Positions 1 through 44,634 of a DNA stretch of 44,634 nt are shown piece by piece; positions within the stretch are counted from its first letter, which is position 1, and every line of letters begins with the position of its first letter. This DNA comes from a candidate division WOR-3 bacterium (GTDB lineage: Bacteria > SDB-A), in assembly GCA_016926475.1 (NCBI GenBank), contig JAFGON010000014.1, positions 1 through 44,634 on the forward strand, given 5' to 3'. Made by a program: the position numbers and the translations under genes. The notes beneath the pieces were generated by a model. That model was not told the origin of the DNA and ran no database searches. It saw nothing but the letters and a program-made list of their open reading frames with translations.

Positions 1-32
1 AAATTCAATTGTCAAGGTCGAGTAAAGAATTG

Positions 33-61
33 TTGAAATATATTCGACGATGATATAGAAT
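33..61 (+). promoter_or_regulatory. Sigma70-like promoter for the first operon
   Basis: TTGAAA at 33-38 and TAGAAT at 56-61 are separated by exactly 17 bases, each matching the consensus at five of six positions. A start of transcription near 68 would leave a short leader of under 20 bases before the ATG at 85. It is the only convincing promoter upstream of the 19-gene plus-strand run. Sequence inspection only. Confidence 0.55.
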
Positions 62-84
62 CTATCACCTAAAAAGATGGAAAT

Positions 85-1188
85 ATGGATGAAAATGTAA
101 TTTCAAGACTTTTGGCGAACAAATTTTTCAGAGGGATAGAAAAGAAAGACATCAAAAGAATACCAAGCGACTATTTTGTTCTGAAAGATTTCAAACCCAA
201 TGAAATAATCATTCAAGAGAACTCCAAAGCGGGAAATCTATATCTCATTTTGCAAGGAAGCGTGAAAATAACGAAATCTATGTTGGATAAGGAAGAAATC
301 CATTTAGCTCATAGAGACGAAGGAGAAATTTTTGGAGAACTTGGCGTTTTGGGGGACGACAAAATTACTTCGGCTAATGTCTATGCTGTAAAAGACTCGC
401 AAATAGCGATTTTAAAGCCGGATTATTTGTCGAAAATTTTCGAAGCTTTACCCAAGACGTATTCGAACATTGTCGAAGACATAATAAACAAACTGAAAAG
501 ATCAGACGGTGTCAGTGTTATGACCCTGGGGTATTTAAAAAACATAAAAGAGCTTAATAAAAGACTTGAGGGAGCGAAACAAGAACTGGAAAAAAAGAAC
601 AAGGATTTGGTAGATATAAACGAAAAGATTGAACATTTGAATTCGGAGCTTCAGAAGAAAAATTCCGAACTTTACAGGACTTCCATCACGGACAGGCTGA
701 CAGGGATCCACAACAGAGCTTTCGTAATGGATACGCTTGAAAAGGAATTCAGCAAGGCGAAAAGGCATAATTTGCATTTTTCGTGCGTCATGGTGGATAT
801 TGACGATTTCAAAAAATGCAACGACACTTATGGACACCTCGTTGGAGACGAGGTGTTAAAAAGGGTTGCGGGAATAATTTTCGACAACATTAGAAAAGAG
901 GACACAGTAGGCAGATTTGGAGGAGAAGAGTTTCTGATCCTCTTTCCGAGCACCGAAGAAAAAAGCGCAAAGGTAATTGCCGAAAAAATCAGGGAGAAGA
1001 TAAAAGACATAGAATTCAGCGTCGGTAAAATTAAATTTATGAAAACCATAAGCCTCGGAGTAGCTGAATTATCAAACTCCAAAGGGATAAAAAATGAAGA
1101 TGAATTGTTGTTTTTCGCCGATAAAGCTATGTACGAAGCCAAAAGACAGGGTAAAAATCGAACTGTCTTGTTCTCAGAAATCAACTGA
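85..1188 (+). CDS. Diguanylate cyclase with N-terminal cyclic-nucleotide-binding domain
   Basis: A 367-residue soluble signalling protein. Residues 1 to about 125 look like a cNMP-binding (CAP_ED) beta-roll, with a FGELGVLGD stretch where the phosphate-binding cassette would be. Residues 145-205 are a charged coiled coil. Residues from about 208 form a GGDEF domain that makes cyclic di-GMP from two GTP. The active-site loop GGEEF is at 279-283 and is intact. An inhibitory I-site RxxD (R270 to D273) lies exactly five residues before it, so product feedback is likely. No membrane segment or EAL domain is seen. It is the first gene of the run, 9 bases before nadC, and its target cannot be told from context. 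The ligand of the cNMP domain is unknown and need not be cAMP. Confidence 0.9.
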   Translation: MDENVISRLLANKFFRGIEKKDIKRIPSDYFVLKDFKPNEIIIQENSKAGNLYLILQGSVKITKSMLDKEEIHLAHRDEGEIFGELGVLGDDKITSANVYAVKDSQIAILKPDYLSKIFEALPKTYSNIVEDIINKLKRSDGVSVMTLGYLKNIKELNKRLEGAKQELEKKNKDLVDINEKIEHLNSELQKKNSELYRTSITDRLTGIHNRAFVMDTLEKEFSKAKRHNLHFSCVMVDIDDFKKCNDTYGHLVGDEVLKRVAGIIFDNIRKEDTVGRFGGEEFLILFPSTEEKSAKVIAEKIREKIKDIEFSVGKIKFMKTISLGVAELSNSKGIKNEDELLFFADKAMYEAKRQGKNRTVLFSEIN

Positions 1189-1197
1189 TAATTTGAA

Positions 1198-2067
1198 ATG
1201 GAGAAAATACTGGTAGAGTTCACAAATCAAGAAATCCGTTCTATTGTCTCAATCGCTCTTCAGGAGGATATTGGAACAGGCGATTTGACGACCGACGCCG
1301 TGATAAACGAAGACTTTCCAGCATACTCGGTCATAGTGACTCGAGAAAATGGAGTTGTTGCCGGCTTGGAATTTGCCAAGGAGGCTTTCAGAATTCTCGA
1401 TCCGCTTTGTTCTTTTGAAGACATGAAAACAGACGGCGATAAAATAAAAAAAGGAGATGTTTTAATCGGAATCAGAGGGAAAATTAAAGCTATTTTAAAA
1501 GGTGAGAGAGTTGCGCTGAACTATCTCCAGAGGATGTCAGGAATAGCGTCTGTCACCGCGGAATTCGTTGAATTGACTTCAGGAAAGACGAAAATTCTCG
1601 ACACAAGAAAAACTTATCCCGGTATGAGAAAAATTGAGAAATACAGCGTCCTTAAAGGAGGGGGAGAAAATCACAGATCGGGTCTTTACGATCAGGTGAT
1701 TATAAAAGACAACCACATAGCTGCATGCGGATCCGACCTTTCAAAAGCGATCGAAAGGGTGAAAAATCTTTATCCCATGAAGTTTGTCGAAGTTGAAGTA
1801 GTCGGTTTTGAGCAGATCCCGATCGCTTTAAAAGCCGGTGTAAACAGGATTATGCTGGACAATATGGAATTGGGGGATATCGAAAAAGCCGTGAAAATTA
1901 TTGACGGCAAATGCGAAATAGAAGTCTCGGGTAATATGGACGAGAATAAAATAGCCGCGGTCTCGGCTTTAGGAGTGGATTATATTTCCGTGGGCAAGCT
2001 GACTCATTCCTATAAATCGCTTGATATAGCCCTCGATATTGTGAAAAAAGGAGCAAAAAATGGATGA
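1198..2067 (+). CDS. nadC: Nicotinate-nucleotide pyrophosphorylase (carboxylating), quinolinate phosphoribosyltransferase
   Basis: A 289-residue enzyme of de novo NAD synthesis, converting quinolinate and PRPP to nicotinate mononucleotide, CO2 and pyrophosphate in the cytoplasm. The family signature EDIGTGDLTT is at 23-32. The PRPP/quinolinate-binding residues are visible as R137-K138-T139 with P141 and R144, then K153-GGG-x-N-H159-R160, then K170-D-N-H173. Length matches the family. The ATG at 1198 lies 9 bases after the upstream stop with no clear Shine-Dalgarno, so translational coupling is likely. Its end overlaps the next gene by 8 bases. nadA and nadB are not in this window, so quinolinate must be made elsewhere or imported. 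Confidence 0.96.
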   Translation: MEKILVEFTNQEIRSIVSIALQEDIGTGDLTTDAVINEDFPAYSVIVTRENGVVAGLEFAKEAFRILDPLCSFEDMKTDGDKIKKGDVLIGIRGKIKAILKGERVALNYLQRMSGIASVTAEFVELTSGKTKILDTRKTYPGMRKIEKYSVLKGGGENHRSGLYDQVIIKDNHIAACGSDLSKAIERVKNLYPMKFVEVEVVGFEQIPIALKAGVNRIMLDNMELGDIEKAVKIIDGKCEIEVSGNMDENKIAAVSALGVDYISVGKLTHSYKSLDIALDIVKKGAKNG

Positions 2068-2620
2068 AACCAAGAGAAAGGGCCCTGGATCGAGAGGATC
2101 CGCCCACGACGTAGAAGTAAAGACAGAAAATTTCACGACTGTGGAGAAAAGGGAAGAGAATTATTCAAAGAAAGAATCGCAAAACAAACAAGCGTTTCCC
2201 GCAAACGCGACAGATGATAAAAACATCACAGAAAAAAAAGAACACACGATATCCATAGAAAACAGGGACAGAACCAACAGAAATTTCAACAAAAACTTTT
2301 CAAAAAACGGAGATGGAAAATATAAAAGACAGGACAGCAGAAAAGATTCTTTTCAGTTTAAAAAAAACAGAAAGGATTTTGTAAGAAGTTCCGACAGATT
2401 CAAAGGACAGCAGAACTATGAAGCCGGAAAAAAACAAAACGCCAACGACATAAACAGGGAAATTGAAACACTGAAGAGGAAATTTTTAGAACAACAGAAT
2501 TTGATTTCCGACATTGCGAAACAGAAAAATGACGTCAAACCGCTTATAGCTTCAATTGTTGCCCTTATCGTCTCCATCGTGGCGGTTTTCTTGTCAATAT
2601 TTCCCGTTATAAAGCATTAA
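2060..2620 (+). CDS. Hypothetical disordered, basic, tail-anchored membrane protein
   Basis: A 186-residue protein I do not recognise. Residues 1-130 are very hydrophilic, dominated by Lys, Asn, Arg, Glu, Asp, Gln and Ser, with short F/Y-containing basic patches such as FQFKKNRKDF. This looks intrinsically disordered. Residues 131-155 form a short heptad-like helix (EIETLKRKFLEQQNLI), followed by one hydrophobic helix at about 161-181 and a four-residue tail (VIKH). With no N-terminal signal, the expected topology is a cytoplasmic tail-less anchor: the long basic region in the cytoplasm and the C-terminus in the inner membrane. The start overlaps the end of nadC by 8 bases. The basic patches could bind RNA or acidic partners, but that is speculation. 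Confidence 0.75.
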   Translation: MDETKRKGPGSRGSAHDVEVKTENFTTVEKREENYSKKESQNKQAFPANATDDKNITEKKEHTISIENRDRTNRNFNKNFSKNGDGKYKRQDSRKDSFQFKKNRKDFVRSSDRFKGQQNYEAGKKQNANDINREIETLKRKFLEQQNLISDIAKQKNDVKPLIASIVALIVSIVAVFLSIFPVIKH

Positions 2621-2636
2621 AGGTTCATAGGGGTCA

Positions 2637-3230
2637 ATGCGGCTTAGAATTTCAGTCCTGTTTTCAGGAAGAGGTTCGAACATGCTCGCGATAAAAAACG
2701 CGTGTGATTCCTGTTCTATTGATGGAATGATACTCTGCGCGATATCCAATAGAATTGAAGCAAAGGGGATAATTTCAGCCCAGGAAAAGGGTTTGCCGGT
2801 TTTTGTTTTCTCAAAAGAGAAATTCCCGAGAAGGCGATATACTCGAATTTCCAGGCTTTTGCTAGATTTGGGCGTGAACATTGTCATTCTCGCGGGTTAC
2901 GACGAACTGGTAAAAAAACCTCTTTTGTCGGATTTCAAGGGCAGGATTCTGAATATTCATCCCGCCCCCCTACCTCGGTTCGGAGGCAAGGGAATGTACC
3001 GCATGGAGGTTCACAAAAAAGTTTTGGAAAGCGGCGTAAAATTTTCAGGTCCCACGATTCATGTTGTCGATGAGAATTACGATTCTGGGAAAATAATTGC
3101 CCATGAAAAAGTTACAGTTGTCGATGGTGATACCCCGGAATCTCTGGCTGAAAGGATTTTGGCTGTGGAACACAACCTCTACCCGAAGACCTTGGCGAAA
3201 ATCAGCAGGGGGGAGATACAACTCTTTTAG
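2637..3230 (+). CDS. purN: Phosphoribosylglycinamide formyltransferase (GART)
   Basis: A 197-residue enzyme of purine synthesis that transfers a formyl group from 10-formyl-tetrahydrofolate to glycinamide ribonucleotide. The N-terminal phosphate-binding loop FSGRGSN is at 9-15. The catalytic N-x-H-P motif gives N106 and H108, and the conserved acidic residue is D149 in the segment NYDSGKII. Length is slightly below the usual 200-215. The ATG at 2637 follows the tail-anchored gene by 16 bases. Its C-terminus is short and ends ISRGEIQLF. No other purine gene is nearby, so it sits as an isolated pathway member in a housekeeping operon. Confidence 0.93.
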   Translation: MRLRISVLFSGRGSNMLAIKNACDSCSIDGMILCAISNRIEAKGIISAQEKGLPVFVFSKEKFPRRRYTRISRLLLDLGVNIVILAGYDELVKKPLLSDFKGRILNIHPAPLPRFGGKGMYRMEVHKKVLESGVKFSGPTIHVVDENYDSGKIIAHEKVTVVDGDTPESLAERILAVEHNLYPKTLAKISRGEIQLF

Positions 3231-3237
3231 AAAGCTA

Positions 3238-4092
3238 ATGGATTTAACTTTCAACCTTCATATTCACACCGACTGCTCTGATGGAGCATATAGCCCCGAA
3301 GAGACCGTCGTCAAAGCTCATAAAATTGGATTAAAGACTATATCAATCACTGACCACGACAGCGTCGCCGGAGTTTTACCGGCTCAGAACAAGGCAAAAG
3401 AGGTTGGCGTTGAGGTCTTAAGCGGGTTGGAACTCAGCCTTGAAGTTGGAGACCTGGCTACATGCCATTTATTGGGTTACTTAATAGACGTAAACAACAA
3501 TGTTCTGATAAGCGCTTTGAAAATGATATCCGACTCGAGGAAGGACAGAAATATAAAAATCCTGCGCAAACTTGAAGATTCCGGGTTTTACCTCGATTAT
3601 GCAGAGTTGAAGGGCTACGCCGGGAAAGAAGAGAATATCGGAAGGCTTCATATAGCGTCTGCTCTCGCGGGAAAAGGTTTTGTTAAGAATCATCATGAAG
3701 CTTTCAGCAAGTTTTTAGCTAAAGGCAAAAAAGCCTATTTTGAAAGATACAGGCTTTCAATCGAGCAAGGTATAAACTTGATACACGATGCCGGAGGAAT
3801 AGCGGTTCTCGCCCATCCTGGAGAAGGATATCCATCAAGAAATATTTACGATAAGATTTTTTTTGAACTGGTCGATAAAGGATTAGACGGCGTGGAAGTA
3901 TTTTATCCCTCTCACACTCATGAGCAGCGTTTTTTTTTCGCCAGACAGGCAAAGGAATTCGGTCTGATTATGACAGCAGGCACTGATTACCATGGGATCC
4001 CGGGAAGAGATATGTTGAAATTAACCTTTGAAGTTGATTATAATGTTTTGGATGAACTCAAAAAAAGAGGAGGACTCTATGCTCATGCCTAA
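3238..4092 (+). CDS. PHP-domain phosphoesterase, TrpH/RNase AM-like
   Basis: A 284-residue PHP hydrolase. The frame is open from 3097, but the extra residues overlap purN and resemble nothing, so the ATG at 3238, 7 bases after the purN stop, is preferred; it begins directly with the first PHP motif. The metal ligands are all present: H8, H10 and D12 (HIHTDCSD), D39-H40 (TDHDS), E65 (GLEL), H193 (AHPGEG), and D250 with H252 (GTDYH). An insertion of about 100 residues between E65 and H193 matches the TrpH/YciV subfamily. Members act on 3'-phosphoadenosine 5'-phosphate-like nucleotides or as 5'-3' exoribonucleases on rRNA precursors. Which activity applies here cannot be read from the sequence. 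Confidence 0.88.
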   Translation: MDLTFNLHIHTDCSDGAYSPEETVVKAHKIGLKTISITDHDSVAGVLPAQNKAKEVGVEVLSGLELSLEVGDLATCHLLGYLIDVNNNVLISALKMISDSRKDRNIKILRKLEDSGFYLDYAELKGYAGKEENIGRLHIASALAGKGFVKNHHEAFSKFLAKGKKAYFERYRLSIEQGINLIHDAGGIAVLAHPGEGYPSRNIYDKIFFELVDKGLDGVEVFYPSHTHEQRFFFARQAKEFGLIMTAGTDYHGIPGRDMLKLTFEVDYNVLDELKKRGGLYAHA

Positions 4093-4687
4093 TCTGAGAA
4101 AAACACTAGTCATGACAAAGACTTCCAAAATTGTCGGTTGGATTGATGAGAATTTCGTCAGGAGCATAGACAAAGGATTTATGTTCAACGGTTCTAATGT
4201 CGGTTACAAAGACTACCTGAATTTTTACGGTTCTCCTAACGGTGGGGATGTAGAGGTCGTAGAAATAGTTGTAGAAGGTGAAAACAAATGGGAAAAACCG
4301 GTAAAAAGGATTTTCTCAAGCTACCAAATTCCAGCCTCTTCAATACTGTTTCTGTTCGACCTTAAACCAATGATGCCTACAGGCAATAAACCAGAAAAAA
4401 GGCTTGTAGAAGAAAGGTCTCAGCTCGCTTCGGTCATGGTGAGATTGGATGATTTCGGAGTGACCATCAAAGGGAAAACGTATCTGCATAAAAGAGCTTA
4501 CGATCAGAGGATAATCAAGATTGAGGCGAAGGACAACAAATGGTTTATACTCCAATTTCCGGAATTTCCGGACGGATACTCAAACAAATTCAATAAAACT
4601 TTGGGACTCACGAAAATAGCCGAAGCAGAAGGTTATCATCTCGACCATATATTGTTCAACATGAGTAACGTAATCGTTTCGATATAG
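4079..4687 (+). CDS. Hypothetical protein, unrecognised beta-rich cytoplasmic family
   Basis: A 202-residue protein I do not recognise. The open frame begins at 4028, but a strong Shine-Dalgarno (GAGGAGG at 4067-4073) stands 5 bases before the ATG at 4079, which I take as the start; this overlaps the PHP gene by 14 bases. There is no signal peptide or membrane helix. The protein alternates predicted strands, with basic and acidic patches, and contains two regions of similar character around residues 10-50 and 115-155. These might be a duplicated small domain, but I cannot verify that. It is followed after 3 bases by the S55-type peptidase, so it is co-transcribed with secreted proteins although it looks cytoplasmic itself. 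Confidence 0.75.
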   Translation: MLMPNLRKTLVMTKTSKIVGWIDENFVRSIDKGFMFNGSNVGYKDYLNFYGSPNGGDVEVVEIVVEGENKWEKPVKRIFSSYQIPASSILFLFDLKPMMPTGNKPEKRLVEERSQLASVMVRLDDFGVTIKGKTYLHKRAYDQRIIKIEAKDNKWFILQFPEFPDGYSNKFNKTLGLTKIAEAEGYHLDHILFNMSNVIVSI

Positions 4688-4690
4688 ACG

Positions 4691-6325
4691 GTGATAATCG
4701 TGATAATGCTGTTGTTTTCTATACTGATGTTCTCTCTCGAAATACCGGAAAATGCCACCTTAACAGGTTTATCTGTTTTTGAGGGGACAAGAATCGACAC
4801 TTTCGAGTTGACTTACTTGACGACTGTGAATTCTGGCAGAATCTCAGGTAAAACAATCATCGCAAGATGCGAAGGTGAATTTATGAGAAAAACAGGAGTC
4901 CTGTACGGCATGAGCGGGAGCCCTGTTTATTACAACGGAGAACTGATAGGAGCGCTTTCATCAACTTGGTCGGACAGCAAGGAACCGATCGCCGGTATTA
5001 CTCCCATAGATGAAATGCTGGAAGACGTGAAATACGGCCTTTCTGGTTTTGTTGAGGCTGACGATGATATAAAAAAATACGAAGTATGCCTATCTGGTTC
5101 CGGACTCGCTTCGATAGCGGCAAATATTCTCGACAACCATCTGCCTGTTAATTTCCTTTTGACAGACGGTTCAAAACAATCTTTTGACACCACTGAATTC
5201 ACGCCCGGAAGCGTCTTGAGCGTTGTTCTCGCGGGTGGCGACGCGACCTTAGCAGCGACCGGAACTGTCACTTTCGTCAAGGGGGACACAGTTGTAGGGT
5301 TTGGGCATCCATTTTTGGGCGAAGGCGCATGCAGTTATCCTATGGCGGGAGGTTTTGTAAACACAGTTATGCCTCTCACTACTCTCGGTTTCAAGTTGAC
5401 GACTCCAACTGCTGTTGTCGGAACCATAACAAGTGATGTAAACACAGGAGTCTCCGGAATAATCGGAAAGATACCGGAAACTATACCTGTTAAAGTCGAT
5501 ATATCATCCGAGGGCGTTTTGAAGTCATTTGATTTTTGGGTCTGTAAAAGCGCTGTTTTCACTCCTGTCCTGATTCCGGTGCTTTCCCTGAGCGCCTTCC
5601 AGTCAAGCGCTCTTTTTACCGCTACAGGGTATTGTGAAATAAAGACGGATATCTTTCTGTCAAACCAGGAGGAGGTTTCATTTTTTAATTCTTACAACGG
5701 GATCGGATCCGTCGGAGAGGCTTGGGCAGGAGATATAATGCTCGCTTTGAACTCGGTTGTTTCAAACACATACGAAAGGACTTATCCAGATTCAATACAC
5801 GTAGAAATAACATCTTTTAGGGAACCGAGGGTATCTATAATCAAAGATCTGGTTTTAAGCAGATCGAGAATAAATGAGGGCGAGAACTTCACTGTGACTA
5901 TAATTCTCTCCCAAGAAGGCTCCGGAACTTCGGCTGTCAGCGTCGATGTGACGACTTCAGGAATTTCGGCGCCCGACACTCTCGGGATAATCGCTTGTGA
6001 CGCCTATAATCTTTCTCTTTTTCTCTTCATGGAGAATCCTCTTTGGTCAAATTACGGAAGCTACGAGGAATTGTTGAATGTTTTGAAAAAGATTCCCTCC
6101 AATAATCGCATCTACCTCGTGCTCTACGAGAGAGGAGCGAACCTTACTTCCGGCTCCCGCATACTCGGCAGGACTCCTTTATCGGTGATGAGCGTCATGA
6201 AGTACGGTGACATAAACACAGTTCCAAATTTCACCTCGCTAAGGGTGCTCAGGACACAGGAAATTGATTTGAACTCAGTCGTCAGCGGGGCAGTGGTAAA
6301 CAGAATTGTAGTGGAGGAAAGATGA
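4691..6325 (+). CDS. Secreted SpoIVB-like (S55 family) serine peptidase-domain protein
   Basis: A 544-residue exported protein starting at GTG 4691 (an ATG at 4706 is possible). Residues 1-16 are a hydrophobic signal sequence. G73-M-S75-G-S-P78 is the nucleophile motif of S55 peptidases (SpoIVB), and a G-F-G-H206-P-F motif follows GTVTF at about 193-197. SpoIVB has the GxGH element before GMSGSP; here the serine motif comes first, so the order appears swapped. The segment after GMSGSP (SKEPIAGITPIDEML) is typical of non-sporulating homologues. Residues 350-544 look like beta-sandwich domains with no sorting signal. It overlaps the propeller gene by 4 bases (ATGA), and the two are probably a functional pair in the periplasm or on the surface. 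Peptidase activity is inferred, not certain. Confidence 0.82.
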   Translation: MIIVIMLLFSILMFSLEIPENATLTGLSVFEGTRIDTFELTYLTTVNSGRISGKTIIARCEGEFMRKTGVLYGMSGSPVYYNGELIGALSSTWSDSKEPIAGITPIDEMLEDVKYGLSGFVEADDDIKKYEVCLSGSGLASIAANILDNHLPVNFLLTDGSKQSFDTTEFTPGSVLSVVLAGGDATLAATGTVTFVKGDTVVGFGHPFLGEGACSYPMAGGFVNTVMPLTTLGFKLTTPTAVVGTITSDVNTGVSGIIGKIPETIPVKVDISSEGVLKSFDFWVCKSAVFTPVLIPVLSLSAFQSSALFTATGYCEIKTDIFLSNQEEVSFFNSYNGIGSVGEAWAGDIMLALNSVVSNTYERTYPDSIHVEITSFREPRVSIIKDLVLSRSRINEGENFTVTIILSQEGSGTSAVSVDVTTSGISAPDTLGIIACDAYNLSLFLFMENPLWSNYGSYEELLNVLKKIPSNNRIYLVLYERGANLTSGSRILGRTPLSVMSVMKYGDINTVPNFTSLRVLRTQEIDLNSVVSGAVVNRIVVEER

Positions 6326-8370
6326 GAAAGATATTGTCTTCAGTGTTTATTTTCGTTGCCTTTTTAGATTTATCTGCCGGAAAGACAAACAATTTCGTCC
6401 TGGATTCTTATTCGGATTTTTACGCCGGCAAATTTGAAAATGTCATGTTGAGCTACACTGGAACTATTGAAGTCTCCAGAGAAATAATCAAGATTATGCA
6501 GTCTGACATAACCCACACTATGAAAATGGCGGAATGCGAAGGTAGGTATTATTTCGCTTCGGTTTCTCCGGCGGGAATTTACAGCTGCGATGTCGGGGAA
6601 GATGACATAGATACTGTCGCCGCTTTTGAAGACGGCGGAGTATTCGCGCTGGCGACTGACGGCAGGGATGTTTTCGCGGCGGTTTCTCCGAAAGGAGATT
6701 TGCTGAAGATCAGCCGAAGTGAAAGAGAAATAATATTTCACAGAGATTCACTTTCTGTCTGGGATATGATTTATATTGGCAACGGCAGAATTGCCTTGGG
6801 TACTTCTGATCAAGGAAAAGTTTATATTTTGTCTGTGGAAGGCGAATTTCTGGACAGCTTCGAAACGGGCGATGAATCGGTTGTCAGTCTTGCTTCAAGA
6901 GGAGATACTGTTTACGCCGGAACTTCCGGGAAAGGCCTTCTCGTCTCATATTCGATCTCAGGCAAAAAAGTTTATATAGCTGACGATCCGGAAGGTTCCG
7001 AGGTCAACAGCATTTTCGCCGGAAAAGATATCCTTGTATATTCCTCAATTTCCGGAGACATTGACCTTACGGGACTGTCTTCGTTGAGGTTCACGGTAGA
7101 TCCCTACTTTCACATACCCGCATCGTCGTCAGAGATAACTTCAAGAGTTTATAAATACCAAGAGGGTAAATCCGAATTGCTTTTCGTCTCTCCCAACCCG
7201 CCGGTCACGTCTCTTTTCATGACATCGGAAAGAGAAGTTTTAGCAATTGGATCTCCGGACGGATCTGTTTTTGTCTATAATCTCGAAAAAGAAGACTTGG
7301 AGGTTTTTAAAGCTCCCGAGGAAAAAATACTGACTTCTTGGGTTTTTTCTCCGGATGGCGCTGTGGATGTCCTCGCGGCTAACCCGCTGACCCTTTTTCG
7401 AATAAGTCCGAGAAAAGCTGAGGAAGCTTTATTTACAACAAATTGCATATTCGGCGGACAAAATCCGGTCTGGGGTGAGATTTATCTTTCGGGTGAAGGG
7501 AGTTGGAGGATACAAGCGAGGACTGGCAACACGTCCTCGCCGGGGGATCTATGGTCGAACTGGTCGAGAGAATTTTCGATTTTTTCTGAAGTAAAAAATG
7601 ATTTACCTCCGGGCAAAAACATACAGTTCAGGATTTCCTTTGACGGCAGTATAGAAAAAATTGAATTTTTGTTTTCGTCTGAGAACCAAAAGCCCGAAAT
7701 TGACAGAATCGAAGTTTTCGCTCCCGGTTCGGCTTTTTACGGAGTTTCACAAGTTTTACCGGATTTGAAGACGACATCTTTTTCCGATACTCAAAGAAGA
7801 ATGCTTTTGGTAGGAGGTTGGAGGATTCCGGAAAACCCTATCGCGATCCAAAACTCTCATCAGGGAATTTACATAGAAGCTTCGGATCCAGAAGACGACA
7901 GCCTGGTCTATGATTTTTTCTTGAAAGAGAAAACAAGAACAGAATGGATTAGAATAGGTTGGGTGATAAAAGCCAAAAGTTACGCGTTCAACAGACGATT
8001 TTTTTCCGACGGTGAATACCAGATAATGGCAATTGTATCCGACAGCATATCGAATCCTGCTGATAATTTTCTCTCGGACACCGCGTACTCGGAGGATTTT
8101 ACAATCGACAACACTCCTCCCACTGTGTCAGATTTTAGCGGTTCCAACACTGTCTCGTCTTTCACGGTAAGAGATTCAAGATCGAGGATTATTTCAGCTT
8201 CTTACAGTTTTGACGGGATAAACTGGACGAGTATGGAGCCGAAGGACGGGGTCTTTGACTCAAAATCCGAAAGTTTTGATGTTCAAAATATCACAGTTGG
8301 CAGTGAATTAATCATGATAAGGGCGGAAGATTCTCATCTAAACCAATCCTACTCATATTTCAGCCTGTGA
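6322..8370 (+). CDS. Secreted beta-propeller protein, function unknown
   Basis: A 682-residue exported protein. Residues 1-20 form a signal peptide ending LSAG. Residues 70-370 consist of repeated blades with a recurring pattern of the type VFAxxSPxGxLxxIS or VYAGTSGKGLL, as in quinoprotein or WD-like propellers. Residues 380-480 resemble a jelly-roll module and residues 500-682 resemble Ig or Reg_prop-type sandwiches, with phrases such as YSFDGINWTSME. There are no catalytic motifs. The start ATG overlaps the peptidase stop (ATGA) and its own end overlaps glycerate kinase by 4 bases. Propellers of this type usually act in protein-protein contact; here the natural partner is the S55-type protein encoded just upstream. 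Confidence 0.78.
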   Translation: MRKILSSVFIFVAFLDLSAGKTNNFVLDSYSDFYAGKFENVMLSYTGTIEVSREIIKIMQSDITHTMKMAECEGRYYFASVSPAGIYSCDVGEDDIDTVAAFEDGGVFALATDGRDVFAAVSPKGDLLKISRSEREIIFHRDSLSVWDMIYIGNGRIALGTSDQGKVYILSVEGEFLDSFETGDESVVSLASRGDTVYAGTSGKGLLVSYSISGKKVYIADDPEGSEVNSIFAGKDILVYSSISGDIDLTGLSSLRFTVDPYFHIPASSSEITSRVYKYQEGKSELLFVSPNPPVTSLFMTSEREVLAIGSPDGSVFVYNLEKEDLEVFKAPEEKILTSWVFSPDGAVDVLAANPLTLFRISPRKAEEALFTTNCIFGGQNPVWGEIYLSGEGSWRIQARTGNTSSPGDLWSNWSREFSIFSEVKNDLPPGKNIQFRISFDGSIEKIEFLFSSENQKPEIDRIEVFAPGSAFYGVSQVLPDLKTTSFSDTQRRMLLVGGWRIPENPIAIQNSHQGIYIEASDPEDDSLVYDFFLKEKTRTEWIRIGWVIKAKSYAFNRRFFSDGEYQIMAIVSDSISNPADNFLSDTAYSEDFTIDNTPPTVSDFSGSNTVSSFTVRDSRSRIISASYSFDGINWTSMEPKDGVFDSKSESFDVQNITVGSELIMIRAEDSHLNQSYSYFSL

Positions 8371-9491
8371 GAGTCCTCGTCTGCCCCGGTAGTTTCAAAG
8401 GTTCTTTGAGCGCGGTAAAAGCCAGCAGAATAATTTCATCACAGTTCAAAAAGCATTTTTTAACTGAGCAATTGCCTCTTGCAGACGGGGGGGACGGTTC
8501 ACTTGAAGTTTTCAAATATTTCATGGGAGGAATGGAAAAAAAAACGAAAACGGTCGACCCTTTAGGTAAGCCGATTTGGACGCGTTATCTCTGGATTGAT
8601 TCGAAAACCGCGTTAATCGATCTTTCGCTTTCATCGGCTTTGAAATTGGTAGATGCTTCGTCTAAACCCGCTCTTTTTGGCAATACATACGGCACTGGAG
8701 TTGTTATAAAGAAAGCTGTAGAGGAAGGAGCTAAAAAAATCATTCTCTGTCTGGGTGGATCCGCAACTGTTGACGGAGGAACGGGAATTTTACAAGCTCT
8801 TGGAGCAATATTCCTCGACGGCCGAGGAAAAAAAATCAACCCGATGGGAGCCAACATATCAAGAATTGGAAAAGTTGACATCGGCGGAATAAACCCCGAA
8901 ACAACGAGAGTCAAATTTATGCTTTTATCGGATGTAAAAAATCCATTGCTTGGAAAAAATAGCGGCATAAAGCAATTTTCAGCTCAGAAAGGCGCGGATC
9001 CAGAAGAAACGAAATCTCTTGTGAATTCATTTAGTAATTACAGGGATGTTTTATTCGGAATTACCGGAAAAGACGTGGGAAATAAAGAGTTTTTAGGTTC
9101 GGCGGGAGGCGCGGCGTCCTCGATTTACGCTTTTTTTGACACTGAAATTGAAAGCGGCTCCGATTACGTGGCAAAAATCGCTGGTTTTGAAGTGAAACTC
9201 AGGAACAGCGACCTTGCTGTGACGGGTGAAGGTAAAGTGGATTTGACTTCAGGACAAGGAAAAATAACCGGTTTTGTTGCCGAAAAAGCTGCCCAGGCAG
9301 GTATTCCATCCATTGTACTGACGGGTTGTTCGTCGAGTAAATTAAAAGGAGCTTCGGTTTTGCCTATTATCCTGAAGCCTATGCTATTCGATGAAGCCTT
9401 GGAATCAGCTGAAAACAACCTTCGATACGTCTCTGATCAAATCGCTTTGTTGATCTATCAAATACTTAAAAGAAGGCAATGCAATGTTTGA
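8367..9491 (+). CDS. Glycerate kinase (GlxK/GarK family)
   Basis: A 374-residue kinase phosphorylating D-glycerate with ATP, usually to 2-phosphoglycerate in this family. The start is GTG 8367, overlapping the propeller stop by 4 bases, and the protein begins directly with the family opening PGSFKGSLSA. Further motifs are LADGGDGS (around 40), GGSATVDGGTG (around 133-143) and TGEGKVD with SGQGK near 288-300. Length is normal at about 370-380. It is the sole sugar-acid gene in the run, with no dehydrogenase or transporter beside it, so it probably feeds glycerate from serine, glyoxylate or sugar-acid breakdown into lower glycolysis. The ffh gene starts 8 bases before its end. Confidence 0.92.
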   Translation: MRVLVCPGSFKGSLSAVKASRIISSQFKKHFLTEQLPLADGGDGSLEVFKYFMGGMEKKTKTVDPLGKPIWTRYLWIDSKTALIDLSLSSALKLVDASSKPALFGNTYGTGVVIKKAVEEGAKKIILCLGGSATVDGGTGILQALGAIFLDGRGKKINPMGANISRIGKVDIGGINPETTRVKFMLLSDVKNPLLGKNSGIKQFSAQKGADPEETKSLVNSFSNYRDVLFGITGKDVGNKEFLGSAGGAASSIYAFFDTEIESGSDYVAKIAGFEVKLRNSDLAVTGEGKVDLTSGQGKITGFVAEKAAQAGIPSIVLTGCSSSKLKGASVLPIILKPMLFDEALESAENNLRYVSDQIALLIYQILKRRQCNV

Positions 9492-10818
9492 AAATTTATC
9501 CAGAAATTTTTCTGATGTGTTCGGGAAATTGAAGAGAAGAGGGCATCTTACCGAAAAAGATGTCGACGAGGCGTTGCGGGAAATTCGTAAAATCCTTCTC
9601 GAAGCGGATGTGAATTACTTAATAGCCAAAAATTTTTGCGAAAATGTAAAAGAAAAGGCTGTTGGAGAAAAGGTTTTAAAAAGCCTTTCACCAGGGGATG
9701 TTGTCTCGAAAATCGTCTTTGATGAAATGAAAATACTGTTGGGAAGTTCAAAAAGCGATATCCGCCTGAGCGGGAATCCGTCTGTAATCATGCTCGCCGG
9801 TCTGCAGGGAAGCGGCAAGACGACGACATGCGCAAAACTCGGTGTTTTTTTGAAAAATAAAGGGATAGACCCTGTTTTGTCGGCTTGTGACGTGAAAAGA
9901 CCCGCGGCTTCAAAGCAACTGCAACTACTTTGCGAAAAATATGGTCTTTCATTCTCACCGGTCAATTCGGACAGCGCTGTAAAAAGCGTAGAAGACGCCA
10001 TGGTCAAGGCGAGAAAAGAAATGAAAGATGCGGTGATTCTGGACACGGCTGGAAGACTTCACATAGACAGTGAGATGATAGAAGAGCTCAAAGAAATAAA
10101 AGAGAAATACAAACCAAATGAAATCCTACTTGTAGTGGACGCTATGACGGGTCAAGATGCCTGGGCTGTGTCAAAATCCTTTAAAGAAAACATTGATATA
10201 ACAGGAATAGTCTTGACAAAAATGGACGGAGACGCGCGCGGAGGAGCGGCGTTGAGCATGAGAGTCATAACGGGAATGCCCGTAAAGTTTGTTGGGACAG
10301 GTGAAAAGGCTGAAGATTTTTCAGAGTTCTATCCTGACAGAATGGCTTCGAGAATTACAGGATTCGGGGACATAGTTTCCCTCGTGGAAAAAGTGAAAGA
10401 AGCCGCTGACGCCGAAGAAACCAAAAAAATGGCGAAAAAAATGGAGGATTTCTCGTTCACTCTTGAAGATTTTCTGTCTCAGCTTAAAACAATAAAAAAA
10501 ATGGGACCTCTTGAAAACATTCTGTCCATGATGCCAGGGAATATAGGTCAAAACGTCAAGATAGACGAAAATGAGATTTCGAAAATTGAAGCGATAATAT
10601 TTTCAATGACCCCGCAGGAGAGAAAAAAACCCGAAATCATAAACGCGAGCAGAAAAAAAAGAATAGCCATGGGCAGCGGAACAAAAGTTGGGGATGTCGC
10701 TCAACTCATAAAGCAGTTTGAAACCTCAAAAAAAATGCTCAAGCAGCTGTCCGGAAGAGGAATCTTTTCTAAAATGCCGATGACAAAGAACTTGACAAAG
10801 AAAAGCAAGAAAAGATAA
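9484..10818 (+). CDS. ffh: Signal recognition particle protein Ffh (SRP54)
   Basis: A 444-residue GTPase that binds signal sequences on ribosomes together with 4.5S RNA and docks to FtsY at the inner membrane. The N domain occupies residues 1-95. In the G domain, the P-loop is GLQGSGKT at 106-113, DTAGR at 187-191 and TKMD at 245-248, followed by DARGG. The methionine-rich M domain runs from about 325 to the end, with the RNA-binding segment near GSGTKVGDVAQLIKQF. The length is typical. The end is lysine-rich. It begins 8 bases inside glycerate kinase and heads the conserved ffh-rpsP-trmD-rplS block. The SRP RNA gene was not seen in this window. Confidence 0.97.
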   Translation: MFENLSRNFSDVFGKLKRRGHLTEKDVDEALREIRKILLEADVNYLIAKNFCENVKEKAVGEKVLKSLSPGDVVSKIVFDEMKILLGSSKSDIRLSGNPSVIMLAGLQGSGKTTTCAKLGVFLKNKGIDPVLSACDVKRPAASKQLQLLCEKYGLSFSPVNSDSAVKSVEDAMVKARKEMKDAVILDTAGRLHIDSEMIEELKEIKEKYKPNEILLVVDAMTGQDAWAVSKSFKENIDITGIVLTKMDGDARGGAALSMRVITGMPVKFVGTGEKAEDFSEFYPDRMASRITGFGDIVSLVEKVKEAADAEETKKMAKKMEDFSFTLEDFLSQLKTIKKMGPLENILSMMPGNIGQNVKIDENEISKIEAIIFSMTPQERKKPEIINASRKKRIAMGSGTKVGDVAQLIKQFETSKKMLKQLSGRGIFSKMPMTKNLTKKSKKR

Positions 10819-10870
10819 TATTGAAAATTCATTCGATTATATAATATCACCAACAGGAGGTAGTGAAACT

Positions 10871-11119
10871 TTGTCAGTCAGAATTCACCTTGCGAGATTT
10901 GGGAAAAGAAGTTCGCCTTTTTACCACATAGTCGTCGCGGACAAGAGGCATAGAAGGGACGGAAAATGCCTTGAAAAACTTGGTTATTACGATCCAAGAA
11001 GACCGAGCGATTTCAACCTGGATATTGAAAAAATAAACAAATGGATCCAGAAAGGAGCCTCTGTTACCGAAACTGTTTCTTCCTTGATACGCAGACACAA
11101 AAAAGAACAACCTCAGTAA
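10871..11119 (+). CDS. rpsP: 30S ribosomal protein S16
   Basis: An 82-residue small-subunit protein with the typical opening VRIHLARFGKRSSPFYHIVV and RRDGKCLEKLGYYDP. The start is TTG at 10871, supported by a perfect AGGAGG at 10855-10860 and by the family N-terminus; no ATG or GTG fits. The 52-base gap from ffh is the widest in this operon. It holds a TATAAT at 10840-10845 without a well-spaced -35, so an internal promoter is possible but unproven. Next to it are khpA, trmD and rplS, the standard order apart from the absence of rimM. Confidence 0.97.
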   Translation: MSVRIHLARFGKRSSPFYHIVVADKRHRRDGKCLEKLGYYDPRRPSDFNLDIEKINKWIQKGASVTETVSSLIRRHKKEQPQ

Positions 11120-11129
11120 GGAGCAGAAA

Positions 11130-11381
11130 ATGAACAATTCAAATCAGACGGTTCAGGACTTGGTAGAGTTCATTGCGAAAAAGCTCGTCGACAATCCCGG
11201 CGATGTGAAAGTTACATCGACAGACCATCAGAAAACTGTGTATCTTGAACTGAAAGTCGGCTCGGGCGATCTTGGAAAGATTATTGGTAAAGAGGGAAGA
11301 ACGGCCAAAGCTCTTAGGCATATAGTTTCAGCGGCTGCTATGAAAACAGGCAAAAGAGCAATTCTCGAGATATTGGACTGA
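11130..11381 (+). CDS. khpA: KH-domain RNA-binding protein KhpA
   Basis: An 83-residue single-KH protein (YlqC/KhpA family). The nucleic-acid-binding GxxG loop is G-K-E-G within LGKIIGKEGRTAKALRHIV at about residues 48-66. Homologues bind many RNAs, often as a heterodimer with KhpB, and affect cell division and small-RNA function. A Shine-Dalgarno (AAGGAG) lies just after the rpsP stop, 5 bases before the ATG. The gene occupies its usual place between rpsP and rimM/trmD; here trmD follows directly after 44 bases. No khpB is present in the window. Confidence 0.93.
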   Translation: MNNSNQTVQDLVEFIAKKLVDNPGDVKVTSTDHQKTVYLELKVGSGDLGKIIGKEGRTAKALRHIVSAAAMKTGKRAILEILD

Positions 11382-11391
11382 CGCCAGACAT

Positions 11392-11420
11392 GTCGCCGGG
11401 TTTACGCCTGGCGACTTTTC
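11392..11420 (+). other. Stem-loop before trmD, with an alternative pairing
   Basis: The bases 11392-11400 (GTCGCCGGG) pair with 11407-11415 (CCTGGCGAC) over nine base pairs including one G-U, around a six-base loop, and are followed by TTTTC. The 3' arm can instead pair with CGCCAG at 11382-11387 (to CTGGCG at 11408-11413), giving two mutually exclusive hairpins. The stem ends 10 bases before the trmD ATG, and no Shine-Dalgarno lies between. It could be a weak terminator, an RNA-processing site or a translational control element. Confidence 0.5.
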
Positions 11421-11425
11421 AAAAA

Positions 11426-12094
11426 ATGAGGATCGATATAGTGACGATATTTCCTAACGCCGTTATGCCGTATTCCGAATACGGGGTTCTTTCGAGGGCG
11501 CGAGAAAAGAAGCTCGCGTGTTTGAACTTCGTCAATCTAAGGGACTACACCAAAGATCCCCATGGAAAAGTTGACGACTATCCTTTTGGAGGAGGACCAG
11601 GTATGGTTTTTATGGTGCAACCCCTCGCGGACGCGATCGAGTCGCTAAAAACGGATAATACATGGACAATTTTGACCTCACCCCAGGGTTCAGTTTTCGA
11701 CATGAAAAAAGCGCGAGAACTTTCTGTGAAAGAGCACTTGGTAATTGTCTGCGGAAGGTACAGAGGGGTTGATCAGAGGTTTATTGACAAATACGTGAAT
11801 GAAGAAATATCGATCGGCGATTATATCCTATCTGGGGGTGAACTCCCCTCTCTTGTGATAGCTGAATCGGTAATTCGGCTATTGCCAGGAGTTCTCAACA
11901 ATGACGAAAGCCTGGAATTAGATTCATTTTCCGGAGCGGAAGGCCAGCTTGAAGAGGAGCTCTACACAAGACCTTCGGACTATAACGGCATGAAGGTTCC
12001 GGATGTTCTTTTGTCAGGAGATCATGGTAAAATTAAAAACTGGCGTAAATCGAGAAGAATAGAGAAGACCGATAAAAAAAAGAAAGGGAAATAA
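11426..12094 (+). CDS. trmD: tRNA (guanine37-N1)-methyltransferase
   Basis: A 222-residue SPOUT methyltransferase that uses S-adenosylmethionine to methylate G37 next to the anticodon, preventing frameshifting. The frame is open from 11390, but the first 12 residues are translated hairpin sequence; the family N-terminus MRIDIVTIFP begins at the ATG 11426. Diagnostic stretches are DDYPFGGGPGM, CGRYRGVDQRF, EISIGDYILSGGE (the trefoil knot) and LLPGVLNN, with YTRP and LSGDHGKI near the C-terminus. The start has no visible Shine-Dalgarno. rimM, normally just upstream, is absent. The C-terminus is rich in lysine. Confidence 0.96.
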   Translation: MRIDIVTIFPNAVMPYSEYGVLSRAREKKLACLNFVNLRDYTKDPHGKVDDYPFGGGPGMVFMVQPLADAIESLKTDNTWTILTSPQGSVFDMKKARELSVKEHLVIVCGRYRGVDQRFIDKYVNEEISIGDYILSGGELPSLVIAESVIRLLPGVLNNDESLELDSFSGAEGQLEEELYTRPSDYNGMKVPDVLLSGDHGKIKNWRKSRRIEKTDKKKKGK

Positions 12095-12103
12095 GGTGAT
12101 ATA

Positions 12104-12448
12104 ATGGAAAAGATTAAAACCATTGAAGCGTCTCAAATGACCAATGAAGTACCGCAGTTTTCTGTTGGAGACACTGTCGCGGTAAGAATAAAGATCAAAG
12201 AAGGCGATAAGACCTTGATAAGGCTTTTCAAGGGAGCTGTTATTGCCATGAAAAACGGGAAAGGCGCCAGAGGAACTTTTACTGTGAGAAAAATATCCGA
12301 CGGCGTGGGAGTTGAAAGAGTATTTCCATTGCATTCACCTGTTATTTCGAGCATCAAAGTTTTAAAAAAAGGAAAAGTCAGAAGAGCTAAGCTTTACTAT
12401 TTAAGACAAAGAACAGGTAAAGCGACCAAGATAAAAGAAAGGCGATAA
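12104..12448 (+). CDS. rplS: 50S ribosomal protein L19
   Basis: A 114-residue large-subunit protein at the subunit interface. The family pattern [18 protein letters not shown], then [33 protein letters not shown] and RRAKLYYLR, is complete. The ATG at 12104 follows trmD by 9 bases; AAGGTGAT before it is a fair Shine-Dalgarno. A TATAAT string overlapping this start looks coincidental. Length is normal. It is followed by rnhB after one base. Confidence 0.97.
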
Positions 12449-12449
12449 A

Positions 12450-13049
12450 TTGCCGAACCTCTTCTTTGAGAAAGAAGCGCTGAAAGAAGGGGCTACGATT
12501 GTTTGCGGTGTTGACGAAGCGGGGAGAGGTCCAGTAGCCGGACCTGTAGTCGCTGTTGCTTGCGTTATGCCTTTTAGAAGAATTATTAAAGACGTCAAAG
12601 ACTCCAAGATGCTTTCAAAAAATAAAAGAGAGGAGTTGTTTGACAGGATCAACTGCGTCGCTCATGAAATCGGAGTGGGCTATGTCATGCCAGAAAAGAT
12701 TGATTTGGTGAACATTTTAAACGCCACGCTCGAAGCGATGAGAAATGCGATTTTAGCCCTTCCAATTTTACCAGATTTTATTCTTGTTGACGGAACTTTT
12801 GAAATACCGGTAAACGGAATATTTCAGAAAACTGTGGTAAAAGGAGATTCCAAAAGCTATTCGATTGCGGCGGCTTCAATAATCGCAAAAGTTACGAGAG
12901 ACAGAATGATGGAAATGTATGATGTTTTGTATCCGGGCTACGATTTTTCCAAAAATGCCGGATACCTTTCAAAAAAACACCTAAAAGCCATAGAAGCGAT
13001 AGGGCCTTCTCCGATTCACAGGATGAGTTTCAGGCCTTTAAGAAAATAA
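12450..13049 (+). CDS. rnhB: Ribonuclease HII
   Basis: A 199-residue endonuclease that cuts RNA in RNA-DNA hybrids and at single ribonucleotides left in DNA. The start is TTG at 12450, one base after the rplS stop, consistent with translational coupling. The acidic active site is complete: D22-E23 in CGVDEAGRGPVAGP, D114 in ILVDGTF and D151 in AKVTRDRMM, which follows SIAAASIIAKV. The order rplS-rnhB-yraN is common across bacteria. Length and all motifs are typical. Confidence 0.96.
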   Translation: MPNLFFEKEALKEGATIVCGVDEAGRGPVAGPVVAVACVMPFRRIIKDVKDSKMLSKNKREELFDRINCVAHEIGVGYVMPEKIDLVNILNATLEAMRNAILALPILPDFILVDGTFEIPVNGIFQKTVVKGDSKSYSIAAASIIAKVTRDRMMEMYDVLYPGYDFSKNAGYLSKKHLKAIEAIGPSPIHRMSFRPLRK

Positions 13050-13053
13050 CGGT

Positions 13054-13425
13054 TTGCAAAAAAGGCATCATAAAATTACTACCGGTTTATTCGGTGAAAA
13101 TATCGCCGTTGAATATCTCAAAAAAAAAGGCTACAATGTCATAAAACGCAACTTCAGGCAAGGGAAGGCCGAAATAGACATTATCGCGCGCCGCAAGAAG
13201 ACTGCTGTTTTCGTTGAAGTTAAAACAAGAAGTGGCGAGAGTTGGGACAAAGACCTTGAGGCTTGGAGAGGAAAGCAAAAAATGACTTTTTTACATGCCG
13301 TAAAAGCTTATTTGGTGGAAAACAAGCTCTGGGGCAAGGTAGACGTGAGGTTGGATCTTATATGCGTTGACCTCGAATCCGGCAATTTGACTCATATTGA
13401 AAACGCGTTATCGGACTGGGCATGA
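13054..13425 (+). CDS. yraN: YraN family (UPF0102) putative endonuclease-like protein
   Basis: A 123-residue member of the UPF0102 family with a Holliday-junction-resolvase-like fold. The start is TTG at 13054, 4 bases after rnhB. Conserved elements are GENIAVEYLKKKGY, RNFR, GKAEIDIIARR and VFVEVKTRS, in which the E-x-D and ExK residues form the restriction-endonuclease-like core (E of AEID, D of EID, E and K of VEVK). The G-E-I-D consensus reads A-E-I-D here. Cellular role is poorly defined; in some bacteria it is linked to DNA processing. Its stop overlaps the next start (ATGA). Confidence 0.92.
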   Translation: MQKRHHKITTGLFGENIAVEYLKKKGYNVIKRNFRQGKAEIDIIARRKKTAVFVEVKTRSGESWDKDLEAWRGKQKMTFLHAVKAYLVENKLWGKVDVRLDLICVDLESGNLTHIENALSDWA

Positions 13426-15356
13426 CGTTATTAACAGCAATCTTGGTTTCTTTTTTGAATCTGACTGTCCCGTCAGACCTTTTAAAAGCTCAAAAAGAAC
13501 TCTACGAAGCTTTTGAGACATCCTCCATTGACAGCGTGATGAAAATACCGGGAAGTGAAATTGAAAACCTGCTTCTTGAAGCAGAAAAAAACAATGTATT
13601 CAGGGTTTTTGTTTTGGAGGAAAACAGCGAAAAAAAAGCCGATAGCATGGCTTCGAACAATCTTTTTTTGCATTTTTATTTTTTTCAACTTGCAAAAACT
13701 GATCAAGTGAAAGACGAAGAACTGCAGTGGATAAGGGATATACTGGCTTCCAAAGGGCTTCGCGGATCGAAACATTTGGGTTCATACTTTTATAAAATAT
13801 CTCTCCAAGAAGCATCAGAAGAGCAGCAGCTTGTTTTGTTGAACCTTTCGAGAAGTTTTGACCAAGACGAAGATGTAGCAAAAAAAATAATAACAATTCT
13901 ATGGAAGAAAAGGCGTTTTTCAGAGTTATTTCCTGAAATACTATCTTATTTATACATGTTGAAAAATCCGTGGAGGTTAATCCAATTTGTTTCCTCTCCT
14001 CTATACTTCCTCGCCGTGTTTTTCCTTTTCTTCGGTTTCTACATTATTATTTGCGCTTTTTTCAAGAACGCTGCCTATATCTGGCATGCGATTTATCATT
14101 TTTCCAGAAAATTTCTGCGCCTTGAATTGTCTTCAAAATTTTCTTCTTCGTTGATACTTGCCTCATTTTTCATTTTAGCGGGAAAACCTTTCTACCTCGG
14201 TTCTCTTCTTTTTGGCTTATCTTTTCCTCTCATGAAAAAAAAGGAAAAGGTGATTTTGACTTTTACGGGGATTGGAGCTTTTCTCCTCTCGATTTTATCT
14301 GTAGAAATCAGCGCGACTTTGCGCGGTTATGCAGTCCATTCAGATGAGATGGCAGTGTATGAACGTATTCACTGCTTTGAGGGGGGGGGCAATCCTTCCC
14401 CGGGAGACAGCGCTTCTGCCGAAGAAGTTTTCGCAAATGCGATTTTGTGCAGAAGAGACAGAGATTTCAACTCTGCCCAGGAACTCTATTCCCGAATAGC
14501 AGATTCATTTCCCCGGGAAATGATCCTCAACAACAGGGGCTGTCTATTTTTCGACATGGGGCTGAAAGATTCGGCTTATCAATGTTTTCAGAGCGCGTGG
14601 AGAATCGACAGCTTTGAACCGGCGATAAACTACAACCTCTACGTTTATCATTTAAAAAACTTTCAAAGGGAGAGTTCTGAATACTTCAAAACTACTCTTG
14701 AAAGAATATCCCCGGATTTCCTCGAAGAAAAAAGTTTTGGGAGACTTTCCCTTCTGCCTACTTCCGAGTTTTTGACGGTGGATATTATTCCTGAGATAAA
14801 GCCTAGATATTCGGAATTGATGTCTCAAAAACCTGTATACGATACAAAGTATTCTGCATTTTTCGTCCCGGGTTTGAAGAAAACAGTTTTTTGGATTTTG
14901 ATTTTTCTCGCTTTGGGTTTTTTTCTTAATTTCCTGGCGTTTAGAAAAATTTCCATAGAATTTTGCAGTCTCTGCGGGATGCCTGTCTGCAATTTGTGCA
15001 AAAGGAATCATAAAGGAACCGTTCTATGTTCGACCTGCATCGCGCGAATCGAAAAGTTGGGTAAACTTGCTGATGAAAAACAGCTTGTCAACGAAATTTC
15101 CGAATCTTTGCAAAACAAAAGGAAAAAACTGTTTTTTGCCTATTCAATGCTTCTCCCCGGTTTTTTCCATAATTTAAAAGGAAAAGGATTCAGATTTGAT
15201 TTCGCAGTTTTGACTGCTCTCATCGTGACTTTGTTCTATGTGATTTTTGTTAAATCAAACGGCTTTGAGGGTTCCAAGCCTGTCATTTTTATAGGCGCTT
15301 TTGCTCTGATATATATACTTTTCGGATTGTCTTCATATTTAATTTCGAAGGAATGA
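13422..15356 (+). CDS. Multi-pass membrane protein with TPR segment and B-box-like zinc finger
   Basis: A 644-residue protein I cannot assign to a known function. Residues 1-18 are a likely signal sequence, and residues 25-180 a helical soluble region. About five hydrophobic helices span 186-300. Residues 335-415 look like tetratricopeptide repeats (CRRDRDFNSAQELYSRIADS). Another membrane helix lies at about 485-505. It is followed by a cysteine-rich motif C515-x2-C518-x4-C523-x2-C526-x3-H530-x5-C536-x2-C539, much like a B-box zinc finger, and then two or three helices near 565-644. A run of nine G at 14381-14389 falls in frame at residues 320-323. The ATG overlaps the yraN stop, and the end overlaps the DUF4388-like gene by 4 bases, so the two probably work together at the inner membrane. 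Confidence 0.8.
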   Translation: MTLLTAILVSFLNLTVPSDLLKAQKELYEAFETSSIDSVMKIPGSEIENLLLEAEKNNVFRVFVLEENSEKKADSMASNNLFLHFYFFQLAKTDQVKDEELQWIRDILASKGLRGSKHLGSYFYKISLQEASEEQQLVLLNLSRSFDQDEDVAKKIITILWKKRRFSELFPEILSYLYMLKNPWRLIQFVSSPLYFLAVFFLFFGFYIIICAFFKNAAYIWHAIYHFSRKFLRLELSSKFSSSLILASFFILAGKPFYLGSLLFGLSFPLMKKKEKVILTFTGIGAFLLSILSVEISATLRGYAVHSDEMAVYERIHCFEGGGNPSPGDSASAEEVFANAILCRRDRDFNSAQELYSRIADSFPREMILNNRGCLFFDMGLKDSAYQCFQSAWRIDSFEPAINYNLYVYHLKNFQRESSEYFKTTLERISPDFLEEKSFGRLSLLPTSEFLTVDIIPEIKPRYSELMSQKPVYDTKYSAFFVPGLKKTVFWILIFLALGFFLNFLAFRKISIEFCSLCGMPVCNLCKRNHKGTVLCSTCIARIEKLGKLADEKQLVNEISESLQNKRKKLFFAYSMLLPGFFHNLKGKGFRFDFAVLTALIVTLFYVIFVKSNGFEGSKPVIFIGAFALIYILFGLSSYLISKE

Positions 15357-16366
15357 AAATGAGCATGATACACGACATGATGACAAAAATGAGTAAAGAA
15401 GAAAGAAGCGGCATATTGACTATAATCACAGATAAAGGAGACAACATATATCTCGGCCTTTCATCCGGAAAAATAAAAGCCGCTATTTGGCAGACAAAAG
15501 AAGGGAAAGCTGTACCCCTATGGTTTTATCTGCAGACGAACAGCGAACTCATAAACGACGAAGAATTCGACGGCCTTGACAAATTGTCGCAGGAAAAGGG
15601 ACTCAGCCCAGGCGAATTGCTTTCAGGATCGTATAACCTTTCACCCGATAGAAGGATTAAATTCATAAAAGGTAAAATTCGTGAAATAGCTTTCAATGTT
15701 TTTTCTCTTAAGGACGAAGAGGTGACAGGAACGACTTTCGCTGAAAACGAATTGCTGTATCCTAGGTCTGATCTTGAATTTGAAGAGGATCTAGATTCTC
15801 TTTGGAACGATTATTTGAAATACGTCGAAAACATGGAATTGATAGTTGAGTCTATCGGCGATGAAGAGACTTTGATTTCAGTCAACAGCATATCTCCCGA
15901 TAAACTAACGAGAGAAGAAAGATTTATTTACAATTTCGTGGGAAACAAGAAATACTTGGACGAAATACTCCGGCTTCCCATACCTTCAAGGGTGAAAATT
16001 TATAAGACAATAGCTTCTTTGAATCAAAAAAAGGCGATTTCAATTCTGAAAAAAAAGTCAGATGAAATTCTTCCGGAGAAAAAAATAGATTTTAATTTCC
16101 TGTCTTTTTTGTTTTTCGCTATGCTTGTTTTTATAATAGGATCCTCGCTTACCTTGACGGCGGTGTTCTTGTCAAAGGAAGGTTTCGGCGCAAAGAGCAA
16201 CGTTTCCGGCAGCATGACAGAGAATCGGTTGTTGGAAAAAAATATGATTGGAAGCGTTGTTTCAAACGGGGTCTATCCTTACACGGACAGCCTCCAAACC
16301 TCGGATTTCACAATCAAGTTCAGGAGAGTTGGAGGAAAAGTTGTCTACGAAGCATCGTCACGTTGA
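15353..16366 (+). CDS. DUF4388-like protein with a C-terminal membrane anchor
   Basis: A 337-residue protein. Residues 15-170 resemble the DUF4388 (PatA N-terminal-like) domain, opening SGILTIITDKGDNIYLGLSSGKIKAA in pattern, with a later FIKGKIREIAFNVFSL segment typical of its second half. Residues 175-240 are helical and charged. One strong membrane helix lies at about 248-272, leaving roughly 65 residues on the far side of the membrane. DUF4388 proteins are usually cytoplasmic adaptors in signalling and surface-behaviour pathways. Three closely spaced ATGs (15353, 15359, 15365) could start it; the first overlaps the upstream stop as ATGA and is preferred. Role unknown; the pairing with the TPR/zinc-finger protein is the best clue. 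Confidence 0.7.
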   Translation: MKMSMIHDMMTKMSKEERSGILTIITDKGDNIYLGLSSGKIKAAIWQTKEGKAVPLWFYLQTNSELINDEEFDGLDKLSQEKGLSPGELLSGSYNLSPDRRIKFIKGKIREIAFNVFSLKDEEVTGTTFAENELLYPRSDLEFEEDLDSLWNDYLKYVENMELIVESIGDEETLISVNSISPDKLTREERFIYNFVGNKKYLDEILRLPIPSRVKIYKTIASLNQKKAISILKKKSDEILPEKKIDFNFLSFLFFAMLVFIIGSSLTLTAVFLSKEGFGAKSNVSGSMTENRLLEKNMIGSVVSNGVYPYTDSLQTSDFTIKFRRVGGKVVYEASSR

Positions 16367-17609
16367 ATTGAACAGAAATCACAAAAAACTCCTTTTTATA
16401 TCCTATTTCTTCCCTCCGATGGGTCTTTCAGGTGTGCAGCGTCAGACAAAATTCATGAAATACCTGAATTATTTCGGATGGGAAGCCACTGTTCTAACTT
16501 CCAAACCACGATGGTATTACGCGTTTGACCAAAGCCTGCTAAAAGAGGTGGAAAATTCTGTGGAAATACACCGTGTTCCTTCTTTGGACCATTTTCATTT
16601 TTCCATGACGGAAAATTTGTTTTTAAAAAGAAAAGAAAACAGTCTTTCAAAGTTCGGCAAATCGAGAACTTTCGCATTGCCCGACCCTGAAATAGGATGG
16701 GTGCCTCTTTGCGCGGATTACGCTTTAAAACTTTGTTTGAGAACAAAGTTTGACGCTATTATGTGTTCTGTACCGCCTTTCTCTTCTTCGATCGCGGGTT
16801 TTATTGTAAGCAAAAGAAGAGGAATTCCTCTCGTCATTGATTTCAGAGACCCATGGATTGATGAAGATCTTTTTCCGAACGCCACGCCTTTTCACAAAAA
16901 AATTAATAGCGGACTCGAAAGAGCGATAATCAATCACTCCTCTCTCGTAACAGTCATAAACAGTAAAATCAAGCAAGGTATCGATGAGAGACTGGGAAAA
17001 GTCCATTCGGTAGTGATACCGCATGGCTATGACCCAGAAGATTTTCGACAGGATTTAACTGAAAAGAAAGATGGATTCTCGGTGTGTCACATGGGCTCGC
17101 TTTGGAGGGGCAGAAGAGCTGATGTCCTGCTTGAAGCCTTGTCGTTAATAAATGATAAAAATGTAAAAGCCGTTTTCGTAGGGAAAAATTCCGGCAGCGC
17201 ACTCGAAGCGGCTGAAAGATTGGGAATAAAGGACAGGGTTGAAAGCCTCGGTTATCTCGAACACAGAGAGGCTATTCTCGCCGCTCAAAAAGCCGATGCG
17301 ATGTGGTTATACGTTGACAAGTCAGAGGGGGGATCCGTTTCTACAGGGAAACTCTTTGATTATTTGGGTTTGGGGCTTCCAATTTTGGCATCCGTCTCCG
17401 AAATAACGGATGCCGCCGATGTCATCATGAAAACAGGAGCAGGAATTGTGGTACCGCCGGAAGACAGCGAGAAGCTTTCCGAGATCATAACAGATTTGTA
17501 TGAAAAAAAATTAAAAGGTGAATTATACTCTAAAAAGAGATTTCCCCAATACGAAAGGAAGCACCTTACGGGTGTGCTATGCGCCGAGCTCGATAAGGTT
17601 GCGGGTTAA
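16341..17609 (+). CDS. Glycosyltransferase, family 4 / group 1 type
   Basis: A 422-residue GT-B glycosyltransferase. The frame is open from 16248, but GGAGG at 16331-16335 sits 5 bases before a TTG at 16341, which I take as the start (26-base overlap with the upstream gene); a second TTG at 16368 is possible. The N-terminal domain begins LLFISYFFPPMGLSGVQR, a typical opening for this family. The donor-binding half carries HMGSLWRGRRAD, SLGYLEHREAILAAQKADA and EGGSVSTGKLFDYLGLGLPIL, which corresponds to the EX7E region. No membrane helix. It is the last gene of the run and converges on the glycan operon of the opposite strand, so it probably contributes to the same surface polymer. Confidence 0.85.
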   Translation: MSTKHRHVELNRNHKKLLFISYFFPPMGLSGVQRQTKFMKYLNYFGWEATVLTSKPRWYYAFDQSLLKEVENSVEIHRVPSLDHFHFSMTENLFLKRKENSLSKFGKSRTFALPDPEIGWVPLCADYALKLCLRTKFDAIMCSVPPFSSSIAGFIVSKRRGIPLVIDFRDPWIDEDLFPNATPFHKKINSGLERAIINHSSLVTVINSKIKQGIDERLGKVHSVVIPHGYDPEDFRQDLTEKKDGFSVCHMGSLWRGRRADVLLEALSLINDKNVKAVFVGKNSGSALEAAERLGIKDRVESLGYLEHREAILAAQKADAMWLYVDKSEGGSVSTGKLFDYLGLGLPILASVSEITDAADVIMKTGAGIVVPPEDSEKLSEIITDLYEKKLKGELYSKKRFPQYERKHLTGVLCAELDKVAG

Positions 17610-19618
17610 ACCACATTTTTTTTTGTTATTGAAAAAACCGGGCTTTCGATGTTAGCGCCGGTCAAGGTGGCTAATTCACCGCCGTAATCCTCGGTAGAAA
17701 TCAATTGTCTGGTCTTGTTGAGAGCTCCGAAAAACTGAAGGTGAAGAGGAGGCGATGACATGACGATGTCGTGGGGTTCAGTCCTTCTGTAGAGAATCTC
17801 CGCTAAGATTTCCCTGGGGTCTTCTGGCTGGATGAAGGAAGCGCTTTTGTAAGGGAATATTTTGAACTCTTCGCAGTATTTAATCAAGGAGAGGGCTGAT
17901 GACAGGTCGCAAAGGACTCTTTTGACGCTCCAAGAGAGACGCGAAAGTATCATGGAGCGCTTAATTGTCTCCCCGACCGCCACCAAAACCCCTTCAGGGT
18001 ATTCCTTGGAGATAAATCCTGCCCCGTAAGGAGCCGAAGCCAGACCTATTCCCGGGACTGGAGTCTCATCTAGCGGAATGAGGGCGTCTAGAACTTGAGC
18101 GATTTTACGAGCCCCGTAGTCTCTGTTGTCCGCAATTACGGCGAAAGTAAGAGGTCCGAAAGATTTGACAGAAAGGCCTGCTTTTTTTATGTTTTCGATT
18201 ATTTCGAGGACGCTTGAAAAAAGACCTTCGGTGTCTTCTTCGGATGACGTGTCTATGTCTCCGAAAACCAGGGTTAGTATGGAAGATGAAGATTCGATTT
18301 TTTCGTCAATTTCTTTGAAAAGCTGATTGTATTGGTTTCTTTGAAGAACCGCTTGTCCTTGGAGTCCGAACCTGTAAAAATTGTTGTTTTCCACGAGGAT
18401 GAGCGCTGCATGGTTGGCTATGTCCGATGGCTTCCAGTTTTCACAGAGCTCTTCATCCGGCCATATTTTGGTCGCCTCCATGAAAGATTTAGCCATCATT
18501 ATAGGTTCAAAAACTCCGATTATTATTGCCCTGACACCGTCAAGGGCTCCTTTTGCGTCAGCGATGTATTTTTTTCCTGCGAGGTTTAGGTTTCTCAAAA
18601 TTATGATTTCCTGCTCTGATACAGAGTCTTTTTTCTGAATTTTGGAGATGAATTTATACTGTTGTGTCAGTTCGTCTGAAATCAATCCAAGTAGTTCTCC
18701 CGGAGGAAAGGCGATGATTTCAAAAAGATTTTCGAATGAATTCATGACGTCGGAAAACGTCAGGGATTGTTTTTCTGTCATCTTCTGCAAACCTTTGCCG
18801 ATGTCTATCGAATTTCTTTTGGCGGCTTTTTCGATTTTTTTTAAATCTTCTATTGAAATTTCTGAGCCCAATCTTCTGATTCTCTCTTCTAACACGTAGA
18901 CTTCATCTTGGTTGAACTTAGTCTTTTCTTCAATAAATTTACTTGTCTCTTTTGATATGGCAAATTTGGAGACGAGTTTGTATATCGTTGAAAACAATGT
19001 GGGCGGAAGACCGAGTTCGCTTATTATGTTTGAAGTTATCTCAAGGGACATTTCATCCCACACGGGGCCTATGACGGGTAATATCGTCAGGTCAAGCCAG
19101 ACGTTAAATTGCGCGTTTCTTCCTTTCAAAAGGTTCCTTACAATTCTCAGGGTCTCTCTCAACCTCGATGCTACGGAAGTGGCTTTGCTGACTGCCTCTC
19201 TCGGGTTTAGAGAAAGTATTATCGGTGAAACTGCTATTTCAGAAATTTTATAAACAGCAGAATCAAGGACAGGTATTAGGTCAGGATCTTTTTCTGAAAT
19301 TCTTGAATACAAGTGATAAAGGGATTTTTCCAGTTCAATGTTTCTCTCAAAATTTTTTTTTGTCAAGGTTTTCATCAACATTTCAGAGAGCTCGGTTTTT
19401 AAGTTTTTTTCGAAGGTGACTCTTATCACACCTGTCTTTCTGTGTTTCTCTACGAATGCTGTAGCAAATTTGGAATGAGAAGCGCCTGTTACAGATCTTG
19501 TCAAACGCAGGGTATGAGATGAAAAAGGTCCGTAACCTTGTTTTTTAAGCCTTTCGGCGTAAAGGGAGTTTGATTCTGCTGAACAAAGAAAATCTGAAAG
19601 CTGGATATAAGCGCCCAT
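17606..19618 (-). CDS. Hypothetical protein with degenerate class III nucleotide-cyclase-like C-terminal domain
   Basis: A 670-residue soluble protein, not recognised as a whole. Residues 1-440 are mostly helical with coiled-coil character at about 220-290. Residues 445-590 resemble a class III adenylate/guanylate cyclase: LTLVFGDIDTS with D454 at the place of the first metal-binding aspartate, then VKSFGPLTFAVIADN at about 485-498, a PGIGLASAPYGAGF strand-turn and VAVGETIKRSMILS. In active cyclases the residue after the glycine of the second motif is aspartate; here it is P489, so the second metal ligand is lost and activity is doubtful. It starts by overlapping the propeller stop by one base. 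Its stop overlaps that of the convergent glycosyltransferase in a shared TTAA. The cyclase link is my reading, with moderate confidence. Confidence 0.65.
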   Translation of the reverse strand: MGAYIQLSDFLCSAESNSLYAERLKKQGYGPFSSHTLRLTRSVTGASHSKFATAFVEKHRKTGVIRVTFEKNLKTELSEMLMKTLTKKNFERNIELEKSLYHLYSRISEKDPDLIPVLDSAVYKISEIAVSPIILSLNPREAVSKATSVASRLRETLRIVRNLLKGRNAQFNVWLDLTILPVIGPVWDEMSLEITSNIISELGLPPTLFSTIYKLVSKFAISKETSKFIEEKTKFNQDEVYVLEERIRRLGSEISIEDLKKIEKAAKRNSIDIGKGLQKMTEKQSLTFSDVMNSFENLFEIIAFPPGELLGLISDELTQQYKFISKIQKKDSVSEQEIIILRNLNLAGKKYIADAKGALDGVRAIIIGVFEPIMMAKSFMEATKIWPDEELCENWKPSDIANHAALILVENNNFYRFGLQGQAVLQRNQYNQLFKEIDEKIESSSSILTLVFGDIDTSSEEDTEGLFSSVLEIIENIKKAGLSVKSFGPLTFAVIADNRDYGARKIAQVLDALIPLDETPVPGIGLASAPYGAGFISKEYPEGVLVAVGETIKRSMILSRLSWSVKRVLCDLSSALSLIKYCEEFKIFPYKSASFIQPEDPREILAEILYRRTEPHDIVMSSPPLHLQFFGALNKTRQLISTEDYGGELATLTGANIESPVFSITKKNVV

Positions 19619-21759
19619 TACCTTACTATTACGAGCCTTCCCCTCGCTGTCGAATCGCCTGATTTGGAAATTACGAAATATAGACCTGACGCGATTTCAT
19701 CCAGTGACTGCTCCTGTATGACAAAGTTACCGTTTGCTGAAGATGTTTGAAAGACAAGATTTCCGTCAAGCGAGTAAACGAAAAGATCCCCTGGAGTAGT
19801 TTCAATTGTCAATGAACAATCAAGCCTCCATGGATTGGGATAGATGAACATTTCTCCATCGTGCGATGTCTGATCAGCTTCAATAGGGAAGAGGCATAGG
19901 CCATTGCTCGTCGGAACGAGGAGTAAGCCTGTGTCCGGCTGATAAAAAAGGCCTCCTCTGTTGTTGCCGACCGGGATTCCGGGAAGAACGTCAGGATATT
20001 CGAACTTCTCCCATGTGCTGTCCTCTTTTCTGTGCGACAATCCGGCGTTTTGGCAAAGCGCCCAAAGTCCGTTGCCGGGTATGTGGAGCAATGAGACTAC
20101 AGAGGATCCTATCAGTCCGCCTTGAGTGCTGGCGCTGGTTATTGTGTCGATTACCTGGTATGCTGACACATCGAATGTGTTGATGCCGCCGTTTGACCCT
20201 ATAAATATGAGGTCTCCCTTGTAATTGTCGATCGCGTTTATATCGTTTCCTGAAAGCTCGAGCACTTCAGAGGTCACCGAAGAATCCTCGGGATTTAAAA
20301 TAGCTGTAAAACCGTTTGAGTTGAGATGAGCCGTCCCAAAAGCCACTCGGCCGTCTTTGAGCATACATATTGAGTAGGTGTATATGAAAAGGTTATTGAA
20401 AAAAGATTCAACAGAGTTGTCAGGTTTTACCCTGAAAAGATAAGGCGCTTGATTGTCGAAGGAAGCGCACCAGACGTCGCCGTTTGGATCTACGTGCATG
20501 GCGCTTATTGGCTGCTGATTTCCAGAAGGAGTATAAGGCAGGAGTAGTTTGTCGTAGTGTAGGCTGTCTTGGCTTGAAGCCCCGGGGTACAAGAAGATCA
20601 GGCCGCCGGGTCTTCCCCAGACGCCTATGACAAAAGATGAGTCGTCTCTCACAGATATGAACTTTCCCGCGCCCCAATCTCCGGTAGTGTCGTAATTCAA
20701 AGAAGTTATTGTTTTCCATTCTCCGTCCGGGTACCTCAGGGAAACGGCGTCGCTGTAATCGTTGCCGAAATGCACGGCGGCAATAATTCCGTTTGGCAGC
20801 ATAGCGGCGGCGGAAGCGAGAGGTTTGAAAAGCCCCGGAGGCATATCCTGATTCCAGGAATTCGAACTGTAATAATAATTGGAGGAATTCTCTGTTCCGC
20901 AGTATATTTTGCCTTCAGAATCCACTGAAACACTTACTGGTCTTGAAGGCAAGCCAGGTCCGTATTGCTCCCAGGATCCGTTAACCCACCTTCTGACAGC
21001 GTAATTGTCGTAGTCGTTGACAAAAAGAGAGTCTTGAAGAGACGACAGCCTCATTCTCCTGGATGAATAATGTCCCGACACGAAACTGTCACCGATTAAA
21101 ATTTTTATCTGTGAGTTTGTTGATATCCAGATAGTATCCTTGAAAATGACGACGGATAAAATTGTATCCTGGGAGCTCAAACCTTTTGAATATACCGTGT
21201 AGGTTGACGTGTCACCGTAAGTGGTCGTGGGTACTTTAACGAGCTGTCCGATGGATCCGACAAAAAGGTTGTTTTCATATAACAAAAGGGAAGAGACATC
21301 TTCACCGGATAAAAATTTTGAGGAATTCGCCGATGAAAAGTTAAAAGGTTCTCCTCCGGTGTTCCAAAACCAACAGCCGTTTTCGCTTCCTGCCCAAAGT
21401 GAGTCGTTTCTGAGCTCGAGTTCCTTTACACGGCCATGGGGGAGACCTTGAAAATACGATGTCAACTGAAGGTAACGCGAGAGGTCATTTGAAAAAACCG
21501 TTATTCCGTTTGAAGAACCTGCAAAAATATTTTCGTCACCGTCCAAAACCACGTCCATAACGTCATTGTCGAGTAAACCGGTGGAATTATTTATCAATAT
21601 GTTTTGGCCCGAAGAGTCGGTCATGCATATTCCGCCTGAACTCATTGTTATAAGGTTTCCTTTGAGGTAGGAAAGCCTGTTAACCTGAGAGTGAGAGGTG
21701 TAAACTGTAACGCCGTTTTGAGATAGCGGTAAAAAGGCGATGAATGCGAAAAAAAACAT
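19618..21759 (-). CDS. Secreted two-component-regulator-type propeller protein with type IX-like sorting domain
   Basis: A 713-residue exported protein. Residues 1-15 form a short hydrophobic signal. Residues 20-600 contain many blades of the Reg_prop kind, with recurring phrases such as IFAGSSNGITVFS, LWAGSENGCWFW and LIFIGSNGGINTF. Residues 637-713 form a C-terminal domain with Y640-P-N-P643, VYSLDGNLVF and a final ASGLYFVI plus RGRLVIVR, the pattern of type A T9SS (or FlgD-Ig-like) sorting domains. The start is supported by GGAGG 4 bases upstream. It is likely carried to the cell surface. It lies between the sugar transferase gene and the cyclase-like gene in the glycan operon. No catalytic motif seen. 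Confidence 0.85.
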   Translation of the reverse strand: MFFFAFIAFLPLSQNGVTVYTSHSQVNRLSYLKGNLITMSSGGICMTDSSGQNILINNSTGLLDNDVMDVVLDGDENIFAGSSNGITVFSNDLSRYLQLTSYFQGLPHGRVKELELRNDSLWAGSENGCWFWNTGGEPFNFSSANSSKFLSGEDVSSLLLYENNLFVGSIGQLVKVPTTTYGDTSTYTVYSKGLSSQDTILSVVIFKDTIWISTNSQIKILIGDSFVSGHYSSRRMRLSSLQDSLFVNDYDNYAVRRWVNGSWEQYGPGLPSRPVSVSVDSEGKIYCGTENSSNYYYSSNSWNQDMPPGLFKPLASAAAMLPNGIIAAVHFGNDYSDAVSLRYPDGEWKTITSLNYDTTGDWGAGKFISVRDDSSFVIGVWGRPGGLIFLYPGASSQDSLHYDKLLLPYTPSGNQQPISAMHVDPNGDVWCASFDNQAPYLFRVKPDNSVESFFNNLFIYTYSICMLKDGRVAFGTAHLNSNGFTAILNPEDSSVTSEVLELSGNDINAIDNYKGDLIFIGSNGGINTFDVSAYQVIDTITSASTQGGLIGSSVVSLLHIPGNGLWALCQNAGLSHRKEDSTWEKFEYPDVLPGIPVGNNRGGLFYQPDTGLLLVPTSNGLCLFPIEADQTSHDGEMFIYPNPWRLDCSLTIETTPGDLFVYSLDGNLVFQTSSANGNFVIQEQSLDEIASGLYFVISKSGDSTARGRLVIVR

Positions 21760-21774
21760 TTTGCCTCCGTTTTT

Positions 21775-23163
21775 TTAGTAAGCGCCCATCCCACTGACTA
21801 TTGCAGGGAACGTCTGTATCATTATTTTAATATCAAGCCACAAAGACCAATTGTCAATGTATTCCAAGTCCATTTTAACCCATTTATCGAAATCAAGTAT
21901 TTTGTTTCTGCCTCTTATCTGCCATAGGCAGGTCAAACCCGGCTTCATCGATAGTTTTCTTTTCTGCCAGTTTTGATACAAATTTACTTCTTCCGGCAGA
22001 GGCGGACGCGGGCCAACAAAACTCATGTCGCCTTTTACGATGTTTATCAACTGTGGAAGCTCGTCAAGGCTCCACCTTCTTAGAAATTTCCCAAGTTTAG
22101 TGATTCTCGGGTCTTTGGGATGTTTGAAAGCGAATCCCTTAACGAGGTTTTTTTCAAGAAGAGATGGCAGAAGTTCCTCAGAACCTTCGCGCATAGTTCT
22201 GAACTTCAGCATCTTGAATGTTTTCCCGTTTAAACCGCATCGAGTCTGGCTGAATATAGCTTTACCGGGTGAAGACAGCTTTATAGCAAAACCAGTAAGA
22301 ATCAGCAAAGGTGAAGTCAGAATGAGCCCGAGAATACCGAGTGTTTTATCTATAATATCTTTCATTATCAGTCCCCAGATTCTTCCCGTAGTTGTGTAAA
22401 ATGTGAAGAACGGTAAGCCTGATATCTCTTCGACTTTAAGCCAGGAAATTTTCGGTTTGACAGATAGATCGATCAATAAGGAGGTTGGGACTCCTTTTTC
22501 TTCGCAAAACGTGACCAGGGGTTCTATATGAACACGATTTTCCGGACCCAGTCCCACAACTATCCAGTCGACGGTGCCAAAACTTATTTTTTTGAAAACA
22601 TTCTGTAAATTTTCAGTGCTCATCCCTTTGGTGACTTTTATGGTTTCAAGGATTTTTTTCCCAACTGAAAGGTTCTTTCTTATTACCTTTTCGAGGTTTC
22701 TGTTTTGCAGATCGTCAGTTATTATGATTATGTTCAGTTTTAAAACTTTGTTTCTTATCTTCAACAAAATAAACCTGTTGAATACAATCATCACGATGTT
22801 GGCTAAAATAAACAATATAAAAGCCGCTCTGCTTTGAATATAAGATTTGGTCAGGAAGAAAAAAAGGCCCAGTATGCTCCCGGATGTAGCTATTGATTTA
22901 AGAACAGGCCCTAAGAGTTCCCATGTTTTGCGTGTCTCGGTATTCGGGTAAGTTCCGAAAGAGTTTAAAAAAAACGCCCACAAAACACAGATCAAGGGAG
23001 TGACCCAAGGAAGTCTTTGAAACCGCTGAAGAACTGTCTGATAAGATGTCTCGGCGAAAAACATGTTGACAAAGAATTGAAAGAAAATGAAAAGAGCAAG
23101 AGTGGATATTATGTCCCAGAGACAAAAGTATTTGTTGATTTTATCTGTCTTGCTGACAATCAT
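21775..23163 (-). CDS. Polyprenyl-phosphate sugar-1-phosphate transferase (WcaJ type)
   Basis: A 462-residue initiating transferase that moves a sugar-1-phosphate from a nucleotide sugar to undecaprenyl phosphate at the cytoplasmic face of the inner membrane. Four hydrophobic helices lie within residues 12-125, a Rossmann-like domain at about 130-245, a further membrane-embedded helix near 270-290, and the catalytic PF02397 domain to the end. Motifs seen are MLKFRTM, DPRITKLGKFLRRWSLDELPQL, GDMSFVGPRPPLPEE and MKPGLTCLWQIRGR. Its ATG overlaps the stop of the upstream polyprenol sugar synthase (ATGA). It would start assembly of the repeat unit made by this locus. No Wzx or Wzy is present in the window. 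Confidence 0.93.
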   Translation of the reverse strand: MIVSKTDKINKYFCLWDIISTLALFIFFQFFVNMFFAETSYQTVLQRFQRLPWVTPLICVLWAFFLNSFGTYPNTETRKTWELLGPVLKSIATSGSILGLFFFLTKSYIQSRAAFILFILANIVMIVFNRFILLKIRNKVLKLNIIIITDDLQNRNLEKVIRKNLSVGKKILETIKVTKGMSTENLQNVFKKISFGTVDWIVVGLGPENRVHIEPLVTFCEEKGVPTSLLIDLSVKPKISWLKVEEISGLPFFTFYTTTGRIWGLIMKDIIDKTLGILGLILTSPLLILTGFAIKLSSPGKAIFSQTRCGLNGKTFKMLKFRTMREGSEELLPSLLEKNLVKGFAFKHPKDPRITKLGKFLRRWSLDELPQLINIVKGDMSFVGPRPPLPEEVNLYQNWQKRKLSMKPGLTCLWQIRGRNKILDFDKWVKMDLEYIDNWSLWLDIKIMIQTFPAIVSGMGAY

Positions 23164-23873
23164 AAGGTTCTGAACAATTTTGCGAGTCTGAGCCTCCAGA
23201 CCATGAAAATCGCTTCCCAGATGATTTTTTTCGACATCTTGCTTTTTCCTTCTGTCCGGTCTGAAAATATGATCGGAATTTCTTTCACCCTCAAACCTTT
23301 TGAATACACCTTGAAGTCAATTTCAATTTGGAAAGAGTATCCATCAGAATGTATTCGGTTTAAGTCAAGCGATTCAAGAGCTTCTTTTCTGAAGCACTTG
23401 AACCCTCCGGTCAGATCTTTAATTGGGCATCCGGTCACTAAAGAAGCGTATTTATTTGCGAAATAACTCAAAATCAACCTGCTCATTGGCCAGTTAATGA
23501 CACTTACGCCTTTTATGTACCTTGAGCCGATCACAAGGTCGTAGTTTTTGATCTCTTCTAAAAAAAAAGGCAACATGGCGGGGTCGTGAGAAAAATCAGC
23601 GTCCATTTCGAAAACGCAGTCATAATTATTTTTAATCGCCCATTTAAAGCCTTCGACGTAAGCGGTTCCGAGGCCTAACTTTTCAGGGCGTCTTTTCAGA
23701 TGGATTCTCGGTTGAGTTTTGCTGAGGTCGAGTACTCTGTCTCCTGTTTTGTCAGGAGAATTATCATCCACGATGAGGATTTCAAGCCTGTTATCCTGCT
23801 GGAGAATTCTCTCAATTATTTTTTCAACATTCTCAATCTCGTTGTATGTCGGGACGATTACGAGGGCTTTCAT
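23160..23873 (-). CDS. Polyprenyl-phosphate hexose synthase (DPM1-like GT2)
   Basis: A 237-residue family 2 glycosyltransferase resembling dolichol-phosphate mannose synthase, which makes polyprenyl-phosphate sugars from nucleotide sugars. The frame is open further upstream, but GGAGG (complement of 23882-23886) stands 8 bases before the ATG at 23873, which begins MKALVIVPTYNE. Motifs are IVDDNSPDKT, the metal-binding DADFSHDP, SRYIKG and a C-terminal WRLRLAKLF amphipathic end. There is no true membrane helix. The start overlaps the YfhO stop (ATGA), which fits YfhO being the enzyme that uses its lipid-linked product. Confidence 0.92.
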   Translation of the reverse strand: MKALVIVPTYNEIENVEKIIERILQQDNRLEILIVDDNSPDKTGDRVLDLSKTQPRIHLKRRPEKLGLGTAYVEGFKWAIKNNYDCVFEMDADFSHDPAMLPFFLEEIKNYDLVIGSRYIKGVSVINWPMSRLILSYFANKYASLVTGCPIKDLTGGFKCFRKEALESLDLNRIHSDGYSFQIEIDFKVYSKGLRVKEIPIIFSDRTEGKSKMSKKIIWEAIFMVWRLRLAKLFRTL

Positions 23874-26308
23874 AATTTCTTCCTCCAACTGAAAACCGTG
23901 AGAATTGACCAAATAATTACCGCTGTAATAGTTATCGCGTATCCAATTTTAACAGATAGAGGGCTGTAAATCATCAGCAATTCGTGTTCTCCGGCAGAAG
24001 GAACAGCGACGGCTCTCAAGGAATAATTCGCCCTGAGAATTGGAGTCTCCTTTCCGTCAATGTAAGCCTTCCAACCCTGCGCATAATTGTCGTTGACTAT
24101 GAAAACGGAGGGCCCTTGGGTAATAATGTCCGCCCGAATTCTGTCCGGAGAATATTCGGTTATTTGAGCTTTACCTTCGAAACTTTCGGCTATCCCAGGA
24201 TCTTGCGATAAAATGGCTTTTTGAGAGAAATCTATTGTTTCGTCGTGAACCATAGACAGACATAAATCATCATCTTCTGTTACCGTAAAAGAGCTGACTG
24301 AGAAAATTTTCGGTAGAGCCAATGTGTCAACGAGCAGAACCATATTACCCGCGTCGATGATTTTCCCGGTCGACATTCTGATAAGGCCTGTTTTACCTAC
24401 CCCGAACATGTCAGCAAACTGAGCTGCTTTTGCAGGCTCTTCAGCGATCAGCCTCGATATCTCGTTGAAAACAATTTTGCTTACAGGTTGGAATTTAATT
24501 CCGAGAAGCCTGCAGAGGTTTATGTTATCCGACAAAACGCCGCCGTTTTGAAACATTATAGTGGTCGGGAGTCCTATCAAATCCTGGTACCTTTGGATTT
24601 GGTTTCCATGGTACCCTCCGGGAGAATACAACCGGTTTGCCATGAGGTAATTATCGGATGAATGATTATCGACTGGGTAGACTCCGTTTTGAGTGATTTT
24701 CAGATCAAAATAGGATGTAGGCATCACCCTCGCGAGAGAGTCGATCGCTTTGATGTTTGTGATAATTTGATCTGGACCATAAAGATCTGAACCTTTTAAA
24801 AAAAGTCCATCTTCATTTTTTATATGATCGACGAATTTACCGGTCAGTGAAGATAAATCAAAATATACAATCAACGCGAGAATCCCAACAAAGAAAAACT
24901 TTTTTTCGCTTTTTTTTACCGCAAAAAAAGCGCAGGAAAACGTGAGAATCAAAGCCATTATTGATAGTATCAAAGATTTTTGGAATTCAGGTTTATAAGA
25001 ATAGGCAATATCCGATTTTTGGGAATGAGAAGCTAAAATTTGGTAAAATGCGGGTGAAATTAATATCAAAGCGAGAAAAATCAGCGCTGCATAAGTGAGA
25101 ATGATATGAGCTTTTTTGTTTTCTTTTAGCTGTTTAAATCCAAGCGAGGCAAGTCCTATTAAGCAAACAGTGAACATAAAGAAAGAAATGCTGGGAGCTC
25201 TGAAATTCTTAAATCCTGGTATAATAAGATAAAAAGGTTTGTAAAAGGGAGTATGCCCTCCGAAAGACACTAAGAGGAAAAAAATTGCAATGGATAACAG
25301 AGTTAAAGCCCTTCGCAGATCTTTTTTCTCTCTAGCAAAAAAAGACAATACAGCTATTAAAAAGACAGAGAAGCCCATATATTCAGTGTGCAGCTTGAAC
25401 GGATTTTGTCCCCAGTAGTTCTCTTTCAACCCTGAAAAACCTCTGAACATGACGTCAAAAAATTCATTTGGATGCATCGACCAGCTTATTGCAAAATCCC
25501 ACCCTCTGCCGGCTTGCCGCGGAGAGATTGAGCTGTATTCAAGAAAGGGTATAAATTGAGCCGCGGAAATCGCAAGTCCCAGAGATAGACCTGCGAACGC
25601 GAAAGAAAAATCTTTTAAGTATTCTCTCCAATTTTTTCCGTTTGTTCCAATTGATTCAGAAAGAAACCAAACGAAGGATCCCAACATCAGATAATAAGTC
25701 AATTGGACATTGGGAGATATCAAGCAAAGCGATAATAATCCTCCGGCAAACAGAAAAGGAAGAATTCTTTTTGTTTTGATTCCTTTTGAGATAAAAAACA
25801 AAACTCCAGGAGTCAGTGCCTCTACTATAACTTTTCCATCATGACCTGGATTGACCTGGGATATTATTATCCCGGAAAACATATACATTATTGCGACAAC
25901 GAGGGATTCAATCCCTCCAGCGCCGAGTTGTTTTGCAAAAAGGTATGAAAAGATACCGGCTATAAAAAAGTGAATAAAGAAAACGAGAGCGATTACGTAT
26001 TCTGGAGAGAAAATTATTCTTAAAAAAGCGCTCGGAAATAACACGTCTCCGTGCATTCCGCCAATATAAGGAAAACCTCCGAAAAGAAAAGGGTTCCATT
26101 TGGGTAAAAAATCACCTGAACGCAGGTTTTCTGCCGCGAAAATCTTGAAAGGTATTCCCATTAGTTGATCTCCGCAGTCGAGGATTCTTCCGGGAATCAG
26201 TATTTTCCAAAAAGCAATAAGAAGCAAAATAAACAGAATTGGAAAAGCAATTTTCCAGGATATATCATTGATAATTTTCTTTTTTCCGTTTTTTTTCATG
26301 TTTGGCAT
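23870..26308 (-). CDS. YfhO family membrane glycosyltransferase
   Basis: An 812-residue multi-pass membrane protein (about 12 helices, most in residues 20-490) with a C-terminal extracytoplasmic domain and a final helix near 785-808. The start ATG at 26308 is chosen because GGAGGGG lies 4 bases before it; a farther ATG at 26329 lacks this. Typical YfhO features are the first periplasmic loop with DCGDQLMGIPFK and LPKWNPFLFGGFPYIGGMHGD, and the late NDNYAQGWKAYIDGKETPILRANYSLRAVAVP-type ending, of which only part is quoted here as NDNYAQGWKAYIDG. In Bacillus, YfhO works with the GT2 enzyme CsbB to glycosylate lipoteichoic acid from an undecaprenyl-phosphate sugar. The neighbouring DPM1-like gene supplies the same kind of donor. 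Confidence 0.9.
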   Translation of the reverse strand: MPNMKKNGKKKIINDISWKIAFPILFILLLIAFWKILIPGRILDCGDQLMGIPFKIFAAENLRSGDFLPKWNPFLFGGFPYIGGMHGDVLFPSAFLRIIFSPEYVIALVFFIHFFIAGIFSYLFAKQLGAGGIESLVVAIMYMFSGIIISQVNPGHDGKVIVEALTPGVLFFISKGIKTKRILPFLFAGGLLSLCLISPNVQLTYYLMLGSFVWFLSESIGTNGKNWREYLKDFSFAFAGLSLGLAISAAQFIPFLEYSSISPRQAGRGWDFAISWSMHPNEFFDVMFRGFSGLKENYWGQNPFKLHTEYMGFSVFLIAVLSFFAREKKDLRRALTLLSIAIFFLLVSFGGHTPFYKPFYLIIPGFKNFRAPSISFFMFTVCLIGLASLGFKQLKENKKAHIILTYAALIFLALILISPAFYQILASHSQKSDIAYSYKPEFQKSLILSIMALILTFSCAFFAVKKSEKKFFFVGILALIVYFDLSSLTGKFVDHIKNEDGLFLKGSDLYGPDQIITNIKAIDSLARVMPTSYFDLKITQNGVYPVDNHSSDNYLMANRLYSPGGYHGNQIQRYQDLIGLPTTIMFQNGGVLSDNINLCRLLGIKFQPVSKIVFNEISRLIAEEPAKAAQFADMFGVGKTGLIRMSTGKIIDAGNMVLLVDTLALPKIFSVSSFTVTEDDDLCLSMVHDETIDFSQKAILSQDPGIAESFEGKAQITEYSPDRIRADIITQGPSVFIVNDNYAQGWKAYIDGKETPILRANYSLRAVAVPSAGEHELLMIYSPLSVKIGYAITITAVIIWSILTVFSWRKKL

Positions 26309-27248
26309 TTCCCCTCCAATTGATAGCAAGAGCCATTAAAAGGCAGATAAATTCAATGAATGTCAACCATATTCTGTTGAAAATTGTCAAGCCTGATGCT
26401 ATACCGGTCGGAATCTTCAACAAGCTATTGGTCATTTTCAACATCACACTTTCCCTAATTCCAACTCCACCCGGTGATAATAGAAATAAAAGTCCAATAA
26501 TATAACTGGAGCTGAAAACAGAAACAGCAAGAGGTAGCGAACGAACACCAATGTCAAAATAGAACGACTTTATAAAAAGAAAAAATCCGAATCCTCTCAA
26601 AACCCAGTATATCAGGTAGGATAAAAGTATCAGAAATGAATTAATGGGGCTGATTCCAGGCGCGATAATGCTCTTTCCTCGTTTTTTAGCTAAAAATTGA
26701 ATAAGTTTTCCAATGATTCTTGGATGCGAGATGAACAGAACAATTAAAATTCCGAAAGATATTAGTGGTATCGAAAGGATTAGTCTTGATTCCCCTAAAA
26801 AAGGCATAATCGAAAACGCGGAGATAATGATACCAGGAATAAGCGAGTAAACTTGGACAAAAAAAGACGATGTAATTGCAACTTCGACGGGTATTCCTTC
26901 TTTTGAGAGGAGGAACATCATTCCCAATAAATGCCATGCTTTTCCTGGCAAGTACCTCCCGAGAGAAGAGATAAACCATATTTTTAAAGCCTTTTTAAGC
27001 ACAATGCTGGCTCCCAGTAACTTAATAATTTTGGTCCAGAAAAAAACTCCCATTATTTGAACAAATAATTCTATTGAAAAAGACAGAAACAGGAAAAATA
27101 GATTAGGTCTCCAAGAGATATTTCGAATTTGATTCCAATTGCCGTAAACACTTTTCCCAAGGTACAGCATGGAAAGAATTATTACTAAAGTGCCCAAAAC
27201 ACGAAAAGAAATCTTTTTAATATTATTACGCAATAGTTGTCTCTTCAT
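26265..27248 (-). CDS. PF03706-type (lysylphosphatidylglycerol synthase TM region-like) membrane protein
   Basis: A 327-residue integral membrane protein with about eight helices. The start ATG at 27248 overlaps the upstream stop (ATGA); the 12 additional upstream residues in the open frame would lie inside the glycosyltransferase gene. Family signs are SSLGRYLPGKAWHLLGM near residue 90 and LLSPGGVGIRESVML near 270, both highly conserved in the UPF0104/LPG-TM family. There is no synthetase domain, so it is not a lipid aminoacyl transferase. Many stand-alone members sit in glycan loci and are thought to act as flippases or glycosyl-lipid accessory proteins. It overlaps YfhO by 44 bases, tying the two genes closely. 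Confidence 0.87.
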   Translation of the reverse strand: MKRQLLRNNIKKISFRVLGTLVIILSMLYLGKSVYGNWNQIRNISWRPNLFFLFLSFSIELFVQIMGVFFWTKIIKLLGASIVLKKALKIWFISSLGRYLPGKAWHLLGMMFLLSKEGIPVEVAITSSFFVQVYSLIPGIIISAFSIMPFLGESRLILSIPLISFGILIVLFISHPRIIGKLIQFLAKKRGKSIIAPGISPINSFLILLSYLIYWVLRGFGFFLFIKSFYFDIGVRSLPLAVSVFSSSYIIGLLFLLSPGGVGIRESVMLKMTNSLLKIPTGIASGLTIFNRIWLTFIEFICLLMALAINWRGNAKHEKKRKKENYQ

Positions 27249-28396
27249 TTCAGTGCGTTTATCTTGGCGTATGTTCTCTCCCATAAATCTATTTGTATAT
27301 CAAAAGAAAATGAATCTACAGCTTTTTGTCTTCCCTGACGGGCGATTTTTTTTGTGCTTTCTTCATCTAAAATTACATTTTTCAGAACCCGAACACAATC
27401 CTGCCAAGAAAACGGATCAAAGAAGTATCCGCACTTTCCATCTTCCACGAAGCCTACAAGAGAGCCTGATTTTGCAACTACTAGCGCTAATCCCGAAAAC
27501 ATAGCTTCTAATGCTGATATGCCAAAACCTTCCTTAAACGAGGGCAAAATAAAAACGTCATTCGCTTTTAAAAAATCTCTAACTCTCTCCCTTTGAACAC
27601 TGCCTGTAAAAATAACTTCATCACCTAAAGACAGCGATTTCGACAAGTTTTCTAATCTTTGCCTGTCTTCTCCATCGCCTACTATCGTATATTTAAACTC
27701 GAAATTTTCCATTTTCAACAAACGCATGGATTTGAGTACGACTTCGACATTTTTTTGTTTTGATAACCTGGAAACTGTCAAAAAATTGACTGGTTTTGTT
27801 TTTATCTCTTTTTCAAAATTTATAAAACAATCCAAATTTCCAGTCATTGGAACAACCAATTTTTCCCCGGAATAACCCCATTTGTTTATTTCGTCTCTAA
27901 GGAAATCTGATACTGTTGTCGTCAAAAGGTATCTATCAAGAAGGTTTTTTGCGAAAAAAGGGAAAATAGAATTTGAGAGAATTCTCACATCTGTGCCGTG
28001 AAGAGTTATTATCTTTTTTTTAGACGGGATTAATGAAGCAATTAATCCTGAGGGCACCATCCAATTCACATGAAGGACATCGCAAGATTGGATTATCCTT
28101 CTAGTATGCGAAAATGAACTTTTAAAATACTGTAAGAACTGGCATAGTTTACTGGGATTGAGAATAAGTCCATGCATGTTGCCAGTGTATGCTATATCTT
28201 CTTTGTTTCCATAAACAAACCTGATAATATCCACACCCGCAATTTTTTCTTGAAAAGCTGAGCCTTCAGCATGAGGTGTCAAAACTTTGATAACATGTCC
28301 TCTCATTGAAAGAGACAAAGCGAGATCTTTAATAAAAAAACCGGAATAGTCACCTTCGTATCTCGGATAATTATGTGTGAGGAAACAAATTTTCAT
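27245..28396 (-). CDS. Glycosyltransferase family 4
   Basis: A 383-residue GT-B enzyme and the first gene of the glycan operon. The N-terminal Rossmann domain begins MKICFLTHNYPRYEGDYSGFF and includes LHVNWMVPSG and IITLHGTDVR. The C-terminal domain has FLTVSRLSKQKNVEVVLKSM, YTIVGDGEDRQRLENL and the EX7E-containing stretch PSFKEGFGISALEAMFSGLAL. The first glutamate is in FKEGFG and the second in ALEAM, so the catalytic motif is intact. No membrane helix, so it acts at the cytoplasmic face. The donor and acceptor sugars cannot be read from the sequence. Confidence 0.92.
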   Translation of the reverse strand: MKICFLTHNYPRYEGDYSGFFIKDLALSLSMRGHVIKVLTPHAEGSAFQEKIAGVDIIRFVYGNKEDIAYTGNMHGLILNPSKLCQFLQYFKSSFSHTRRIIQSCDVLHVNWMVPSGLIASLIPSKKKIITLHGTDVRILSNSIFPFFAKNLLDRYLLTTTVSDFLRDEINKWGYSGEKLVVPMTGNLDCFINFEKEIKTKPVNFLTVSRLSKQKNVEVVLKSMRLLKMENFEFKYTIVGDGEDRQRLENLSKSLSLGDEVIFTGSVQRERVRDFLKANDVFILPSFKEGFGISALEAMFSGLALVVAKSGSLVGFVEDGKCGYFFDPFSWQDCVRVLKNVILDEESTKKIARQGRQKAVDSFSFDIQIDLWERTYAKINALK

Positions 28397-28639
28397 AAAA
28401 AAATATCGATTACTTCCAGTACAACTGTTATAATGTCAACCTTTAAAAACTTCCATTATTAGCGTTTTCATAATATCTTAATATTCTGAAAATATGAAGT
28501 TGTAAAATAGCATAATTGATTTCTACGGGAAATCATGAAAAGTAATCGCGTTGAAGACGATGTCTGGTTGGGGAAAATTACTTTTTGAGTGTTGGCTTTT
28601 GCAAAAGTAAGATTAAAAGTTTTCGATCAGGAGAATAAA
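28397..28639 (+). other. Divergent intergenic region between the glycan operon and prfB
   Basis: The longest gene-free stretch in the window, 243 AT-rich bases between divergent operons. It holds a 7-bp stem-loop at 28517-28535 (TGATTTC, loop TACGG, GAAATCA), the prfB promoter and palindrome listed separately, and on the minus strand a TATAAC (complement of 28427-28432) about 31 bases before the glycosyltransferase ATG, with only a weak -35. A perfect TTGACA on the minus strand (28434-28439) has no -10 at a proper distance. No small ORF with a Shine-Dalgarno was seen. Confidence 0.6.
28585..28613 (+). promoter_or_regulatory. Promoter of prfB with palindrome in the spacer
   Basis: TTGAGT at 28585-28590 and TAAGAT at 28608-28613 are 17 bases apart. 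The spacer contains a perfect 12-base palindrome, CTTTTGCAAAAG at 28596-28607, directly touching the -10 hexamer. A second inverted repeat (TTACTTTT at 28578-28585 against AAAAGTAA at 28603-28610) overlaps the same elements. Such placement suggests an operator for a dimeric repressor. Transcription would begin near 28620, about 20 bases before the ATG. Confidence 0.45.
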
Positions 28640-29732
28640 ATGACGAGGAAAGAAATAAAGGATAGGGTTAATTCGTTGGGATCAAAAACAGAAAACCTGC
28701 GGAGGTTTCTTTGATATACCACTTAGAAAAGAAGCTATAGCAGACACGCAGAAAAAGTTGCTCGAACCGGGAGTCTGGAACGACATAAAAAAAGCGAGGG
28801 AATTGTCTAAAAAACTAAATTCTGACGATGAGATCGTCAAAAGATTTGAAAAGATTTCAGATGATCTCTGTGCGGTTTCTGAACTCTCAGAATCTCTTGA
28901 AGATGAAGATCTTGAAGAGATATCAAACGAGATTGAAAAAATTGAAGAAGAGATAGGCGAGGTTGAAATGGAAAACGCTCTTAACGGGGAGGAGGACCGC
29001 CTCGGAGCGATAATGACCGTTCATCCCGGCGCGGGAGGCACTGAATCATGCGATTGGGCTGGAATGCTGTTGAAGATGTATATAAAGTATTTTGAAAAAC
29101 ATGACTGGAAATTTAAAGTAATCGACATTCAGGAAGCCGAAGAAGCGGGAATTAAAGACGCGACTCTGGAGATTGACCATGAGGGTGCGTATGGTTTTTT
29201 AAAGTGCGAAAGAGGTATCCACAGGCTGGTCAGAATATCTCCTTTTGACGCCAACCACCGAAGGCACACATCATTTGTCTCGGTTTTTGTCTATCCACTC
29301 GCCGACGACGAGATTGAGGTTGAAATATTGGAAAAAGACCTCAAACTCGATTTTTTCAGGAGTTCCGGGCCCGGAGGTCAGAATGTCAACAAAGTCAGCA
29401 CTGCGGTTAGAATAACTCACATACCGACAGGAATTGTCGTTCAATCACAGAGCGAAAGAAGCCAGATCTTGAACAGACAAAACGCCATGAAAATTTTAAA
29501 ATCGAAAATTTATCAAAAAATGCTTGAAGAGGAGCAGAAAAAAAAATCTGTTCTCGAAAACCAGAAAACTGATATAGCCTGGGGGCATCAGATTAGAAGT
29601 TACGTTTTTACTCCCTACACTCAGGTAAAAGACCACAGGACAGATTTTGAGACTTCGGATGTTCAAAAAGTAATGGACGGAAACATAGACGCTTTTATTA
29701 GGAATTACCTGCTCTATACGGGCAAAAAATAA
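28640..29732 (+). CDS. prfB: Peptide chain release factor 2, expressed by +1 programmed frameshift
   Basis: RF2 reads UGA and UAA stop codons and releases the peptide. The gene starts at ATG 28640 (AGGAG 6 bases upstream), reads 24 codons to an in-frame TGA at 28712-28714, and must shift +1 at CTT-TGA to continue at GAT 28713, giving 363 residues, close to the family's usual 365. After the shift come DIPLRKEAIADTQKKLLEPG in pattern and the full RF2 body. The stop-recognition tripeptide SPF is at 200-202 and GGQ, which triggers hydrolysis, at 245-247. A caller that ignores frameshifts would start it at 28758 and lose the N-terminus. lysS follows after 11 bases, the common prfB-lysS pairing. 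Confidence 0.97.
28700..28714 (+). promoter_or_regulatory. RF2 autoregulatory +1 frameshift site
   Basis: The string CGGAGGTTTCTTTGA at 28700-28714 has the two known elements: a Shine-Dalgarno-like GGAGG and, three bases on, the slippery CTT followed by TGA. The spacing equals that of the Escherichia coli prfB site. When RF2 is scarce, ribosomes pause at TGA and slip forward, making more RF2. The base after TGA is T here rather than C, which changes how efficiently the stop is read. Confidence 0.95.
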
Positions 29733-29743
29733 CGGAGGAAAAC

Positions 29744-31207
29744 TTGAGCAGCGAATATGACATAAGAGTCGAAAAGAGAGAAGAACTCATCAGGTCTGGT
29801 CATGATCCATACCCTTATAGTTTCAATAAAAACAGGGAAGTAAAAGAAGTTTTGGAAAATTTCGAAGACCTCGCTGAAGAAATCATTTCTCTTGCGGGAA
29901 GGATAGTTTCGATGAGGGGACACGGTAAAAGTGTCTTTTCGCATTTAAGCGATTCTTCCGGGTCGATGCAACTGTATTTTCAGCTCGATTCTCTAGGCGA
30001 AGAAAGTTTCGACCTGGTAAAAAAAATCGACATAGGAGATTTTGTAGGCGTGGAGGGAACATTGATGACGACAAAAACCGGCGAAAAAACTTTAAGGGTG
30101 AAGACCTGGCGTTTTTTGGCGAAAGCCCTTATGAATTTACCGGAAAAGTACCACGGCCTGAAAGATCCGGAGACAAGATACAGACAGAGGTACCTGGATT
30201 TCATATCAAACCCCGAGTCGAGACGGAAAATTGAAGCCAGAAGCAGAATTGTCAGGACTGTGAGGAGAAAGCTGGACTCGCTCGGTTTTTTGGAAGTCGA
30301 GACGCCTGTTCTTCAGCCTGTTTACGGAGGCGCTTTCGCGGAACCCTTTGTTACAAAGTACAATTCTTTAGGAGCGGATTTCTACCTAAGAGTCTCCAAC
30401 GAACTCTACCTGAAGAGGCTTCTCATCGGCGGCTTTGAAAAGGTATATGAATTCGCCAAAGATTTCAGAAACGAGGGAATGGACAAAGACCACAATCCAG
30501 AGTTCACGCAAGTAGAAGCCTACTGGGCTTACGTGGATTACCATGAAATGATGAAATTGACTGAAGACATATTCAGGGAAACGTGCGTTGAACTGCACGG
30601 AGAACCTTTTCTTAAAATCAGGGGCGAAGAGCTGGATTTTTCAAAGCCGTGGAAAAGGGTTGACTATTTCGGTTCCCTCGAAGACGCCGCAGGTATAAAA
30701 CTTAGGAATCTTCCAAAAGAAGACTTAATTCAAATCTGCACAGAAAAGGGGATAGATACCGACAGGAAAAATCATAGGGGAAAAATTATCGACGCGCTTT
30801 TTTCTGGACTCGTACAGCCATATCTGATACAGCCTTCCTTCGTGATGGACCATCCCTTGGAGATATCTCCTCTTGCTAAAACTCACAGGAAAGATCCTTC
30901 TCTTGTTGAGAGATTTGAACCCATCGTTCTCGGAATGGAACTCGGCAACAGTTTTTCCGAGTTAAACGACCCGATAGAGCAGAGAAAAAGACTTGAGTAC
31001 CAGAACGAGCTCAGGAAGTCCGGAGAAAAGGAATACGAACCGATCGACGAGGATTTTCTTCTAGCAATGTCATACGGAATGCCCCCCGCTGGAGGTTTGG
31101 GTCTGGGAATTGACAGGATGGCAATGCTCTTTACCGCTTCGGACAGCATAAGAGAAGTTATAACTTTTCCTCAATTGAAACCTCTGCAGACCGAGCAAGG
31201 AGAATAG
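29744..31207 (+). CDS. lysS: Lysyl-tRNA synthetase, class II
   Basis: A 487-residue homodimeric enzyme that charges tRNA-Lys. The start is TTG at 29744 with GGAGG at 29734-29738. Residues 50-140 are the OB-fold anticodon-binding domain (LAGRIVSMRGHGKSVFSHL). The catalytic core has motif 1 (FLEVETPVLQP), motif 2 (FRNEGMDKDHNPEFTQVEAYWAY in pattern, with FRNEG and HNPEFT) and motif 3 (GLGLGIDRMAMLF) close to the C-terminus. Length is typical. A Rho-like helix insertion (LPKEDLIQICTEKGIDTD, about residues 323-340) interrupts the catalytic domain, which some bacterial LysRS share. Co-transcribed with prfB. Confidence 0.96.
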   Translation: MSSEYDIRVEKREELIRSGHDPYPYSFNKNREVKEVLENFEDLAEEIISLAGRIVSMRGHGKSVFSHLSDSSGSMQLYFQLDSLGEESFDLVKKIDIGDFVGVEGTLMTTKTGEKTLRVKTWRFLAKALMNLPEKYHGLKDPETRYRQRYLDFISNPESRRKIEARSRIVRTVRRKLDSLGFLEVETPVLQPVYGGAFAEPFVTKYNSLGADFYLRVSNELYLKRLLIGGFEKVYEFAKDFRNEGMDKDHNPEFTQVEAYWAYVDYHEMMKLTEDIFRETCVELHGEPFLKIRGEELDFSKPWKRVDYFGSLEDAAGIKLRNLPKEDLIQICTEKGIDTDRKNHRGKIIDALFSGLVQPYLIQPSFVMDHPLEISPLAKTHRKDPSLVERFEPIVLGMELGNSFSELNDPIEQRKRLEYQNELRKSGEKEYEPIDEDFLLAMSYGMPPAGGLGLGIDRMAMLFTASDSIREVITFPQLKPLQTEQGE

Positions 31208-31209
31208 CA

Positions 31210-32448
31210 GTGTTCTACCATCTGATGCTTGCCAAAAGATACCTCAAACCGCCTAAGACAAACAGGTTTCAACTGTTCATAACCGTGTTGTCGATTGGCG
31301 GAGTTATGGTTGGGGTCGCCACTCTTATAGCTGTGGTGTCTGTAATGAATGGGCTTCACACAGACATAAAAAAGAAAATAGTCGGCGTGAACGCTCATAT
31401 TATCATCACCCGAGGCATAAGCGCTCCTGACAGCTGTCTGGAAGAAATTAAAAGGATAATTTATTCGGATGATGTTTTGAAAAATGAAGTGACAGGCGTA
31501 TCCCCTTTTGTCATTTCAAAGGTGATGGTGAGAAGAAAAAACATCATAGACGGAGTGCTTTTAAGAGGACACGACATGGAGACTGGGAGAGAAGTTACCG
31601 ATATAGAGGAGAAAATAATCGAAGGGAATTTTCTGCGAGATCCCTTAAACGAAGGGGTGATACCTATCGTCATCGGAAACATGCTGGCTGAAAACCTTGA
31701 AGTTAATACAGGGGATGTCATCGAGATCTTTTCTGTTCTTTCGAGCACGATTACCCCCATAGGCCCTGTCCCAAAGACATACAAAGGCGAAGTTGTAGGC
31801 ATAATAGACGCAGGTCTATACGAATACAACAGCTCTTGGATATTTATGAGGTTGCCAGACGCTCAAAAAATCATGAAACTCGAGAACAATGTCACCGGTT
31901 TTCAAATAGCCGTCAAGGATATGATGGAAGTGAGAAGATTGACGAGAAGACTTCAGGACAAACTGGGTTTTTCTTATTCCGTTCAAGATTGGCTCATTTT
32001 AAACAAAAACCTCTTCGCGGCTCTTAAACTGGAGAAAACGGCTATGACTCTCGTTCTTTTTATGATTATCGTCGTCGCCGCTTTCAACATTGTTTCAACG
32101 CTGATAATGATTGTAATTCAGAAAACAAGGGAGATTGGAATTTTAAGATCCATTGGGATGACGAGATTTGACGTCATGAAGATATTCGTGCTTCAGGGTA
32201 CTGTCATGGGATTCATAGGAACCGCGCTTGGAGTCGCGGTCGGGCTTGTCATATGTTTCGCTCTGGGCAGGTATGAATTCCCTATAGATACCGACGTATA
32301 TGTTATTTCATCGCTGCCAATCACGGTCAATCCTCTGGATGTGTTGGTAATCGCTCTATGCTCAATGGGGATATCTTTTCTTTCTGCGATATACCCGGCT
32401 TACAGAGCTTCGCGGCTGCTTCCCGTGGAGGCGTTGCGCTATGAATGA
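31210..32448 (+). CDS. ABC transporter permease, LolC/LolE-like
   Basis: A 412-residue inner-membrane protein of the lipoprotein-releasing type. The start is GTG at 31210, 2 bases after lysS. It has one helix at about 22-48 (FITVLSIGGVMVGVATLIAVV), a large periplasmic domain at 50-270 and three helices in the last 140 residues, with the FtsX-family landmark TREIGILRSIGMTRFDVMKIF. This architecture, together with the ATPase just downstream and the lpx/bam genes beyond, supports transfer of lipoproteins out of the inner membrane. Only one permease gene is present, so the complex is probably a homodimer, as in bacteria with a single LolF-type subunit. Confidence 0.88.
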   Translation: MFYHLMLAKRYLKPPKTNRFQLFITVLSIGGVMVGVATLIAVVSVMNGLHTDIKKKIVGVNAHIIITRGISAPDSCLEEIKRIIYSDDVLKNEVTGVSPFVISKVMVRRKNIIDGVLLRGHDMETGREVTDIEEKIIEGNFLRDPLNEGVIPIVIGNMLAENLEVNTGDVIEIFSVLSSTITPIGPVPKTYKGEVVGIIDAGLYEYNSSWIFMRLPDAQKIMKLENNVTGFQIAVKDMMEVRRLTRRLQDKLGFSYSVQDWLILNKNLFAALKLEKTAMTLVLFMIIVVAAFNIVSTLIMIVIQKTREIGILRSIGMTRFDVMKIFVLQGTVMGFIGTALGVAVGLVICFALGRYEFPIDTDVYVISSLPITVNPLDVLVIALCSMGISFLSAIYPAYRASRLLPVEALRYE

Positions 32449-33115
32449 AAACATCGTCAAAGCCGAAAAAATCGTAAAAGATTTCGAAAGCGGATCACAG
32501 ATAATTAAAGTTCTCAACGGGGTAGATTTTGTCCTAAGGAGTGGAGAAATAATTGCTGTCGAAGGTCCTTCAGGAAGCGGAAAAACTACATTTCTACACA
32601 TACTCGGAACTCTCGAAAGACCTTCTTCGGGAGAGTTGTTTCTCGCTGAAAAAAACGTAAAAGAATTCAGCGACAGAGCCCTGTCTGGCTTGAGAAACAG
32701 ATCAATAGGCTTTGTGTTTCAATTTCACAACCTCATTTCTGAATTGACCGCGATAGAAAACGCAATGATTCCGATGCTCGTCGCGGGAAAAAAGAAAAAT
32801 GAAGCCAGGCAAAAAGCCGAGGAAATGCTCGTGAAAGTAGGCCTTTCTCAAAGATTAAACCATCATCCTTCTCAACTTTCAGGCGGTGAGAAACAACGAG
32901 TCGCGATAGCGAGAGCCCTGGCAAACTCACCAAAGGTTGTTCTCGCGGATGAACCAACCGGAAACCTCGACGCGATAACCGCTTCCTCGGTTTTGAACAT
33001 ATTTCTCGAATTGGCGAAAAATGACAATTGCGGGGTTATCATAGTCACCCACAACCCCGGTGTTAGTTCCAAATGCGATAAAATCCTGCGTTTAAATCAA
33101 GGAATTCTGCAATAG
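32441..33115 (+). CDS. ABC transporter ATPase, LolD-like
   Basis: A 224-residue ATP-binding subunit, overlapping the permease gene by 8 bases. Walker A is GPSGSGKT at 42-49, the Q-loop lies in FVFQFHNLISELTAIENAMIP, the signature LSGGEKQR at 146-153, Walker B VVLADEPTGNLD near 166-177 and the switch histidine in IVTHNP. The length and the ELTAIENAMIPML stretch are characteristic of the LolD/MacB group. It should power lipoprotein extraction with the adjacent permease. Its stop is immediately followed by the mcsB ATG. Confidence 0.92.
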   Translation: MNENIVKAEKIVKDFESGSQIIKVLNGVDFVLRSGEIIAVEGPSGSGKTTFLHILGTLERPSSGELFLAEKNVKEFSDRALSGLRNRSIGFVFQFHNLISELTAIENAMIPMLVAGKKKNEARQKAEEMLVKVGLSQRLNHHPSQLSGGEKQRVAIARALANSPKVVLADEPTGNLDAITASSVLNIFLELAKNDNCGVIIVTHNPGVSSKCDKILRLNQGILQ

Positions 33116-34147
33116 ATGAAAATTTCTTCGGTTGGGGATTCGCGTAAATTTATAGAAAAATCAAGACTTAAAGCTCCTGTTTGGTTTAAAGCGGATTCCA
33201 GAAAAGTTGTTTTCAGCATTCGTGTGAGGCTTGCGAGAAACTTCAGCGAAAAAAAAATCAAATCTGAGGACAAAATCGAATTGACGGAGAAGGCTCTTTC
33301 CGGGAAAGGTCTTCAGAGGATCGATCTTTGGAAAATTGGCGCGCTTTATCGAAGAATACTTGCGGAAAGGCATCTAATAAACACTCCGGTCTACCAGAAT
33401 CTAAGCCTTTTCGTGAGTCAGGACGAAAGGGTTTCAGTTCTCGTGAATGATGAAGACGACATCAGAATTCAAGTGATCTCAACTCCCGGAGACGGAGTGT
33501 TTTGCCTTGAGAAGGCGAAGTCAACAGCAAGCGACATTGATGAATTTATTCCTTTTGCCAGGTCCCAAGAAGGGGTTTACGAGACCTCATGCCCATCGAA
33601 CAGGGGCACAGGAATGAGGTATTCCTATCTTTTACACCTGCCTTGCATTTTTTTAACCGGCAAAGACAGGCAAGTGTTCCGATCGGCGAAAGCATGCGGT
33701 CAAACACTTAGAGGAATTTTTGGAGAAGGGACAAAAACAGCCGGATCTTTTTGTCAGGTTTCAAATTCTTCGGCGATGAAAGATGAAAGACAGACAATGT
33801 CGGAAGTTGATTATTTTACCCAACGCCTTTCGGTTTACGAATTGTTTGCTAGAGAAAATCTGTTAATGTATAATGGTGAAGTCGTAAAGAACTATCTTAA
33901 AAGGGGTTTTGAAAGCCATAAAAACAGAAAAATCAAAACAATGAGCTTTTCTGAATACTCCCAGGTTGCCTCGGCACTAAAGCTCGCTCTTGATTTGGGC
34001 ATAGAAAGCGGGTTTTCTGAAGATGCAGTCTCAAGGGTTTTCTTTCTTTTGAGAAGGGGACACAGGGATGCTATAATAAACCAAATTGAGGGGGGGCAGG
34101 ATATTAGTCTTTCTGACTTTATAAAGATGACTGTGAGAAAAAAATGA
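33116..34147 (+). CDS. mcsB: Protein-arginine kinase McsB-like
   Basis: A 343-residue guanido-kinase homologue. McsB phosphorylates arginines on proteins, marking them for ClpCP. Recognisable blocks are IRVRLARN at 35-42, NDEDDIRIQ at 111-119 (the family has NEEDH), CPSN with C159 followed by GTGMRYSYLLHLPC, and the GEG loop with E204. Thus most catalytic elements persist, but the NEEDH loop has a Glu-to-Asp and a His-to-Asp change. The start abuts the LolD-like stop. Its end overlaps clpC by 4 bases (ATGA), so kinase and unfoldase are made together. The usual partners McsA and CtsR are not present here. Confidence 0.9.
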   Translation: MKISSVGDSRKFIEKSRLKAPVWFKADSRKVVFSIRVRLARNFSEKKIKSEDKIELTEKALSGKGLQRIDLWKIGALYRRILAERHLINTPVYQNLSLFVSQDERVSVLVNDEDDIRIQVISTPGDGVFCLEKAKSTASDIDEFIPFARSQEGVYETSCPSNRGTGMRYSYLLHLPCIFLTGKDRQVFRSAKACGQTLRGIFGEGTKTAGSFCQVSNSSAMKDERQTMSEVDYFTQRLSVYELFARENLLMYNGEVVKNYLKRGFESHKNRKIKTMSFSEYSQVASALKLALDLGIESGFSEDAVSRVFFLLRRGHRDAIINQIEGGQDISLSDFIKMTVRKK

Positions 34148-36699
34148 ACAGCGAAAATTTTACACTTAGATACAGGAAAATTGTAATGGCCGCACAGAGA
34201 AATTCAAAACTCCACAAAAGGGGATATTACACCACACTAGACATTCTTTACGGAATTCTCACGGAGACAAATTGTTTCGCTGTGAAAATACTTCAGAAAA
34301 TGGGCGTGGATATTTCTTTGATGAAAAAAATAATCGCCGCGAGGATATACAAAGACGATTTTTACAAGGAAACTCCAAGGTATCCTTCGAATCTAAAAGA
34401 ACCGGTTCCGACCATAGAAGTCGAGAGCGTCATCCAGGGATCAATAAAAAAAGCCGAGGATTTATCTCACATGTTCATCGGAACGGAGCACCTCATACTT
34501 TCCGTTCTCGACAATATAAACACTGCCGCCGGAGAGATATTGAAAAGTCTTGATATCACCTACGAGCAGTTCAACTTGAATCTGCAGAACCTTGTAGACG
34601 AAACCGATTTATCCGTGAGGGAAGAAGAGAGAAAAAAAATAGGGAGACCAAAGGAAAATTTCGACGACGAAGAGGACGACAAATTTGTCATAGAGGATTT
34701 TTGCAGAGATCTCACTTCCTTGGCGGAAGAAGGAAAGCTGGACCCGATTATAGGGAGGGACCTTGAAATAGAAAGGGTGGTTCAAATTCTGTCGAGGAGA
34801 AGGAAAAACAATCCGGTTTTGATAGGAGAAGCGGGTGTCGGCAAAACAGCTATAGTTGAAGGTCTCGCTCAGCGTGTCGTTCAAGGCCATGTTCCGCCTT
34901 CTCTAATCGGAAAAAAATTCTATCAGCTCAACCTTGCCTCGGTTGTGGCGGGTACAAAATACAGAGGACAATTCGAAAGCAGGATGAAGTCTATAATAGA
35001 GACCATAAAAAACAGAGAAGACATAGTACTTTTCATAGATGAACTGCATACCATAGTAGGGGCGGGTTCTGCCGAAGGATCGCTGGATGCCTCGCACATA
35101 CTTAAACCTTCTCTGGCCAGAGGAGAGATAAAATGCATAGGCGCTTCGACCGTCGCAGAATACCACAGGCATATTGAGAAGGATGGTTCTCTGAAGAGGA
35201 GGTTTCAGGCGATTTTGGTTGACTCTCCCGGAATACCGGAAGCTATAGACATACTAAAAGGACTCAAGGAAAAATACGAGGAACATCACGGGGTCGTCTA
35301 CGAAGAAAGCGCCTTGAAATCAGCGGTTATTTTGGCAGACAGATACATAACCGACAGGCATCTTCCGGATAAAGCCATCGACGTGATCGACGAAACCGGT
35401 GCGAGAGTGAAATTGTCCTCCATGCCTCCTTACCCTGATCTGGCAGAAGACGAGGTAAAACTTAAGAAGATCCTCGATTCAAAAATCAAATTTGTCTCTG
35501 AGCAGCAGTATGAAAAAGCCGCGGAATATCGGGACAAAGAATCGAAAATAAGAGCCGAGATTGACTTGAAGCAGAAAAATTGGCTTAAAATCTCAGATAA
35601 AGTCACTCCGGTGGTGACCGACGAGGACATCCGGGAAGTCATCAGCATGTGGACTAACATACCAATACAAAAGCTTCAGGAAAAGGAACAGGACAAACTC
35701 GTTAACCTCGAAAACCTGCTCTCGAAAAAAGTTATAAGTCAAAACGAAGCCATTAAAGCTGTCAGCAGGGCAATAAGAAGAGGCAGAATGGGTCTGAAAG
35801 ATCCAAAAAGACCTCTCGGCTCTTTTCTATTTCTTGGACCTACGGGCGTTGGTAAAACAGAACTCGCCAGGTCCCTCGCGGAAATTCTCTTCGGAAGCAA
35901 GAGAAACTTGGTCCGAATTGACATGAGCGAATACATCGAGAGGTATTCGGTCGCAAGGCTCATTGGTTCGCCTCCTGGATACGTCGGATACGGTGAACAA
36001 AATCCAGTCATAGAAGAAATAAGGGTAAAACCCTATTCCGTGGTGCTTTTCGACGAGATAGAAAAGGCTCACATAGATGTCTTGAACATAATGCTTCAGC
36101 TTCTTGAAGAGGGTGAAATAACGGACAGCCTCGGCAGAAAGATAAGTTTCAAACAATCCGTCGTGATAATGACTTCGAACATAGGCACGAAAGACATAAC
36201 GAGATCAAAACCTCTTGGTTTTGGTTCGACTCCTGAAAACGTGGATTATGTTAAAATGAAAGAAAACATTTTATCCGAACTCAAAAGGATAATCAATCCT
36301 GAGATAATAAATAGAATTGACGAGGTCGTCGTGTTCAGAAGGCTGACAAAAGAAGACATGAAAAAAATCATTGAACTCGTCTTTGAAGAAGTTAGGGATA
36401 GAATTAAAGAGAAAGAAATTGAAATCGACCTATCAGATGGAGCAAAAGAATTGCTTGTCGAAGAAGGCTATGATCCCGCCTTCGGCGCACGTCCTCTTCG
36501 AAGGGCTTTCAGGCGTTACATCGAAGACCCTCTCGTCGAAGAATTTTTGCAGGGGACGGTGAAGGTAAACGATAAAGTGACAGTGGAGAGATCTGGAAAA
36601 GAGCTGAGATTTGTGGTCAAAGGAACTGAGAATATGCTCAACATCCCTTTTGAAAGCAATGTGTCTCAAAAAATTCCGGGAGAAACTTCTGCCGACTGA
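34144..36699 (+). CDS. clpC: ATP-dependent Clp protease ATPase subunit ClpC
   Basis: An 851-residue Hsp100 unfoldase. The Clp N domain (two repeats) spans 1-150, with a charged linker to 180. AAA-1 has Walker A GEAGVGKT at 228-235 and FIDELHTIVGAG. The middle domain holds a UVR-like helix EQQYEKAAEYRDKE at about 451-465, the feature separating ClpC from ClpA. AAA-2 has GPTGVGKT at 565-572. An LGF loop in SKPLGFGS is the expected ClpP-docking site. The short tail after residue 830 is polar. Adaptors bind the N and middle domains; in Firmicutes phosphoarginine made by McsB binds the N domain. clpP is not in the window. Confidence 0.95.
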   Translation: MNSENFTLRYRKIVMAAQRNSKLHKRGYYTTLDILYGILTETNCFAVKILQKMGVDISLMKKIIAARIYKDDFYKETPRYPSNLKEPVPTIEVESVIQGSIKKAEDLSHMFIGTEHLILSVLDNINTAAGEILKSLDITYEQFNLNLQNLVDETDLSVREEERKKIGRPKENFDDEEDDKFVIEDFCRDLTSLAEEGKLDPIIGRDLEIERVVQILSRRRKNNPVLIGEAGVGKTAIVEGLAQRVVQGHVPPSLIGKKFYQLNLASVVAGTKYRGQFESRMKSIIETIKNREDIVLFIDELHTIVGAGSAEGSLDASHILKPSLARGEIKCIGASTVAEYHRHIEKDGSLKRRFQAILVDSPGIPEAIDILKGLKEKYEEHHGVVYEESALKSAVILADRYITDRHLPDKAIDVIDETGARVKLSSMPPYPDLAEDEVKLKKILDSKIKFVSEQQYEKAAEYRDKESKIRAEIDLKQKNWLKISDKVTPVVTDEDIREVISMWTNIPIQKLQEKEQDKLVNLENLLSKKVISQNEAIKAVSRAIRRGRMGLKDPKRPLGSFLFLGPTGVGKTELARSLAEILFGSKRNLVRIDMSEYIERYSVARLIGSPPGYVGYGEQNPVIEEIRVKPYSVVLFDEIEKAHIDVLNIMLQLLEEGEITDSLGRKISFKQSVVIMTSNIGTKDITRSKPLGFGSTPENVDYVKMKENILSELKRIINPEIINRIDEVVVFRRLTKEDMKKIIELVFEEVRDRIKEKEIEIDLSDGAKELLVEEGYDPAFGARPLRRAFRRYIEDPLVEEFLQGTVKVNDKVTVERSGKELRFVVKGTENMLNIPFESNVSQKIPGETSAD

Positions 36700-36740
36700 A
36701 CTGGTTGGCGAAAAAATTTAGCAGGGGCGTGATTAAACAG

Positions 36741-39104
36741 ATGAAAATGATAATACTTTTCCTGAGTTTTATTCCGTGCGTAATTCGGACGGAAGCTCTG
36801 AATAGAATCATTGTCGAGGGCAACGACAGAGCCAGCAATGACCAAGTTATTCAAATGGCTGGAATATCTCCTGGAGACGAATTTTCGCCTTTCGTTTCCG
36901 CTTCCGTCATCAAAAACCTTTTCTCCACCGATCTATTCAGAGATGTTTCCCTTGACACTTTTTACGATGCCATAGAAGGATTGACCCTGGTCATTGAAGT
37001 AGAAGAAAACCCGGTTCTCGACACTTTAATAATAAACGGAAGCGGTAGAATTTCAGAAGCAAATCTGAGGGAATGGCTTTCGAGAGGTTCCTCAGACACT
37101 GCAATTGTCCGCGGGTGGCCGGAAGCCCCTTTTAAAGGCAGAACAGTGACGGATAGAAAACTCTCAATTTGGAAGAAATTTATTCTCGATTCCTACGCTG
37201 GAGAAGGTTACATAGGGACAGCCGTGGATATTTCGGTCTCTTTACCGGACGATCAGAACAGGATTGAAGTGACGGTGGATATCAAAGAAGGCAGAAAAAT
37301 AACTATAGCCGCTATCAACCTCAACGGCTTGATTTCGTTGAATTCTAAAATCGTCAAATCAAGGCTGCAGAACAGAGAGTGGGGATTTTACGGCTGGAGG
37401 GGTTTTAAAGAATTTTATTGGTTTGGCCTCTTCAGGAAAGGCGGGTTCAATCAAAACGTATTTGAAGGTCATGACGTGGAATCAATAGAGAGAACTCTGA
37501 GAAGCAGAGGATTTCCTGACGCGGAAGTTGACAGCCTGAATTATATTTTCAATCAAGAATCCACATTGGTTGTGATAGAAGTCTTCATAGATGAAGGAGA
37601 TAAGAAATATTTCGGCGAGACAGTTTTCGAAGGCAACGTTTTTTTCGAAACAGGACATCTTGAAAAATACGTCTCCTATGATCCGGGACAACCCTACGAT
37701 ATTGAAAAAATTGAAAAGACCCAGAGACTTTTAAGCGAACTATACGCGGACAGCGGTTTTATCTACGTTCAGTTCAATCCCGTCCAGACAAGAAAAGACA
37801 GCACTGTCGACATTACTTGGCAGATGAGGGAAGGGCCGAGGGTGAAAATAAGACTTGTCGAGATAATGGGCAACTACAGGACGCGCGACAGGGTAATCCG
37901 AAGAGAGATAACTCAATTTCCCGGAGAATATTTCTCCATTTCAGGGCTCAGGTTGACCTCGCAAAAAATATTCAACCTCGGTTTTTTCGACAACATCATT
38001 CCTGATATTGCCCCTGTCGACAGCTCAAACGACAGCATAGCATACGCGGATCTCATCATAGAAGTCTTCGAGAAAAAAGCTGGAGAGATCAGAGGAGGAG
38101 CGACCTATTCGCACTACGGTGGAGTAGGAGCTTACGCGAAATTTGCCGTGCCGAACCTTTTGGGCAAAGGCGAGACTTTTGATCTGGAATTCGACATAAA
38201 TTCAAAAATGTGGAACTTTGACATAGGGTATTTTGAACCGTGGGTTTTAGGGACCGATTGGGCTGCAGGGGCAAGACTTTTCGCTACTACCTACGAAATG
38301 GATTATTACAAGTACAGAAAAGAAGGATTCCAAATAAACACCGCAAGAGCCCTCCCTTGGATAGATTTTACCAAAATCTATAATTCTTACACGTTAGAGA
38401 GGGTTGAAGTTGAAATATTCGACCCTGACAGCGCCAGCGATTACCTGAAATCTCAAGAAGGCTTGAAATATATAAGCAAACTGGGAATAACTTTTGTCAG
38501 GGACGCCAGAGACAAATACTTCAACACTTCCCGAGGGACTTATTTTTCTTTGGCGACAAACTTGACGGGTGGTTTCATGCAAGGAGACGTGAATTTCAGA
38601 GAACACGTTTTCGAGTATAAGTATTTTCTGCCGGTGACTACAAAAAAACCTTCTTCAAACATTCCTTCTTCTTCTCTGATGTTCAGAAACAAAACGGGTG
38701 TAATTTCCGATTTTTATTCAACCGGCAGCGGAGACGTACCCGTTTATGAACTTTACAGACTTGGAGGAATAGGAGAGTGGGGACTTAGAGGATACGATGA
38801 ATACAGCATAGGTCCGGTGCAGGAAGGCGATGTCATTGGAGGCGCGACGGCGATACTACTCAACGCGCAGTATTCAGTACACCTCGGCGAAATGGCGAAT
38901 TTTTCGATTTTCGCGGACGCCGGCAACGTATGGGAAACTCCATACTCCCTTGAAGGATCGAGTGGTTTTAACGACCTGTACAAAAGCGCGGGGTTGGGTT
39001 TCAGAATTAATCTTCCCATGTTGGGCATTATGGGGATTGACTACGCCTACGGATTTTCGACCGGCGACTGGAAACCTCATGTCCAGTTCGGAACAAACTT
39101 TTAG
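36741..39104 (+). CDS. bamA: Outer-membrane assembly factor BamA (Omp85)
   Basis: A 787-residue Omp85 protein that inserts beta-barrels into the outer membrane. The frame is open from a TTG at 36705, but the ATG at 36741 gives a clean signal peptide (MKMIILFLSFIPCVIRTEA) and is preferred. Five POTRA-like repeats follow, at about 20-410, with motifs such as VEGNDRASNDQVIQMAGI and FFDNIIPDIAP. The 16-strand barrel domain fills the rest. The lid-loop motif L-R683-G-Y is intact. It ends with an aromatic residue (VQFGTNF), the standard barrel signature. It stands directly upstream of the skp-like gene and lpxD, as in Proteobacteria, despite the different lineage. Confidence 0.95.
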   Translation: MKMIILFLSFIPCVIRTEALNRIIVEGNDRASNDQVIQMAGISPGDEFSPFVSASVIKNLFSTDLFRDVSLDTFYDAIEGLTLVIEVEENPVLDTLIINGSGRISEANLREWLSRGSSDTAIVRGWPEAPFKGRTVTDRKLSIWKKFILDSYAGEGYIGTAVDISVSLPDDQNRIEVTVDIKEGRKITIAAINLNGLISLNSKIVKSRLQNREWGFYGWRGFKEFYWFGLFRKGGFNQNVFEGHDVESIERTLRSRGFPDAEVDSLNYIFNQESTLVVIEVFIDEGDKKYFGETVFEGNVFFETGHLEKYVSYDPGQPYDIEKIEKTQRLLSELYADSGFIYVQFNPVQTRKDSTVDITWQMREGPRVKIRLVEIMGNYRTRDRVIRREITQFPGEYFSISGLRLTSQKIFNLGFFDNIIPDIAPVDSSNDSIAYADLIIEVFEKKAGEIRGGATYSHYGGVGAYAKFAVPNLLGKGETFDLEFDINSKMWNFDIGYFEPWVLGTDWAAGARLFATTYEMDYYKYRKEGFQINTARALPWIDFTKIYNSYTLERVEVEIFDPDSASDYLKSQEGLKYISKLGITFVRDARDKYFNTSRGTYFSLATNLTGGFMQGDVNFREHVFEYKYFLPVTTKKPSSNIPSSSLMFRNKTGVISDFYSTGSGDVPVYELYRLGGIGEWGLRGYDEYSIGPVQEGDVIGGATAILLNAQYSVHLGEMANFSIFADAGNVWETPYSLEGSSGFNDLYKSAGLGFRINLPMLGIMGIDYAYGFSTGDWKPHVQFGTNF

Positions 39105-39117
39105 AACAGGGGATTTT

Positions 39118-40059
39118 ATGAAAGTGTTGAAATCTCTAATGATTTTATTTTTCGCGTCCCAAGCGCTTTTTGCCGGAGGCATGGGTTACGTCAATATCGA
39201 GAGGATATTCAATGAATACTCGGCAATGAACGACCTCAGATCCCAGTTGCAGTTGCTTGAAAACAACTGGACCAACGAAGCTGAAACCAAAAAAAGGGAA
39301 TGGCAGTCTCTTCAGTCTCAGCTTGAGACGGAAGCAGTGACTCTTTCCGAAGAGGAAATTTCAAGGCGACGGGATATCATAAGCCAGAAGAAAAACGAAT
39401 ACGAATCTTTTGTACAGTCAGTCTGGGGCGATAACGGACTATTGGAAAACAAAACCCAAGAATTGACCGAATCTCCGGTAGCTCAAATAAACAAGACGAT
39501 TGAAGAAGTATCGGAATTAAAAGACATTTCAATAGTTCTCGACGTCTCGTCAGGAGTCGTCCTCTACGCTGAACCTGGTCTGGACATCACTTCAGAAGTC
39601 TTGACGAGGCTCAATTCCGAGTATATCACCGTCCAGGACACGACCCCCGAAGAGAAAATAACCATCGCCTTCCTGTCGGTTGTTCCAATAACTGCCGACG
39701 CGAAAGCTTCCGGTATCGCGCAGACAGCTTCTTCCATTGTCAATACAGCTCTCATGAACATTCAAAATGTAGAAATGTCGGAAGGGAGCGATGTATCGCA
39801 GGGAATGACTCAAAACGGTATAACTTCAGTTGAATCTGTTACGGGATCACAACTTTCCGGCTTGGCGACTTATCTCTTAGCCGATTATATTGTCAGAGGA
39901 CAAATCAGCCAGACCGGAGAACAATTCAACCTAAAAATAATTGTGTTCTCGGCGGAAATATTCAGCGACTATCTGACCTTCGAAGAGAGTTTTGAGAAGG
40001 TTGATAATCTGGAACAGACAATCGAATCCATAGTGTCGGAAATAGCGGCAGAACTTTAA
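39118..40059 (+). CDS. Skp/OmpH-like periplasmic chaperone fused to a TolB-N/FlgO-like domain
   Basis: A 313-residue exported protein. An open frame extends upstream to 38830 but overlaps bamA; the ATG at 39118 with AGGGG before it gives a signal peptide ending LFAGG. Residues 20-165 are an OmpH/Skp-type domain: GYVNIERIFNEYSAMNDL followed by long coiled-coil arms rich in Glu, Lys and Gln. Residues 178-313 begin KITIAFLSVV and contain SGLATYLLADYIVRGQIS and FNLKIIVFSAEI, the pattern of TolB N-terminal/FlgO-like domains. Skp alone is about 160 residues, so this is about twice the usual length. Position between bamA and lpxD supports a role in chaperoning outer-membrane proteins. Confidence 0.82.
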   Translation: MKVLKSLMILFFASQALFAGGMGYVNIERIFNEYSAMNDLRSQLQLLENNWTNEAETKKREWQSLQSQLETEAVTLSEEEISRRRDIISQKKNEYESFVQSVWGDNGLLENKTQELTESPVAQINKTIEEVSELKDISIVLDVSSGVVLYAEPGLDITSEVLTRLNSEYITVQDTTPEEKITIAFLSVVPITADAKASGIAQTASSIVNTALMNIQNVEMSEGSDVSQGMTQNGITSVESVTGSQLSGLATYLLADYIVRGQISQTGEQFNLKIIVFSAEIFSDYLTFEESFEKVDNLEQTIESIVSEIAAEL

Positions 40060-40069
40060 AGGAGAAAGA

Positions 40070-41059
40070 TTGAAACTGTCCGAAGCGGCGAAAATTTCAG
40101 GAGGTAAACTTGTAGGAGATCCAGAATTTTCGATCCAACGGCTTTCGTCTCTGGGTAAAGCTTCATGCGGTTGTTTGACATTTGACGACAAAATAAACCT
40201 GGAAGCAATAAAAAGGGCTCGAGAAAAAGGAGCCGCTGTTATCTGCAGACCTGGATTAGACCTTGATCTCGGCATAGAATCCGAAAAACCTTACTTAGCT
40301 TTCGTAAAAGTGATGAAAGAGATGTCTCAAAAAGAATCCTTTCAGCCTCATGTCCACAGAACAGCCGTCGTATCCGAGAGTTCTAGAATAGGTAAAGATG
40401 TTTACATAGGCCCTGGAGCGGTTGTGTCCGACGGAGCCGAGGTAGGTGACGAATGCGTCATAGAAGCCAATTGCTACATAGGTAAATTTACAAGGATAGG
40501 TTCTTTTTGCAGGTTGTATCCCAACGTAACCGTTTTAAACGGCTGTGAAATCGGCAATAGAGTGGTGATACATCCCGGAGCGGTGGTAGGCGGAGATGGA
40601 TTCGGCTATCTCAGAGAAGGCGGAGAAATCATGAAAATTCCCCAGTTGGGCAAAGTCGTGATTGAGGACGATGTCGAGATAGGCGCGAATTCGGCTGTAG
40701 ACAGGGCTATGCTCGATGCCACGGTGATAAAAAAAGGCACAAAAATTGACAATCTGGTTCAAGTGGCTCACAACGTCGTAATAGGAGAGAATTGCCTCAT
40801 CGCTTCTCAAACTGGCATAAGCGGAAGTGTAGAGGTAGGTCCCGATACTCTGATGGCAGGCCAGGTCGGAATCGCCGATCACGCGAAAATAGGAAAAAAT
40901 GTAGTGATAATGGCAAAGAGCGGAGTGGCGGGTGACATTCCCGATAATTCCGTGTTTTTTTGGATACCGGCAATGGAAGCCTCGAAAGCAAAAAGAATAG
41001 TAGCCTCTCTGAAATTTTTGCCGGAGATGGCAAAAAAATTGAGAAAGATTGGCAAATAG
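40070..41059 (+). CDS. lpxD: UDP-3-O-acylglucosamine N-acyltransferase
   Basis: A 329-residue enzyme of lipid A synthesis adding the second acyl chain to UDP-3-O-acylglucosamine. The start is TTG at 40070, with AAAGGAGA just upstream and MKLSEAAKISGGKLVGD as the expected N-terminal domain. Left-handed hexapeptide repeats run from about 100 to 295. The catalytic H234 lies in QVAHNVVIG, and GGDGFGY is the conserved loop near residue 175. The C-terminal helices close the trimer. Its end overlaps lpxC by 11 bases. Confidence 0.96.
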   Translation: MKLSEAAKISGGKLVGDPEFSIQRLSSLGKASCGCLTFDDKINLEAIKRAREKGAAVICRPGLDLDLGIESEKPYLAFVKVMKEMSQKESFQPHVHRTAVVSESSRIGKDVYIGPGAVVSDGAEVGDECVIEANCYIGKFTRIGSFCRLYPNVTVLNGCEIGNRVVIHPGAVVGGDGFGYLREGGEIMKIPQLGKVVIEDDVEIGANSAVDRAMLDATVIKKGTKIDNLVQVAHNVVIGENCLIASQTGISGSVEVGPDTLMAGQVGIADHAKIGKNVVIMAKSGVAGDIPDNSVFFWIPAMEASKAKRIVASLKFLPEMAKKLRKIGK

Positions 41060-41873
41060 AAAGACTATAAAGAACCCATTCTCACTGAAAGGTGTCGGTT
41101 TGCATGGAGGGAAAAACTGCGAAATATCTGTTTTTCCACACGATGAAGAAGGCATACTATTTATCTCCAAAAGAGAGAAAATTAAAGCTTCTTTTAAAAG
41201 GGCTGACACTTCGAGAAGATGCACGAGCTTGTTAGGAAAAAACACTCGCGTGGAAGTAGTCGAACACCTTATGTCCTCTTTTTTTTTAACAGGGGTAACG
41301 GATGCCGTTGTCGAGGTCAAAGGAGAAGAGATCCCTTTTCTCGATGGTAGCGCGGCTCATTTCGTAGAGGCGATTGAGGTGGCAGGTGTAGAAGACAAAA
41401 AGGTCTTCTGGGAGGAATTGGAAGGTAAATGCCATACCCGAGTTGCAAACGGCGTATCGGAAGTGTTCTATTCCCCTTGGAAGGATGAGAGCCTTTTGAT
41501 CACGGTTCTTTTGTCTTTTCCCGAAGAGGGAGTCAAATGCCGCCATCTAACATTTGAGGCTTATTCCAAAGACTTGAAAACAACAATAGCGAGAGCGAGA
41601 ACTTTCGCCTTCGAGGGCTGGGTAGAAGATCTGAAGACAAGGGGTTTGATCGAAGGGGGATCCCTCGAAAACGCCCTTGTATTGAAGTATGGAGGCGAAC
41701 CGGTTGAAGGCAGTTCATGTAGATTCGAAGACGAGTTTGTCTCACATAAAGCGCTTGATTTACTAGGGGATTTGATGTTGTCGCCTAAAAGGTTAAAGGG
41801 GAGGATTTTTGCCGTTTGCCCTGGCCATAAAATTCACTTGGATTTTCTGAGAGAAATATTTTCTCCCGAATGA
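41049..41873 (+). CDS. lpxC: UDP-3-O-acyl-N-acetylglucosamine deacetylase
   Basis: A 274-residue zinc amidase, the committed step of lipid A synthesis. The start is TTG at 41049, inside the end of lpxD. Zinc ligands H73 (VEHLMS), H233 and D237 (SHKALDLLGD) are present, as are E72 and the general acid H260 (CPGHKIH). TIARARTFAFE is the conserved loop. It is shorter than the 300-residue proteobacterial enzyme at the C-terminus, which lacks the extension that FtsH recognises in Escherichia coli. In Bacteroidetes this domain is fused to FabZ; here the genes are separate but adjacent. Confidence 0.95.
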   Translation: MANRKTIKNPFSLKGVGLHGGKNCEISVFPHDEEGILFISKREKIKASFKRADTSRRCTSLLGKNTRVEVVEHLMSSFFLTGVTDAVVEVKGEEIPFLDGSAAHFVEAIEVAGVEDKKVFWEELEGKCHTRVANGVSEVFYSPWKDESLLITVLLSFPEEGVKCRHLTFEAYSKDLKTTIARARTFAFEGWVEDLKTRGLIEGGSLENALVLKYGGEPVEGSSCRFEDEFVSHKALDLLGDLMLSPKRLKGRIFAVCPGHKIHLDFLREIFSPE

Positions 41874-41903
41874 TTTTTGGGTAAAGATGAAAGGAGGGCT
41901 TAT

Positions 41904-42347
41904 ATGCCGGAAGTCAGATCTTTGATGATAGATGAAATAATGAGGCTCATTCCACACCGATACCCTTTTTTACTCGTCGACAGGATATTGGAATTATCCG
42001 ACGATAGGATTGTTGGCATAAAAAACGTCACGATAAACGAACCTTTTTTTCAGGGACACTTTCCCGGAAACCCTATCATGCCGGGTGTTTTGATAATCGA
42101 ATCAATGGCGCAGACCGGCGGATTCATGCTCATGTCAAGATTGGAAAAACCGGAGAAAAAACTTCTGCTATTTCTCGGCGTTGACAGGGTCAAATTCAGG
42201 AGAGCAATTCTCCCCGGCGACACACTCAGGCACGAACTTTTTCTCGAAAGCTACAAACATGGTGTATGCGTAATGAACGCCAAGAGCACCGTTGACGGAG
42301 AACTTGCCTGCGAAGGGATTTTAAAGGCTAAATTGGCGGACAGATGA
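41904..42347 (+). CDS. fabZ: 3-hydroxyacyl-ACP dehydratase
   Basis: A 147-residue hot-dog-fold enzyme of fatty-acid elongation. The frame is open from 41877, but AGGAGG at 41892-41897, 6 bases before the ATG at 41904, fixes the start. Catalytic H52 in GHFPGNPIMPGV and E66 in IESMAQ are present. It competes with LpxA for 3-hydroxyacyl-ACP, so its place in the lpx operon balances phospholipid and lipid A supply. The stop overlaps lpxA (ATGA). Confidence 0.95.
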   Translation: MPEVRSLMIDEIMRLIPHRYPFLLVDRILELSDDRIVGIKNVTINEPFFQGHFPGNPIMPGVLIIESMAQTGGFMLMSRLEKPEKKLLLFLGVDRVKFRRAILPGDTLRHELFLESYKHGVCVMNAKSTVDGELACEGILKAKLADR

Positions 42348-43135
42348 ATATTCATGGAAGCGCAATTATCTCGGAAAATGCGAAAATAGGTAATAACGTC
42401 GTTATATCGCCGTTTGTGATAATACACGAAGACGTAGAAATTGGTAGAGGAAGTTCCGTAGGTTCTTGCGCCGAGATATTTCCCGGCACAAAAATAGGCA
42501 ATAACTGCAGTATAGGAAAGGGTTGCCTCGTCGGCGGTGATCCCCAGCATTTAAAGGATTTGGGGGAAGGCTGTCAAACAATAATAGGCGACAACACTGT
42601 CTTGAGGGAATATGTCACTGTTCACCGAGGTACGAATTTAGGGTACAAAAAAACAGTCATTGGCAAAAACTGTTTTTTGATGGGTTTTGTCCATGTGGCT
42701 CACGACTGCATCCTGGGAGACAACATAACCATAGCAAACGAGGCTGCTCTTTCAGGACATGTCATCGTTGAGGACAATGCTTTTATAAGCGGTCTTTGTC
42801 CCATTCACCAGTTCACGAGAATAGGCAGGTATTCTTTCGTCGGTGGAGGATATAGAATTAACAAAGATGTATTACCGTACGGAAAAGCTGTCGGAGAACC
42901 CATCGGAATGCTGGGGCTGAATCTTGTTGCCCTCAGAAGGGCAAATTTCCCGAAAGAAACCATTGAAGAGCTAAAAAAAGCGTATAATTTTCTTTTCTCC
43001 GGAAAAATCCCGCTTTTTGACTCCAGAGTAAAAAAAATAGAAGAGAAATGCAGGAAAATCCCCGAGATTGAAAATCTTCTCTTGTTTATTGGGGCAGAAA
43101 GCAAAATGGGACTTGCAGGCAGGACGAGAAGGTGA
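42344..43135 (+). CDS. lpxA: UDP-N-acetylglucosamine O-acyltransferase
   Basis: A 263-residue enzyme that transfers a 3-hydroxyacyl chain from ACP to UDP-GlcNAc, the first step of lipid A synthesis. Hexapeptide repeats fill residues 1-190, with catalytic H120 in FVHVAHDC and the conserved HRGT near residue 93. The GEPIGMLGLNLVALRRANFP stretch marks the substrate-binding turn into the C-terminal helical domain. It is the last gene in the tightly packed run; no terminator hairpin with a T-tract is visible after it. lpxB and lpxH/I are not in the window. Confidence 0.96.
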   Translation: MNIHGSAIISENAKIGNNVVISPFVIIHEDVEIGRGSSVGSCAEIFPGTKIGNNCSIGKGCLVGGDPQHLKDLGEGCQTIIGDNTVLREYVTVHRGTNLGYKKTVIGKNCFLMGFVHVAHDCILGDNITIANEAALSGHVIVEDNAFISGLCPIHQFTRIGRYSFVGGGYRINKDVLPYGKAVGEPIGMLGLNLVALRRANFPKETIEELKKAYNFLFSGKIPLFDSRVKKIEEKCRKIPEIENLLLFIGAESKMGLAGRTRR

Positions 43136-43167
43136 GAACTGTATAAATTAAACCGGCAAAAATGTGT

Positions 43168-43196
43168 TTGACTTATTATTTGGAGAGTGGTTTAAT
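43168..43196 (+). promoter_or_regulatory. Promoter of the terminal surface-protein gene
   Basis: TTGACT at 43168-43173 and TTTAAT at 43191-43196 are 17 bases apart, each five of six to consensus. Just after it, AATACC (43198-43203) and GGTATT (43218-43223) form an inverted repeat that would lie at the very 5' end of the RNA. The remaining leader is about 80 bases and ends in a strong AGGAGG (43271-43276). Confidence 0.6.
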
Positions 43197-43283
43197 TAAT
43201 ACCTAAATGGCAAAAACGGTATTTATACAATTGCAATCGTCTGGTTTTTCAGTTTTGTTAACCCCAATTAAGGAGGCATGCTA

Positions 43284-44634
43284 ATGAGAAAGCTATTGGT
43301 TTTGGCTTTTGCGGCGATGCTTGTTTCGGCGTGTTTGTTCGCGTCGAATGCTGATCAGAATAACAGCGGGAACGCCCGCACGATGACTGTGTCATCTCCG
43401 GGTGTCTCGACGTACGGAACAAGAATGGAATTTACAGGCAACAGAGCTGTCTTGTGGGCTCAGGTTCCAGACTCTGTAGCCGGCGCGGGTATTTCCTGTC
43501 AAATGGACTCAGTTTATCCTTTCGAATCTGAACTCGCTGACGACGTCGAGAACAACAGCGGCGGTACGTGGAACATAGATTCGATTCACACGTATTGGGC
43601 GAACTGGAACGGATTTTCTTCGTGGGCTCTCGTTCCCAACTTTCGCGTTATGCTTTACGAAGACAGCGGAACTCTGACAATGCCGAAAATGAATCCGTCT
43701 CAGACTGTCATAGTCGAGGCCGCAAACTACACAGCATACGGTTCCGGCCCCTATCAGGTAACCCTGGACATGACAGGTCTTGGTTTTACAGTACCTGCGG
43801 GCAGATGGTGGCTGGTCGTACAGCCTTCGACTTCGTTCTCAGCCAACGGCCAGACCGGATGGCAGACAACAGTCGGCATAGGCAACGGCCAGGAATGGTA
43901 TCAGGTTTTTGAGCTTCTTGGCATAGTGAGGTGGACTTCCGCCAGTGCTCAGGGTTACACAGGTTCCGAAGCCGGATTTATTCTCTACGGCGAAGAAGCT
44001 TCTTCTGGAACTACGTGGGATTTTGAGGACGGATGGCAGGGATGGACCCACACGGGACCCGCTTATCCCGGCGGATGGGGAATCGGAGCATGGAACCTGA
44101 ACGGAACGACATGGATAGCTCCCGATCACGGTGACAGCTCTCTCTGGGTGGACTCAGACGCCGCCGGTAGCGCTGGTTCTATACGCGACACGGCTATATC
44201 TCCAGTATTCACAGATGTCCCCGGCGGATGGCTAAAATGGGGAATTGCCTTCAACTTCATAAGTGCCAACGAGAGGCTATATTTGATTATGAGAGGCCAT
44301 AACGGAACGTCTTGGGGCGCTTGGGACACTCTTTACTACTACCCCGACGGAGTTGATGTCTCTTCGAGATGGGATTCCACGGATGTTTCTGCTTGGCTGA
44401 CATACGACTCGCTCCAGATGGGAATTTACTACAGCGACTCTTCAAGGTGGGCATGGTACGGAGTTTTCGACAACATAGGTCCCGTCGTACTTCCTCCAGT
44501 AACATTCCACGACGTCGCGAGCTTTGAGTTCCTCTCTCCCGCGGCGATGGTCGCTCCTTCGGCTCAGGATATAATCGGAGTAGTCAGAAACCTCGGCGGA
44601 TTTGACGAGACGTTTGACGTCCATCTCGTAGTGA
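43284..44634 (+). CDS. Large secreted surface protein, partial at window end
   Basis: The first 450 codons of a protein that runs past the window. The ATG at 43284 follows AGGAGG by 7 bases. Residues 1-22 are an export signal; V14-S-A-C17 could also be a lipobox, so lipoprotein anchoring is possible. Residues 45-245 form a beta-rich module, residues 250-410 a jelly-roll or choice-of-anchor-like module (WDFEDGWQGWTHTG), and from about 415 a CARDB-like adhesion repeat begins (DVASFEF). It is rich in Trp, Tyr, Gly, Ser and Asn and poor in Lys. Its codons end in C or G far more often than those of its neighbours, as in highly expressed genes. A type IX-like sorting domain may be at the unseen C-terminus. 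Confidence 0.85.
   Translation, partial: MRKLLVLAFAAMLVSACLFASNADQNNSGNARTMTVSSPGVSTYGTRMEFTGNRAVLWAQVPDSVAGAGISCQMDSVYPFESELADDVENNSGGTWNIDSIHTYWANWNGFSSWALVPNFRVMLYEDSGTLTMPKMNPSQTVIVEAANYTAYGSGPYQVTLDMTGLGFTVPAGRWWLVVQPSTSFSANGQTGWQTTVGIGNGQEWYQVFELLGIVRWTSASAQGYTGSEAGFILYGEEASSGTTWDFEDGWQGWTHTGPAYPGGWGIGAWNLNGTTWIAPDHGDSSLWVDSDAAGSAGSIRDTAISPVFTDVPGGWLKWGIAFNFISANERLYLIMRGHNGTSWGAWDTLYYYPDGVDVSSRWDSTDVSAWLTYDSLQMGIYYSDSSRWAWYGVFDNIGPVVLPPVTFHDVASFEFLSPAAMVAPSAQDIIGVVRNLGGFDETFDVHLVV

Follow-up and report, generated by a model that had tools for sequence, protein, structure and literature searches.

What is a protein-arginine kinase doing beside the unfoldase ClpC among the envelope genes of a bacterium that bears lipopolysaccharide (LPS)? 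To our knowledge, nearly all work on protein-arginine phosphorylation has been done in Gram-positive bacteria. The window that raises the question is a 44,634-nucleotide stretch from a candidate division WOR-3 bacterium (GenBank assembly GCA_016926475.1, contig JAFGON010000014.1, our C14), the genome of which is 2.1 Mb with an estimated completeness of 100%. Our answer is that the pair is real and conserved, a known pathway in reduced form, set in a gene neighborhood that is common among Gram-negative bacteria. The novelty is the reduced form, in which McsA, the McsB tail, and ClpC E32 have been lost, and not McsB–ClpC in an LPS-bearing host.

An earlier reading, made from the sequence alone, had placed mcsB and clpC, overlapping by 4 bases, between lolD and bamA. 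Open reading frames, the ATGA overlap, and domain searches all bear this out (Table 1). The lolD frame ends at 33115, directly abutting mcsB, and bamA begins 5 bases past the end of clpC; by domain search, neither neighbor was mis-called. Our family comparisons take in four genomes of the phylum, three in the window's genus and one in a sister genus (G003, L049). The order lolCE-lolD-mcsB-clpC-bamA is preserved in all three congeners, and the sister genus has the same order with a short McsA gene inserted. Across all four genomes, mcsB and clpC are adjacent, both frames full-length and open. No CIRCE heat-shock operator lies within the window. A candidate promoter in the 3' end of mcsB could drive clpC on its own; promoter-like matches over the whole region show no excess over shuffles, so the match is weak.

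Table 1 Features of the mcsB–clpC locus (window coordinates)
Feature	Position	Strand	Basis
prfB, lysS, lolCE, lolD: conserved upstream neighbors	28758..33115	+	Domain searches, gene order
mcsB, protein-arginine kinase, 343 aa	33116..34147	+	NCBIfam McsB, PDB McsB, AlphaFold fold match
R36 and R38, nucleotide-binding arginines, kept	33221..33229	+	Alignment of 124 McsBs
NDEDD loop, residues 111-115 (relatives NEEDH); catalytic Glu113 kept, His replaced by Asp115	33446..33460	+	Alignment
Cys159, equivalent of Bacillus subtilis McsB C167	33590..33592	+	Alignment
R199 and E204 within RGIFGEG; E204 equivalent of McsB E212	33710..33727	+	Alignment
Sigma-70-like promoter match, TTGAGA-17-TATAAT with TG in front, in mcsB 3' end upstream of clpC	34049..34077	+	11/12 consensus bases
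ATGA stop/start overlap of mcsB and clpC, 4 bases	34144..34147	+	Sequence
clpC, Hsp100 unfoldase, 851 aa	34144..36699	+	PDB ClpC, Pfam domains, motif positions
ClpC N-terminal (receptor) domain	34144..34596	+	AlphaFold pLDDT 87; best matches ClpC N-domains, including phosphoarginine-bound 5HBN
Leu32 replacing pocket Glu32; pArg2 site lost	34237..34239	+	Alignment of McsB-linked ClpCs
Glu115, aligned with pocket Glu106; pArg1 site retained together with T7 and R9	34486..34488	+	Alignment
bamA, conserved downstream neighbor; then ompH-like gene, lpxD, lpxC, fabZ, lpxA	36705..39104	+	TIGR03303 above cut-off, gene order

The identities of McsB and ClpC are secure from domain and structure searches. 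McsB matches the NCBIfam protein-arginine kinase at E 9e-45, yet sits under the curated equivalog cut-off (153 of 500 bits), a threshold we regard as strict because only 2 of 386 genomes pass it. Its ATP:guanido phosphotransferase domain scores above the Pfam cut-off (PF00217), and solved McsB structures in the PDB are matched at 1e-32. The AlphaFold model finds its best matches in McsB (6FH1, 6TV6, and 6FH3; TM about 0.8), and the full-length fold match to 6FH1 and 6TV6 points to a McsB-type C-terminal dimerization domain, where model confidence is about 70-75. ClpC matches the solved B. subtilis protein at 1e-232 and carries a Clp N-domain, two AAA modules, a UVR/M-domain, and an intact LGF ClpP-binding loop.

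How unusual is the setting? Of 386 genomes drawn from across the domain, 141 matched a McsB family model; the survey used whole-genome searches, since a contig scan with the McsB alignment gave only five loci. We examined the surroundings of about 120 McsB loci and counted the 117 outside the window's family. The gene for McsA is adjacent in 101 and 87 have clpC no more than 1.5 kb away, with lolD upstream in 57, bamA downstream in 42, and lolD, mcsA, mcsB, clpC, and bamA all together in 24; contig ends make these counts lower bounds. At these loci mcsA-mcsB-clpC often sits in a prfB-lysS-lolCE-lolD-...-bamA-lpxD neighborhood, which suggests that McsB–ClpC is common in outer-membrane-bearing lineages, often near lol, bam, and lpx genes. 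The literature we searched yielded no report of the lolD–mcsB association. The earlier reading had set the LPS-bearing host against the better-known Firmicutes; given the survey and the published Chlamydia system, such a host is no surprise. Nor is recent horizontal transfer from Firmicutes supported, because prfB-lysS-lolCE-lolD-(mcsA)-mcsB-clpC-bamA recurs in many of the sampled genomes. The window is a widespread arrangement minus mcsA, with no evident Firmicutes import.

The absence of mcsA and ctsR, first seen locally, holds genome-wide. UVR motifs in the window genome are confined to the ClpC locus and two frames of 590-706 aa consistent with UvrB and UvrC; a UVR motif search combined with a UVR-less McsA query found no McsA-like UVR or zinc-finger protein there. 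That query came from the sister genus, where McsA is an 89-residue stub (6079-6348) that keeps the zinc-finger cysteines, has no UVR part, and matches NCBIfam McsA at 1e-8. Across the window's genus (three genomes) it has no credible match, and neither search finds a hidden or relocated McsA in the window genome. CtsR is absent, genome-wide, from all four family genomes. McsA thus forms a series: full length in outgroups, a stub in the sister genus, absent in the window's genus. One other sampled lolD-mcsB-clpC-bamA locus (L089), with a ClpC that keeps E32, also has no mcsA at the same place, so the gene has probably been lost more than once. At L132 the place of mcsA is occupied by an Rrf2-like regulator gene, upstream of a McsB with an intact RDxxRA tail, and at L193:7010-8605 McsA and McsB are fused in a single 531-aa protein between lolD and clpC.

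Could the kinase work on its own? We scored eight catalytic positions on an alignment of 124 McsBs: two N-terminal arginines, the loop Glu and Arg, the Cys, the GTxxR Arg, the RG Arg, and the GEG Glu. All eight are intact in all four family McsBs (R36, R38, E113, R117, C159, R168, R199, and E204 in the window). Such retention carries information, since in 22 of the 124 half or more of these residues are gone. The sequence-only reading had seen NEEDH become NDEDD and proposed that activity or activation may differ. The substitution is there, but the case for a change in activity is the weaker part: the loop arginine is untouched, as is the catalytic glutamate, which is the second E of NEED. Among the 92 McsBs with a complete catalytic set, 89 retain the loop His, and Asp is confined to the window's genus (three genomes); the sister genus has NQEDH. 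By arginine kinase numbering, we take this His to be the equivalent of H227. In the Daphnia arginine kinase H227 is structural, and H227A cuts Vmax by 18% (PMC8839106). With so mild an effect of the matching mutation, the Asp is probably tolerated, and we reject an inactivated kinase as the simple reading of NDEDD. McsB is the faster-diverging partner (50-58% identity within the genus vs 85-91% for ClpC; 37-58% among the four family McsBs), which could mean relaxed constraint.

The degenerate McsBs deserve a word of their own. Seventeen of the 22 still lie beside mcsA and 10 beside clpC; those still adjoining mcsA, many of them also clpC, include L085, L087, L088, L091-L094, L098, L100-L104, L106, and L188. 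They may form a class of pseudokinase adaptors. Two genomes of about 1.05 Mb (G383 and G256; loci L095 and L097) have mcsAB flanked by tRNA-Glu, tRNA-Lys, and tRNA-Thr, the layout described for Chlamydia, and their McsBs retain none of the eight catalytic residues. If the layout makes these genomes chlamydia-like, as we suppose, it suggests that the chlamydial-type McsB is a pseudokinase.

Where activation is concerned, the proposal of a difference was sound: McsA, the phosphoarginine (pArg) receptor tail of McsB, and one ClpC pocket are gone. In B. subtilis McsB, the receptor tail comprises R337, D338, and R341 (PMC8370763). By alignment the window McsB lacks this RDxxRA motif and has not kept R190 and R194, the latter being Gln in the window genome and Lys in the other three family members. 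The tail is not a strict requirement of the McsB family, since 23 of 88 other complete McsBs are also without it. Staphylococcus aureus McsB is activated by McsA through the loop Y147-Y153 (PMC12467219); the aligned stretch in the window reads RSQEGVY. With the McsA-contact loop so altered, McsB activity without McsA is an assumption.

Comparison of the ClpC pockets and the kinase active site with known proteins, which the earlier reading had proposed, gave a mixed outcome: kinase residues intact, one pocket lost, one kept. In S. aureus ClpC, T7 and E106 are part of the pArg1 pocket, and E32 is part of pArg2 (PMC12583610). Among 88 McsB-linked ClpCs, E32 is retained in all 84 outside the family and replaced by Leu in each of the four within it. 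The same four genomes keep T7, R9, and E106. By the S. aureus assignment, then, one whole pocket would be lost and the core of the other kept. E106 is weak support for pArg binding because it is nearly universal, being Glu in every ClpC alignable there (86 of 88). Around the pockets R5, R83, and K85 are changed to N, E, and E, positions that also vary elsewhere; we dropped R83 and K85 as unique marks, since both changes occur in some other ClpCs, and R122 as a pocket marker, since even the Omnitrophota ClpC has Gln there. In the ClpC tree a long stem leads to the family, which has no close relative there, and we made no use of its joining L091, given the risk of a long-branch artefact.

A degradation pathway needs more than a writer and a reader. 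ClpP is found in all four family genomes. So too is a TsaC/Sua5 domain fused to a low-molecular-weight phosphatase (LMWPTP; L019, L020, L021, and L022), with the P-loop C[EKT]GNTCRS, for example CEGNTCRS, placing Thr at the fifth X (CxxxTCR). In YwlE/PtpB this Thr directs the enzyme to pArg, while Ile favors pTyr (PMC8001253). The fusion is therefore predicted to be a YwlE-type arginine phosphatase, the eraser of the system. By DNA pattern, 51 of 386 genomes carry the Thr motif, 45 of them with McsB (Fisher p 3e-16, inflated by kinship among the genomes), as against 5 of the 31 genomes with the Ile motif; the Thr vs Ile contrast is strong nonetheless.

We lean toward regarding the pair as a reduced but working pArg degradation pathway, a McsA-independent kinase feeding a one-pocket ClpC–ClpP. 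McsB, we infer, would phosphorylate arginines of its substrates without the activator McsA and free of the pArg-driven oligomer control seen in the B. subtilis enzyme. ClpC would catch the marked clients by its single remaining N-domain pocket (T7, R9, E115), unfold them, and pass them to ClpP; the TsaC-fused phosphatase, encoded elsewhere, would remove the mark. In favor of a working pathway are the intact catalytic residues in four genomes, given the decay of McsB elsewhere, the adjacency of the pair, retention of T7, R9, and E106, ClpP with the LGF loop, the Thr-type fusion, the association of its motif with McsB, and the mildness of H227A. Against it count the altered McsA loop, the fast divergence of McsB, the near-universality of E106, and the changes at R5, R83, and K85.

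Suppose instead that McsB is chiefly an adaptor or activator of ClpC, acting by direct contact. Then pArg would no longer be the degradation signal, and the N-domain would have been retuned to McsB or to unfolded clients, explaining the pocket loss. The degenerate McsBs that stay beside mcsA and clpC speak for this, as does the loss of E32 and the surrounding charge pattern from the family's ClpC; S. aureus ClpC mutants E32A and E106A are, moreover, partly de-repressed (PMC12583610). Dispensable catalysis should decay, however, and here all eight residues persist in four genomes divergent in McsB, as does the Thr-type phosphatase. We judge the adaptor role unlikely, though it carries some weight. 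A relict in decay, with McsA truncated then lost, McsB drifting, one ClpC pocket gone, and ClpC kept for McsB-independent work, would suit the stepwise McsA loss, the fast McsB divergence, and the missing tail; in every genome, nonetheless, the frames are open and full-length, clpC adjoins, and the active site is intact, and we find decay decidedly unlikely. It is very improbable that McsB acts on free arginine, as a phosphagen kinase, instead of on proteins: arginine and creatine kinases do share its catalytic domain, and bacterial phosphagen kinases exist, but sequence and fold are far closer to McsB, the C-terminal helical domain is of McsB type, and the gene is coupled to clpC.

The window lineage is a natural experiment, in which the core of the kinase and a single ClpC pocket were kept while much presumed regulation was dropped. 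For that reason it offers a way to ask whether pArg-directed degradation requires McsA and the second pocket. The further claim, of a minimal McsA-independent pathway with a one-pocket reader, embedded in and perhaps dedicated to a lol-bam-lpx envelope operon, and with TsaC, the tRNA t6A enzyme, as the fusion partner of its eraser, we consider doubtful.

How does all this sit with known systems? With the McsA–McsB–ClpC–ClpP system of Bacillus and Staphylococcus and its phosphatase YwlE/PtpB, the window shares the McsB fold and active site, a ClpC with M-domain, ClpP, a Thr-type LMW phosphatase, and a kinase gene next to clpC. It differs in having no McsA, CtsR, McsB RDxxRA tail, R190/R194, or ClpC E32, in its TsaC-fused phosphatase, and in the placing of its genes in an envelope-biogenesis cluster. 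Chlamydia, for which McsAB and ClpC have been published, its ClpC degrading pArg-casein with ClpP (PMC10128030), is likewise an LPS-bearing host with McsB and ClpC; unlike the window, it has retained mcsA, with mcsAB lying apart from clpC, and the two sampled chlamydia-like genomes have a catalytically degenerate McsB. In the verrucomicrobium Methylacidiphilum, an mcsB–clpA/C pair, Minf_0242 and Minf_0241, is upregulated on formic acid (PMC8024496); the locus tags are adjacent, as are the two genes in the window. An Omnitrophota metagenome-assembled genome (L050) matches the window in neighborhood and gene direction, reading lysS-lolCE-lolD-ilvE-mcsA-mcsB-clpC; unlike the window, it retains a full McsA, NEEDH, the RDxxRA tail, and both ClpC pocket glutamates.
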